A DNA stretch of 45,367 bases, from the NCBI GenBank assembly GCA_022360905.1, contig JAKSBX010000024.1, forward strand, positions 1-45,367, in the 5' to 3' direction. The translations under genes and the position numbers were made by a program. The notes under the pieces were generated by a model. The model did not search any database. It was not told where the DNA came from and was given only the letters and a program-made list of their open reading frames with translations. How positions within the stretch are numbered: position 1 is the first letter of the stretch; each line of letters begins with the position of its first letter. Origin of the DNA: Chromatiales bacterium. Lineage in GTDB: Bacteria > Pseudomonadota > Gammaproteobacteria > Chromatiales > Chromatiaceae. Shown here piece by piece: positions 1 through 45,367 of the stretch.

Positions 1-51
1 CTATATGAATCCGTTAGAGTAGAGGAGACCATTCAACCATGGAGTTGCTAG
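1..51 (+). CDS. 3' end of a probable 6-carboxytetrahydropterin synthase (QueD/PTPS family), partial
   Basis: An open frame enters from the left edge and ends at TAG 49-51, leaving 16 residues that end in ESVRVEETIQPWSC. The V-x-V-x-E-T pattern followed by a small hydrophobic tail resembles the C-terminal strand of QueD/6-pyruvoyl-tetrahydropterin synthases (VMVKET in E. coli QueD), where the glutamate contacts the pterin. The next gene is a pteridine reductase whose ATG directly abuts this stop, which fits a pterin operon. Sixteen residues are too few for a firm call. Confidence 0.4.
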   Translation, partial: LYESVRVEETIQPWSC

Positions 52-807
52 ATGACGCAAAAACGTTCCACTCTGTCGGGTCAAACCGCGTTGATCACAG
101 GCGCGGCGCACCGGATCGGCGCAGCCATTGCAACCGAGCTGCACAATCAGGGTATGAATATTCTGCTGCACTATAGAAATTCAAAAACGGAGGCGGATAA
201 ACTCAAGCAACAGCTCGAACAGCAGCGACCCGATTCGGTTAAGCTGGCTCGGGCCGACCTGAACGACACCACCGGTTTAAGCGAGCTGGTCGATCAGGCC
301 CGACAGATCAATAACCGTCTCGATCTGTTGGTCAACAACGCCTCCAGTTTCTATCCAACGCCGTTGGATGAGGCCACAGAGACGGATTGGGACGATCTGA
401 TCGGCAGCAATCTGAAAGCCCCCTTCTTTCTCTCTCAGGCAGCAGCCCCTCTGCTGCGCGAACAGCAGGGCTCGATCGTCAATCTGGTGGATATCCATGC
501 CCTAAGGCCTCTAAAGGCTCATCCGATCTACTCCGTGGCCAAGGCGGGCAATGCCATGCTGATCAAATCGCTGGCCCGTGAGCTGGGACCTGATGTGAGA
601 GTGAACGGTATCGCCCCGGGGGCGATTCTCTGGCCGGAACAGGGATTGAGCGAAGCAACGCGCCAGGCCATCCTCGAGCGTACCGCACTGAAACGCCCAG
701 GTCGTGAGACGGATATCGTCAACACACTGCTGTTTCTGCATCGAGATGCACCCTATATCACCGGCCAGATCATCCCAGTCGATGGCGGCCGCACCCTACA
801 ACAATAA
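52..807 (+). CDS. Pteridine reductase, short-chain dehydrogenase family (FolM/PTR1-like)
   Basis: This 251-aa protein is a classical SDR that most likely reduces dihydropterins or dihydrofolate with NADPH in the cytoplasm. The Rossmann motif is TGAAHRIG at residues 16-23; an Arg after the glycine-rich turn is typical of pteridine reductases and favours NADPH. NNASS is at 95-99. The catalytic set is D147, Y160 and K164. An Asp where most SDRs have the catalytic Ser is the hallmark of the PTR1/FolM group. The ATG follows the upstream stop with no gap, and GGAG at 41-44 gives a correctly spaced ribosome binding site. It is probably co-transcribed with the preceding pterin gene and with glutamate dehydrogenase 19 nt downstream. 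The subgroup is well supported, the exact substrate is not. Confidence 0.85.
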   Translation: MTQKRSTLSGQTALITGAAHRIGAAIATELHNQGMNILLHYRNSKTEADKLKQQLEQQRPDSVKLARADLNDTTGLSELVDQARQINNRLDLLVNNASSFYPTPLDEATETDWDDLIGSNLKAPFFLSQAAAPLLREQQGSIVNLVDIHALRPLKAHPIYSVAKAGNAMLIKSLARELGPDVRVNGIAPGAILWPEQGLSEATRQAILERTALKRPGRETDIVNTLLFLHRDAPYITGQIIPVDGGRTLQQ

Positions 808-826
808 AAACACTGGAGAGTTATCA

Positions 827-2245
827 ATGAATGAGCCAACTACAGGACTGAATTTCAGACAAAGTGTCGACCACATGGTGGACAGAGCCCTTGCCTATAT
901 GGATCTGGAGCCGGGCATCGCCAATGCCATCAAGAGCTGTACCTCTGTGCTACAGGTCAGTTTCCCGGTGGAGATCAGGGGCAAGGTGGAAGTCTTCACC
1001 GGCTGGCGGGCAGTTCACAGTATCCATCGGCTACCAGCCAAAGGGGGATTAAGATACTCGGAGTCGGTAGATCAACAGGAGGTGGAGGCACTGGCGGCCC
1101 TGATGACCTATAAATGTGCGATTGTGGATGTGCCGTTCGGGGGCTCCAAGGGGGGACTCTACATCAATCCGGAAAACTACAGTCGCAGTGAACTGAAACG
1201 GATCACCCGACGTTTTGCCCGTGAGTTGGCGAGTGCCGGTTTCCTCAGCCCCGCCACCAATGTTCCCGCACCGGACATGGGTACCGGTCAGCGGGAGATG
1301 GCCTGGATAGCCGACACCTATAAACATCTGAATCCGGAAGATGTCAATGCGCTCGCCTGCGTCACCGGCAAGCCGGTCGCCCACGGGGGCGTCAATGGGC
1401 GTACTGAGGCGACGGGACGCGGGGTTCAATACGCTCTGCAGGAGTTTTTTCGCCATAAAGAGGAGTTGCGTGCTTGTGGCCTTGAGGGTGAACTGGAAGG
1501 CAAGCGGATCATCATCCAGGGCCTGGGCAATGTGGGTTACCACGCGGCCAAATTCCTAACCGAAGAGGATGGTGCAAAAATCATCGGTATCATTGTGCGG
1601 GACGGCGCTATTATCAATGAAGAAGGCATTCATGTTGAAGAAGCCTACTATCACCGCTGCTCCCACGGTGGACTGAAAGGTTTCGCCGGCGGCCAGTTCA
1701 TTGAAGACGGTGCCTCTGTACTGGAACATGAGTGCGATATCTTGATACCGGCCGCCATGGAGTCGGCCATCACCGAGAGCAATGCGCCCAACATACACGC
1801 CAATCTGATTGCTGAAGCGGCAAACGGCCCGATCACTTTCGAGGCCGACCGTATTCTTCGCAGTCGCGGCATCACCATCCTGCCGGATGCCTATGTGAAT
1901 GCGGGCGGTGTGGTGGTCTCCTATTTTGAGTGGATTCGCAATCTGAGTCACATGCGCTTCGGCCGTATTGAACGACGACTCGACGAGTCGCGGGGACGAC
2001 ATATCCTGGCCGCCTTGGAACATACCAGTGGAGAGAAAGTACCTGACTGGATCAGCGCCAACCTATCCAAAGGTGCCGATGAACTCGATCTGGTACGTTC
2101 CGGTCTCGATGACAGTATGCGACTCGCCCTACAGGAGATCATCGATGTTCGAAAACGGATGCCGGAAATCGAAGACTATCGAACAGCGGCCTATATCATT
2201 GCACTACAGAAACTGGCCCGCTCCTACATCGATATTGGTGTTTAA
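827..2245 (+). CDS. gdhA: Glu/Leu/Phe/Val-type dehydrogenase, probably glutamate dehydrogenase
   Basis: The 472-aa enzyme belongs to the Glu/Leu/Phe/Val dehydrogenase superfamily and should interconvert glutamate with 2-oxoglutarate and ammonia. The substrate-binding half has PAKGGLRYS (70-78), the TYK segment with K96, GGSKGG (105-110) and PAPDMGTG (147-154, catalytic D150). The second half carries the dinucleotide fold with the GLGNVG turn. The frame stays open upstream to 704, but that part overlaps the pteridine reductase gene and lacks family similarity. ATG 827 has GGAGAG at 814-819 and begins just before the conserved core, so I chose it. It probably shares a transcript with the upstream gene. 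Cofactor preference (NAD or NADP) cannot be read here. Confidence 0.88.
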   Translation: MNEPTTGLNFRQSVDHMVDRALAYMDLEPGIANAIKSCTSVLQVSFPVEIRGKVEVFTGWRAVHSIHRLPAKGGLRYSESVDQQEVEALAALMTYKCAIVDVPFGGSKGGLYINPENYSRSELKRITRRFARELASAGFLSPATNVPAPDMGTGQREMAWIADTYKHLNPEDVNALACVTGKPVAHGGVNGRTEATGRGVQYALQEFFRHKEELRACGLEGELEGKRIIIQGLGNVGYHAAKFLTEEDGAKIIGIIVRDGAIINEEGIHVEEAYYHRCSHGGLKGFAGGQFIEDGASVLEHECDILIPAAMESAITESNAPNIHANLIAEAANGPITFEADRILRSRGITILPDAYVNAGGVVVSYFEWIRNLSHMRFGRIERRLDESRGRHILAALEHTSGEKVPDWISANLSKGADELDLVRSGLDDSMRLALQEIIDVRKRMPEIEDYRTAAYIIALQKLARSYIDIGV

Positions 2246-2743
2246 ATAAAACGTTTTCAGCCCTACTTAGCAACTTGCTACAGTGTAAAATTTATCCGCT
2301 TTACATACGCGGGTTTTTATATAAGAATCTCTTTCCCATCGCGATAGCGGAACGATTATTGTTGCTATCGTTCATTTAATCGTACGTTGATTACATCAGG
2401 GATTGTCAAATTGAACATTGAAACCCAGTACAGACTATTCCGCTATTCCCGTGCTGTTTTGATAGAACTTGCACAGAGTCCAGATTCACTCAACACGACT
2501 ACATCTCATCATTAATTGTCACTGTATTTGAGCGTGTCCAGCTAAGCGCCGGATAGTCGTGACACTCAAAACAACTATTAAATTGAGTGAATCGCTTAGC
2601 CATGTTCGAGAGACGGTAGTGGGCAGTTTGTTCTTAAAAAAATAATTAACCAAGCCTCACAAAGAGTGCCGTTTTGAATAAACATACAGTTGTTCTATTA
2701 ATGAACAATCAATACGGAAATAACCTAAAAGAGGAACTTAAGC
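2246..2743. other. Intergenic region, AT-rich, with small inverted repeats
   Basis: No convincing gene lies in these 498 bases. Small inverted repeats are present: TGTAAA 2284-2289 with TTTACA 2300-2305, and two mutually exclusive hairpins, CGATAGC 2342-2348 with GCTATCG 2364-2370, and GAACGAT 2350-2356 with ATCGTTC 2367-2373. None is followed by a T run. Alternative pairing could act in attenuation, but nothing else supports that. The right end must carry the hemerythrin promoter. Confidence 0.5.
2674..2701 (+). promoter_or_regulatory. Possible sigma70 promoter for the hemerythrin gene
   Basis: TTGAAT (2674-2679) and TATTAA (2696-2701) are separated by 16 nt and lie about 40 nt before the start codon. 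Each box matches four of six consensus positions, so this is only a candidate. Confidence 0.25.
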
Positions 2744-3139
2744 ATGTCTTTAATGCAATGGATAGACGAAAAATACAGTACTAAAGTTGATGTTTGCGAT
2801 AACCAGCACAAGGAACTTTTCAATCGCGTCAACGCATTGAACGATGCGGTCTCCACTGGTGCTCGCCAAGATATCGGTAGCAGTTTGGACAATCTGATCG
2901 ATTACGTTGTGGTCCATTTTGAAACTGAAGAACGTTTAATGGAGGAGCGTGGTTACAAAGGCCTGGATGCGCATAAGGAGGAGCATAAACAATTAGTAGA
3001 AACCTGCGCCGATCTACAGAAGAAATTTCATGCCGGCGAAGCGGAAATAGAAGATGGCACAATGGTATTCATCAAGAACTGGCTCGATCACCATATTCCG
3101 GTGATCGACAAGAGCTACAGTTCTGCCTTGAGCAATTGA
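2744..3139 (+). CDS. Bacteriohemerythrin (oxygen-binding di-iron protein)
   Basis: This 131-aa single-domain protein matches the length of bacteriohemerythrins, cytoplasmic di-iron carriers that bind O2 reversibly. All seven expected iron ligands are visible: H22, H58, E62 (HFETE), H77, H81 (HKEEH), H117 and D122 (HHIPVID). GAGGA at 2731-2735 is a well-placed ribosome binding site. It stands alone as one transcription unit ending at a strong hairpin terminator (3259-3293). Proposed roles in the family are O2 delivery to oxidases or enzymes, O2 buffering and aerotaxis-related sensing; the sequence does not choose among them. The next gene downstream is a multi-PAS c-di-GMP protein. Confidence 0.93.
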   Translation: MSLMQWIDEKYSTKVDVCDNQHKELFNRVNALNDAVSTGARQDIGSSLDNLIDYVVVHFETEERLMEERGYKGLDAHKEEHKQLVETCADLQKKFHAGEAEIEDGTMVFIKNWLDHHIPVIDKSYSSALSN

Positions 3140-3258
3140 ATACGATTAAGATGTATAGGTTTGCAGAAGATTACAACAACGCAAATCAGCTATGGGTTAA
3201 ATTGACAATTTATCAGTAGCACAGGCAAATCGAAGTAATCATCTTTTTATCGTGTTTG

Positions 3259-3293
3259 TACCCTGGGAGCACCCCCGCCCCAGGGTATTTTTT
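3259..3293 (+). terminator. Rho-independent terminator of the hemerythrin gene
   Basis: TACCCTGGG (3259-3267) pairs perfectly with CCCAGGGTA (3279-3287) around an 11-nt C-rich loop and is followed by six T (3288-3293). It lies 120 nt after the hemerythrin stop. Confidence 0.9.
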
Positions 3294-3632
3294 CAACCAT
3301 CACAGACGAAGATACCAATACTACTCCATTGCATAAGGCACAACAGGGTGCATTGGATTCGGGTTAATAGTAATTTTAAAAAAACCTAATACCCCGATTG
3401 AAGTGGAACAGAGCAGGATATTTGGTCAGTTCCATCAAATTTTCGAACTCTGTGGCCCTTACAGTCCCGGTTCAATCGAACTTGAGAGGATTAGAAGATT
3501 CTAAACTGTAAAATAACAATACAGCTTTCAGTAATCTCTCCACCAGACGCTATGATTAGGAGATAGGCGAAACATCCAATTTTTGAAATGGATTTCAGCA
3601 TTCTACCTGGGCTTCCCCGATAGCGCTCTGAT
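3294..3632. other. Intergenic region before the PAS-GGDEF-EAL-CZB gene
   Basis: I see no gene in this stretch. It follows the terminator, so it should contain the promoter of the next gene, but I could not identify convincing -35/-10 boxes. Confidence 0.4.
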
Positions 3633-3635
3633 TTG

Positions 3636-6600
3636 ATGACTGATCTCTATTATCCATCTGCACAGACACTCATGCTGCTTGCCCTGTTGGTTTCACTGGG
3701 GCTGGCCATCTATCTCTGGTTATTCCACAGCTCCAGATCGAATCGTACAGACCCTAAACGCAATGAGAGCTATCGTAATCTTTTCCAGCATGCGGGAGAC
3801 GCCATCTTTGTACACGATCTGCAGGGAAGAATTCTCGACGCCAACCCAGCCATCTGCAAACGCTTCGGTTACACCTACGAACAATTTCGTAACCTGCAGG
3901 TTTCTCATCTCCACCCCGACAAGCCTGAGGTACTGGAGATTAGCCGAGCTGCCTTCCAAGCCATTGCCACGGAGACCGAGGTAAAGTTCGAAAACGAGTT
4001 CATCACCCGTCACGGTGAAACGCTTATCGGTGAAGTCACTTCGAGCAGAATTGAAGAATCTGAGGAGATCTACATACTCACCGTGCTGCGTGATGTCACA
4101 GCACGCCAACAGGCCGATAAATCGCTGCGAAAGCAGAACCAGATCTATCTCTCCCTGCTTGAGAATGTGAATGCGATAAGCTGGGAACTCGATCTGCTTA
4201 GCGGACAATTTAATTATGTGTCACCCAATGCGAAACGCATTCTGGGATATCCGCTCAGCAAATGGAGCAATATGCAATCCTGGCTCGACATGGTGGTTGA
4301 AGAGGATCGTGAATATGCCCGAACTTACTGTTCTGCGGAGACCGAGGCCGGTAGGGACCACACATTTGAATATCGTATGCACAAGCAAAATGGCGATATT
4401 ATCTGGGTGCTGGATCTGGTCAGGGTTCTCAAAGACGACATAGGTAGACCGATAAAACTGGCTGGTATCATGTTTGATCATACCGACCAGCACCAACTAG
4501 CCAGCGCTCTGAAAGAGAGCCGCCGCGTCTATAAGGAGGCCCAGGAGACCGCTAACCTCGGCTATTGGCAAATGGATATCAAATCCGGTAAGGCCTTCTG
4601 GTCTGAAGATATTTACAACATGCTCGGTCTGAATCCTGAACAGGAAGTGGGTCCGGAGTTTCTCTCAACCATCGTCAATCCCGAGGACTGGCCAAGGGTA
4701 TCCGAATCACTGAGAAACGCGGTAGAGCGTGGTGAAAAACACGAAGTTGAGTATCGCATAACGAGCCAACTTCCAGAACGCCATGAACTCTGGTTTTACT
4801 GTAAAGCCGAGCGCATGCTTGATGGTGAAGGTAATCCGGAGAAACTCTCAGGAATCGTCCAGGATATTACCGAACGCAAGCATACTGAACTGGCACTCCG
4901 CGACAGTGAAACTTTTCTACAGGATGTTTTTCATGCGATTCAGGATGGCATCATTGTGTTGGACACTGATTTTAATATCATCCGAACAAATCGTTGGATG
5001 GAGGAGCACTACAGCCATCTTATGCCTTTGGCAGGCCACAAATGTTACCAACTTTTGCGCGATCGAGACAGACTCTGTGAAGTTTGCCCAACTCAGGAGG
5101 TCATCAGCAGCGGCCAACCGAAAACGGATGTAATTCCCGTAACCCTGAAGAGTGGTGACAGAGGATGGTTCGAACTCTCTGTTTATCCGGTGAAGGATGC
5201 TGCAGGCCATGTGGTCAATATCATCGAATATATCAAAGACATCAGTGACCGGAAAAACACCGAGCAGAAGCTGGAACGTTTTAGAAAGCTGCTTGACCAG
5301 TCCAACGACGGTATCTACATCATCGACGCTGAAGATGGCGCTTTGCTGGATGTTAATTCAGCCGCATCCAGCACGCTTGGTTATGAACTGACAGACCTGC
5401 ATCAGATGCACATTTGGCAGATTGATGGAAAAGTCGATCGTGAAGAGCGATGGCATGAACTGATTCGCCAGCTTGAAAAGAGTAAGACATCGGTCTATGA
5501 GAGCAACTTCCAGCATAAAAATGGACACAGAATACCGATGGAAGTCAATGCTCAACTGGTAGAACAGGACCGTGTCAGCTATCTGATAGCGATAGCCCGT
5601 GATCTGACCGACATCGAACGAATTCGTAAGCAGCTGATCAAAAGCGAACACGAAATGCGTACCATCCTCGACAATGTAGATGCCTATATCTATCTGAAAG
5701 ATACCGCTGGAAACTATCTGTTTGCCAATCGACCGGTACGCGATCTCTGGCATGCCGAGATGGATGAGATTATCGGCAATGGTGATGAGAAATTCTTCGA
5801 TGAGAGTAGCGCATCGGCCATCCGCATCAACGACCAGAAGGTTCTACAGCAGGGTCAGACGATTCGTGCCGTGGAAACCAACACGGTACCGCAAACCGGA
5901 CGAACGGCTATCTATCAATCCACGAAACTACCGCTCAAGCGTGAAGATGGCAGCACCTATGCGCTGTGTGGTATCTCACTCGATATTACCGAACAGAAAC
6001 GGGCCGAGGATGCCCTGAAAGAGAGTGAACAACGCTTCAGGATGGCAGGCCAGGCCGCCTACGATCTGATTTACGAATGGGATGTCACCACCGATGAACT
6101 CAAGTGGTATGGCGATGTGGATCAGATACTTGGCCATAAAAGAGGCTTTCTTGCCGGCGACCTTAATGGATGGCTGGAGCTGATCCATCCGGATGACCTG
6201 CAGCTGATGCAGGAGAGTGTTGAGTTACACCGTAACTCAACCAAGGAGATCCAGTATGAATATCGAATTCAGCATGCCGACGGCAGTTATCGCTATTGGA
6301 AGGATCATGCTCTGCCACTATTGGATATAAACAATAAGCCCTACCGGTGGGTCGGCGTCTGTACCGATATCACGATGCAGAAAGAACACCAGTTACAACT
6401 GGAACACCACGCCAACCACGATCTGCTGACAGGACTCCCGAACCGGGCTCTGCTGAGTGACCGACTGGCTCAGGCCATGTACCAGGAACGGCGCCGTGAA
6501 CAGAAGTTGGCGGTGATCTATATCGATCTGGATGGCTTTAAGGAGATCAATGACCGTTATGGCCATGATGTGGGCGACCAGGTGCTTATCAGCATGTCGA

Positions 6601-8081
6601 AACGATTCGAGCAAGCACTGCGACAGGGAGATACCATTGCTAGGTTCGGAGGGGATGAGTTTGTCGCGGTACTCAGCGATATTGAAAGCCGGGAAGCCTG
6701 CTATCCCATGTTAAGACGCCTGCTGGAGGCGGCCATCCGGCCAATTCAACAACAAGACCAACTGATCCAGGTCAGTGCCAGCCTGGGGGTTACCCTCTAT
6801 CCCCAGGATGAAGAGGTGGGTGGCGACCAGCTGCTGAGACAATCGGACCAGGCGATGTATCAGGCAAAACTGGCCGGAAAAAACCGCTACAGCTTTTTTG
6901 ATACTGAGTACGACAGAAGCCTCAGAGGAAAGAAGGAGGATCTGCAGCGAATTCGAAAAGGTCTACGGGATCATGAGTTCGAGCTCCATTATCAACCGAA
7001 GGTCAGTATGAAGAGCGGTAAAGTCATCGGCGTTGAAGCATTGATACGTTGGCAGCATCCGCAACAGGGACTGCTGATGCCGATCAATTTTCTACCGGCC
7101 ATCGAGGATCATGAGCTGGCGGTAGAGATGGGCGAGTGGGTATTGGAGAACGCGCTCGCTCAGTTGAACCACTGGGATGACCTTGGTTTGGAGACGACAG
7201 TCAGTGTCAACATCGGCGCCAGGCAGTTGCAAACAACAGACTTTGTCGAGCAGCTAAAAAAGATCCTGCAGCGCTACCCCACAATTGCATCCGAGCGGTT
7301 ACAGCTTGAAATACTCGAAACCAGTGCCCTTGATGATATGAATCATGTTTCAAAAATCATTCGTGAGTGTCTGGAATTCGGCGTTAGCTTCGCACTTGAC
7401 GATTTCGGCACCGGCTACTCCTCACTCTCCTACCTCAAGCACCTGCCGGCCACAACAATCAAGATCGACCGGTCGTTTGTCCGTGATATGTTGATCGATC
7501 CTGATGACCTGGCCATTCTGGAGGGTATTCTTGGCATGGCCACAGCATTTCGCCGCAATATTATTGCCGAAGGTGTGGAGACCGCCGAGCACGGTGAACT
7601 GTTGCTCAAACTCGGCTGTGATCACGCCCAGGGGTACGGAATCGCAAAGCCAATGCCGGCCGCGGAGTTTCCCGCTTGGATAAAAAAATGGTCCCCCCAC
7701 GAAACCTGGCAGCACCAGCAAAGACTGAGTCGCGACGACCTCTCCCTGCTGTTTGCGGCGAGTGAACACCGTGCCTGGATCAATTCGCTGGAGCAAGCTA
7801 TTCGATCTAGTGATGTTGAATTTCCAGTTCTGGATCACCGGCAATGTCGTTTCGGTGGCTGGCTCTATGGTGAAGGAACACGCTATGACCATTTGGCGGC
7901 CTATCAGCAGATCATCTCACTGCATAAACAGATGCATCAACAGGCACAGAGGATATACCAGCAAAAACAACAAGGGCATAGCGATGGTCTGGTTAGCGAA
8001 ATTCAGTTAATACGTGATAAGAAACAGCAACTGCTGCAAAAAATGGATCTACTGATGCGCATGAATCACGATAGGAATTGA
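3636..8081 (+). CDS. Membrane multi-PAS GGDEF-EAL protein with C-terminal CZB zinc-binding domain
   Basis: A 1481-aa inner-membrane c-di-GMP enzyme. One transmembrane helix spans about residues 8-29. About seven PAS domains follow, starting near residues 45, 175, 305, 430, 555, 670 and 800; the fourth has a Cys-containing CEVCP segment. GGDEF is intact at 1005-1009 (RFGGDEF). The EAL domain begins with E1134-A-L and keeps DDFGTG at 1255-1260, so both cyclase and phosphodiesterase activities are possible. The last ~110 residues look like a CZB domain (chemoreceptor zinc binding): H1378 before Trp, C1404 in CRFGGWL, and H1430-x3-H1434, the 3His/1Cys set known from TlpD and E. coli DgcZ. I prefer ATG 3636; TTG 3633 is in frame. 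It stands alone. The domain order is clear, net activity is not. Confidence 0.9.
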   Translation: MTDLYYPSAQTLMLLALLVSLGLAIYLWLFHSSRSNRTDPKRNESYRNLFQHAGDAIFVHDLQGRILDANPAICKRFGYTYEQFRNLQVSHLHPDKPEVLEISRAAFQAIATETEVKFENEFITRHGETLIGEVTSSRIEESEEIYILTVLRDVTARQQADKSLRKQNQIYLSLLENVNAISWELDLLSGQFNYVSPNAKRILGYPLSKWSNMQSWLDMVVEEDREYARTYCSAETEAGRDHTFEYRMHKQNGDIIWVLDLVRVLKDDIGRPIKLAGIMFDHTDQHQLASALKESRRVYKEAQETANLGYWQMDIKSGKAFWSEDIYNMLGLNPEQEVGPEFLSTIVNPEDWPRVSESLRNAVERGEKHEVEYRITSQLPERHELWFYCKAERMLDGEGNPEKLSGIVQDITERKHTELALRDSETFLQDVFHAIQDGIIVLDTDFNIIRTNRWMEEHYSHLMPLAGHKCYQLLRDRDRLCEVCPTQEVISSGQPKTDVIPVTLKSGDRGWFELSVYPVKDAAGHVVNIIEYIKDISDRKNTEQKLERFRKLLDQSNDGIYIIDAEDGALLDVNSAASSTLGYELTDLHQMHIWQIDGKVDREERWHELIRQLEKSKTSVYESNFQHKNGHRIPMEVNAQLVEQDRVSYLIAIARDLTDIERIRKQLIKSEHEMRTILDNVDAYIYLKDTAGNYLFANRPVRDLWHAEMDEIIGNGDEKFFDESSASAIRINDQKVLQQGQTIRAVETNTVPQTGRTAIYQSTKLPLKREDGSTYALCGISLDITEQKRAEDALKESEQRFRMAGQAAYDLIYEWDVTTDELKWYGDVDQILGHKRGFLAGDLNGWLELIHPDDLQLMQESVELHRNSTKEIQYEYRIQHADGSYRYWKDHALPLLDINNKPYRWVGVCTDITMQKEHQLQLEHHANHDLLTGLPNRALLSDRLAQAMYQERRREQKLAVIYIDLDGFKEINDRYGHDVGDQVLISMSKRFEQALRQGDTIARFGGDEFVAVLSDIESREACYPMLRRLLEAAIRPIQQQDQLIQVSASLGVTLYPQDEEVGGDQLLRQSDQAMYQAKLAGKNRYSFFDTEYDRSLRGKKEDLQRIRKGLRDHEFELHYQPKVSMKSGKVIGVEALIRWQHPQQGLLMPINFLPAIEDHELAVEMGEWVLENALAQLNHWDDLGLETTVSVNIGARQLQTTDFVEQLKKILQRYPTIASERLQLEILETSALDDMNHVSKIIRECLEFGVSFALDDFGTGYSSLSYLKHLPATTIKIDRSFVRDMLIDPDDLAILEGILGMATAFRRNIIAEGVETAEHGELLLKLGCDHAQGYGIAKPMPAAEFPAWIKKWSPHETWQHQQRLSRDDLSLLFAASEHRAWINSLEQAIRSSDVEFPVLDHRQCRFGGWLYGEGTRYDHLAAYQQIISLHKQMHQQAQRIYQQKQQGHSDGLVSEIQLIRDKKQQLLQKMDLLMRMNHDRN

Positions 8082-8094
8082 AGCTGTTGACGTT

Positions 8095-8250
8095 TCAGTC
8101 ACGCAATGACCAAAACCGGGCAAAGATCATAATCAAAAGAACAATCAGTCCAAAGGGATAAGGAAAAATCCCATAGAAAAAGGCAGCCAGCGTGATACTC
8201 AGCAGCACGACCAGAAACAGCAAGAGTTTGTCATCAGGCAGATTCATCAT
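8095..8250 (-). CDS. Small hydrophobic protein (51 aa), probable two-helix membrane peptide
   Basis: An open frame on the minus strand runs from ATG 8250 to TGA 8095-8097. It begins MMNLPDDKLLLFL and has two hydrophobic segments (about residues 9-25 and 33-46) separated by a Tyr-Gly and Pro-containing turn, and ends in a basic RFWSLRD tail. It fits a two-pass membrane peptide with both ends in the cytoplasm. It fills the convergent gap after the long GGDEF-EAL gene and lies 144 nt downstream of the YoaA-like helicase stop on that strand. No clear Shine-Dalgarno is visible, and I do not recognise the family. Codon choice and hydrophobic pattern are gene-like. Confidence 0.5.
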   Translation of the reverse strand: MMNLPDDKLLLFLVVLLSITLAAFFYGIFPYPFGLIVLLIMIFARFWSLRD

Positions 8251-8394
8251 CTTCGATCAATGTGGATTAGGCTTATAGACAACTCATGGTGCTCGACGTT
8301 TATCAGGGTCTGTTAAGACGATTGACCCGGCGACGAAATCGTTCACTTGCAGATTTTAAACAGGCCTTGAATTGAAAAGCGATCAACAGAATAG

Positions 8395-10329
8395 CTATTC
8401 TGCCTGTTTTTGCAGGACACCCATCAGAGAGAAAAACCGTTGCACAACACTCAGATCGCGGGTCTTGGTCATCGGCGGCAGACTGCGGATGAAGACTTTG
8501 CCATAGGGCTTATTCAACAACCTCGGATCGCAGATCACCAGAACACCACGATCTGACTCATCCCGGATCAGACGGCCGGCACCCTGTTTCAAAGCGATTG
8601 CCGCCTGTGGTAGCTGAAAGGTCATAAAAGGATTACCTCCCCGCTGACGCAGCGCATCGATACGGGCCTGAAGTACCGGATCACCGGGCGAGGCGAACGG
8701 CAGCTTATCGATAATCACGCAGGAGAGCGCCTCCCCACGCACATCGATTCCTTCCCAGAAACTTGAGGTACCCAACAACACCGCATTGCCCAGTTCTCGA
8801 AACTGTTCCACCAGCTCTGTGCGTGGCGCTGTGCCCTGTACCAGCATTGGATAGTCGAGCTTATCCCGTAGATAGTCCGCGGCCTCCTGCAGCGCCCGAT
8901 GACTGGTATAGAGGAGAAAGGCTCTGCCGTTACTCGCTTCGAGAATGGGTAGCGAGAGGTCTGAGACCGTTCGGTTGAAGTTGGGATCGGATGGCTCCGG
9001 CAGTCCTTGGGGAACATACCAGACCGCCTGTCTCGGATAGTCGAAGGGACTGTCCCAACAGTGGGTTTTCGCCTCCTGCAGACCCAGTTGATTGGCAAAA
9101 TGTTCGAAGCTGTCACCAACCGCGAGTGTGGCTGAGGTAAAGATCCAGGCCGCTTGGTGGGCCTGCATCACACCGCGGAAGATATTCGCGATATCCAAAG
9201 GTGTACGGTTCAAACGAAAGCTCTGACGTTGAGTCTCATACCAGCGAATCGACTCCTCTGCCTGCTCATCCAGAAGACCTTGCAGCCGCTGTATCTGCAG
9301 TTCACAACGCTCTTTGATACTGTCCAGACCTTTGCCTCGGCCCTCGATGGCGATCAACGCCTGCAGCAGATCATCAAGCGCCTGCTGCAGGTTTTCCAGT
9401 TGCGCATTCACCGAGGGATTGGCGGAGAGTTCAGACCAGGCCCCCCGCCGTATCTCCAGACCGAAGGCCAGTCGCAACTCCTGAGACACTCGCTTGAGTG
9501 CCTCCGCACGCTCCATCAGTTGCGGAGTGTCCTTGGCCTCCTTGTGATACTCGGTGATGCAATCCTTGGCCAGTTCATTGAGCTGTCGGCCGCTGAGGGT
9601 GACACCGAAAAAGTTACCCGCCACCTCCGGTAGCTGATGGGCCTCATCCAGGATGAAACAGTCGGCGCTGGGCAGCAGCTCACCAAAGCCCTCCTCTTTG
9701 AGCGCCAGATCGGCACACAGCAGATGGTGGTTGATCACCACCAGATCCGCCTCCTGAGCCCGTTTTCTCGCCTCTACCAGGTAGCATTTACTGTAGGCGC
9801 TGCACTCCTGTCCCAGACAGTTATCCGTGGTGGAGGTGACCACCGGCCAGATCGAGGCATCCTCCGGAATCTCGGACATGTCGCTGATATCACCGCTTTT
9901 GGTGCTGGTGGACCATTGGCGAATCTCCTGTAACTGTCCGAGCTGCTGTTTGGTCAGCCGTATCTCTTCCACCAGGGTATTTTCCAGGCGATGAATACAG
10001 AGGTAGTTGGAGCGCCCTTTCAACAACGCCGTGCTGACCGGACTGGAGAGGCTCTGACGCACCTTGGGCAGATCACGATGATAGAGCTGATCCTGCAGAT
10101 TTTTGGTTCCGGTGGAGATGATCACCTTGCGCCCGGACATCAGTGCCGGTACCAGATAGGCAAAGGTCTTACCCGTACCTGTACCCGCCTCGCAGATCAG
10201 CACCCCACCCTGTTGCATGATCTCGGCGATCTGCTGTGCCATCTCCTGCTGCTGTGGCCGATAGGAGAAGCCCTCGATGCGACTGGCAAGCCAGCCGTCA
10301 GGCGCAAAGATCTCGGCAATCTCTTTCAT
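8395..10329 (-). CDS. ATP-dependent DNA helicase, DinG/YoaA (XPD-like) family
   Basis: A 644-aa superfamily 2 helicase close in length to E. coli YoaA (about 636 aa) and shorter than DinG. It should unwind DNA 5'-3' and act in repair or at stalled forks. Walker A is GTGTGKT (49-55) and motif II is DEAH (228-231). Four cysteines, C111, C171, C176 and C182, are placed as the [4Fe-4S] ligands of XPD/DinG enzymes. C-terminal helicase motifs include LLYTSHRAL, GTSSFWEGID and QGAGRLIR. In E. coli YoaA partners HolC; no holC is in the window. The gene directly upstream on the same strand encodes a small nuclease-fold-like protein 81 nt away and may share its transcript. Confidence 0.9.
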   Translation of the reverse strand: MKEIAEIFAPDGWLASRIEGFSYRPQQQEMAQQIAEIMQQGGVLICEAGTGTGKTFAYLVPALMSGRKVIISTGTKNLQDQLYHRDLPKVRQSLSSPVSTALLKGRSNYLCIHRLENTLVEEIRLTKQQLGQLQEIRQWSTSTKSGDISDMSEIPEDASIWPVVTSTTDNCLGQECSAYSKCYLVEARKRAQEADLVVINHHLLCADLALKEEGFGELLPSADCFILDEAHQLPEVAGNFFGVTLSGRQLNELAKDCITEYHKEAKDTPQLMERAEALKRVSQELRLAFGLEIRRGAWSELSANPSVNAQLENLQQALDDLLQALIAIEGRGKGLDSIKERCELQIQRLQGLLDEQAEESIRWYETQRQSFRLNRTPLDIANIFRGVMQAHQAAWIFTSATLAVGDSFEHFANQLGLQEAKTHCWDSPFDYPRQAVWYVPQGLPEPSDPNFNRTVSDLSLPILEASNGRAFLLYTSHRALQEAADYLRDKLDYPMLVQGTAPRTELVEQFRELGNAVLLGTSSFWEGIDVRGEALSCVIIDKLPFASPGDPVLQARIDALRQRGGNPFMTFQLPQAAIALKQGAGRLIRDESDRGVLVICDPRLLNKPYGKVFIRSLPPMTKTRDLSVVQRFFSLMGVLQKQAE

Positions 10330-10410
10330 GATTCGGTGGCTGGAGAAGCGTGCATTGGATGAAAAGCTAGGTACTGCTGCAATGTGTGTTGACCTGCCGG
10401 GTGAGAAAAC

Positions 10411-10908
10411 TCAGTCTGACTGGTTATCCCAAACCTCTGCTTCAAGACCACTCTCTCGGGTCCAGGCAAGTCTTCCGATGATTTTGAAACGGGCCACTGA
10501 CATGGCCCCCCGTTTGGCCCGGTTACTGCTACTCTCCTCGATATATTCGAGAATGTCGTGCCGTTCCGCTTCATAGATCTCATAAGGCTCATAATCCTCA
10601 TCCATGAGTACCAGCACCACGCTGTCCCAGCTCTTATCCAGCTTCAGCTGGCCAATGCGCTGGCCCGACTTACTCTCATCGAAAATGGTGCGGGATTTTA
10701 TCTGGATGCGTTTGTCGCCTCGCTCCGGGTCAATCGCGTTAAAGCCCCCTTCTGTACTGTTGTTGGGCTGCAGCTGTAATAGTTTGATCGCATCGAATTC
10801 GGCAATCTCATTGCTGATGCCCGGCAGCGGCTTACCCATGGTCCGCCGATACTCGGCAGCCAATACCCTGGCCTGACTGATCAACTTATCGGCTTCATAT
10901 ACGCTCAA
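10411..10908 (-). CDS. Conserved hypothetical protein with PD-(D/E)XK-like segment
   Basis: A 165-aa soluble protein I cannot name with certainty. Residues ~55-75 read GGFNAIDPERGDKRIQIKSR, and the D...(Q)-x-K arrangement after a Glu-containing helix (NEIAEFDAIKLL) resembles the catalytic core of PD-(D/E)XK nuclease folds. Next comes a strand pair (WDSVVLVLMD) and a C-terminal part beginning with the acidic segment EDYEPYEIYEAERHDILEYIEE. There is no signal peptide or membrane segment. It lies just upstream of the YoaA-like helicase on the same strand, with an 81-nt gap, so a DNA-processing role is plausible but is inference. Nuclease activity would need the acidic residue to be shown as conserved. 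Confidence 0.65.
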   Translation of the reverse strand: MSVYEADKLISQARVLAAEYRRTMGKPLPGISNEIAEFDAIKLLQLQPNNSTEGGFNAIDPERGDKRIQIKSRTIFDESKSGQRIGQLKLDKSWDSVVLVLMDEDYEPYEIYEAERHDILEYIEESSSNRAKRGAMSVARFKIIGRLAWTRESGLEAEVWDNQSD

Positions 10909-11101
10909 GCCTTAACTCCTGGAACTGAGATTGAGGTCCAGGCGGGATTGTAGCCTATCTTTCACCGCTTTCGCATTTCGCATCACTAAATCTGCCAACA
11001 GACTAAAAACCTAAGGGTGACCGGTTGTAAGAGTGATACAGTACACTATACGACCGGGCCAACACACAGGCTAGGTCCGAATGGTACTTACTTCAGTGTT
11101 A

Positions 11102-11168
11102 TTTGGTGGGGCATGGCCCCACCCTACTGTTGAATTCATGGTGCAGGGTGGGGCCATGCCCCACCAAA
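11102..11168. repeat. REPIN-like element: two REP hairpins in inverted orientation
   Basis: A 24-nt arm (11102-11125) is the exact reverse complement of 11145-11168, with 19 nt between. Each arm is itself palindromic (GGTGGGGC ATG GCCCCACC), so the element can fold as two short hairpins or one long cruciform. This is the architecture of REP doublets mobilised by RAYT transposases. It lies between mrcB and the downstream minus-strand gene and may also attenuate transcription. Confidence 0.85.
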
Positions 11169-11227
11169 ACCCTCTGATAAAACGAGATGTAATGAGTTTT
11201 AGTGCTAAAGTAAGGCCATTCAAGCTA

Positions 11228-11244
11228 GGGCCTGTAACAGGCCC
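11228..11244 (-). terminator. GC-rich hairpin just after mrcB
   Basis: GGGCCTG (11228-11234) and CAGGCCC (11238-11244) form a perfect 7-bp stem with a 3-nt loop, 5 nt past the mrcB stop. No T run follows in the minus direction, so it may stabilise the mRNA end or act weakly as a terminator. Confidence 0.45.
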
Positions 11245-11249
11245 CAAGA

Positions 11250-13574
11250 CTATCTGAACAGACCCTGCAACCACTTCACCCCATCATCCATGAGTGAATG
11301 GCTACTGGCACAGGGAGCGCTATCCAGTGTTATCGTACCGCTGATAACAGGATAGTCTACTGCATCCCGACACCCCTCACCCCTCAGTCCGGTCAGCGGA
11401 TCAATGGCCACCATCTCAACACCTCTTGGCAGATCCTCAAGCAGGGATTGGATACCGATGCTGTTCATCAGCTCAGCCCAGACCCGCATGGCACCGGAGG
11501 AACCGGTCAGCCCGGTCGGTGCATTGTCATCACGACCGATCCAGACCACCGATACCCGACGACGGTCAAAACCCGCATACCAGCTGTCACGCAACTTATC
11601 GGTGGTACCCGTCTTGCCGGCAACTGAGGTGTGGTCTGGTAACAGCCATTGTAACGCCTTGCCGGTTCCACTACGGGTTACCTCCTGCAGTGCCTGGCGT
11701 AACAGATAGACCGCTTTGCTATCGGCTCTGGACTCGATCTCCAGGGGGTAGCGGGAGAGGGGCTCTCCCTGGCTGTCGGTAACCTCCCGAATCGATTTCA
11801 GGGTCGCACTGAACCCCCCGTTTGCCAAAGTTTGGTACATCTGAGTCATCTCCAGAGGTGACAGCGACACCGCCCCCAATAATAGGGAGGGATAGGCGGA
11901 GATGGGACGCCTGATGCCCAGTTGATAGAGACTGTCGAGCACCGATTTCAAGCCGACCGAGAGCCCCAGATGCACCGTGGCCAGATTCAACGACTCCACC
12001 AAAGCCTGCTGCAGATTGACATCCTCATGGATCAGATTGTCATAATTATCCGGTGCCCAGATCTCACCATTGGCCCCCTTGATGCGTATCGGTTTGTCTA
12101 CCAGCGGGGTAAACAGTTGATAGCGAGCCGGTTGGTCCAGGGCGCTGAGGTAGACCGCCGGCTTGATCAGGGAACCAACCGGCCGTATCGCGTCGAGCGC
12201 CCGGTTAAATCCTGCATAGCGGGGATTTCGATCCCCCACCAGGGCGGTCACTTCACCGGTCTCCACGTCAGCCAGAGTCACCGCCCCCTGTAGGCTGCCT
12301 GCAGCCAGCCCCCGCGCCTTTTCCAACCCCTTCAACTGCTTCGATAAGGCCAGCTCTGCTCGCTCCTGAAGCCAGGGGTCGAGGCTTGAAAAGACCCGCA
12401 AGCCACCCGCATTCAGATCGGCCTCTTTGTAGTCCCGACGCAGCTGGCGCTTGACCAGATCCATGAAGGCCGGGCTGCCTGAGCTTTGCAGGCTGCCCCG
12501 TTCTACCCCCAGGGGAGCCTGCTTGGCCTTGGTCGCCTGCTGAGCGTCGATCACTCCCTGGTCCTGCATCAGTTGCAGCACCAGTTGGCGACGCTTTTTC
12601 GCCTGCTGGGGGTGGCGCCTGGGATCATAGGCCGAGGGTCCGCGCACCAGTGTCACCAACATCGCCAAACGGGGCAGGTCCAGCTCCGCAAGCGGCCGAT
12701 TGAAGTAGAAACGGCTGGCCAGGGCAAAACCGTGAATCGCTCGTCCACCCTGCTGCCCCAGATAGATCTCATTGGCGTAGGCCTGCAGAATCTCATCCTT
12801 GCTGTAGCGCAGATCGAGAATAACCGCCATCAGCGCCTCATTGAATTTTCGCCACAGGCTACGCTCCGGATTGAGAAAAAAGTTCTTCACCAATTGCTGT
12901 GTCAGGGTACTTCCGCCCTGCACCACTCGTTTGGCTCTCAGGTTGGCCCACAGAGCCCGGGCGATGGCGATCGGGTCGATACCGAAGTGGTGATAGAAGT
13001 TGCGATCCTCTACAGCGATCAGAGCATCGACCAGGAGCTCAGGGAGCTCTTCCCGGCTTGTGAGGATGCGATCCTCGCCATGAGCCGACCTGAGACTGCC
13101 GATCAGTCTGGGCTCGATGCGATAGTGTCCAACCGGCTCACCGTTCGAGGCCCGTTTCAGCGAAGCGACGCCCTGCTCATCCATCGATACTTCCAGATAG
13201 TCACTGGGACGATCGATATCGGGAAAACGAAATGGCCGGGTACGCAGCAGGACCCTGCCCCGGTAGCTGGAATACTCACCCGGTCGATCCGGGTGTTTCA
13301 CTTGTCGATACCCCAGTCCCAACAGGGTGTGCTGCAGATGGGGCAGGGTCACCGGTGCCCCGGGATAGAGATCGAGCGAACGACCGTAAACCTTGGCTGG
13401 CAGCGACCAACGCTGACCTTCAAAGCGGGCCTGAACCACCCGGTCCAGGTAGAGGGTATATAACAACACACCAAGTAGCAGGGTGATCACCACCAGCCAC
13501 AGCCATCGCCGCCATGAGACGCCCCGTTTCTGCTTGCGCGGTTTACGAACGGTTTTTTTTCGGGGTTTCGCCAT
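11250..13574 (-). CDS. mrcB: Penicillin-binding protein 1B, bifunctional glycosyltransferase/transpeptidase
   Basis: A 774-aa class A PBP that polymerises glycan strands and cross-links peptides in the periplasm. A basic cytoplasmic tail (residues 1-25) and one transmembrane helix (~26-45) come first. A UB2H-like region (~55-150) is the LpoB docking module in E. coli and marks PBP1b rather than PBP1a. The GT51 domain has VEDRNF with catalytic E189 and GGSTLTQQLVKN. The transpeptidase carries S468-L-I-K, SLN and KTGTT. It is shorter than E. coli PBP1b (844 aa). ATG 13574 is preferred over TTG 13580. It is transcribed divergently from the cytochrome c gene. No lpoB gene is visible nearby. Confidence 0.95.
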   Translation of the reverse strand: MAKPRKKTVRKPRKQKRGVSWRRWLWLVVITLLLGVLLYTLYLDRVVQARFEGQRWSLPAKVYGRSLDLYPGAPVTLPHLQHTLLGLGYRQVKHPDRPGEYSSYRGRVLLRTRPFRFPDIDRPSDYLEVSMDEQGVASLKRASNGEPVGHYRIEPRLIGSLRSAHGEDRILTSREELPELLVDALIAVEDRNFYHHFGIDPIAIARALWANLRAKRVVQGGSTLTQQLVKNFFLNPERSLWRKFNEALMAVILDLRYSKDEILQAYANEIYLGQQGGRAIHGFALASRFYFNRPLAELDLPRLAMLVTLVRGPSAYDPRRHPQQAKKRRQLVLQLMQDQGVIDAQQATKAKQAPLGVERGSLQSSGSPAFMDLVKRQLRRDYKEADLNAGGLRVFSSLDPWLQERAELALSKQLKGLEKARGLAAGSLQGAVTLADVETGEVTALVGDRNPRYAGFNRALDAIRPVGSLIKPAVYLSALDQPARYQLFTPLVDKPIRIKGANGEIWAPDNYDNLIHEDVNLQQALVESLNLATVHLGLSVGLKSVLDSLYQLGIRRPISAYPSLLLGAVSLSPLEMTQMYQTLANGGFSATLKSIREVTDSQGEPLSRYPLEIESRADSKAVYLLRQALQEVTRSGTGKALQWLLPDHTSVAGKTGTTDKLRDSWYAGFDRRRVSVVWIGRDDNAPTGLTGSSGAMRVWAELMNSIGIQSLLEDLPRGVEMVAIDPLTGLRGEGCRDAVDYPVISGTITLDSAPCASSHSLMDDGVKWLQGLFR

Positions 13575-13707
13575 GGTCAATCAGAATTCGGTTAATATGA
13601 GTCATATCTGTCACTGCCGGAAAGGTTGCACTGTGCACCCTTTCCAGGCGGCATGATACCCCAGCAGGCAGACAAAAGAGTCCAGGAGATTCCACTCAAG
13701 AGATTGC

Positions 13708-13760
13708 GAAAGTGAATTAAATAGATGATTTCAGGCAATTAATGCCTAAAATTCATTTTC
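13708..13760. repeat. Nested inverted repeats in the mrcB/cytochrome intergenic region
   Basis: GAAAGTGAATT (13708-13718) pairs with AATTCATTTTC (13750-13760) with one mismatch, and AGGCA (13733-13737) with TGCCT (13743-13747) lies inside. It sits between two divergent genes, so it could be an operator for either or a 5' leader structure of the cytochrome gene. Confidence 0.4.
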
Positions 13761-13829
13761 GTGAATCAAGTCTCAAAAATGACGGTCGCTAAATATAGGT
13801 ACGGACACTGAACATCGTTAGGAAAAAGT

Positions 13830-14513
13830 ATGCAACCCATGTCTGGCTTTTTTAAACAGTTAGTATCGATCCCCATCCTGTTTCTGGTGTTGTCGGCACA
13901 ATCCGTTGCGACAGCCGAGGTGGATGACGATCAAGCCATGCAGCTGCGAAACATGCTGGAAAAGCGCATTGCAGAGATCGCCAAAAATGAAAAACTGAAA
14001 AAGAGTATGGCCAAAGAGGGCAGAGACAGAACCGTACTGTGTAATACCTGCCATGGTAGCGATGGTATGGCGACACAGCCACTAACGCCCAATCTGGCCG
14101 GTCAGAACCCGGTTTACATCGTGGACCAGTTTCAACGCTTCGGCGATGGCCGGCGCAACGATTATCTGATGAGCAATCTGGCCAAAACCTTCACCCTGGA
14201 GGATAAAATCAAGATTGCCATCTACTACGCCGAGATGGATATAAAACTATCCGGCGGCGGCAAACCTGAACTACTGAAGGAAGGCCAGCAGATCTACAAA
14301 GATGTCTGTGTGGAGTGTCACGGGGAGAATGGTCGTGGCCAGGAGGGTTATGCCCTGCTGGCAGGTCAGCGCTACGATTATGTGGTCAAGATGCTGAAGG
14401 AGTTCCGCGATCGTACCGGCAAACGTACCAATGTCTGGATGACCGGTGTCGCGATCCGTCTGGATGACCAGGATATGGAAGCGGTGGCAACCTATCTTGC
14501 CAATTTGAAGTAA
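13830..14513 (+). CDS. Dihaem cytochrome c (c4-like), periplasmic
   Basis: A 227-aa exported protein with two haem c sites, CNTCH (71-75) and CVECH (160-164), in two class I cytochrome domains, as in cytochrome c4. The signal peptide covers about residues 1-28, with cleavage near ATA-E. Candidate distal methionines are M114 (YLMSN) and M203 (VWMTG). Members carry electrons to terminal oxidases or accept them from periplasmic dehydrogenases, which suits a sulfur oxidiser. Oddly, about 40 charged, helix-prone residues (30-70) precede the first haem, longer than usual in c4. ATG 13830 follows AGGAA; ATG 13839 is an alternative. It is monocistronic and converges on the L,D-transpeptidase gene. 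Confidence 0.9.
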   Translation: MQPMSGFFKQLVSIPILFLVLSAQSVATAEVDDDQAMQLRNMLEKRIAEIAKNEKLKKSMAKEGRDRTVLCNTCHGSDGMATQPLTPNLAGQNPVYIVDQFQRFGDGRRNDYLMSNLAKTFTLEDKIKIAIYYAEMDIKLSGGGKPELLKEGQQIYKDVCVECHGENGRGQEGYALLAGQRYDYVVKMLKEFRDRTGKRTNVWMTGVAIRLDDQDMEAVATYLANLK

Positions 14514-14596
14514 CCGATTGACCCGTTGACCAACTAATCGACTTTCAGCCGCCGTAGCAGCCTACTGCCAATTTTGATTTCGAACTCCAGGCCGCT

Positions 14597-15334
14597 TCAA
14601 TTCGGTGCCAGCTGCCGTCCATAGCCGACCCTGGCACAGCCTAATCCACAGCTTGAGCGCTTCTCCGACAAGGGAAACTTGGCCAGTCGCAGTTTCAGAT
14701 AGCGGTAGAGTTCATCCAACCAGACGGGCTCTTCCGCTGCCGTGACTGCCCGGCTGCGGAAGTCGTAGGGAACAATCAGTACGGCCGCCCTCTCCACACC
14801 GAGTCTGGCCACCAGATAGAAAAGTTCCTCGATATAGTGATTGCCGATCGCCAGGCAACCGGCCGACCAGGCACTCCCATGGATGTAGATATTCGATCCG
14901 GGTGAATGGCGCTCCTCGAGACCGGCCTGCACCCAATCGAAGGCGTTGGGATAGTTGAGCCTCATCGACAGATGAAAATGGCTGTTTGGGTTTAGGCCGA
15001 CGATGCGGTAGAAGCCTTCCGGCACCTGTTTGTCACCCTCCCGTAGCTTGGGCCCGGCTTCACCGCTGGCGGCGAAGATGGCGTAGTCGTGGATGAACCA
15101 CCAACGCTGCTGGGAGTAGGCCCACAACTCCAAACGACGACTCTCTTTCAATGCGATCAGCTGCACCCGCTGAGGGGGAAAGTCGACACCGGCCTGTTCG
15201 AAGCGGGCGGCGATACGTTGCCCGGCGTCCCGATCCAGCTGCTCCATGACAGCCTCGAGGGGTGCATTGGGTGCTGCCTGGGCCGCCAACGCCCAAAAAA
15301 TCAGTAACAAAATCCAAAACTTCATTGCCTGCAT
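14597..15334 (-). CDS. L,D-transpeptidase-fold protein (YafK/DpaA-like), periplasmic
   Basis: A 245-aa exported protein with the YkuD fold. The signal peptide is about residues 1-20 (from MQAM or MKFW). The catalytic motif is H152-G-x3-S-x-G-C160 (HGSAWSAGC). Upstream of it are GPK-x4-D and PEGFYRI, and after it an N-x-YIEELF segment; these resemble E. coli YafK/DpaA (246 aa), which cuts the Braun lipoprotein-peptidoglycan link rather than forming cross-links. A role in peptidoglycan/lipoprotein remodelling is therefore likely. Its start overlaps the end of the amidotransferase gene by 13 nt (ATG 15334, or 4 nt from ATG 15325), so the two are probably translationally coupled. Confidence 0.85.
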   Translation of the reverse strand: MQAMKFWILLLIFWALAAQAAPNAPLEAVMEQLDRDAGQRIAARFEQAGVDFPPQRVQLIALKESRRLELWAYSQQRWWFIHDYAIFAASGEAGPKLREGDKQVPEGFYRIVGLNPNSHFHLSMRLNYPNAFDWVQAGLEERHSPGSNIYIHGSAWSAGCLAIGNHYIEELFYLVARLGVERAAVLIVPYDFRSRAVTAAEEPVWLDELYRYLKLRLAKFPLSEKRSSCGLGCARVGYGRQLAPN

Positions 15335-16032
15335 AGCACTCTGTTCAGCCAGTTACCGTAGATAATAGCGGAGATCTCGTGCAGCCGGGCAATCTGCTGA
15401 TCTAGATTCTGCAAAATGGTCTCAGCGGATTGACGGCATGACGTGTGGGCGTGCAGATCGCTGCCGTAACGTTCAATCCAGTTCTTAATCATCGGTTGGG
15501 TCATCTCCAGATGAAACTGCAGACCCAGATGATCTCCCAGAGCAAATCCCTGGTGGGGGTAGCAGTCACTCTCCATGATCCATCGGCTGCCGGCGGGTAA
15601 AGTGAAGGTGTCCGCATGCCAATGAAACGCCATGAACTGCTCGGGCAACCCCCGCAGCCACCCCGCCTGATCATGCTGCGGAATGCCTCGTACCGGATGC
15701 CAGCCGATCTCCATGTCGTCACCTCGGGTTACCTCACCGCCCAATGCCCGACTGATCATCTGAGCCCCGAAACAGATACCCAGGACTGGCAGACCCACCT
15801 CAATCGCCTTGCGTATCAGCGCCAGTTCCCCCGCCATCCAGGAGAGTTGGTCGTTGACACTTACCCCCGCTCCCATAAAGACCAGTGCGGAGACATCATC
15901 GGTTTGCTGTGGCACCGGATTAGCTTCATCCACGCAGACCATTTCCCAGGGTACGGAGCGTTGATGCAGATAGTCCCCGAGAAAGCCCGGAGGCTTGCAG
16001 ACCATATGGCGGAAGATTCGAATCGGCTTCAT
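15322..16032 (-). CDS. Class I glutamine amidotransferase (GMP synthase-like, stand-alone)
   Basis: A 236-aa cytoplasmic protein with the type 1 glutamine amidotransferase fold. The nucleophile elbow is GICFGAQ with C87, and the catalytic His-Glu pair is H174-x-E176 in LQFHLEMT. An oxyanion-type glycine segment (VFMGAGVSVND) lies near residue 52. No synthetase domain is attached, so the acceptor substrate is unknown; stand-alone members include gamma-glutamyl hydrolases and amidotransferases of amine or peptide metabolism. Its 3' end overlaps the L,D-transpeptidase gene, which suggests a shared transcript. A cell-wall amidation role is possible but only by context. Confidence 0.85.
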   Translation of the reverse strand: MKPIRIFRHMVCKPPGFLGDYLHQRSVPWEMVCVDEANPVPQQTDDVSALVFMGAGVSVNDQLSWMAGELALIRKAIEVGLPVLGICFGAQMISRALGGEVTRGDDMEIGWHPVRGIPQHDQAGWLRGLPEQFMAFHWHADTFTLPAGSRWIMESDCYPHQGFALGDHLGLQFHLEMTQPMIKNWIERYGSDLHAHTSCRQSAETILQNLDQQIARLHEISAIIYGNWLNRVLCRQ

Positions 16033-16102
16033 CGGCGGTTTTTTAATATCATTGACGATTCCAGGGCGACGCCAAAAGGCCGCTTAGTTGGCCCAATGGA
16101 GA

Positions 16103-16123
16103 CAGGTTATTGATTCTAACCTG
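16103..16123. repeat. Small inverted repeat upstream of the amidotransferase gene
   Basis: CAGGTT (16103-16108) and AACCTG (16118-16123) form a perfect 6-bp inverted repeat about 70 nt upstream of the amidotransferase start and 20 nt past the sortase stop. It may be an operator or part of a weak terminator. Confidence 0.3.
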
Positions 16124-16143
16124 AAATAGGCAGGAATGGGGAT

Positions 16144-16716
16144 TCAGCCGGCAATTTCTGCACGGACGATGTAACGCAGCGGTCCCCCAGGTATCAATAC
16201 ATCAAAAGGGAAACAGGTGACCAGGATCAGCTCCTGGGGACCTGTCAGGGGAATCTGCCATCCCTGCCGCTGATCAACCACCAGATGTTCAACCACCCGA
16301 TAGTCTGTCTGCCTGCCATCGCTCCCCTGAAGCTCGAGAATATCACCGATCCGCAGATCTTTGAGAAAACGAAAATGGGTATCCCGGTGACCGGAGATAA
16401 AACTGCGCCCCACCCCACCGGGCGGGGTACTCTGTTCCGCCCAGCCCGGACCAAAGGCCAGCGCTGAGCCACTATCGCCACTGAGTACCAGACGGCTCAC
16501 CCCGAGGCGGGGTGATTCGAGCCTGGCTACCGGCCAGGTGTCCGCCCAGGGCCAGGGTAGAGCCTGCGGCTGGCCATTCAGTGTCTGCTGCCAGGCGAGA
16601 TGGATCAGCCCCTGGGCAAGCCAGGCCTTGGCTTCGATCCACAGCCCCTTTGCCACCATGCCGCCGCCGAACAGCGCAATCAGCAGGGCGACCGACTGAA
16701 CCAGTCTCAGTCCCAC
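16144..16716 (-). CDS. Class GN sortase of the proteobacterial dedicated sortase (Pds) system
   Basis: A 190-aa membrane-anchored transpeptidase. An N-terminal helix (~6-25) holds it at the inner membrane. The catalytic triad is visible: H110 in SGHRDTH, C168 in VTCFPF and R181 in PLRYIV. Class GN enzymes are the one-target sortases of marine Gram-negative bacteria, encoded beside a VIT-VWA target. Here the target gene ends 3 nt upstream (TGA 16722-16720). The predicted start is GTG 16716; an ATG at 16720 is out of frame. It is the last gene of the minus-strand operon pdsO, small ORF, target, sortase. The chemistry is known for sortases generally; attachment to what, in this cell, is not established. 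Confidence 0.92.
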   Translation of the reverse strand: MGLRLVQSVALLIALFGGGMVAKGLWIEAKAWLAQGLIHLAWQQTLNGQPQALPWPWADTWPVARLESPRLGVSRLVLSGDSGSALAFGPGWAEQSTPPGGVGRSFISGHRDTHFRFLKDLRIGDILELQGSDGRQTDYRVVEHLVVDQRQGWQIPLTGPQELILVTCFPFDVLIPGGPLRYIVRAEIAG

Positions 16717-16719
16717 CCA

Positions 16720-18825
16720 TCAGCCCCGATCGACAAGCCAGTTTAACCTGTTGCCATTGACCCTTGAACCTAGCCACAGGGCGATCCAGGCCAGACCCAA
16801 AAGTGCCATCCCGATCAATAGATAGGTTGGCGCCCAGGTGGCCGTCCTGGGCAGCGGCCCGAATACCGCCTGAGCCGACCAGCCGGCCGGCAGACTGACC
16901 GGTAGATCCCCACCGTGCAGCGACTCATCCGCCGGCCTCACCGGAGTCTTCTCTACCGCCACCAGGCTGGTGTAGGGTGAGACCAATTGGTGCTCCAGTG
17001 CAATTTTCAGGACCTGTTCACGCCGCTGCTGCAAAGTGATGGCAGTCGATGCCATGATCGATTTGATCCGTTCCCTGGCCCACAGGGCATGTACCCCGGA
17101 TCGCCGGGTCTCCCCGTTACCAAGATCGACCAGTCGTCTCCAGAGTGTCTCACCCCGTTCACCCGTCACCTGGAGTCGACCATCGAGATCCGCCCCTTTG
17201 AGAGCCAACAACAGAGGTTCACCCAGGTAGAGATCGGGCAGACGCTGCGGTTCTACCTCAAGTTCTCCGCGACCCTGCCAGTCGAGCCGAATATCTCTCA
17301 TACTGGGGTGCTCAAGCTTGGTAAAGAGTTTCTGCATGGCGCTGGAGACCTCCGACAGATCCCCGATATAGCTGAACGAGCCACGGCCAAAATCGGCCGC
17401 CCGCCGCATAAAATGGCTGTTCGGTGCTGATCCGATTCCGACCGTGAAGAGTCGGCTGTCGCCCAGCTTGTCCTGGATCAGGCGAAACAGCTGCTGCTCA
17501 TTGCCGACACTGCCATCGGTGAGAAAAACGATCTGACGCAAACGTTCTGCCTGGGCACGCTGTCTCAGGGCCAATTCGAGAGCCGGCATCATCTCGGTCC
17601 CGCCATCGGCACGAAGCCGGTCGATAAAAGCGATCGCTCGCTGCTGATTGGTGCTGGTTGCTGCTTGGGGATCCGAGAACAGGGATTCACTGCGATTGTT
17701 GAAGGCGATCAGGTTGAACCGGTCATTTGACTTGAGACGGCTGACAGCCAGTTTCAAAGCAGCTTTGGCCTGCGCCATGGAGGGGCCGCTCATCGATCCG
17801 GAACGGTCGATAATGAAGACCAGCTCCCTCGACAACACCTGCTCGGTCGTCCCACCAAGCGGGGGCATCAACATCAATAACGCGTAATCCTGCCCCTGCC
17901 ACTGTTCACGAAACAGGGCCAGTTCCGGTTCTGCGCCGATCTGCGGACGCCAGTTGATGACAATATCCCGATCCGCCTGTACTTCACCATCCGCCAGCCT
18001 TAGATGGACCACACCCGGCTCGTTCCGCTCTTCCACCATACGGTGATATCGACTGACCACCTCCGACAGAGGCATACCGGCATCGATCCGAACCTCCATC
18101 GCCAGGGGATTGATCAGACCGGCGCCCTGCGCAATAACCGGCGGTGTAATAGCGGCAGCCTCAGCTTCAGATATTTGCTTCGGAATATAGCGGGGGGCCA
18201 CCACCATGGGGAATCGCAGTTCGAACGCTTCCCCGGTAAAACGCACCTGTTGCTGATATTCGATCGTTACCCGAACCTGCTCACCCGGCGCAATGTTGGT
18301 GGCCGAAAGGGTAAAGATATTGGGTCGTTGCTGAGACAGCAGACTGGCTCTTTTACCCGTCTCTCTGGCCTGCTTAAAGATCCGCTTGGCTTCCGCCTTC
18401 TCTTCGATCACCCCGTCAATACGGCGGTCGCCGATCGCCATCCTCATCCGCTCCACCGCACTTCCCTCCGCCAGGGGAAACCGGTAGTTGCCCTCCATCC
18501 AGATTTGGCTGGGATTGGTAAACACCTGCTCCACTTTCACCCAGGCCAGCATCCCCGCCACATCGATATCGACTTTGGTATTGAGCAGTGGCGCCATCTC
18601 GATGTGACGCCCGTCCAGACTCATCAGCTGCAGCCCGGCCGCAGACTCACCGGTTGGATCGGCCTGTACACTGCTCCAGCCGAACACCAGCAGGATCAGT
18701 AACAGTCCGCCAGACACCCCAGTCATAATCGCGGCCAGCAGGGTAAACAGCATATCGATGACAAAGGCTCTGCTGAAGTGGATTTTGAGCGGCGCGTTGA
18801 GATCAGTTTCTCTGTTTGCAGCCAT
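16720..18825 (-). CDS. Marine proteobacterial sortase target protein (VIT + VWA domains)
   Basis: A 701-aa surface protein, the dedicated substrate of the neighbouring sortase. A hydrophobic N-terminal region (~20-50) acts as signal anchor. A VIT (inter-alpha-trypsin) domain covers about 60-190, and a VWA domain starts near 325 with an intact MIDAS motif DRSGSMS and a conserved Thr/Asp set (FLTDGS), so it can bind divalent cations and probably a protein or matrix ligand. The C-terminus has the sorting signal: LPRTATWAP from residue 658, a hydrophobic helix and a short polar tail, with LPxTA instead of LPxTG. GGGAGG sits before ATG 18825. The last ~20 nt of a small upstream ORF overlap its start. 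Confidence 0.92.
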   Translation of the reverse strand: MAANRETDLNAPLKIHFSRAFVIDMLFTLLAAIMTGVSGGLLLILLVFGWSSVQADPTGESAAGLQLMSLDGRHIEMAPLLNTKVDIDVAGMLAWVKVEQVFTNPSQIWMEGNYRFPLAEGSAVERMRMAIGDRRIDGVIEEKAEAKRIFKQARETGKRASLLSQQRPNIFTLSATNIAPGEQVRVTIEYQQQVRFTGEAFELRFPMVVAPRYIPKQISEAEAAAITPPVIAQGAGLINPLAMEVRIDAGMPLSEVVSRYHRMVEERNEPGVVHLRLADGEVQADRDIVINWRPQIGAEPELALFREQWQGQDYALLMLMPPLGGTTEQVLSRELVFIIDRSGSMSGPSMAQAKAALKLAVSRLKSNDRFNLIAFNNRSESLFSDPQAATSTNQQRAIAFIDRLRADGGTEMMPALELALRQRAQAERLRQIVFLTDGSVGNEQQLFRLIQDKLGDSRLFTVGIGSAPNSHFMRRAADFGRGSFSYIGDLSEVSSAMQKLFTKLEHPSMRDIRLDWQGRGELEVEPQRLPDLYLGEPLLLALKGADLDGRLQVTGERGETLWRRLVDLGNGETRRSGVHALWARERIKSIMASTAITLQQRREQVLKIALEHQLVSPYTSLVAVEKTPVRPADESLHGGDLPVSLPAGWSAQAVFGPLPRTATWAPTYLLIGMALLGLAWIALWLGSRVNGNRLNWLVDRG

Positions 18826-18964
18826 CGCGGCCTCCCATCTGTGCTTTTTTCTGTTTCACGGCCCGCCGGGGCGGCACGGCAACCCGACGACAACTGAAGC
18901 CGAGAATCTGTTCCGGCGAGCCGTAAAGAAAGGCTTCGCTGATTGGCTGAAGCCTCGCTTTCAT
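18803..18964 (-). CDS. Possible small ORF (53 aa) between pdsO and the sortase target
   Basis: ATG 18964 overlaps the pdsO stop as ATGA, the classical signature of coupled translation, and the frame runs to TGA 18803-18805, 23 nt inside the target gene. The peptide is basic, begins MKARLQPISEAFLYG and has one Cys (SCRR); it has no membrane segment. I do not recognise it. It could be a real fifth component, or simply a reading frame that carries ribosomes from pdsO to the target gene, whose GGGAGG ribosome binding site lies inside it. Confidence 0.35.
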   Translation of the reverse strand: MKARLQPISEAFLYGSPEQILGFSCRRVAVPPRRAVKQKKAQMGGRDGCKQRN

Positions 18965-19647
18965 GAAGACTCTCCATGCAGCAGGGTGAGTTGCACCATG
19001 CGGTCAAAGGCGAGACCTTCCACATCGGTCAACGGATAGACGGCAGCGGACTCCCCCTGATACCGCATCTTGATCCGCTCGGATGAGAGACCGGCATCGA
19101 TCAGCATTTTGGCCACCGCCTCGGCACGCTGGCGACTCAGTTGGTGATTGAACGCCTCTGTGCCACGCTGATCGGCTCCGGCTTCAACCAGCAGCTGAAA
19201 TTGGGGGAAGGCTTTGAGCATCTCCGCCAGGGAGTTCAGTTGCTCAACCATCTTCGGCTCTATCTGACTGCTACCGGTACGAAATCCCAGGCAGAAGCTG
19301 AATCCCTGTTGGAGAGCAAGTAGTGACTCTTTCCCCTGTTGATGTTGAAACTGTTGCTGGTGGAGTTGGGCCTGATCCAAGAGGAAATCGGGCTCTGTCT
19401 GAGTATCTGGAAAGGTTTTTGCGGCTAACGCCAACTTCTGATTCTGCGCCTGCAGATCACCGATCACCGCACCACCGGTAAAACCGAGAACCGCGCCAGG
19501 CGGTCCACCCAACAGGCCACCGGCCAGCAGGCCAAGCAGAGAGCCGTAAAACCCCTCTTTGTCTGTCAACTCAGCTTGATCCTGGGCAAACACGGGTTGC
19601 TGTAACAGCAGACCGGCCAAAGAGACGATGATAAGATGCTTTTTCAT
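18961..19647 (-). CDS. pdsO: Sortase-associated OmpA-like protein PdsO
   Basis: A 228-aa envelope protein of the Pds system. The signal peptide is MKKHLIIVSLAGLLLQQPVFAQ. It is followed by a glycine-zipper segment (about 33-60, LLAGGLLGGPPGAVLG), which may insert in a membrane, then a coiled-coil-like Gln-rich part and a C-terminal OmpA/MotB domain with an R-x3-Q...R-x3-A pattern (NHQLSRQRAEAVAKML) that normally binds peptidoglycan. The frame is open further to 19701, but AGGAG at 19656-19660 (minus) and the signal peptide fix the start at ATG 19647. First gene of the minus-strand sortase operon. In the family, PdsO always accompanies the dedicated sortase; its precise role is unknown. Confidence 0.88.
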   Translation of the reverse strand: MKKHLIIVSLAGLLLQQPVFAQDQAELTDKEGFYGSLLGLLAGGLLGGPPGAVLGFTGGAVIGDLQAQNQKLALAAKTFPDTQTEPDFLLDQAQLHQQQFQHQQGKESLLALQQGFSFCLGFRTGSSQIEPKMVEQLNSLAEMLKAFPQFQLLVEAGADQRGTEAFNHQLSRQRAEAVAKMLIDAGLSSERIKMRYQGESAAVYPLTDVEGLAFDRMVQLTLLHGESS

Positions 19648-19759
19648 TTTACTTACTCCTGGATGTTGAACCAGCGCACCCTCCATGGTGGACAGTGGCA
19701 CTCCTTGCCGGCGCCGGAATACTTTGGTTTCCGGGAGTAATTACACACCTGAGAAATGG

Positions 19760-19779
19760 CCCGTTTGGAACCAAACGGG
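19760..19779. promoter_or_regulatory. Palindrome upstream of pdsO, candidate operator
   Basis: CCCGTTTGG AA CCAAACGGG is a perfect 9-bp inverted repeat with a 2-nt centre, about 115 nt upstream of the pdsO start. The 9-mer GAACCAAAC of its right half recurs at 24964-24972, just before pdsR. PdsR or another regulator could bind it; that is inference. Confidence 0.45.
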
Positions 19780-19848
19780 GGCTATCCAATGACAAAATGT
19801 GGCAGAAAAATGGCAGCAACCAGTTCTACGCCTACAATAAGGGGCTGT

Positions 19849-19877
19849 TGACACTTAGGCATTCAGGAATTAAAGAG
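19849..19877 (+). promoter_or_regulatory. Possible promoter of the PstS-like/porin/GGDEF-EAL operon
   Basis: A consensus TTGACA (19849-19854) is followed after 17 nt by a poor -10 (TAAAGA, 19872-19877). The start codon is 180 nt away, so a leader or another promoter is possible. Confidence 0.22.
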
Positions 19878-20060
19878 TATTTGCCGAGTTGTTGGGAATA
19901 TTTTGATTTGGAGATGGATTGGAAGAGTGATACCTAAAAAAGGATGACAGATTGACTGTTTCATCAACTGTTTAAAAAAACCATAAACAATTTATGGACT
20001 AAAGTTACTGATGAGGAATGCCGACACGGAAAAGCATCTGCAAGGAACTGCCCTTAAAAA

Positions 20061-20480
20061 ATGATAACCAACCATCGAGCATTTGCAGTCGGTTTGCTGC
20101 TTTGTGTATCAAGTTCAGCAAATTCTGTCGACCTAGTGATCAATCGGGACATCGATTACGAGAGTCTTTCCCGCAATACCCTACGTTCCATTTTCAGTAT
20201 GCGTATGACCCAGTGGCCGAATGGCACACCGATACGGGTCTTTGTTATGGGGGATAAAACATCACAACACGCTGACTTCAGTAAACATGTACTTGGGGTT
20301 TTCCCCCATCAGTTGCGACGCGCCTGGAATCGACAGATCTACTCCGGAATGGGACAGGCCCCGATGAAAGTCAATACTGAAGCAGAGATGCTGCAGCAGA
20401 TTGAAAACACACCTGGCGCTATCGGCTATCTTTCCGAGGACTATATCAATGAGCGTGTACGGAAGCTCTCCGTTGAATAA
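20061..20480 (+). CDS. Short PstS-like periplasmic binding protein
   Basis: A 139-aa exported protein of the compact phosphate-binding-protein-like type (PBP-like domain), less than half the length of PstS. The signal peptide covers residues 1-22. Characteristic segments are LSRNTLRSIFSMRMTQWPNG, a SKHVLG region, WNRQIYSGMGQAP and the closing NTPGAIGYLSEDY, seen in small proteins annotated as phosphate ABC transporter substrate-binding. No transporter genes are nearby; instead a porin gene starts within its 3' end and a GGDEF-EAL gene follows. It may serve as a periplasmic ligand sensor for that c-di-GMP enzyme. The ligand cannot be read from sequence. The ribosome binding site is weak. Confidence 0.8.
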   Translation: MITNHRAFAVGLLLCVSSSANSVDLVINRDIDYESLSRNTLRSIFSMRMTQWPNGTPIRVFVMGDKTSQHADFSKHVLGVFPHQLRRAWNRQIYSGMGQAPMKVNTEAEMLQQIENTPGAIGYLSEDYINERVRKLSVE

Positions 20481-21657
20481 GTGCTGGGCCACAAGGCTTT
20501 TGGCACTGCTGCTGCTATCTGTCAATGGGTTGTCAGCGTCTCAACTCGACCAACTGGACGGTGCCTTACAGGTGCATGGGTTCTTGACCCAGGCCTATGT
20601 AAAGACAACCGAGAACAGCTTCTTTGGCGACAGTCAGGATGGCAGTTGGGATTTTCGGGAGCTGGGCATTAATAGCTCATATCGTTTCACCCCAAGCACT
20701 CTGGCATCGATTCAGCTTCTCTCCCGCCGTGCCGGCGAGATGTATGACGGCTCTCTGGACCTGGACTATGCCCAGCTCGATACCACCTTCTATATGGCGG
20801 ATGCCAATCGCATCGGCATTGTCGTGGGTCGTTATAAGAATCCCTTCGGCCTCTACAACGACACCCGGGACGTAGCCGCAACCCGTCCTGGTATTTTTAT
20901 GCCTCAAGCCATCTACTGGGATCGGGTGAGAAACATGGTGCTATCGAATGACGGTGCTCAGTTGTTTGGCGATATGTTGGTTGACGATCACCGTTTTTCA
21001 CTTCGCTTGATCGGTGGAAAAACCCCAATCGACGAAAATGTTGAAAAGTCCTATCTCAACCCGCAGCTCGACCCTGAAATGGAACAGGATGGGCTGACAC
21101 TGGGCGGGCGATTGCTCTACGAATGGGATGGAGGACGTTTCAATCTTGCCTACAGCAGTGCCCAATTAAAACTCGATGCGGAGACCAGCCAGCTAGCGGA
21201 TGGCCAAGTCCACATCGACTATCGGGTTCTCTCTGCCCAATACAACAGTGGCAGTTGGAGTCTGACAGTAGAGTATATGCAGGAACCTCTAAACTACTCC
21301 GGTTTTGGCGGCCTGCTGGATGCCGGTGATACCACGCTGGATGGCTACTACCTGCAAGGCACCTACCGACTGTTCGACGATCTGGAACTGTTTGCCCGTT
21401 ATGAGGAGAGTCACTATGACAAGGAGGACAAAAGAGGCGAAAAGACGGCTCAGCGGTTGGGACTGGAAGCACACAATTTCTATAGCAGGGTCTCCACGCT
21501 GGGGCTACTCTGGGAGGTAGCGGACGGACTGATCGTTCGGGGCGAGTTCAGCCAGGTGGACGGCACGATTTTTCTCTCCAACCTGGAAAATCCACCACCT
21601 AACGAGCGGTCCCGTAACTGGAACCTCTTTTCACTGCTCGTCTCCTACAGTTTTTGA
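20473..21657 (+). CDS. Outer-membrane beta-barrel porin-like protein
   Basis: About 394 aa. TTG 20473 gives an ideal signal peptide (NKCWATRLLALLLLSVNGLSA) with GGAAG 7 nt before it; ATG 20449 is an in-frame alternative but adds polar residues before the signal. The mature part has alternating amphipathic strands (RFTPSTLASIQLLSR, NRIGIVVGRYKNP, ALFARYEESHYD-type) and ends in aromatic Phe (LLVSYSF), the outer-membrane insertion signal. It resembles single-polypeptide porins found next to substrate-binding proteins. Its start overlaps the end of the PstS-like gene, and its stop overlaps a possible TTG start of the GGDEF-EAL gene, so three genes form one coupled operon. Confidence 0.82.
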   Translation: MNKCWATRLLALLLLSVNGLSASQLDQLDGALQVHGFLTQAYVKTTENSFFGDSQDGSWDFRELGINSSYRFTPSTLASIQLLSRRAGEMYDGSLDLDYAQLDTTFYMADANRIGIVVGRYKNPFGLYNDTRDVAATRPGIFMPQAIYWDRVRNMVLSNDGAQLFGDMLVDDHRFSLRLIGGKTPIDENVEKSYLNPQLDPEMEQDGLTLGGRLLYEWDGGRFNLAYSSAQLKLDAETSQLADGQVHIDYRVLSAQYNSGSWSLTVEYMQEPLNYSGFGGLLDAGDTTLDGYYLQGTYRLFDDLELFARYEESHYDKEDKRGEKTAQRLGLEAHNFYSRVSTLGLLWEVADGLIVRGEFSQVDGTIFLSNLENPPPNERSRNWNLFSLLVSYSF

Positions 21658-21665
21658 GCAAGCAG

Positions 21666-24596
21666 ATGCCGCAACAAGATCTGAATGGCTTAATTGGCGA
21701 GCACAAGGAAGAGAAACAGCCTTACTTCCTCAGTCTGAAGTGGAAAGTGATGCTGCTGTTCAGTCTGGTGGTGCTGATCATGAATGCCGGGCTGGCCGGC
21801 ATGGGCTACCTGCAGCAACTCAAGCTGTTCGACACCTATCAACAACAGATCCATGAACAGCAGAACAGACAGGTCAGGTCGCTGCTCGATACCAGCTTCT
21901 TTCGCCTGGAACAGATCGCACTGATGATCCCCTCCCTGGCGGAGGCCGCCAGCCAGGACAACACCATTCCACTGAGTGAAAAGCTACAGACCTTTTTCAT
22001 GCACAGTGCCGTTACCCTGGAGATGGAGTGGGGCCTCGAAGAGGCGGCCTATTACAGCAGTGAGAACATTCTGGAGTTTAACTGGCAGACCGGTGCCCTT
22101 GGCGCCCCCTTCATAGAGCTTGTCAATTCGGTCAACAAGCTGGAGACACCGTTGACCATGCTGCAATGTGATATTCGCTGCAGCCAGTATGTGGCCACGC
22201 CTCTGCTCTACAAAGGCAAGCATGCCGGAGTCATCCTGGTGGGACGATCCATCGCCGATCTGATTATCGAATTCAACGAACTGGCGAAAACCGATATTGC
22301 CGTCATCAGCCACATCGAACAGCCCTCCCGGTTCGACAATCACTCCCGATATTTAAACAACTGGCAGCGCTATATCAGCGCCTCGAGCAACCTGAAAAAA
22401 CTACTACCCCTGTTTGAGGATACGGCTCAAAAGGTCGATTTAATGACCCTCATCGATCAGGGCCACACAACCCGATACAACCGTGAGGATTACACCTTCA
22501 ATCTGGTTCCGGCCAGCAGTGACGCCTCAGTACTGTCCGCAGATTTCATTCTGGTGAGTAATATCACATCGGTAGTACAGCAGATCCGGAAAGCAACCAT
22601 CCACTCGGTATTGATCGGCATCCTCGGTTTTATTCTCTCTGAACTGATGTTGGCTGCCGTACTGTGGAATCCGATGAAACGTCTGCTGATGATCTCGGAC
22701 AGTCTACCGCTGTTGGCAAAAAATGCCTTTCAACAGGTACGCCAAACGCTCAGTCTGAAACACCACGACTGGTATCAGGATGAGATCGATATCGCCAGTG
22801 AATCCGCCATAGAATTGACCTACACACTGGAAAGCCTCAATGAAGAGATCGCCCATAACACCAACAGCCTGATTAAACGCAGTGAAGAGCTGGCACGGGA
22901 GCGGGATTTCCTCAGTACCATCATGAACAGCGCACAGGTAATCATCCTCACCCAGGATATGGATGGTGCCATCCTGACGATGAACACCGAAGGGTGTAAA
23001 TTTATCGGGATTAATGACTATCGGCGGGCAAGCGGCTATTTCAGCGATCTCTTCATGAATGCCGAGGTTGCCAGTGAGATGCTGCCGGTGATGAACGGCT
23101 TGAGGCAGGGAATGATCCATGTCTACCAGCATGACGCATCTGCCTTCTCATCGGATGGACAGAATAAAACCATCTCCTGGGTCCACTCCAACCTGATCGA
23201 AAAGCCGGTTGCCGGCCTACCTGTGGTACTCTCCGTCGGGCTCGATATCACCGACCGGGAACTGGCGGAACAGCGGTTGGCCTGGCTGGCTAACCACGAC
23301 CCGCTGACTGAACTCAACAACCGTCGTTACTTCCAGACCGAGTTTGAAAAAATCATCACCCTGGCTGAGCGCTACAACCACTCCAGTGCACTGCTGTTTT
23401 TCGATCTGGACCAGTTCAAGTACATCAACGATTCCAGCGGACACCACACCGGCGATGCCATGTTGCAGATCGTGGCCCGCAAACTGCGTGAGATCACCCG
23501 TTCAACCGATCTTATCGCACGTCTGGGGGGAGATGAGTTCGCCATTGTCATACCGGAAGCGGATATTCCGGCGGCCACACGCTATGCGGACAAGATTCTC
23601 AATGAACTGAAAAAGATTACCATTCCACTGAAGGGCCACAGCCACCGGGTCTCTGCCAGCATCGGTATCGTTGCCTACCCCAACCACGGCAGCAACGCCA
23701 ACGAACTGCTCTCCAATGCGGATCTCGCCATGTATCAGGCCAAAGAGTCGGGCCGCGACCAGTGGCACCTCTTCTCCAGCAGTGAACAGGCTCGAGAACA
23801 GATGAGTGCCCGAGCCACCTGGAAGGACAAGATCGAGCGAGCCCTGACAGAGGATGGTTTCATACTCTACTTCCAGCCGATTCTGGAGATCAGCAGCGGT
23901 ATCATCTCTCACTACGAAGTACTGATCAGAATGGTGGAAAAGGATGGTTCGATCGCCATGCCCGGTGAGTTCATTCCAGTTGCCGAGCGTACCGGTCTTA
24001 TTCACCAGATCAATCGTTATGTTTTACGAGCCTCAGTAGCCAAACTGGCCAACCTCAACAAGCAGGATATCGATATCACCCTGTCGATCAACCTGTCGGG
24101 CCGGGTGATCGACGACCCGGAACTGCTCCCGCAGCTGACCCACCTGGTCAACAGCAGCGGCATCGATCCCACCCGACTGGTTTTCGAGTTGACAGAGACC
24201 GCGGCGTTGGCGGATGTGAATGCGGCCGAACGGCTGATGAGAGAACTGCAATCGATTGGCTGCCGCTTTGCACTGGATGATTTCGGTGTCGGCTTCTCTT
24301 CCTTCTACTATCTGCGTGAACTCCCTCTGGACATCGTCAAGATTGACGGCTCTTTCATCAGACAACTGCCCACCAACTCCATGGATCAGGTATTCGTCAA
24401 GGCATTGACAGAAATGGCCACCGCTCTGGGCAAGGATACGGTCGCTGAATTTGTCGAAGACGAAGCAACCCTGATACAGCTCAAAGAGATCGGCGTGATC
24501 TATGCCCAGGGTTACTACATCGGCAGACCCTCCCCAGAAATACCGGTGAAAAACCGGCCAACGCAAAAATTCCGAACAGAGACTCTGCAAAACTGA
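21666..24596 (+). CDS. Membrane GGDEF-EAL protein with periplasmic sensor and PAS domain
   Basis: A 976-aa inner-membrane c-di-GMP enzyme. Transmembrane helices lie at about 25-48 and 313-336 and enclose a ~260-residue periplasmic sensor. It contains a paired-Cys segment (MLQCDIRCSQY). A linker/coiled coil, a PAS domain (~415-530), GGDEF (621-625, RLGGDEF, intact) and an EAL domain follow. The EAL motif is E751-V-L and DDFGVG begins at D871, compatible with activity. I used ATG 21666; TTG 21654 overlapping the porin stop is possible. Third gene of the PstS-like/porin operon, so the periplasmic binding protein may signal through its sensor. The gene lies between pdsO and pdsR, suggesting control of surface-protein or biofilm functions. 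Confidence 0.9.
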   Translation: MPQQDLNGLIGEHKEEKQPYFLSLKWKVMLLFSLVVLIMNAGLAGMGYLQQLKLFDTYQQQIHEQQNRQVRSLLDTSFFRLEQIALMIPSLAEAASQDNTIPLSEKLQTFFMHSAVTLEMEWGLEEAAYYSSENILEFNWQTGALGAPFIELVNSVNKLETPLTMLQCDIRCSQYVATPLLYKGKHAGVILVGRSIADLIIEFNELAKTDIAVISHIEQPSRFDNHSRYLNNWQRYISASSNLKKLLPLFEDTAQKVDLMTLIDQGHTTRYNREDYTFNLVPASSDASVLSADFILVSNITSVVQQIRKATIHSVLIGILGFILSELMLAAVLWNPMKRLLMISDSLPLLAKNAFQQVRQTLSLKHHDWYQDEIDIASESAIELTYTLESLNEEIAHNTNSLIKRSEELARERDFLSTIMNSAQVIILTQDMDGAILTMNTEGCKFIGINDYRRASGYFSDLFMNAEVASEMLPVMNGLRQGMIHVYQHDASAFSSDGQNKTISWVHSNLIEKPVAGLPVVLSVGLDITDRELAEQRLAWLANHDPLTELNNRRYFQTEFEKIITLAERYNHSSALLFFDLDQFKYINDSSGHHTGDAMLQIVARKLREITRSTDLIARLGGDEFAIVIPEADIPAATRYADKILNELKKITIPLKGHSHRVSASIGIVAYPNHGSNANELLSNADLAMYQAKESGRDQWHLFSSSEQAREQMSARATWKDKIERALTEDGFILYFQPILEISSGIISHYEVLIRMVEKDGSIAMPGEFIPVAERTGLIHQINRYVLRASVAKLANLNKQDIDITLSINLSGRVIDDPELLPQLTHLVNSSGIDPTRLVFELTETAALADVNAAERLMRELQSIGCRFALDDFGVGFSSFYYLRELPLDIVKIDGSFIRQLPTNSMDQVFVKALTEMATALGKDTVAEFVEDEATLIQLKEIGVIYAQGYYIGRPSPEIPVKNRPTQKFRTETLQN

Positions 24597-24619
24597 GGCG
24601 GCTGGAAAAGATGGCTCAG

Positions 24620-24821
24620 TCCGCAAATGAACGCGAATAAACGCAAATTTAGAGTCTATTTCCAGCAATGTGTCCCATGGTTTTCTGCGCCACAATACTG
24701 ACTCTGCTTCAATCTTCCACATCATTTAGAAGATACAAAAAAACAGAAAGCCTCATAAGCTGATATGTTTCTAATCCAATTTTAACGACAACATTTGCGT
24801 TTATTCGCGTTCATTTGCGGA
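24620..24821. repeat. Perfect 29-bp inverted repeat pair enclosing 144 bp (MITE-like)
   Basis: The 29 nt at 24620-24648 (TCCGCAAATGAACGCG...) are the exact reverse complement of 24793-24821. The AT-rich 144-nt interior has no gene. A single copy with one mismatch occurs at 34906-34934 and a degenerate copy (23 of 29 matches) at 30197-30225, so the unit is a dispersed repeat and the pair may be a composite or MITE-like element. Confidence 0.85.
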
Positions 24822-24932
24822 CGAATAATAAAAAAAGACCATTTACCGTGATTAATACCCATTCGCGGCCATGAACCCATGCACCGAATTCCCACTTCAG
24901 GTTAAACAATAGTTAGCAGCCCCCTCTCCAGG

Positions 24933-24938
24933 TATAAT
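24933..24938 (+). promoter_or_regulatory. Consensus -10 box upstream of pdsR
   Basis: TATAAT lies 52 nt before the pdsR start. The -35 position (about 24910) is poor, which suits an activator-dependent promoter. Confidence 0.45.
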
Positions 24939-24990
24939 CGAATATCTTAAGACGGATGCAATCGAACCAAACAGATAACCAGACAGTATT

Positions 24991-25683
24991 GTGGCTAAGA
25001 GAGAAATTGCCATCATCGAAGACGAGCAGGCGATCCGTGACAATACGATCGACTATCTAACCCGCCAGGGTTATCGGGTAAAGGGTTTTGCCAGCCGTGC
25101 TGAGGCACTCACTGCCTTCAGCGGCGATCTGCCCGACCTGGTGATCCTGGACATCGGCCTGGCGGATGATGTGGATGGTGGATTTGAGCTCTGTCGGGAG
25201 CTACGTAGTCGCTCCAGCACCCTGCCGATCATCTTTCTTACCGCCAGAGACAGCGATTTCGATACGGTGGCCGGCCTGCGCCTCGGAGCGGACGACTACA
25301 TCAGCAAGGAGACGAGTCTGCCTCACCTGGTGGCACGGATTGCCGCTCTGTTTCGACGCATCGAGGCGATGCAGGAACCGCAAACACCGCAACAACCGCT
25401 GCAACGCAATGATCTTCGTATCGATGCGGACCGGTTACTGGCTGAGTGGCGGGGATCCCCGCTACAGCTCACGGTGACCGAATTCTGGATGCTGCACGCC
25501 CTGGTTCGCCACCCGGGCCATGTACGCAGTCGGGATAAGCTGATGGAGGAAGCCCATATCTATGTGGACAGCAGCAGCATCTCCACCCACATCAAACGCA
25601 TTCGACGAAAATTCCTCGAAGTCGATCCTGAGTTTGCTCATATCGACACGGTCTACGGCGCGGGATACCGCTGGAAACCCTAA
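24991..25683 (+). CDS. pdsR: Response regulator of the dedicated sortase system, PdsR
   Basis: A 230-aa OmpR/PhoB-type regulator. The receiver has acidic E10-D11-E12, phosphoacceptor D54 (VILDIGL), T84 and K106. The C-terminal winged helix carries the EFWMLHALVRHPGHVRSRDKL recognition region and ends GYRWKP. The stretch GLRLGADDYISKETSLPHLVARI and the ILDIGLADD-x-DGGFELCREL region match what I know of the sortase-associated regulator PdsR. The start is GTG 24991, as the receiver begins at once. Three nucleotides separate it from pdsS, so the pair is one operon. It presumably regulates the pdsO-target-sortase operon 5 kb away on the other strand, and perhaps itself. Confidence 0.88.
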   Translation: MAKREIAIIEDEQAIRDNTIDYLTRQGYRVKGFASRAEALTAFSGDLPDLVILDIGLADDVDGGFELCRELRSRSSTLPIIFLTARDSDFDTVAGLRLGADDYISKETSLPHLVARIAALFRRIEAMQEPQTPQQPLQRNDLRIDADRLLAEWRGSPLQLTVTEFWMLHALVRHPGHVRSRDKLMEEAHIYVDSSSISTHIKRIRRKFLEVDPEFAHIDTVYGAGYRWKP

Positions 25684-25686
25684 ACA

Positions 25687-27786
25687 GTGCAGACGCCCCC
25701 CGGTTTCCTTCGGTCCCTACGCTTCAAGCTGCTGCTGGCCTCACTAACCCTATTGCTGATTCCCTGGGCGGGTTACCACTATCTGCAGGGCATGGAGCTG
25801 GCGCTGAGAGAGGCACAACAGCGGTTATTGATGAACCGTGCCGAAATCATCGCCAATCTGTTGGCCGTGCAATCGGTGAAATGGCTTGCACAACAACCTG
25901 TCAACTCAAGTACCACACCCTCTCTCTACGCCTTCCCACTGGACAACCCGCCAGTGATCGATGGTTATGCCGACGAGTGGCTGACCCTCAAACCTCAGGC
26001 AGAGCATTTCAGTGCAACTGGTGCCCAAAACCGGACATTAGCCTTGGATTGGCTGGCCGGATTCCATCGCAACGACCTCTATCTGCTGCTGGAAGTCGAG
26101 GATGAGCAACTGACCTACCCGCCCAACGAGCAGAATATTGCCGCTGGCGATCATTTAATACTTGCCCTGCCCGGTGACGGGGGTAACAGCAGACAGCTGC
26201 TGCTCGGCACCCCGGCACCAGGCTGGATCCATGTTCAAGAGCAAGAGAGCGGTCAATCCATTCCGGGATTCTCCGGAGAGTGGCAGGAGACAGAGACCGG
26301 CTATCGCGTCGAACTACGCCTGCCCCGCACGCTGACGGCAGGCAGAATCTCCGTGGCGGTAATCGATTATGACCAGACCGGGCGAAAACCCGCGGTAAAA
26401 CTGGCCACCTCAGGCCTGCAATACAACACCAGTCTCGCCTACCTCAGCCGGCCCACAGCCGAGGTGGAAACAATACTGCACGGTCTGGCAGACGAGCGTC
26501 ATCGCTATACGCTGCTCAACCCGCTGCGGCAGGTAATTGGACGACATGGGGCGGTCCATACGGCCACCCACAAGCTGCAGAGCCTGCCCCAGCGACTGAT
26601 CTCCCTGATACTTTCTGATGATCAACCTGAACCCTTCAGCGAGCGTGAGAGACTGGGCCGTCTGGATGGCCCGGAGATTCGACAGGCGCTCTCCGGTGAG
26701 GGCGCTGTTTATCGCTATCAGGCGCCCGGCACCAATCTGACGATGCTTTCGAGCGCCTATCCAATCAGGGTAGATGGGAAAATCATGGGGGCATTGGTTG
26801 TCGAACAGAGCAGCCAGGAAATCTTGATACTTCAGCAGAGTGCGATTGAGAATCTGCTATTGATCAGCCTGGGTCTGTTTATTGTGACCGGAGGAAGCCT
26901 GCTACTGCTGGCCACATCCATCACCAGCCGAATCACCCGTCTCAGTACCAAATACCAGCAGGCCGTCAGTCCAGACGGCCGGCTGCTGAAGCCGATTACC
27001 ACCTCCAAACAGAGAGATGAGTTGGGCCAGCTCGATGCCAGCCTCAGTGCGGTGTTGAAACGTACCAAGGAGTACAGCCACTATCTTGAATCCATGGCCT
27101 CACGACTGGCGCATGAATTTCGGACCCCGCTGAGTGTGATTCGATCCTCCCTCGAAAACCTGGAGGCCGAGATTGACTCAAATCCGCAAACCAAGGCGCA
27201 ATCCTCTGCCGCATTGGTCTATGCAAAACGTGCCCAGGAGGGGACGCTCAGACTGAACCAGATTTTGACCCGTTTACGGGAAGCCACACGACTGGAGCAG
27301 TCCCTAGAACAGACCGAAGTAGTTGAAACCGATCTTACAATGCTCCTGCAGGGACTCTCGCAAGGATACGCAGACAGCTACCCATCGATTCGATTCGAAA
27401 CCAAACTGCCTGAGAAGCCGATCATCAGCCAGGTTTCGCCTGAGCTGATCAGCCAAGCGTTGGATAAACTGATCAGTAATGCGGTGGATTTCCATCTGAA
27501 TGAGAGCCCCATAGGGATCGAGCTGCATTACGATGGAGAAAATAGCGTCGTCATCCGTGTGGTGAATCGGGGGCCTCTGCTTGATGAGCGCACACAACAA
27601 ACTCTGTTCTCTTCAATCAGCAGCCGTCGCACTTCATCCAGCGATCAGCAACCTCATCTCGGTTTAGGGCTCTATCTGGTGCGATTGATTGCCGAGTTCC
27701 ATCAAGGCAGGGTGTGGGCACAAAACCTAACGGATGGGGTTAGCTTCACGATGGAGTTACCCCTCAATCAGGGCTCAGGGAAATAA
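25687..27786 (+). CDS. pdsS: Sensor histidine kinase of the dedicated sortase system, PdsS
   Basis: A 699-aa inner-membrane kinase starting at GTG 25687. Helices lie at about 9-30 and 389-412. The periplasmic part contains a CBM9-like domain (about 80-240) beginning DNPPVIDGYADEWL, a fold that in xylanases binds carbohydrate chain ends, followed by further sensor sequence. A HAMP-like linker leads to HisKA with H476 (LAHEFRTPLS) and a HATPase domain whose N box (LISNAVDFH) and GLGLYLVR G box are present. The combination of CBM9-like sensor and PdsR partner is typical of PdsS. It probably senses a glycan or surface state and phosphorylates PdsR. The ligand is unknown. Confidence 0.88.
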   Translation: MQTPPGFLRSLRFKLLLASLTLLLIPWAGYHYLQGMELALREAQQRLLMNRAEIIANLLAVQSVKWLAQQPVNSSTTPSLYAFPLDNPPVIDGYADEWLTLKPQAEHFSATGAQNRTLALDWLAGFHRNDLYLLLEVEDEQLTYPPNEQNIAAGDHLILALPGDGGNSRQLLLGTPAPGWIHVQEQESGQSIPGFSGEWQETETGYRVELRLPRTLTAGRISVAVIDYDQTGRKPAVKLATSGLQYNTSLAYLSRPTAEVETILHGLADERHRYTLLNPLRQVIGRHGAVHTATHKLQSLPQRLISLILSDDQPEPFSERERLGRLDGPEIRQALSGEGAVYRYQAPGTNLTMLSSAYPIRVDGKIMGALVVEQSSQEILILQQSAIENLLLISLGLFIVTGGSLLLLATSITSRITRLSTKYQQAVSPDGRLLKPITTSKQRDELGQLDASLSAVLKRTKEYSHYLESMASRLAHEFRTPLSVIRSSLENLEAEIDSNPQTKAQSSAALVYAKRAQEGTLRLNQILTRLREATRLEQSLEQTEVVETDLTMLLQGLSQGYADSYPSIRFETKLPEKPIISQVSPELISQALDKLISNAVDFHLNESPIGIELHYDGENSVVIRVVNRGPLLDERTQQTLFSSISSRRTSSSDQQPHLGLGLYLVRLIAEFHQGRVWAQNLTDGVSFTMELPLNQGSGK

Positions 27787-27916
27787 CTCAGAAAAGGCAA
27801 TTACGCCAAGCCAGGCATCATCTGCCGTCCTATTTAGTTGACCTCTCGCTTGGCGGTAATCACTTCACCGAGTAAAAACGTGAATCACGGTGAAACAGAA
27901 CCCTTGAGTCACAAAT

Positions 27917-27948
27917 AGAGTGGCCGGCAATGCAATACCAGCCACTCT
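27917..27948 (-). terminator. Hairpin downstream of the lipoprotein gene (possibly bidirectional)
   Basis: AGAGTGGC (27917-27924) and GCCACTCT (27941-27948) form a perfect 8-bp stem between the convergent pdsS and lipoprotein genes. T runs are weak on both sides, so efficiency is uncertain. Two further small inverted repeats precede it: 27800-27810 with 27849-27860 (one bulged base), and TTCACCG 27864-27870 with CGGTGAA 27888-27894. Confidence 0.45.
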
Positions 27949-27996
27949 TAACGTGAGTAAAGACAATTCAACAAATTGTAACGACTCTCAGGTGAA

Positions 27997-29019
27997 TTAT
28001 TCTGCACCCATAGAGATCATGCAATTATTGTAATTGATATCTGTTGAATCCGTATCTTCAAAATAGGTGAGACCCAAATTGTAGGAGACACACAGTCTGT
28101 TTTGAGAGTCGAGGGTATAATAGCCATTCGCGTAATCGCTCCCTATAGCGATCTGCAAGCTGTAACCCTGAGTACCGTCAGGCAATGTAGTTTGGCCCTG
28201 ATCGAGGTAGGTCATGGGTGGGTCAGACTCGATGTAGCCCGTAGTCGAGCTATCCCCCTGACAGCCACTGTTATCGAACGGCGCCGCAGAGAGCAACACG
28301 CGATTATCTTCAGTAAATTGATAGGCAATTAGCATATAGTAACCATCGTCAGCAGGCAGACATGTATTTACGTTCAGCCACTTACCAAGCAAGATGTTAC
28401 TACTCGTATCTGGGTTTGGATTTGGGTTTGGGTTTGGGTTTGGGTTTGGATTATTTGCCGCACTGTGGGCGGTCAGGCAGTTATTGTAATCGGCTTGCTC
28501 TGCACCACCGCCCTGATTCGAAATACCCTGAGTATTAAATGAAATATTACTCGTAAAACAGAGGGCGTTTTGACTTGTAATCGTAAAAGCACCATCAATC
28601 GTGCCGCCACCAACCATAAGGGAAATCGAGGTTCCACTTGCACCGTCCTGTAATGTTCTGCTCTCGCCTGTTGTGTACCTTCCCACATCAAGATCGGGTA
28701 AGTTAAATTCAGTTTTTGGCGTTGCGCAGCTGGTGTCCTGAAAATCTTGGTATCCAAAATAGAGTGTGCCGTCGATGTTAAATTCAACCAGCGTTTTATA
28801 GTAGACGCCTTGATTGTCTTGCGCACAATTCGCAGTCATCCATATATTTGATCTGAGACCGCTATTGGTCGTGTTGTCATCTGTATCTGTTTGATCCGTT
28901 TCTGTTTGTTCCGGTTCGGTTGCATTGTCATTACCACCACCTCCTCCGCAGCCCTGAAGCGCGAAGATAAAGGCAAGTGGTAACAGAGAAAATAAATGAA
29001 TCAATGTCCTTTTGTTCAT
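27997..29019 (-). CDS. Lipoprotein with a duplicated domain joined by an Asn-Pro repeat
   Basis: A 340-aa exported lipoprotein. The signal peptide ends in lipobox L21-Q-G-C24, followed by a Gly run and an acidic/Thr-rich linker to about residue 53. Two homologous ~120-residue domains follow: each has an early Cys, a central SxxxLxDG turn, a SQN-x-LC segment (SQNALC and SQNRLC) and ends Y-N-N-C (DYNNCL and NYNNCM). Between them are seven Asn-Pro units. AGGG at 29029-29032 (minus) lies 9 nt before ATG 29019 but directly abuts ATG 29028, so the shorter start is preferred. The family is unknown to me. Paired cysteines suggest disulfides and an outer-membrane or surface location. Confidence 0.8.
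   Translation of the reverse strand: MNKRTLIHLFSLLPLAFIFALQGCGGGGGNDNATEPEQTETDQTDTDDNTTNSGLRSNIWMTANCAQDNQGVYYKTLVEFNIDGTLYFGYQDFQDTSCATPKTEFNLPDLDVGRYTTGESRTLQDGASGTSISLMVGGGTIDGAFTITSQNALCFTSNISFNTQGISNQGGGAEQADYNNCLTAHSAANNPNPNPNPNPNPNPDTSSNILLGKWLNVNTCLPADDGYYMLIAYQFTEDNRVLLSAAPFDNSGCQGDSSTTGYIESDPPMTYLDQGQTTLPDGTQGYSLQIAIGSDYANGYYTLDSQNRLCVSYNLGLTYFEDTDSTDINYNNCMISMGAE
28411..28452 (-). repeat. In-frame hexanucleotide repeat coding for (Asn-Pro)7
   Basis: Seven hexamers, GGGTTT/GGATTT on the plus strand, encode seven Asn-Pro units in the lipoprotein hinge. A 6-nt unit changes length without frameshift, so slippage would vary the spacer between the two domains. Confidence 0.85.
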
Positions 29020-29161
29020 AAACAACATCCCTATTAAATATTAATAACACTGTACGAGTTAAAGCTATTTTTAACTCAACATCGGATCGTAACATTGGAT
29101 ATTGCAAATAGGCATACGAAATAACCCTAGCGTGAACTGGCTTACGAGCTAAACCAATCTA

Positions 29162-29335
29162 TCAACCCATCTCCTTTTCAAAGGAGATACCCCTATCACT
29201 CAACCACTCATTGAAGCGGGCAATCTTCATATCCAGGGAGCATGTCGGCGGCAGTGAATCCAGATAGTAACCAAACTCCTCTCTGAGTTTAATCTGTTCA
29301 TCCCGATCCAGAGATTCCCACTCGATCATCTTCAT
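29162..29335 (-). CDS. Small acidic conserved-looking protein (57 aa)
   Basis: ATG 29335 to TGA 29162-29164 encodes a 57-aa soluble peptide that begins MKMIEWESLDRDEQIKLRE and contains YYLDSLPPTCSLD followed by RFNEWLSDRGISF. The helix-PP-C-helix pattern and the strong coding bias look like a real gene, and I have the impression of similar short proteins in other sulfur-oxidising gammaproteobacteria, which I cannot verify. No function is known to me. It lies 143 nt upstream of the lipoprotein start on the same strand and could be co-transcribed with it. Confidence 0.6.
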   Translation of the reverse strand: MKMIEWESLDRDEQIKLREEFGYYLDSLPPTCSLDMKIARFNEWLSDRGISFEKEMG

Positions 29336-29525
29336 TGTTCCAGTACCTGATTAATCCAGCGATTAACACTAATGTAACAGCCCTGGGTTAAGATCTGTTT
29401 ACAAATTGAAGTAGGATCAAACAGCGGATCCATACAGCAGCCTCAAGCTGTCACTTTTTTGTTGTAACTGTTTTGTCATACAGGGCGGTTGCGCACTGTT
29501 GAACAAAGTTGAATCAGTAGCGATT

Positions 29526-30182
29526 ATGATCAGATTTAAACAACAGCGTTTAGCCCTCAAGGGTTGGTTGCTCACCTTAGTCAGTGGCCGCTTGAAGCTT
29601 GCAGCGCAGCGAGGCGCTATCAGTCGAATCGATATCTTTTTCCTAGCCATTGCCTGGGGCAACATCGGTTATGCCGCCGGCATCTCCTATCTACGCCATG
29701 TTGGTGAACGGGTACTGAAATCGAAAGGCCCCATCCTGGAGTGTGGATCTGGCGCCACCACCCTGCTGATCGCCACACTGACCCAGACCGAGCAACGTCA
29801 GTTTGTCGTGTTCGAACACAATCTGGAATGGTACAGACACCTGCGACAGATCCTTAAACAGCTCGGATTTCACCATGTAAAACTGATTCATGCACCACTG
29901 GTCGACTATGGGGATTTTCGCTGGTACAAAGCCCCTACTCTAAACCGCCACCCTCCCTTCGAACTGGTTATTTGTGACGGACCACCCGGCTCGATTCCCG
30001 GTGGACGCTATGGACTGCTACCAATCATGGGCGATCAGCTCTCAACGAGCTGCCTGATACTTCTCGACGACACCCACCGCAAGGCGGAACGGCACATTAT
30101 TACCAGTTGGCGTCGACAACGCTGCCTGAGATTCAACCGCCTGGGCTATCTCGGTAGCTATTCAGAAGTGGAGTTTTGTTAA
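29526..30182 (+). CDS. Class I SAM-dependent methyltransferase-like protein
   Basis: A 218-aa protein with the Rossmann-type methyltransferase core. The SAM-binding motif I is LECGSGATTLLIA, the acidic residue after strand 2 is in VFEHNLEWY, and the later VICDGPPG and LILLDDTHRKAE segments match strands 4 and 5 of O-methyltransferase-like enzymes. The first ~60 residues are basic and contain a hydrophobic stretch (RIDIFFLAIAWGNIGYAAG), which may contact the membrane. ATG 29526 is preferred; TTG 29499 is also in frame. The substrate is unknown. Stand-alone gene, divergent from the 57-aa gene and convergent with the acetyltransferase gene. Confidence 0.75.
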   Translation: MIRFKQQRLALKGWLLTLVSGRLKLAAQRGAISRIDIFFLAIAWGNIGYAAGISYLRHVGERVLKSKGPILECGSGATTLLIATLTQTEQRQFVVFEHNLEWYRHLRQILKQLGFHHVKLIHAPLVDYGDFRWYKAPTLNRHPPFELVICDGPPGSIPGGRYGLLPIMGDQLSTSCLILLDDTHRKAERHIITSWRRQRCLRFNRLGYLGSYSEVEFC

Positions 30183-30196
30183 GCTCAGCGGATTAA

Positions 30197-30225
30197 GCCG
30201 CGAATGGACGCCAATCACCGCAAAT
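30197..30225 (+). repeat. Degenerate copy of the 29-nt dispersed repeat
   Basis: This 29-nt stretch matches 23 of 29 positions of the arm at 24620-24648 in the same orientation. It lies just after the methyltransferase stop. Confidence 0.5.
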
Positions 30226-30265
30226 ACTCGCCAATAACTCGGCAGGACCTGATGATTGAGGTTTT

Positions 30266-30310
30266 CGTCATCCCGGCGAATGCCGGACAAAAGCGCAAAA
30301 CGGGATGACG
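30266..30310. repeat. Dispersed hairpin repeat (CGTCATCCCG type)
   Basis: CGTCATCCCG (30266-30275) pairs perfectly with CGGGATGACG (30301-30310), and CGGC-GAAT-GCCG forms an inner hairpin. The CGTCATCCCGGCGAA core is a widespread gammaproteobacterial intergenic repeat type. It separates two convergent genes and may serve both as terminator. Confidence 0.65.
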
Positions 30311-30334
30311 GAAAGTGAATGAATCCGAGGTTCT

Positions 30335-30772
30335 TTAGTCTTTATGATGAAACCGCCGCATAAAACCCAGCCCACCGAGTTCTGTCGTAAACCCCCATCG
30401 CTGATAAAATAGATACATCTCGGGCAGGCAGTTAAGGTCGAAGTGATCTACATTTTTTAGCGCCTGGTGCTTGATGACACTATCCATCAACATAGTTCCA
30501 ATGCCTGTGCCACGCCAGTCCGGGTGCACAATAAGATCATAAATCGTCGCCTTAAAAACATAATCTGTCAGCACTCGGACAAAGCCTACCAACTCATCGG
30601 CTCCGTTCTTCACGCCTATTACAATATCTGTATTTTCCAGCATGAGACTGACGTCACTGTAGGTTCTGGTGTCACACCAAAACTCATTGCTATAGAGTGT
30701 TACAAGCTGGTCTATTTGTTGGTGGTTTAAACTACTAATGATCGATAATGGCATAATCTTATAATCATTCAT
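30335..30772 (-). CDS. GNAT-family N-acetyltransferase
   Basis: A 145-aa cytoplasmic acetyltransferase. Motif A, the acetyl-CoA pyrophosphate loop, is VHPDWRGTGIGTMLM. It is preceded by the ELVGFVRVLTD strand and followed by a C-terminal LYQRWGF segment (Tyr general acid, motif B), all typical of small GNAT enzymes. ATG 30772 is chosen, though TTG 30790 with AGGA 12 nt upstream is also possible. Substrate unknown: amines, peptides or antibiotics are all possible in this family. Neighbours (zinc-ribbon membrane protein upstream, repeat downstream) give no clue. Confidence 0.85.
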   Translation of the reverse strand: MNDYKIMPLSIISSLNHQQIDQLVTLYSNEFWCDTRTYSDVSLMLENTDIVIGVKNGADELVGFVRVLTDYVFKATIYDLIVHPDWRGTGIGTMLMDSVIKHQALKNVDHFDLNCLPEMYLFYQRWGFTTELGGLGFMRRFHHKD

Positions 30773-30904
30773 CCTCAGCAAACGCTTCAAATTGAAGCAA
30801 ATCCTATAAGTGACAGTGCGCTCTACCTTGAGCTGAATAAAATGTGGAAAAGTACACCATCCAGAACAGAACCGACCAATACCACAAAAAACCAGTAGTG
30901 TATA

Positions 30905-31243
30905 TCACTTTTCGAGCCTCAGCAGGGGAACGCTAAACAACGCTGTAACAATAAAAACAGCCGTCAAACCAAAGATTGCCACCAGCGTATAATTTGGCAC
31001 GCCACTTTGGATAAATTGGTAGACTGCACCGGAAATACCGGTTAAAGCGCCCAAAACGATTCCGTAACGAACAACAAATAGAGAGGTTCCTCTCTTCCAC
31101 TTCAATTTCGACTTACAGTGAATACACTCGTAAGCTCTACCGTTAAATAGAGTTTTATACGGGTTGTTTTCTTCAATACCGCGTATTTCTTTATTACATG
31201 CTGGGCATCGAGTAGCGAAGAGATTGAAGGGAGGAGTTATCAT
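30905..31243 (-). CDS. Small membrane protein with N-terminal zinc ribbon
   Basis: A 112-aa protein with a zinc-ribbon-like start, C-x2-C (CPAC) and C-x2-C (CIHC) spaced by about 25 residues, followed by KSKLKWKRG and two hydrophobic helices (about 56-78 and 85-107). It should sit in the inner membrane with the ribbon in the cytoplasm. Such proteins resemble the short zinc-ribbon plus two-helix hypotheticals common in proteobacteria. No function can be assigned. It begins 132 nt upstream of the acetyltransferase gene on the same strand. Confidence 0.65.
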   Translation of the reverse strand: MITPPFNLFATRCPACNKEIRGIEENNPYKTLFNGRAYECIHCKSKLKWKRGTSLFVVRYGIVLGALTGISGAVYQFIQSGVPNYTLVAIFGLTAVFIVTALFSVPLLRLEK

Positions 31244-31609
31244 TAATGCTAATCCGATAGATTTTGTTCCGTGACTGAATGATTGATGGCCTTACGTCAG
31301 AACTCTCACGAGATCTTCATTGATTTGTTAGGCGACACACACTGACAATTTGAACTTTTCAATATAAGCTTAATGTCCAGCATTCGCGCCCAGAACACGA
31401 TGGTAGCGAGTGTTTGGGTTGGGCTACTGCAATTATTATGCGATAGTTTTAGTTTGTTAGCACCTCGATTGCTTCACTATAGAGAGGAGCTGCAAGCCGC
31501 TCGGAAAGTCTAGCATCCTGGGTTGAAAAGTTACTCTCTCGGGGCTTTAAGCCAATTCGATGAATAGGTTATCCCGGAGACAGGGGAGTCGTGTCTCCGG
31601 GCCGGTCTA
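31244..31609. other. Intergenic region between the zinc-ribbon and Spy-like genes
   Basis: I see no gene in these 366 bases. The right end has the hairpin at 31573-31601. A short GGCTT-T-AAGCC hairpin lies near 31543-31553. Confidence 0.5.
31573..31601 (-). terminator. Strong hairpin downstream of the Spy-like gene
   Basis: CCCGGAGACA (31573-31582) pairs perfectly with TGTCTCCGGG (31592-31601) across a 9-nt loop, 8 nt past the Spy-like stop. No T run follows in the minus direction, so termination may be inefficient or the hairpin may protect the mRNA end. Confidence 0.6.
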
Positions 31610-32020
31610 CTACAAACCGGTGGCGGGCTTACGGCGCGCTTTCATCAGCGCCCGCAGCTCCTCTTTCTGTTGCTTGGTCATCTCAATATACTCATTGAAC
31701 TGCTCGTTCGTCATGATCTGCCTCATCGCCTCGTTGCGCTCGTTCACCACTTCCCGAAGTGCCTGCAACTGCGCGATACGCAAACCCTGACTCGATTTTC
31801 TCAACAACTGCATCTGCTCGACAAACTGTCGGTTGACCTGATACGCCTGATCGCCCTGCCCCTGAGTCAGCGATAACTCATCCACCATCTTCTCGGTCAT
31901 CAGCTCACTCAACTGCTCGGCATTCTGGACCCCCTGGTCATCGGCTATCAGTAGCGTACTCATGGCCATCAGAGTCACCATCAACCAGCCACGTGCAAAC
32001 ATCACTATTTTCGAATTCAT
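31610..32020 (-). CDS. Periplasmic Spy/CpxP-like protein
   Basis: A 136-aa exported, all-helical protein (ATG 32020; ATG 32023 adds one Met). The signal peptide ends near LIADDQ. The mature part is charged and helical with LTQGQ (LSLTQGQ, an LTxxQ-like motif) and a long amphipathic helix rich in Gln, Glu and Arg, as in Spy and CpxP, periplasmic chaperones and negative regulators of envelope stress. AGGAG precedes the start. It is divergent from a CpxR/CpxA-like pair 0.8 kb away, which supports the assignment. Its primary similarity to CpxP is modest, so the role is inferred from architecture and context. Confidence 0.65.
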   Translation of the reverse strand: MNSKIVMFARGWLMVTLMAMSTLLIADDQGVQNAEQLSELMTEKMVDELSLTQGQGDQAYQVNRQFVEQMQLLRKSSQGLRIAQLQALREVVNERNEAMRQIMTNEQFNEYIEMTKQQKEELRALMKARRKPATGL

Positions 32021-32064
32021 CATCTTTATGCTCCTGTTTCTCTATTTAACACACGATTTCTCAA

Positions 32065-32643
32065 TTACCGGCAATCCACTGAATTGCCAGCGGCATCAGC
32101 ACAACTCGCCTCACGCACCCATTGACCCTCTTGCTGGCTGATACTCGACTCGTAGGTCTTACCCGCAGCCCCCTCAGCCTTTACGCTGCGGCTGCCGGTA
32201 ACCTCTCCGTTCCCATCGCGCCGAACGTCGCTTTCCGACAGATAGCGACTGCCCTCAGCTCCATTGATTTCCCGCTTTTTATGTTTGTAGGCGGAACCGT
32301 CGGCGCTGTGACCCCGTTCCACGGTTTTGTAACCGCTGCCGCCCTCCGGCCCGCGATAGGCTTGGGTGTTGCGGCGATAGGCATTGCCTTGCCCGTCAGC
32401 CGCCGTCTGTTTACGAGACCAACCCCATCCGCCGTGATCGCCCTGATAGACACGGCGGCTGCCCGCCACCCGTGCACCGCTGTCAGCGGAATATGCCCAC
32501 TGCTTCGACGCCGCCCGGCCATGATCGCCGCTGACAAACCCGCCTCTGACCGCGCCCTCGGCACTCACTGCCCCGACACCGCCCATGGCGAATACCGCCG
32601 CCAGCACAATGCCGGGGAATCTATTCAAACGATGAGTCATCAT
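32065..32643 (-). CDS. Secreted repeat protein, Gly/Tyr/Arg-rich
   Basis: A 192-aa exported protein with signal peptide (cleavage near VSA-EG), no membrane segment and a body of about six imperfect 15-residue repeats of the kind ...ADG-S-A-Y-K-x-R-x..., for example GSGYKTVERGHSADG and SAYKHKKREINGAEG. Each unit has an aromatic residue after Gly/Ser and a charged centre. The C-terminus has two cysteines (SCADAAGNSVDC). GGAG before the ATG supports the start. I do not recognise a named family. It lies 42 nt upstream of the Spy-like gene on the same strand, so both may be a Cpx-type envelope-stress operon. Confidence 0.7.
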   Translation of the reverse strand: MMTHRLNRFPGIVLAAVFAMGGVGAVSAEGAVRGGFVSGDHGRAASKQWAYSADSGARVAGSRRVYQGDHGGWGWSRKQTAADGQGNAYRRNTQAYRGPEGGSGYKTVERGHSADGSAYKHKKREINGAEGSRYLSESDVRRDGNGEVTGSRSVKAEGAAGKTYESSISQQEGQWVREASCADAAGNSVDCR

Positions 32644-32739
32644 CTCTCTCCTCTGTTGCCTGTTGAGTCCATGAAGGAAGTCATCCCTTATGTGGTCACT
32701 ACTCTAGGAGAAGGGAGGTTAGAGGTGGGTTAGGGGGGC

Positions 32740-32799
32740 GTAATGATTGTGTTAAGAATGTGTAAAGCCGCTATACCGTTGCCTGCCAGGCTGTAAAAT
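32740..32799 (+). promoter_or_regulatory. Candidate CpxR-type operator and promoter
   Basis: GTAAT (32740-32744), GTTAA (32751-32755) and GTAAA (32762-32766) lie in tandem with 11-bp periodicity, close to the CpxR consensus GTAAA-N(4-8)-GTAAA. TAAAAT at 32794-32799 is a fair -10; no -35 match exists. The predicted transcript would start about 2-4 nt before ATG 32808. Confidence 0.6.
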
Positions 32800-32807
32800 A
32801 GACCGTC

Positions 32808-33485
32808 ATGAACAACCGCCTTCTGCTAATCGAAGACGACCGGGAAGTCAGGGAAATGCTCAGCGAGTATCTCCGCTCCGAGGGGTTCACCGTGGAACAG
32901 GTGGCGGACGGACAGACCGGCCTCGACAAAGCCCTGAGCCAAACTCCTGATCTGATTATCTTGGATGTCATGCTTCCCCGGCTCGATGGCTTCGAAGTGT
33001 TGCACCGTCTGCGGGCAACCTCGCCAACTCCGGTCCTGATGCTGACCGCGCGGCGGGATGACATCGACCGCATCCTCGGCCTGGAGCTGGGCGCGGACGA
33101 CTATCTCCCCAAACCCTTCAACCCAAGGGAGCTGGTGGCGCGCATCCGCGCAATTCTGCGGCGGGTTCAAAACCCTGCCGAACCGGCCCAAAGTACATTA
33201 ACGTTGGCACGGCTGAGCCTCTCCCTGACCACCCGAGAGCTGACCATTGACGAACAACCCGTATCTCTGACCCTCTCGGAGTTCAACATCCTGCACGCCC
33301 TGCTGCTCAATAGAGAGAAGGTGATCAGCAAACAGCAACTCTCCCTGGAAGCCCTGGGCCGGCCCCTGGAGATCTACGATCGCAGCCTGGACGTCCACAT
33401 CAGCCACTTGCGCAAAAAACTGAAACACGCCGGGGTCGGCATCCGTACCATCCGCGCGGTCGGCTATCGTATCGAGGTCGAATAA
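32808..33485 (+). CDS. OmpR-family response regulator, CpxR-like
   Basis: A 225-aa regulator with receiver D53 (ILDVMLP), E9/D10-type acidic pocket, T80 and K102 (LPKPF), and an OmpR-type winged helix ending GYRIEVE. GLELGADDYLPKPFNPRELVARIRAILRR is close to the corresponding CpxR region, and the ISHLRKKL recognition helix fits. Its TAA and the kinase ATG overlap (TAATG). No Shine-Dalgarno is visible before ATG 32808, and the predicted -10 lies 9 nt before it, so the mRNA may be leaderless. Likely target: the divergent Spy-like operon and itself. CpxR identity is by resemblance, not proven. Confidence 0.85.
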   Translation: MNNRLLLIEDDREVREMLSEYLRSEGFTVEQVADGQTGLDKALSQTPDLIILDVMLPRLDGFEVLHRLRATSPTPVLMLTARRDDIDRILGLELGADDYLPKPFNPRELVARIRAILRRVQNPAEPAQSTLTLARLSLSLTTRELTIDEQPVSLTLSEFNILHALLLNREKVISKQQLSLEALGRPLEIYDRSLDVHISHLRKKLKHAGVGIRTIRAVGYRIEVE

Positions 33486-34831
33486 TGGGAAGACTGTTTT
33501 GGAAAATCTTTCTCTGGTTTCTCGGCGTACTGCTGTTGCTCACCGCCGCGATGTTGTGGAGTCTGCGCTACAACACTACCAACCAGAGTGACAACGATAC
33601 GCTGCTGAGCCGTTCATTAAACCAACGCCTCGACGCTGTCGCCGCCATCATGCAGTATGGCGGGCCTGACGCCGTACGCGACTTTCTGCGCAACAGCACC
33701 CAAACCCCATTACGGCTATGGGTGCTGGATCAAAACGGTGAAGAGCTGCTCGGCAGACACTTCCCCCTGATACTGAACCCAGCGGACCCGTCACAGCTCA
33801 TCAGCAGAAAGGCCGAAGATGGCTCCGGCAACGAATACCGACTGATCATTCGCCGCCCGCTCATTCTCGAACAACGACTCACAGGTGCAACAAACCCATC
33901 AGGCCGTACCGCCTGGGCACCCCTGCTGGCGATCCTGATCGGCAGTGCCCTAGCTTGTGCCTGGCTGGCCTGGTACATCAGCCGCCCGGTACGTTTGATG
34001 CGCTCCGCGGTACGCTCCCTGGCCGCCGGCGAGCATAAAGAGCCCGTTGCGGCAAATCTGGGAAGACGACGGGATGAACTCACCGAACTGGCAACAGAGT
34101 TCGACAAAATGGCCAAGGCGATAGACGCCAACCAACAAGCCCTGCGCCAACTGCTGCACGACGTCTCCCACGAACTGCGCTCCCCCCTGACCCGACTGCG
34201 CCTGCAACTGGGCCTGCTGGAACAATCCGGAGAGGGCTCAGACCCGGAACAGCTCGCGGGCATGGACCGGAACCTATCCCGCCTCGATGACCTGATCAAC
34301 CAAGTGCTGACCATGGCTCGGATGGAGGCGGGAAATCACTACCAATTGGCGGACTATGTCGATATCACCGCCTTGCTGAGAGAACTGATCGACGAGATCC
34401 GCATCGAAGCGGAAGCCAAAGGGTGTCGGTTGACTGCTGCAATCCCCCCCGATGAGCGGATCATACCCGCCAACCAGGAACTCCTGCGCCGCGCCCTGGA
34501 GAATGTATTACGCAACGCCGTGCGCCATACCCTACCGGGCCAACCGGTCACCGCAAACCTCACCGTCGAAACTGAATATTGTGAAATCCAGATCCGCGAC
34601 AAAGGCCCCGGCATCGACCCGGACAAACTGACCCGGATCTTCCAACCCTTTTTCCGGGCGGACGATGCCCGCAACCATACCGAAGGCTTTGGCCTGGGGC
34701 TCGCCATTGCACAACGCGCCATACGCCTTCACCAGGGTGACATCACTGCCCATAATCGAACCGATGGCGGGTTGGAAATGGTGATTCAGCTTCCGCTCTC
34801 GCAAGAAATTGAAAACACGCCGCCGCTGTGA
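33485..34831 (+). CDS. Sensor histidine kinase, CpxA-like
   Basis: A 448-aa inner-membrane kinase translated from ATG 33485, overlapping the regulator stop. Helix 1 is about 6-27 and helix 2 about 145-165, with a ~115-residue periplasmic sensor, HAMP (~166-220), HisKA with H229 (VSHELRSPLTRLRL) and a HATPase domain with N box (NVLRNAVRH), DKGPGI and FGLGLAIA. The architecture and linked Spy-like gene are those of CpxA, the envelope-stress kinase. The sensor region shows no named domain. Ligand or stress input is not deducible. Confidence 0.87.
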   Translation: MGRLFWKIFLWFLGVLLLLTAAMLWSLRYNTTNQSDNDTLLSRSLNQRLDAVAAIMQYGGPDAVRDFLRNSTQTPLRLWVLDQNGEELLGRHFPLILNPADPSQLISRKAEDGSGNEYRLIIRRPLILEQRLTGATNPSGRTAWAPLLAILIGSALACAWLAWYISRPVRLMRSAVRSLAAGEHKEPVAANLGRRRDELTELATEFDKMAKAIDANQQALRQLLHDVSHELRSPLTRLRLQLGLLEQSGEGSDPEQLAGMDRNLSRLDDLINQVLTMARMEAGNHYQLADYVDITALLRELIDEIRIEAEAKGCRLTAAIPPDERIIPANQELLRRALENVLRNAVRHTLPGQPVTANLTVETEYCEIQIRDKGPGIDPDKLTRIFQPFFRADDARNHTEGFGLGLAIAQRAIRLHQGDITAHNRTDGGLEMVIQLPLSQEIENTPPL

Positions 34832-34905
34832 GAACGCCAAATCACAAATCCCACAGAATCATAAACAGAATTGTTGATCCAGTGTCCGACAAAAACAACG
34901 CAACA

Positions 34906-34934
34906 ATTTGCGTTTATTCGCGTTCATTAGCGGA
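34906..34934 (-). repeat. Third copy of the 29-nt dispersed repeat
   Basis: This copy differs from the arm at 24793-24821 by a single base (TTAGCGG for TTTGCGG), and both share an AAC-rich left flank and A-rich right flank. It lies between the CpxA-like and soxB genes. Confidence 0.8.
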
Positions 34935-34972
34935 CTAAAAAAGATAAAACAGGGCGCGGTAGAACCGCACCC
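34935..34972 (-). terminator. Rho-independent terminator of soxB
   Basis: Read on the minus strand, GGGTGCGGT pairs with ACCGCGCCC (one G-U pair) around a UCU loop, followed by UGUUUUAUCUUUUUU. It starts 10 nt past the soxB stop. Confidence 0.9.
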
Positions 34973-34981
34973 CTGCAACAA

Positions 34982-36757
34982 TCAGTAGGGATAGTCAGCC
35001 AACCCCGGATTGTCCTTCACACCAATCAGTTTCGGTGTATTGAGTTTGTTGATCTTGACGGTCTTTTGATCCCGCAGATATTTGGCGACCACATCCCAGA
35101 TCGGCTCGCCTGGAGCTTTCGATCCAACCGTCGCCCAACCGGAAACGGTATAGCTCTTATTGGCCTCGACCTTGGTTCCGTCGTTGAGCGCCATATCGGT
35201 AATACGCTTACCAAACTCCGCACCGGGTTCACAAGCGTAGTCGAGACCACCCACACGCACCATATCACCCCCCTGCTGATAGTAGGGGTCCTTGTTGAAC
35301 AGGTTGTCGCAGACATCCTCCAGGATCGCCTTGATCTCGGAACCCTTCATCTCTCTGCGATAGGTCTCGGGATAGGTGATGCAGGTCTGGTCCATCACAT
35401 TATCCATGGTGATCTTCTGCCCGGGAAGAACACTGGTGCCCCACCGGAAACCGGGAGAGAGGGAGATCTGGGCATCATTGACTGTGGTCAGGGCATCACA
35501 GATGACCTGATCGAAGGTGCCGTTGAAGTTACCCCGACGATAGAGCGTCTCTTCGGCCACAGCCAGCTCTTCATTGAGCTGTTTGGCATAGGGTGCACGT
35601 ACCTCATCGATGTAGGCCTGCATCGCTTTATCGGCCGGTAGAATATTGGAGAAGACCGGCAGTAGACGGTAGCGGAAGTCCCGCACCTTGCCACCCTTCA
35701 CATCCAGATCCATGACCCCGAGGAATTTTCCGTTGGAACCCGCATTGGTCACCAGGGTCTTTCCACCAGAGTTTTTCACCACCGTGGGCGCCGGCATGCC
35801 ATCATGGGTGTGACCACCGAAGATCACATCGATACCGGAGACCCGTGAAGCCATCTTCAGATCCACATCCATACCGTTGTGGGAGAGCACCACAACCACA
35901 TCCGGCTTCTCATTCTCCCGCACCATATCGACAACGTTCTGCATCAGGTCGTCCTGGATGCCGAATGTCCAATCGGGGATAAAGCGTTGCGGATTGGCAA
36001 TCGGTGTATAGGGAAACGCCTGACCGATGACCGCTACCCGAGCACCACCGACCTGTTTCATCACATAGGGTTTGAAGGCGTTACCGGAATCCTCGTCAAA
36101 GCCTTCGAAATCGGCAAAGTTGTAGTCGAACAACGCCTCATCCCGGACCATCACATTTTGCGCGACAAAGTCACCCTTGAACGCATTGATGTTGTCAATT
36201 ACCTCTTTATCGAGATAGGTGAACTCCCAATGCCCGGTCATTACATCGACACCCAGTCGGTTACAGGCGCCGACCATGTCCTGTCCGCGTGTCCAGTAGG
36301 CTGTACCTGAACCCTGCCAGGTATCCCCACCATCCATCAACAGGCTGTTACCCGGCCCACGGTCGTCCCGAATTCGCTGCACCAGGGTTTTCAGGTGGGC
36401 AAAACCACCGACCTTACCGAATTTGCCGGCCGCACTATCGAAATCGAGATAGCTGAAGGCGTGAGATTCAATCGTCCCGGGAGCGATACCAAAGTGGTTG
36501 AGCAGATTATCCCCTACCAGGTGGGGGGCCTTGTTGAAGGCGTAACCTATGCCCAGATTGACATTCGGCTCACGAAAGTAGATGGGATTGAGTTGTGCGT
36601 GGGTATCGGTAATGTGAAGCAGGGAGACGTTACCGAACTTCGGTACCTCATAGAGATCCGCCGGCTGCTTGGCCGCGGCGAACACGGACGAAGGCATCAT
36701 ACCGGCGGCACCGGCAAAGCCCATCATTCGTAGGAATTCACGACGTGAAATACTCAT
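34982..36757 (-). CDS. soxB: Thiosulfohydrolase SoxB
   Basis: A 591-aa periplasmic enzyme of the Sox pathway, which hydrolyses sulfate from SoxYZ-bound thiosulfate derivatives. The Tat signal SRREFLR is at 4-10 with a hydrophobic core to about 28. Metallophosphatase motifs are ITDTHAQLNP (D51, H53), MDGGDTWQGSG, GHWEFTY (typical SoxB form of the GNHE block), SHNGMDVDLKMA and GGHTHDGMP, which together define SoxB against 5'-nucleotidases. GGAGG precedes the ATG. It is a single-gene unit with its own terminator; no other sox gene is in the window, as is common in gammaproteobacterial sulfur oxidisers. A TtrSR-like pair lies upstream on the same strand. Confidence 0.97.
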   Translation of the reverse strand: MSISRREFLRMMGFAGAAGMMPSSVFAAAKQPADLYEVPKFGNVSLLHITDTHAQLNPIYFREPNVNLGIGYAFNKAPHLVGDNLLNHFGIAPGTIESHAFSYLDFDSAAGKFGKVGGFAHLKTLVQRIRDDRGPGNSLLMDGGDTWQGSGTAYWTRGQDMVGACNRLGVDVMTGHWEFTYLDKEVIDNINAFKGDFVAQNVMVRDEALFDYNFADFEGFDEDSGNAFKPYVMKQVGGARVAVIGQAFPYTPIANPQRFIPDWTFGIQDDLMQNVVDMVRENEKPDVVVVLSHNGMDVDLKMASRVSGIDVIFGGHTHDGMPAPTVVKNSGGKTLVTNAGSNGKFLGVMDLDVKGGKVRDFRYRLLPVFSNILPADKAMQAYIDEVRAPYAKQLNEELAVAEETLYRRGNFNGTFDQVICDALTTVNDAQISLSPGFRWGTSVLPGQKITMDNVMDQTCITYPETYRREMKGSEIKAILEDVCDNLFNKDPYYQQGGDMVRVGGLDYACEPGAEFGKRITDMALNDGTKVEANKSYTVSGWATVGSKAPGEPIWDVVAKYLRDQKTVKINKLNTPKLIGVKDNPGLADYPY

Positions 36758-37336
36758 TCTTGTATCACCCTCCGGTTATTGTCGCCTGTTTACAGGCCCT
36801 AGGGATGGTCTACCCGGCGGTTGTCGATCGGCCGCTTTGGGTTACAACCCGTTCAGCGTTTGAGAAACCTGGCATCACAGGTTCCCCGGCAAACACGCTG
36901 ACTCACCCTGATTTTGTGTTTTCTGCTGCTTGTCCGGCAAGCTAATGGATCGGACGCATTACTGTCGTGGCATCGAATCGATTAGGTTGCCGGATTTAAA
37001 AAAACCAGTTGAATCACCGGAAGGCGCCTGTCTATACCTGCCTTCCAGCCATCCAACTGGCGATGATCTCCCCGATATCCGCTCCGGACGTAAATGGGGA
37101 GACGCTATTATCCAGCCCTTTAAGTGCTGTTAAAATTCCAAGATACGCGACCGGTGGTTGTGGTTTTCCACAACCCTGCTATTCAGAAGCCTCAGTTCGC
37201 CTGGCAGATCGCTACGGGTACGGGCGGATTTTCGCCACTACCCCCCACCACCGAACTCTACCGATACCATAGCCGGTGACTTTATCCGCTTCAACACTGG
37301 GACGGTTTATAGCCCATTAAGCCGCCGCAAGAATAA
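36758..37336. other. soxB upstream region (579 bp)
   Basis: No gene is convincing here; several short overlapping frames (about 60-120 codons) lack motifs. Structures are GGGTT-AC-AACCC at 36839-36850, the nested hairpin 36854-36900, and GGTTGTGG/CCACAACC (37156-37163 and 37168-37175). The region must hold the soxB promoter and leader and is a likely regulator target. Confidence 0.5.
36854..36900. repeat. Nested hairpin upstream of soxB
   Basis: AACCTG (36866-36871) pairs with CAGGTT (36878-36883), and the outer CAGCGTTTG (36854-36862) pairs with CAAACACGCTG (36890-36900) with a 2-nt bulge. It lies about 100 nt upstream of the soxB start. Confidence 0.5.
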
Positions 37337-37951
37337 CTACTCATTCTCCAGGGTCAGCATCATCCGCATCAGATGGGAGAGTGAGTCGGCCTGCATCTTC
37401 TCCATCACCCGGGAGCGATGGGCCTCTACGGTCGACAGGGTAATACCCAACTGCTCCGAGATATTCTTATTCCGCATACCGCTGATCACCAGGTCCAGCA
37501 CCTCCCGCTCTCTGGGCGTCAGCTGATTCAGATGATCACGAATCTCAGACAGTCTCGAGGCCTCTCCCCGCTTCTCCGCATCCATCTCGATCGCCCGGTG
37601 GACACTGTCGAGCAGAATCTGGTCGCGAAACGGTTTTTCGATAAAATCCACAGCACCCGCCTGTACGGCTCGAACCGCCATAGGCACATCCCCATGCCCG
37701 GTAATGATGATCACCGGCGGATGCAGTGGCAGCTCATTCAGTTTCTCCTGCATATCCAGCCCGCTCATACCCGGCATGCGGATATCCACCACCAGACAAC
37801 CCGGCAGGGACTCATCGAAGCGGTCGAGATACTCAAGTGCGGAGGCGAAGCAGATCACCGGCAAGCCAACCGATTCGAATAACAACTTCAGAGCGCTACG
37901 CACCTCTTCGTCATCATCCACGACATACACTGTTGGCGTGATCTGATCCAT
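37337..37951 (-). CDS. FixJ/LuxR-type response regulator (TtrR-like)
   Basis: A 204-aa two-domain regulator. The receiver has D12-D14 acidic cluster, phosphoacceptor D56 (CLVVDIRMPGMSG), T84 and K106 (IEKPF). The C-terminal LuxR helix-turn-helix reads LTPREREVL...NKNISEQLGITLSTVEAHRSRVMEKM. It starts 5 nt after the kinase stop. Pairing of a FixJ-type regulator with a PhnD-like-sensor kinase is the TtrSR/ThsSR pattern. It probably activates soxB or other sulfur genes; the target is inference from position. Confidence 0.87.
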   Translation of the reverse strand: MDQITPTVYVVDDDEEVRSALKLLFESVGLPVICFASALEYLDRFDESLPGCLVVDIRMPGMSGLDMQEKLNELPLHPPVIIITGHGDVPMAVRAVQAGAVDFIEKPFRDQILLDSVHRAIEMDAEKRGEASRLSEIRDHLNQLTPREREVLDLVISGMRNKNISEQLGITLSTVEAHRSRVMEKMQADSLSHLMRMMLTLENE

Positions 37952-37956
37952 GGTTA

Positions 37957-40119
37957 TTACGCAACCTCCCCGATTGGTAAATTGAAACTGAACTCGGCAC
38001 CGTCCCGATAGTCGGGATTGATCGACAGTTTACCACCGTGCGCTTCGATGATCCCGTAACTGATCGAGAGACCCAGCCCCATGCCGTCCGCCTTACCCGT
38101 CACGAAGGGATCGAACAGGGTTGTCTCCAGCTCCGGTTTAATACCGGGCCCGTTGTCTCTCACCCAGAGATGGATAGTCCCACCGGGTTGCTGCCGGGTT
38201 CCGATATGCAGTACCCGCTCTCGATCATCCAATTCAGACAGAGCCTCTATGGCGTTACGCGCTAAATTTAGTATCACCTGCTCGATCTGAATCGGTTGCA
38301 CCACCACCTTGGGTAGCGGCTGCTCCATATCCAGTATCAGCCGCACATCGGCACGGGTGATATCGGGGCGGATCAAAACCGCTACCGCATTCACCAGAAC
38401 ATTGACGTCCACCTGAGAGCTCTCCAGGGGCTCCTTGCGCACAAACCGCCGCAGCTGGCGGATGATCTCACCGGCCCGATCGGCCTGCGCCGCAATCCGC
38501 TCCATCACATCCACACAGACATTGATATTGGATGGGTCGGACTCCAGGATACGCATACTCGCCTGGGCGTTGGTCGAAATGGCCGTCAACGGCTGATTCA
38601 ACTCATGGGCGATGCCTGAAGCCATCTCGCCAAGGGTACTGAGCCGACCGGCCCGCGCCAGCTCGATCTGGTGTTGACGCGCCTCCTCCTCGGCCCGTTT
38701 GCGCATCGTGATATCCCGAAACACCACCACACTACCGATGGTCTTGCCCCCTTCGTCCTTGATCGGGGTACTGCTGTACTCGACCGGAAAACTGGTACTG
38801 TCCTTACGCCAGAAGACATCGTCTGAGATATAGCGCGCCTGATCATCACGGAAGGTCTGATAGACCGGGCAGTCGACCGCCCGATGGGGAGAGCCGTCTT
38901 CATGGGAGTGGTGCAGAATCTCATGCTGGTTATGACCGATCACATCTTCCGCCCCCCAACCGGTAATCCTCTCTGCGGCTTTATTGAAAAAAGTGGAGCG
39001 TCCGTTCATATCCACCCCATAGATACCATCCGCCACCGAATCGAGAATCAGCTCATGCTGCAGTTCGAGACGGTCTTTGGCCTTCTTCAACTCCTGATTG
39101 AGACGCATTACCTTGAGGGTCATTACGACCATAATCAGCAGCATCAGCAGACCACCCAACAACCAGTAGCGGTAACGGCTGATCGCGTCGACCAGCGTAA
39201 TTTTACCCAGATACTGGTAGGGAGGCAGCTTGAGTGTCATGAACAGATCATGCACCGGTTGATAGTCGAGCGGAATGGTCCAGCCTGCATATTCTCCTGC
39301 CAGTGCCGCATGGTGGTCATGTGGCATATTCAGCAACGCAACCGCAACCTGCTGGGCAAGACTGTCCGCCGTGTGAGCCACTTTGCTGAAGGGCCATTCC
39401 GGGTAGAGCCGGGTACTGAGTGCGAAAGGAAACTCTTCAACCTGCTGGGGGTTGATGATGCGGAAATCCTTCAGTTCGATGGTGCCGGCGGATGCCATAC
39501 GTTCGAGAATATCGGTACGTACCGTGCCCACATCGACTTCACCATTGAGCACCGACATCACCACATGATCGTGGATTCCCCCCCAACGCAGCGCCTTCAG
39601 ATCGGCATAGGGATCGATGCCCTGCTCGATCATCTCCCGCATGGCCATCTGGAAGCCGCCCAGCGAGGTGTCGTAGACCGCCATCATGGTGTGGCCGCGA
39701 AGGTCTGCCAGGGTGTTGATCTCAGCGTGATCCTGGCGGGTGAAGATGACCCCGCCAAAGATCTTGTATGGGACATCGTTGCGCCGATTATAGAGTGTGG
39801 CAATGCGTGAGACCCGGTATTTGACCTCCAGGTTGACATAGATTCCCGGATTGACCAGCACAAAATCCACCTCACCAGCAGATACAGCTGGATTCACATC
39901 ATCAAATTTCAATGGCCGGATGATGAAATCGTGGGCGGGAATACTGCTATGAAGATACTCGGCTGTTGGCCCCCACATCCTGAGGGTGGCCTGATCACCC
40001 CGGTGGCTCAAGACACCGATACGCACCATATCGGCATACAGCAGTGACGGAATTGTAAACTGCAGCAGCAACAGCCCAGCAACTATCCACCAGCGTAATG
40101 ATTCACCGGAATTGACCAT
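37957..40119 (-). CDS. Sensor kinase with periplasmic PhnD-like binding domain (TtrS/ThsS-like)
   Basis: A 720-aa inner-membrane kinase. A signal/anchor helix (~10-28) is followed by a PhnD/PBP-like ligand-binding domain (~31-290, starting MVRIGVLSHRGDQATLRMWGP, containing GGVIFTRQDHAEI and LGGFQMAMREM), a helix at ~315-340, a PAS domain (~355-470), HisKA with H505 (GIAHELNQPL) and HATPase with DNGPGI and GMGLGLSISYGI. TtrS senses tetrathionate and ThsS thiosulfate with this architecture. The location next to soxB makes a sulfur oxyanion the likely signal. ATG 40119 is close behind AGGG. Confidence 0.88.
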   Translation of the reverse strand: MVNSGESLRWWIVAGLLLLQFTIPSLLYADMVRIGVLSHRGDQATLRMWGPTAEYLHSSIPAHDFIIRPLKFDDVNPAVSAGEVDFVLVNPGIYVNLEVKYRVSRIATLYNRRNDVPYKIFGGVIFTRQDHAEINTLADLRGHTMMAVYDTSLGGFQMAMREMIEQGIDPYADLKALRWGGIHDHVVMSVLNGEVDVGTVRTDILERMASAGTIELKDFRIINPQQVEEFPFALSTRLYPEWPFSKVAHTADSLAQQVAVALLNMPHDHHAALAGEYAGWTIPLDYQPVHDLFMTLKLPPYQYLGKITLVDAISRYRYWLLGGLLMLLIMVVMTLKVMRLNQELKKAKDRLELQHELILDSVADGIYGVDMNGRSTFFNKAAERITGWGAEDVIGHNQHEILHHSHEDGSPHRAVDCPVYQTFRDDQARYISDDVFWRKDSTSFPVEYSSTPIKDEGGKTIGSVVVFRDITMRKRAEEEARQHQIELARAGRLSTLGEMASGIAHELNQPLTAISTNAQASMRILESDPSNINVCVDVMERIAAQADRAGEIIRQLRRFVRKEPLESSQVDVNVLVNAVAVLIRPDITRADVRLILDMEQPLPKVVVQPIQIEQVILNLARNAIEALSELDDRERVLHIGTRQQPGGTIHLWVRDNGPGIKPELETTLFDPFVTGKADGMGLGLSISYGIIEAHGGKLSINPDYRDGAEFSFNLPIGEVA

Positions 40120-40229
40120 TCCCTGAGCCTATGTGAAAAAGCACAAGCTGACAAGTTGCCAGGGAGACCGGAGGGTATCAAATTGCTAACGAGAGAATGT
40201 AAAGCAGCACCGTTGACCGATGCCAGGTT

Positions 40230-41030
40230 TCAAATCCTTTCGGTCAGGGATTTTAGCTTTCCCAGCAAGGATTTACTGGATTGCTCCTGCTGTTCGAGCC
40301 GCTCACGGGCGAGTGCCTCCTGCAACTCTACCTCCCGCTGCTGCTTGGCCTGCTGGAGACGTTGGCGAATCGCATCCTTGACCGAATCATCGATCTGCAG
40401 ATCGTACATATCAGCCCGGTTGCGCAGGATATAGTGACCCAGATTGTCGAGCCAGGCATCATCCACCTTGTGCGGCTGTATCAGGCTCTTTTCAACCTTG
40501 AATCCTCTGAAGTTGGAGATGAAAATCCGAATCGAACCCAGCTCCGGATCGGCCTGAAAGAGAAAATTCACCTTGACCACAACCGGTAACTGCAGATTCA
40601 GCCCGACCACCTTTTGCTTATGATCCCGAATCGGCCACTCGGTATAGCGCATGGTCTGGCTGTCGAGAAATGCACACGCCTCATCCGCTTTGGTCTTTGG
40701 AGTGACGGCGAAGGTCAGCTCACTGTCCGACACGCACTGGAAGCGTAAGCGGACAACCCGGGTGTTCTCGGAACTGTCAGCGTTGACCACATATTCGGAA
40801 TGGCGTAAACCGGCTACCGGTCCCAGCCCAGGCAGCTCATACTGGTGACGGACTTCATGATCGAGAATCTTCAATTGATCCGTCAGTTCGGTGAGATACT
40901 TCAGGATCGACTGCATCGGGGATTTGAATTGAGACTGGTATAGGGACTCCAGCCTGGTCGCCTCACAATCGGCGCCTTCGGCCTCTTGCCGTTTGCGGGC
41001 TTGCTGTTTCAGATTTTCCAACAGGGACAT
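40230..41030 (-). CDS. Conserved hypothetical cytoplasmic protein (266 aa)
   Basis: No signal peptide or membrane helix. The N-terminus is helical and charged (MSLLENLKQQARKRQEAEG), the middle is beta-rich (RVVRLRFQCVSDSELTFAVTP), then a helical part and a Gln/Glu-rich coiled coil (~225-255). I do not recognise the family. The stop lies 110 nt before the TtrS-like gene, and its start 73 nt after endonuclease IV, all on the minus strand. A role cannot be assigned. Confidence 0.65.
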   Translation of the reverse strand: MSLLENLKQQARKRQEAEGADCEATRLESLYQSQFKSPMQSILKYLTELTDQLKILDHEVRHQYELPGLGPVAGLRHSEYVVNADSSENTRVVRLRFQCVSDSELTFAVTPKTKADEACAFLDSQTMRYTEWPIRDHKQKVVGLNLQLPVVVKVNFLFQADPELGSIRIFISNFRGFKVEKSLIQPHKVDDAWLDNLGHYILRNRADMYDLQIDDSVKDAIRQRLQQAKQQREVELQEALARERLEQQEQSSKSLLGKLKSLTERI

Positions 41031-41103
41031 CGCAACATCCTGTAGCTTCCTATAGATTCCAAGCGCGCAAGTCTACCGATAATCGGCCCGACGGCCAAAT
41101 ATT

Positions 41104-41946
41104 TTACTTCTGAAATCGATACAAACTGGTGATCTCCTCAGCCCAGAGGCTGTCGTCAATCGTCTCCAGAATCAGAGGAATATCACTAAACCGCTGATCC
41201 TGCATGATATAACGGAACACCTCCCAACCCAGCTTACCCTGTCCCAGGCTGTGGTGGCGATCGACCCGTGCGCCCAGTTCCGGTTTACTGTCGTTCAGAT
41301 GCATACCCCGTAGATATTGAAAACCCACCACATGTTCGAATTCTGCAAAAGTTTTGTCACAAGCTGAGGTTGTACGCAGATCGTAACCGGCAACGAAAGT
41401 ATGGCAGGTATCGAGACAGACTCCGATACGACTCTTATCTTCAACCAGATCGATGATCTGGGCTAAATGTTCAAACTCATAACCCAGCGTACTTCCCTGT
41501 CCTGCGGTGTTTTCGATCACAGCCGTCACACCTTGAGTCTGTTCAAGGCACCAGTTGATCGAATCGGCAACCCGCTGAAGACTCTTGCGTTCATCGATTT
41601 TTCTCAGCGTTGCTCCGGGGTGGAAATTCAACAATGACAAGCCCAGCTGTTCACAGCGTTGCAGTTCATCGAGAAAGGCACTTCTCGACTTCTCCAGCCC
41701 CTCTTTTTCGGGATGTCCCAGATTGATCAAATAGCTGTCGTGAGGCAGCACATGCCGACGCTTGATACCAACCTTCTCGAGGTTCGTCTGAAACGCCTCG
41801 ATGGCATCCTCAGTCAACGGTTTTGCACTCCATTGCCGCTGGTTCTTGGTAAACAGAGCGAAAGCTTTGGCGCCAATCTCCTTAGCATTAAGCGGGGCGT
41901 TTTGAACCCCTCCGGAGGCACTCACATGTGCACCTACATATTTCAT
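41104..41946 (-). CDS. nfo: Endonuclease IV (AP endonuclease)
   Basis: A 280-aa TIM-barrel enzyme that cuts 5' of abasic sites. All the trinuclear Zn ligands are visible: the DSYLINLG His (LPHDS), FHPGA, IENTAG (Glu), DTCHTF (Asp, His), HLNDSK, D-R-H in [13 protein letters not shown] and LETI. ATG 41946 ([13 protein letters not shown]) is the conserved start with AAGG 7 nt upstream; an upstream ATG at 41967 adds seven residues. It lies 24 nt after the glycosyltransferase stop. Confidence 0.96.
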
Positions 41947-41970
41947 ATCAATGCCTTGAAATGTCACAAC

Positions 41971-43104
41971 TCACTCGGAGCGTTTGGTCGGGGTCCAAAT
42001 CTCCTGACGCGTTCCGGAAAGATATTTTAGCCAAGCTTTCAGAATCGATACATTTACCGATACGAAGAACAGTGGCAGCTTCACCAGTGGCAGCGCTTTC
42101 TGCAGCGGCTCGCTGAAAGCCGCCAACGCGGCAACCCCGTAGAACAGGAGCTGTAATAGCAGAAGCACCAGGTAGAACGGGCTATCCAACAGAAACAGAT
42201 TGCTAACCAGCAGGGAGATGAGGAAAAAAGGCACCAGCCATCTGATAAGCTTGTGGGAGATCAGATAGAGCGAGAAGCGTGGATAGCTGATTGGATTTAA
42301 CAACCTGGCTTTCTTGAACAGAGCGGTAATCCCCCGAATCAAGGTTCGCACTTTTCGGTTGAACTCATCCTTGTGGGATTCAGCCGCCTTCATGTAGCCA
42401 AATGATTCAGAGATCGATATCGCCCGATAACCCTGCTCTACGGTATTCAGAACGGAGTAAAAATCGGGGGCAACACCTTCAATGAAAGGCGTGACAATCT
42501 CTTTTCTTTGTGCGTAGAGCGAACCGCTCGCGCCGACGATCGAACCGGTAACCGACTCCTGTTTACGCAAGAAGAGTTCATACTTTCCATATAGACCCTC
42601 ACCACTTCCCCCCTCGATAAGGTCCTCACCAGACACACAACCCATCTCCGGCAAAGCAAAGGGCCGAACAATCTCAGTGATTGCCTGGGAGTCAAACATA
42701 ATCGATGCATCAGAGAAGACGATGATGTCGCCGCTGGCCGCCTGCAGCCCGGCATTCAGGGCATTGGCCTTGCCTTTTCGTTGCTCAAGCTCAATAAAGG
42801 TCAGATTATCGAGCCCCTGATACGCCTTTACGATCTGTGCGGTATTGTCCGAAGAGCCATCGGAGACAATCAAGACCTGGAGATTACCGGAAAAATCCAA
42901 GGCTTTTGTGTTATCGAGTTTTCGCTCGATCACCGCCTCTTCATTGTGCACCGGGATAATGAGAGTAACTGAGAGATCCTCTGGGTAATCGAGTGATTTA
43001 TAGTCGATGCCGCGACTGATTCTATTGACCGCCATCAACAGAAACGGGTACCCGAAATAGGCGTAAAAGACCAGCAAGAATGAGCCCCAAAGCACAAATT
43101 CCAT
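41971..43104 (-). CDS. Family 2 glycosyltransferase, membrane-anchored
   Basis: A 377-aa processive-type GT2. An N-terminal helix (~1-20) precedes the GT-A core: LIIPVHNEE, SDGSSDN, then the DxD-like FSDAS and GEDLIEGG. Two to three C-terminal helices (~290-355) follow. It resembles membrane glycosyltransferases of cellulose or poly-GlcNAc type, but the QxxRW motif is not clear (RTLIRG instead). Divergent from another GT2 gene, with a 312-bp gap. Probably builds a surface polysaccharide. Confidence 0.85.
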   Translation of the reverse strand: MEFVLWGSFLLVFYAYFGYPFLLMAVNRISRGIDYKSLDYPEDLSVTLIIPVHNEEAVIERKLDNTKALDFSGNLQVLIVSDGSSDNTAQIVKAYQGLDNLTFIELEQRKGKANALNAGLQAASGDIIVFSDASIMFDSQAITEIVRPFALPEMGCVSGEDLIEGGSGEGLYGKYELFLRKQESVTGSIVGASGSLYAQRKEIVTPFIEGVAPDFYSVLNTVEQGYRAISISESFGYMKAAESHKDEFNRKVRTLIRGITALFKKARLLNPISYPRFSLYLISHKLIRWLVPFFLISLLVSNLFLLDSPFYLVLLLLQLLFYGVAALAAFSEPLQKALPLVKLPLFFVSVNVSILKAWLKYLSGTRQEIWTPTKRSE

Positions 43105-43416
43105 AGTATCTCAGCAGATGAAGTGTGGTAATTCTATCTCGAAATTGTCGGTAATTATGCCATTTTCAAGGCTAATTTGTAATAGTGGAATGAGCCTCAG
43201 ATCCGGCTTACAGGGAGCCTCAGCGGAGTTCTCTGGTTGTGGCATAGAGCGCTTCAGTGGAGGCGATGATGACCCTAAGATTTCACCGTGATTTCGGCCC
43301 GCAAGGGAACGCTGCCTGCCATTGGCTTGGAATCTGCAGGCCGCATACGATATATTGCCATATAAATTCCGCTCCGTATTTCTAATGTGATCGCTAAGCT
43401 TGAGTGAATAGCACCG
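43105..43416. other. Divergent glycosyltransferase intergenic region
   Basis: No gene visible. A GAGCCTCAG direct repeat occurs near 43195 and 43217, and GCCTGC (43314-43319) pairs with GCAGGC (43336-43341). TATATT and TATAAA (43351-43366) are possible -10 boxes for the plus-strand gene, without a matching -35. Confidence 0.4.
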
Positions 43417-44361
43417 ATGGAATCGAATTCAGACCCCGATAATCAAGATATTGCTCTTTCATTCATAATCCCTACGATGAATGAAGCAGCTAATATTGGA
43501 AGATTGATCGATTCCATCCAGCGGTATAACGAACAGGGTATCTATGAAATCATCGTGGTGGACAACGGCTCAGATGATCAAACATGCTCAATTGCGCAGA
43601 ACAAAGGAGCCAATGTCCTAGTCGAGCCCGAGCTGAATGTTTCAGCCTTACGTAACACCGGTGTGGCTGCCAGTAGAGGTACTATCTATATATTCCTCGA
43701 TGGTGATATCGAGCTGACTGAAGCCTGGGCACAGGAGTTTCCCAAAACACGCAAAATGCTAGAGGAAAACCGCAACACGATAACCGGATCGAAATGCAGC
43801 ATTGCCAATCAAGATAACTATTTGGAGAAATACTGGTTTTCCAGCACTGAAGGACAATCCAGTAACTATATCAACAGCGGTCACCTTATCATTCATAAGG
43901 AACTGTTCTCTAAGTTAAACGGTTTCGACCCGAATCTTGTTACCGGTGAAGATACTGATCTTTCAGTTCGCGCAAAAACCCTGCATAACGCCTCCATCGT
44001 CAATAATCCGAAACTGAAAGTGTTGCACCACGGCTACCCAAACGATCTCTATACCTTTGTAAAACGGGAAGCCTGGCATGGTATCAGGACGAGCAGATTT
44101 ATCGATGTCATATGCTGCTCAAATGTCCAACTGGCCACCAATGTTTTTCTAATTCTCCACCTGGTGCTTTTTGTCGCGCTCGGTTTACAGGCCTATTCGA
44201 TTGCCCAGATATCTGTCGTTATGATCGTTTTGCTGTTAGTTTCTTCAGCACTCTACAAATATGGGGCTAACATCCTACTTACCACCGTCAATAGCGGAAT
44301 CTTTTACTTCTACTACCTTGGCAGAAGCATCTCGATCATCAAGTGTCTGTTCAGGCTTTAA
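43417..44361 (+). CDS. Family 2 glycosyltransferase with C-terminal membrane helices
   Basis: A 314-aa GT2. The GT-A core has IIPTMNEAANIGRLI, VVDNGSDDQT, FLDGDIE (DxD) and an ED motif in VTGEDTDLSVR. Two helices at the C-terminus (~235-285) anchor it in the membrane. The ribosome binding site is weak. The gene ends 6 nt from the convergent GT4 gene with no visible terminator. Sugar and acceptor unknown; surface polysaccharide or lipid-linked sugar synthesis is likely. Confidence 0.88.
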   Translation: MESNSDPDNQDIALSFIIPTMNEAANIGRLIDSIQRYNEQGIYEIIVVDNGSDDQTCSIAQNKGANVLVEPELNVSALRNTGVAASRGTIYIFLDGDIELTEAWAQEFPKTRKMLEENRNTITGSKCSIANQDNYLEKYWFSSTEGQSSNYINSGHLIIHKELFSKLNGFDPNLVTGEDTDLSVRAKTLHNASIVNNPKLKVLHHGYPNDLYTFVKREAWHGIRTSRFIDVICCSNVQLATNVFLILHLVLFVALGLQAYSIAQISVVMIVLLLVSSALYKYGANILLTTVNSGIFYFYYLGRSISIIKCLFRL

Positions 44362-44367
44362 TAGCCG

Positions 44368-45367
44368 CTACAGAATACTGTTATAAACCTCGGCCATTCT
44401 GGCCAGACGGATGTTTGAATCAAACTCCTCCCTTATCCTGCGCTCCGCTTTGTCGGTTTTTTCGATGTATGACTGGGGAGAATCCAGAAATGATCTGATC
44501 GAATTTGTCATCTCCTCTCTGTTGTCCGCCTCAATGAGCGTACCGACAAGATCGCTATCGATGATCTCAGAAGTGCCCCCAACATCTGTCGCGATAATCG
44601 GCACACGCATCAACATCGATTCAAGCACCACATTCGGCATACCTTCAGTCGAAGAGGCCTGGATGACAAGATCCAGTTCGCTATAGACCGGCTGCATATC
44701 CTTAATGAAACCTGCAAATTCGACAACATCTTCCAGGCCGAGGTTTTCTGTTAAGCGACGGAGGTTTTCCTCTTCCGGACCGATACCGATCAAAAGCAGT
44801 TTCAATTGATAACCTTCATCAACCAGCAGCTTGATTGAGTGGAGCAACTGATCTTGACGTTTTTCAGGGCTCAATCTGCCAATCTTACCAATCAGAGCGG
44901 TATCTTTGGAGACACCCAGACTCCGCCTCAGTTCGCCACTCTCCTCGATACGATAATGTTGCGTATCGAGTGCATTGCGCACCGTAACAAAGTGTTTGGC
45001 AAATGGGTGTATCTTCTTAAGTTTTGACTGTGTTTTATCGGAAACGGTAATAACAAGATCAAAAAAGTAGGCCAGTAACAGTTTATCGATAAATAGCAGC
45101 AGCTTCCTTTTTAGAGTATTCGCCACCCAACCATGAGCAGTCGATACGATCGGAACTTTTAATTTACGCGCCGCAATAAGACCAAACAGATTAGACCGAA
45201 GATCGTGTGTATGAATAACGTCGATCGGGGTGGTTTCGTTATAGTCAAGAATCTGGCCAATGATTGAAAAATCCAGGGTTTTGCTTTCAGTGATCTCAAC
45301 ACACTCCAATCCTCGCTCTTTAGCCTTCGTGAGGTAATCGGATTCACGCGTTTCTGCCGACCTGAAA
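44368..45367 (-). CDS. Family 4 glycosyltransferase, partial (5' end outside window)
   Basis: At least 332 aa of a GT-B glycosyltransferase; the frame stays open to the right edge, so the N-terminus is missing. The N-terminal half has VIHTHDLRSNLFGL and VSTAHGW; the C-terminal half has GRLSPEKRQD, LLIGIGPEEENL, VEFAGF, and the E-x7-E nucleotide-sugar motif in SSTEGMPNVVLESM, followed by ATDVGGTSE. These are hallmarks of GT4 enzymes. It is in a cluster with two GT2 genes and probably belongs to an exopolysaccharide or lipopolysaccharide locus. Confidence 0.9.
   Translation of the reverse strand, partial: FRSAETRESDYLTKAKERGLECVEITESKTLDFSIIGQILDYNETTPIDVIHTHDLRSNLFGLIAARKLKVPIVSTAHGWVANTLKRKLLLFIDKLLLAYFFDLVITVSDKTQSKLKKIHPFAKHFVTVRNALDTQHYRIEESGELRRSLGVSKDTALIGKIGRLSPEKRQDQLLHSIKLLVDEGYQLKLLLIGIGPEEENLRRLTENLGLEDVVEFAGFIKDMQPVYSELDLVIQASSTEGMPNVVLESMLMRVPIIATDVGGTSEIIDSDLVGTLIEADNREEMTNSIRSFLDSPQSYIEKTDKAERRIREEFDSNIRLARMAEVYNSIL

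Follow-up and report, generated by a model that had tools for sequence, protein, structure and literature searches.

A three-gene c-di-GMP operon within the dedicated sortase (Pds) locus of Candidatus Thiodiazotropha: probably a shared address, not an obligate function

Introduction

The window analysed here, a 45,367-nucleotide stretch of DNA from a genome of Candidatus Thiodiazotropha, a genus of clam symbionts, contains a dedicated sortase (Pds) locus with an unusual content. The minus-strand genes for the sortase, its VIT-VWA target and PdsO and the plus-strand genes for PdsR and PdsS bracket an operon for a PstS-like protein, a porin and a GGDEF-EAL protein (the trio). Is the trio a working part of the sortase system, or do the two only share an address? 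In a paper of 2023, class GN sortases are termed poorly described and their role in Gram-negative organisms unknown (PMC10581121), and our literature search returned no paper with "proteobacterial dedicated sortase", nor any with "PdsO" together with "sortase". Our best explanation, to which we give a probability of about 0.72, is that a stand-alone sensory operon was inserted once into the Pds locus and that what the two share is the address and not an obligate function.

Layout of the locus

All eight genes were confirmed at the positions given by an earlier, sequence-only reading of the window (Table 1), which had described the Pds system as complete yet split by a c-di-GMP operon; this description holds, the five components being divided between the two sides of the trio. 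TIGR03789 and TIGR03785 are the best-scoring families for PdsO and PdsS, both of which lie in the expected places and score under the curated cut-offs, and the match of PdsS covers the full profile (residues 11-692). The pdsO gene probably starts at ATG 19647 and not at GTG 19701, to which its open frame extends; likewise, the porin gene probably starts at TTG 20473. In the target, the sorting motif LPRTAT (16837-16854) precedes a hydrophobic segment and a short C-terminal tail. LPxTA[TS] is present in all 18 genus targets examined, and the target of a tubeworm symbiont has MPQTAT instead. Covalent sorting of the VIT-VWA target by the Pds sortase is a prediction.

Neighbouring trio genes overlap or directly adjoin, which makes a single operon a reasonable reading. 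The PstS-like profile (A2) aligns to PstS chains over approximately residues 80-220, with a best value of 2.1e-11. Among the aligned module porins, 11 of 40 match Porin_4 and 2 match Porin_O_P. Both the GGDEF and the EAL motifs of the enzyme are intact.

Table 1. Genes and DNA elements of the locus, in window coordinates
Feature	Position	Strand	Basis
Pds sortase, class GN	16144..16716	-	TIGR03784 (NCBIfam), 196 bits, above cut-off 158
VIT-VWA sortase target	16720..18825	-	TIGR03788, 721 bits, above cut-off 552
PdsO-like OmpA protein	18961..19647	-	TIGR03789, 99 bits, under curated cut-off 152
Candidate PdsR operator, direct repeat TGGCA-N6-TGGCA, 11-bp period	19800..19815	+	
Putative sigma-28 (FliA)-like trio promoter, CTAAAGTTA-N12-GCCGACA	19999..20026	+	
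Small PstS-like protein equivalent to roughly one lobe of a periplasmic binding protein	20061..20480	+	PBP_like_2, 5.5e-9
Porin-like outer-membrane protein	20473..21657	+	Porin_4, about 1.5e-4 to 1.7e-4, weak, below gathering
Membrane c-di-GMP enzyme	21654..24596	+	dCache_3 sensor domain, GGDEF with I-site, EAL (Pfam)
Repeat element between trio and pdsR, 30-bp perfect inverted arms (24619-24648, 24793-24822)	24619..24822		
Putative -10 region (TATAAT) of pdsR's own promoter	24931..24942	+	
PdsR, OmpR/PhoB-class response regulator	24991..25683	+	TIGR03787, 353 bits, above cut-off 336
PdsS histidine kinase	25687..27786	+	TIGR03785, 530 bits, under cut-off 612

Distribution within and outside the genus

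Whether relatives share the split, as the sequence-only reading had proposed to check, was examined in 22 Candidatus Thiodiazotropha genomes. The trio lies between both Pds halves in 18 and beside one half in 2 more, and an arrangement kept on both sides in 18/22 is more than chance. Outside the genus, no PBP or porin match was found at any of 79 Pds loci (left half visible in 46), and none of 51 module loci has Pds. The proposal would be refuted, in the terms of that reading, if the trio occurred mostly elsewhere and most Pds loci in close relatives lacked it; the former is what we find, the latter is not, as the close relatives do have the trio. In tubeworm symbionts the trio and Pds are carried on separate contigs.

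The PstS-like family occurs in 103 of 369 genomes of the class, two of them from Candidatus Thiodiazotropha. Forty of its neighbourhoods were retrieved, with a porin-size neighbour in 37, a GGDEF protein in 20 and an MCP in 5. The trio is a member of a common stand-alone module of Gammaproteobacteria, which it exemplifies: a half binding protein and a porin with a c-di-GMP enzyme or chemoreceptor.

The gap between the Pds blocks is occupied in other lineages by unrelated genes, encoding an HNH nuclease, an HTH-PBP regulator, MobB, a sigma-54 activator, a histidine kinase, an SMC-like ATPase, a methyltransferase and a PD-(D/E)XK protein. This would suit pure hitch-hiking, in which the insertion is neutral, leaves regulation untouched and is kept since neither unit tolerates disruption. 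The left neighbours PBP1b-cytC-YkuD-GATase-sortase, likewise kept in 7/7, point the same way. Weighed together with the operator data below, which speak against it, we regard this explanation as rather unlikely.

Inheritance and loss

The trees of the trio and of Pds are congruent at high support, with the same rooting. In one genome, G017, Pds is gone from both sides, and collinear remnants of GATase and of the 5' end of the VIT-VWA gene lie next to a trio that is intact. Searches of that genome gave neither a sortase match nor a PdsR match over the cut-off; the operator motif is absent and the sigma-28-like element of the trio is retained. One species has thus lost Pds and kept the trio, which indicates that the trio can work without Pds, and a dependence of the trio on Pds is unlikely. 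Between G017 and its sister G007 the trio shows dN/dS of 0.12-0.17; for the GGDEF-EAL gene the value is 0.12, as against 0.04-0.09 in four other pairs, and constraint may therefore be somewhat relaxed.

Adjacency to at least one Pds half, retained in 20/22 genus genomes, was set against a baseline of neighbouring genes. The four nearest left pairs equal the trio-Pds pair in conservation, so that conserved adjacency alone is weak evidence of function and was dropped as functional proof. The adjacency is kept although the synteny block stops immediately past pdsS.

The converse case is G014, in which Pds is present and no trio is detectable, in an assembly with contig breaks. A paper reports that a streamlined Ca. 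Thiodiazotropha ("Aeq1") has lost flagellar biogenesis (PMC9938160). Together with G014 this prompted the idea that the trio tracks flagella instead of Pds, which was rejected: FliA is over the cut-off in 22/22 genus genomes, G014 included.

A further proposal is that c-di-GMP from the trio governs how the sorted protein is displayed or released, the trio being a functional part of Pds in the genus. The congruent inheritance and the adjacency are in keeping with it, as are a precedent in kind in C. difficile and the observation that in 4/7 Shewanella loci the sortase gene has a different GGDEF gene abutting it or next to it. However, G017 holds the trio without Pds, the two are apart in tubeworm symbionts, 0/51 module loci outside the genus have Pds, the left pairs are conserved as well, and no protease or c-di-GMP effector was recognised among the 16 window genes scanned, which are a small part of the genome. 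We consider this control very improbable. The sequence-only reading had entertained a functional link; an obligate one is not supported, in view of G017 and of the left-pair baseline.

A candidate PdsR operator

The repeat TGGCR-N6-TGGCR occurs exactly, on the pdsR strand, in 22 of 43 Pds gaps outside the genus and on the other strand in none, the motif having been derived from the genus loci and from L080 (itself within the 43), with some Woeseiaceae gaps viewed before the final count and related loci counted singly; the 43 loci are not 43 independent cases. In a score-based test on the same loci, 23 rank among the top 5% for the plus strand and 3 for the minus strand. A companion of the 11-bp plus-strand repeat at 21 bp is exact in 15/43 loci, the next highest spacing reaching 5. 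Other spacings at no more than one mismatch are uneven (12 bp minus, 19/43; 13 bp plus, 17/43; 9 bp minus, 16/43), which may reflect that counting began where the BLAST match ended and so took in 5' sequence of pdsO or of the target gene. An extended form of the pattern has three occurrences in the G000 genome, one of them the tabulated copy. This candidate site (19800-19815) falls within 19648-20060, the region for which the sequence-only reading had suggested a PdsR binding test. Judging from its orientation, 11-bp period and place in the pds gap, we propose this direct repeat as the PdsR operator, and it provides a specific, testable candidate across many Pds loci.

Among the 19 Pds-bearing genus loci, the operator candidate (at most one mismatch) was found in the pdsO-trio gap of 15 and, on the pdsR strand, in the trio-pdsR gap of none (0/19); on the opposite strand of the latter gap, weak 10-bp-spaced matches are seen in L038, L041 and L047. 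The trio sits between the candidate and pdsR. The absence of the candidate beside pdsR in 19/19 genus gaps makes some regulatory consequence for pdsR likely, which argues against pure hitch-hiking. Simple chance insertion, the alternative named by the sequence-only reading, understates an event that is ancestral to the genus and parts the candidate operator from pdsR.

Promoters and the gap before pdsR

In the putative trio promoter, CTAAAGT and CCG are conserved in 20/20 genus loci. Flagellin promoters of this organism read TAAAGTT, a 12-base spacer and GCCG[TC]TA; the trio promoter resembles these, but with a spacer of 13 and, in the window, GCCGACA. G000 shows no enrichment of the pattern (6 vs 8 in the control). 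The pattern was also tried as a general mark of the module and rejected, being found at the stringency used in 0/40 other modules (1/187 control upstream regions); among nine further module loci, L071 alone has a match. The longer spacer, the lack of enrichment in G000 and the 0/40 were each counted against our best explanation.

The arm core of the repeat element downstream of the trio has 104 matches in G000 at up to two mismatches, compared with 1 for the reversed control, and by eye the 150-bp trio-pdsR gap of G002 is without the element. TATAAT is present in the trio-pdsR gap in 6/6 genomes of the window's clade, and TTCATAAT or TATAAT in 12/19 genus loci. The gap is 47-53 bp in G001, G003 and G015, approximately 50 bp in G012 allowing for a frame change, and 82-473 bp in the remaining 15. 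The apparent overlap of GGDEF-EAL and pdsR in G012 (-7 bp) was rejected as proof of an operon: the gene is frame-changed near its 3' end relative to relatives, and the intergenic sequence matches that of G001 by eye.

In the 4/19 gap-visible genomes in which pdsR follows the trio after about 50 bp, co-transcription is plausible. This is one ground for a transcriptional coupling, in which PdsR may control both the trio and the sortase operon and, where the gap is short, trio transcripts may extend into pdsRS, a link that would be regulatory and not biochemical. The one-sided placement of the operator candidate and its absence from Pds-less G017, which keeps the sigma-28-like element, favour the same reading. 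On the other hand, 15/19 genomes keep the longer gaps, most loci have the promoter-like motifs there, and the operator ends 174-197 bp before the trio -35 in the window's clade and 46-61 bp before it in other clades (with additional copies at 82 and 93), which is far for an OmpR-class activator. We judge such coupling unlikely. Quite unlikely in our estimate is a fully rewired locus, in which the trio has taken the place of pdsR beside the PdsR operator, phospho-PdsR adjusts the c-di-GMP sensor, and sigma-28 read-through from the trio into pdsRS ties the sortase to the flagellar programme. If true, the symbiont could switch from swimming to displaying a sorted surface protein on meeting its host.

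Proposed history and mechanism

The analysis shows directly the gene content, the genus-wide position, the congruent inheritance, the secondary loss of Pds with the trio kept and the conservation of the two DNA motifs. Under our best explanation, the trio, made up of a secreted half-PstS-like protein, an outer-membrane porin and an inner-membrane dCache-GGDEF-EAL enzyme, would have entered the divergent promoter region of a complete Pds locus in a single event in the ancestor of the genus, and vertical inheritance would have followed. The insertion point would lie between the candidate operator and pdsR, the operator staying with the pdsO-target-sortase operon. The trio would form its own transcription unit with the sigma-28-like promoter and would most likely act at the cell surface as the sensor of a small solute, which may enter via the porin, the half-binding protein and the dCache domain acting as receptor; it would then set c-di-GMP, probably in a motile stage. 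Pds would have a task of its own: PdsS and PdsR would detect an envelope signal, PdsR would act on the pdsO-target-sortase operon through the TGGCR repeat, and the VIT-VWA protein would be attached by the sortase. We infer what the motifs bind, what the ligand is, which way c-di-GMP turnover runs and what PdsS and PdsR do.

The 20/22 adjacency, the short gaps in 4/19, the G017-G007 dN/dS, G014 and the GGDEF neighbours in Shewanella were also counted as points against. G017 is in effect a natural Pds deletion, and supplies the kind of evidence by which shared address can be told from shared function.

Comparison with known systems

In NspS-MbaA and ScrB-ScrC, a binding protein is paired with a membrane GGDEF-EAL enzyme. 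The trio may be likened to them by working idea alone, a periplasmic binding protein reporting a solute to the enzyme; it differs in that its binding protein is about one PstS-like lobe and that a porin is part of the operon. C. difficile CD2831 is a c-di-GMP-regulated sortase substrate, the abstract citing c-di-GMP-regulated riboswitches (PMC6447587); the likeness lies in a sortase substrate under c-di-GMP control, but the organism is Gram-positive and no homology is claimed. As in Pds generally (TIGR03784, 03785, 03787, 03788, 03789), five components are arranged here in two divergent blocks; what differs is the three-gene sensory operon between the blocks and the scores of PdsO and PdsS under curated cut-offs. 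A limited literature search found no description of PBP-porin-GGDEF/EAL (or MCP) modules. The trio has in common with these modules the order of its genes, the dCache_3 sensor and the PstS-like half domain, and the copy described here is set apart by its place within Pds and by its sigma-28-like promoter.

Gene content and conservation within the genus

The eight genes that the sequence-only reading had claimed for the locus are all real and correctly placed, according to gene calls and family profile matches. Three of the five dedicated sortase (Pds) proteins pass the curated cut-offs of their NCBIfam profiles; PdsO and PdsS score under theirs, with the Pds families still giving their best-scoring matches. 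PdsR of the window genome shares 93% identity with its counterpart in Candidatus Thiodiazotropha endoloripes, which lives in lucinid clams as a sulfur-oxidising symbiont.

Features of the split Pds locus and its left flank in the window
Feature	Window position	Strand	Place
Class A penicillin-binding protein			Left of sortase
Cytochrome c			Left of sortase
YkuD L,D-transpeptidase and glutamine amidotransferase	14597-16032		Left of sortase
Sortase		minus	
VIT-VWA target		minus	
PdsO-like protein		minus	
PstS-like protein		plus	
Porin-like protein		plus	
GGDEF-EAL enzyme		plus	
Repeat element, 30-bp perfect inverted arms	24619-24822		Between GGDEF-EAL gene and pdsR, filling part of the gap
PdsR		plus	
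PdsS		plus	

Among the 22 genomes sampled from the genus, 16 carry a single contig from sortase to PdsS with the PstS-like/porin/GGDEF-EAL operon (the trio) inside (one of these, G007, without a pdsO match), and in two more (G009 and G019) the trio lies between Pds halves spread over two contigs. Only the right side is visible in G012 and only the left side in G021. The claim that Pds is split by a c-di-GMP trio is correct and general for the genus, with both sides split in 18/22 genomes; in 20/22 the trio stands beside at least one half. Genome G017 has the trio and no Pds. In G014 the Pds genes are on broken contigs, and the PstS-like gene, the porin gene and the N-terminal part of the GGDEF-EAL gene are unmatched; its two Pds contigs (L168 and L044) start with an identical translated stretch, which suggests that a repeat may lie at the breakpoints. 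A second GGDEF-EAL-like gene occurs downstream of pdsS in G004, G007, G010 and G020 (L034, L037, L040 and L049; Pfam on the L034 copy).

In seven genus genomes, the left-hand pairs PBP1b-cytC, cytC-YkuD, YkuD-GATase and GATase-sortase are each kept 7/7, as is GGDEF-EAL-pdsR, while pdsO-PstS-like reaches only 6/7 because G007 has no pdsO match. As the left pairs are as well conserved as GGDEF-EAL-pdsR, conservation alone is no argument for function, although the synteny block stops directly past pdsS. The next pair leftward (10411-PBP1b) is adjacent in 1/7, and the gene after pdsS was found beside pdsS in none of the seven.

Pds loci outside the genus

Scanning for relatives of PdsR yielded at least 560 loci, of which the best 80 were kept, one being Ca. 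T. endoloripes; no PstS-like or porin match was found in the other 79. Contigs are often cut and the left Pds half is visible in only 47/80 loci, and the statement on the gap therefore rests on 46 non-genus loci. The usual layout is a short gap separating two divergent blocks, and the gap exceeds 1.2 kb in 5/47 loci: L079 (from the genus), L080, L083, L095 and L154. In L154 a different OmpA-like gene may account for the pdsO match. Locus L080, from tubeworm symbionts, has several left neighbours in common with the genus (PBP1b, YkuD, GATase, then sortase), and its Pds gap contains an HNH nuclease gene and no trio. The tubeworm-symbiont trio is on a different contig from Pds (identities of 52-54%, 47% and 42-43%) and adjoins what we take to be a purE-like gene. 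Two Sedimenticola-type gaps (L083 from Sedimenticola, L050 from a relative) hold an HTH-PBP regulator with either a sigma-54 activator and MobB or a histidine kinase, the L095 gap an SMC-like ATPase and a methyltransferase, and the L057 gap a PD-(D/E)XK protein; unrelated genes therefore occupy the gap in several lineages.

The YkuD and glutamine amidotransferase pair is found on the sortase side in all genus loci reaching that far and also in L080, the exception being G017, where GATase is a relic. In Shewanella, a GGDEF-like protein of ~345 aa is encoded tail to tail with the sortase gene in 4/7 Pds loci (L092, L102, L112 and L158), in a gene order unrelated to the trio.

Our literature search found no paper on PdsO with sortase or on a proteobacterial dedicated sortase, and none joining Thiodiazotropha with sortase; these searches, and the passages they led to, mentioned neither PdsR sites nor a role of c-di-GMP alongside Pds.

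Loss of Pds and inheritance of the trio

G017 and G007 are sister genomes (tree support 1.0). The YkuD-trio interval of G017 retains collinear GATase relics and a 61-bp relic of the VIT-VWA gene 5' end, the sequence directly upstream of its trio is 82% identical to G007, and identity downstream of the trio stops within the pdsR upstream region. In the G017 genome sortase is unmatched and no PdsR scores over the cut-off. Its trio genes are intact, with G017-G007 dN/dS of 0.13 (PstS-like), 0.17 (porin) and 0.12 (GGDEF-EAL) vs 0.00-0.15, 0.03-0.21 and 0.04-0.09 in four other species pairs; the GGDEF-EAL value is thus somewhat raised, yet well below 1, and these values average both branches and give no date for the Pds loss. 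G007 itself keeps sortase, target, PdsR and PdsS, and its missing pdsO match may represent an early stage in losing Pds.

The sequence-only reading had offered a functional link or a chance insertion. Loss of Pds with the trio retained speaks against the trio depending on Pds; it bears on that need, not on a possible effect of the trio on Pds in genomes that have both. The trio and Pds trees (16 genus taxa in common) agree at all well-supported nodes, which fits vertical inheritance after a single insertion. We consider the likeliest history to be one in which a common sensory module entered the gap once, in an ancestor, and was then passed on vertically; other lineages have this gap filled with various genes.

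The trio as a putative sensory module

A profile search placed relatives of the PstS-like protein in 103 of the 369 class genomes, of which two belong to the genus. In 40 neighbourhoods (taken in listing order, a single one for each genome, with the genus and previously collected loci excluded), the PstS-like gene has a porin-size neighbour in 37, a GGDEF protein nearby in 20 (EAL too in 18) and an MCP in 5; the window's gene order recurs in 16. dCache_3 matches 16/26 aligned sensor-size proteins, the window's included. Pds genes occur in 0/51 module loci outside the genus, which gave merely weak kinase, OmpA and receiver similarities. The PstS-like protein aligns to solved PstS chains across about one lobe's length. 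All 17 genus proteins of full length (a further two run off contig ends) have intact GGDEF and EAL motifs, and the I-site RxxD is changed in four of the 17 (G004, G010, G015 and G020). We read the trio as a putative solute sensor setting c-di-GMP; a limited literature search found no published description of such a module.

The tubeworm symbionts also have a second module (L169 and L170), in which a PstS-like/porin pair is flanked by a protein of 1557 aa and a large kinase-like one of 1287 or 1145 aa. Both loci have a sigma-28-like element ~255 bp ahead of the frame for the 1557-aa protein.

A candidate PdsR operator and the pdsR upstream gap

The pdsO-trio gap contains a direct repeat, TGGCR-N6-TGGCR. 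In the 43 Pds loci from outside the genus that have gaps <3 kb, it is exact on the pdsR strand in 22 vs 0 on the other strand, or 39 vs 3 at ≤1 mismatch, and exact matches have a density of 1.0 per kb in the gaps vs 0.011 per kb per strand in the rest of these loci. Operators of the OmpR/PhoB type have a direct-repeat architecture, and PdsR carries a Trans_reg_C domain; the spacing and orientation of the repeat, with the class of PdsR, fit a candidate operator of this type. An extended form has three occurrences in G000, one at the window's locus, and marks the Pds gap in G000, G002, G005 and G013 among eight genomes searched (reversed control, 0 in all eight). Genus pdsO-trio gaps hold the repeat in 15/19 at ≤1 mismatch (9/19 exact), and trio-pdsR gaps in 0/19, so that the trio separates the candidate operator from pdsR. 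The repeat is gone from G017.

Between the trio and pdsR lie 47-53 bp in G001, G003 and G015, ~50 bp in G012 once a frame change is allowed for, and 82-473 bp in the remaining 15/19. This gap contains TTCATAAT or TATAAT in 12/19 loci, the four with a short gap not among them. Co-transcription of the trio with pdsRS is plausible, judging from these sequences, in a minority of genomes. With ≤2 mismatches allowed, the arm core of the repeat element in the window's gap matches 104 times in G000, 119 in G008, 86 in G011 and 70 in G004, but 10 times in G002 and 13 in G016.

A sigma-28-like element before the trio

Some 62 to 35 bp ahead of the trio start, CTAAAGT and CCG are kept in 20/20 loci; with the ribosome-binding region, they are by eye the standout conserved stretches upstream. 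FliA scores over the cut-off in 22/22 genus genomes. The exact pattern exceeds its reversed control in G004 (5 vs 2), G013 (6 vs 0) and G007 (6 vs 2) and shows no excess in G000 (6 vs 8), G025 (2 vs 2) or G057 (2 vs 2); it is found in 0/40 modules elsewhere. The flat counts and the 0/40 count against a sigma-28 reading. In G000 and G007 (L187 and L193), similar elements are found where type IV pilin-like genes start or a short way upstream. Flagellin promoters of the genus read TAAAG[TA]T-N12-GCCG[TC]TA in 7/7 genomes, and the trio element is like them, but with a spacer of 13, one base longer.
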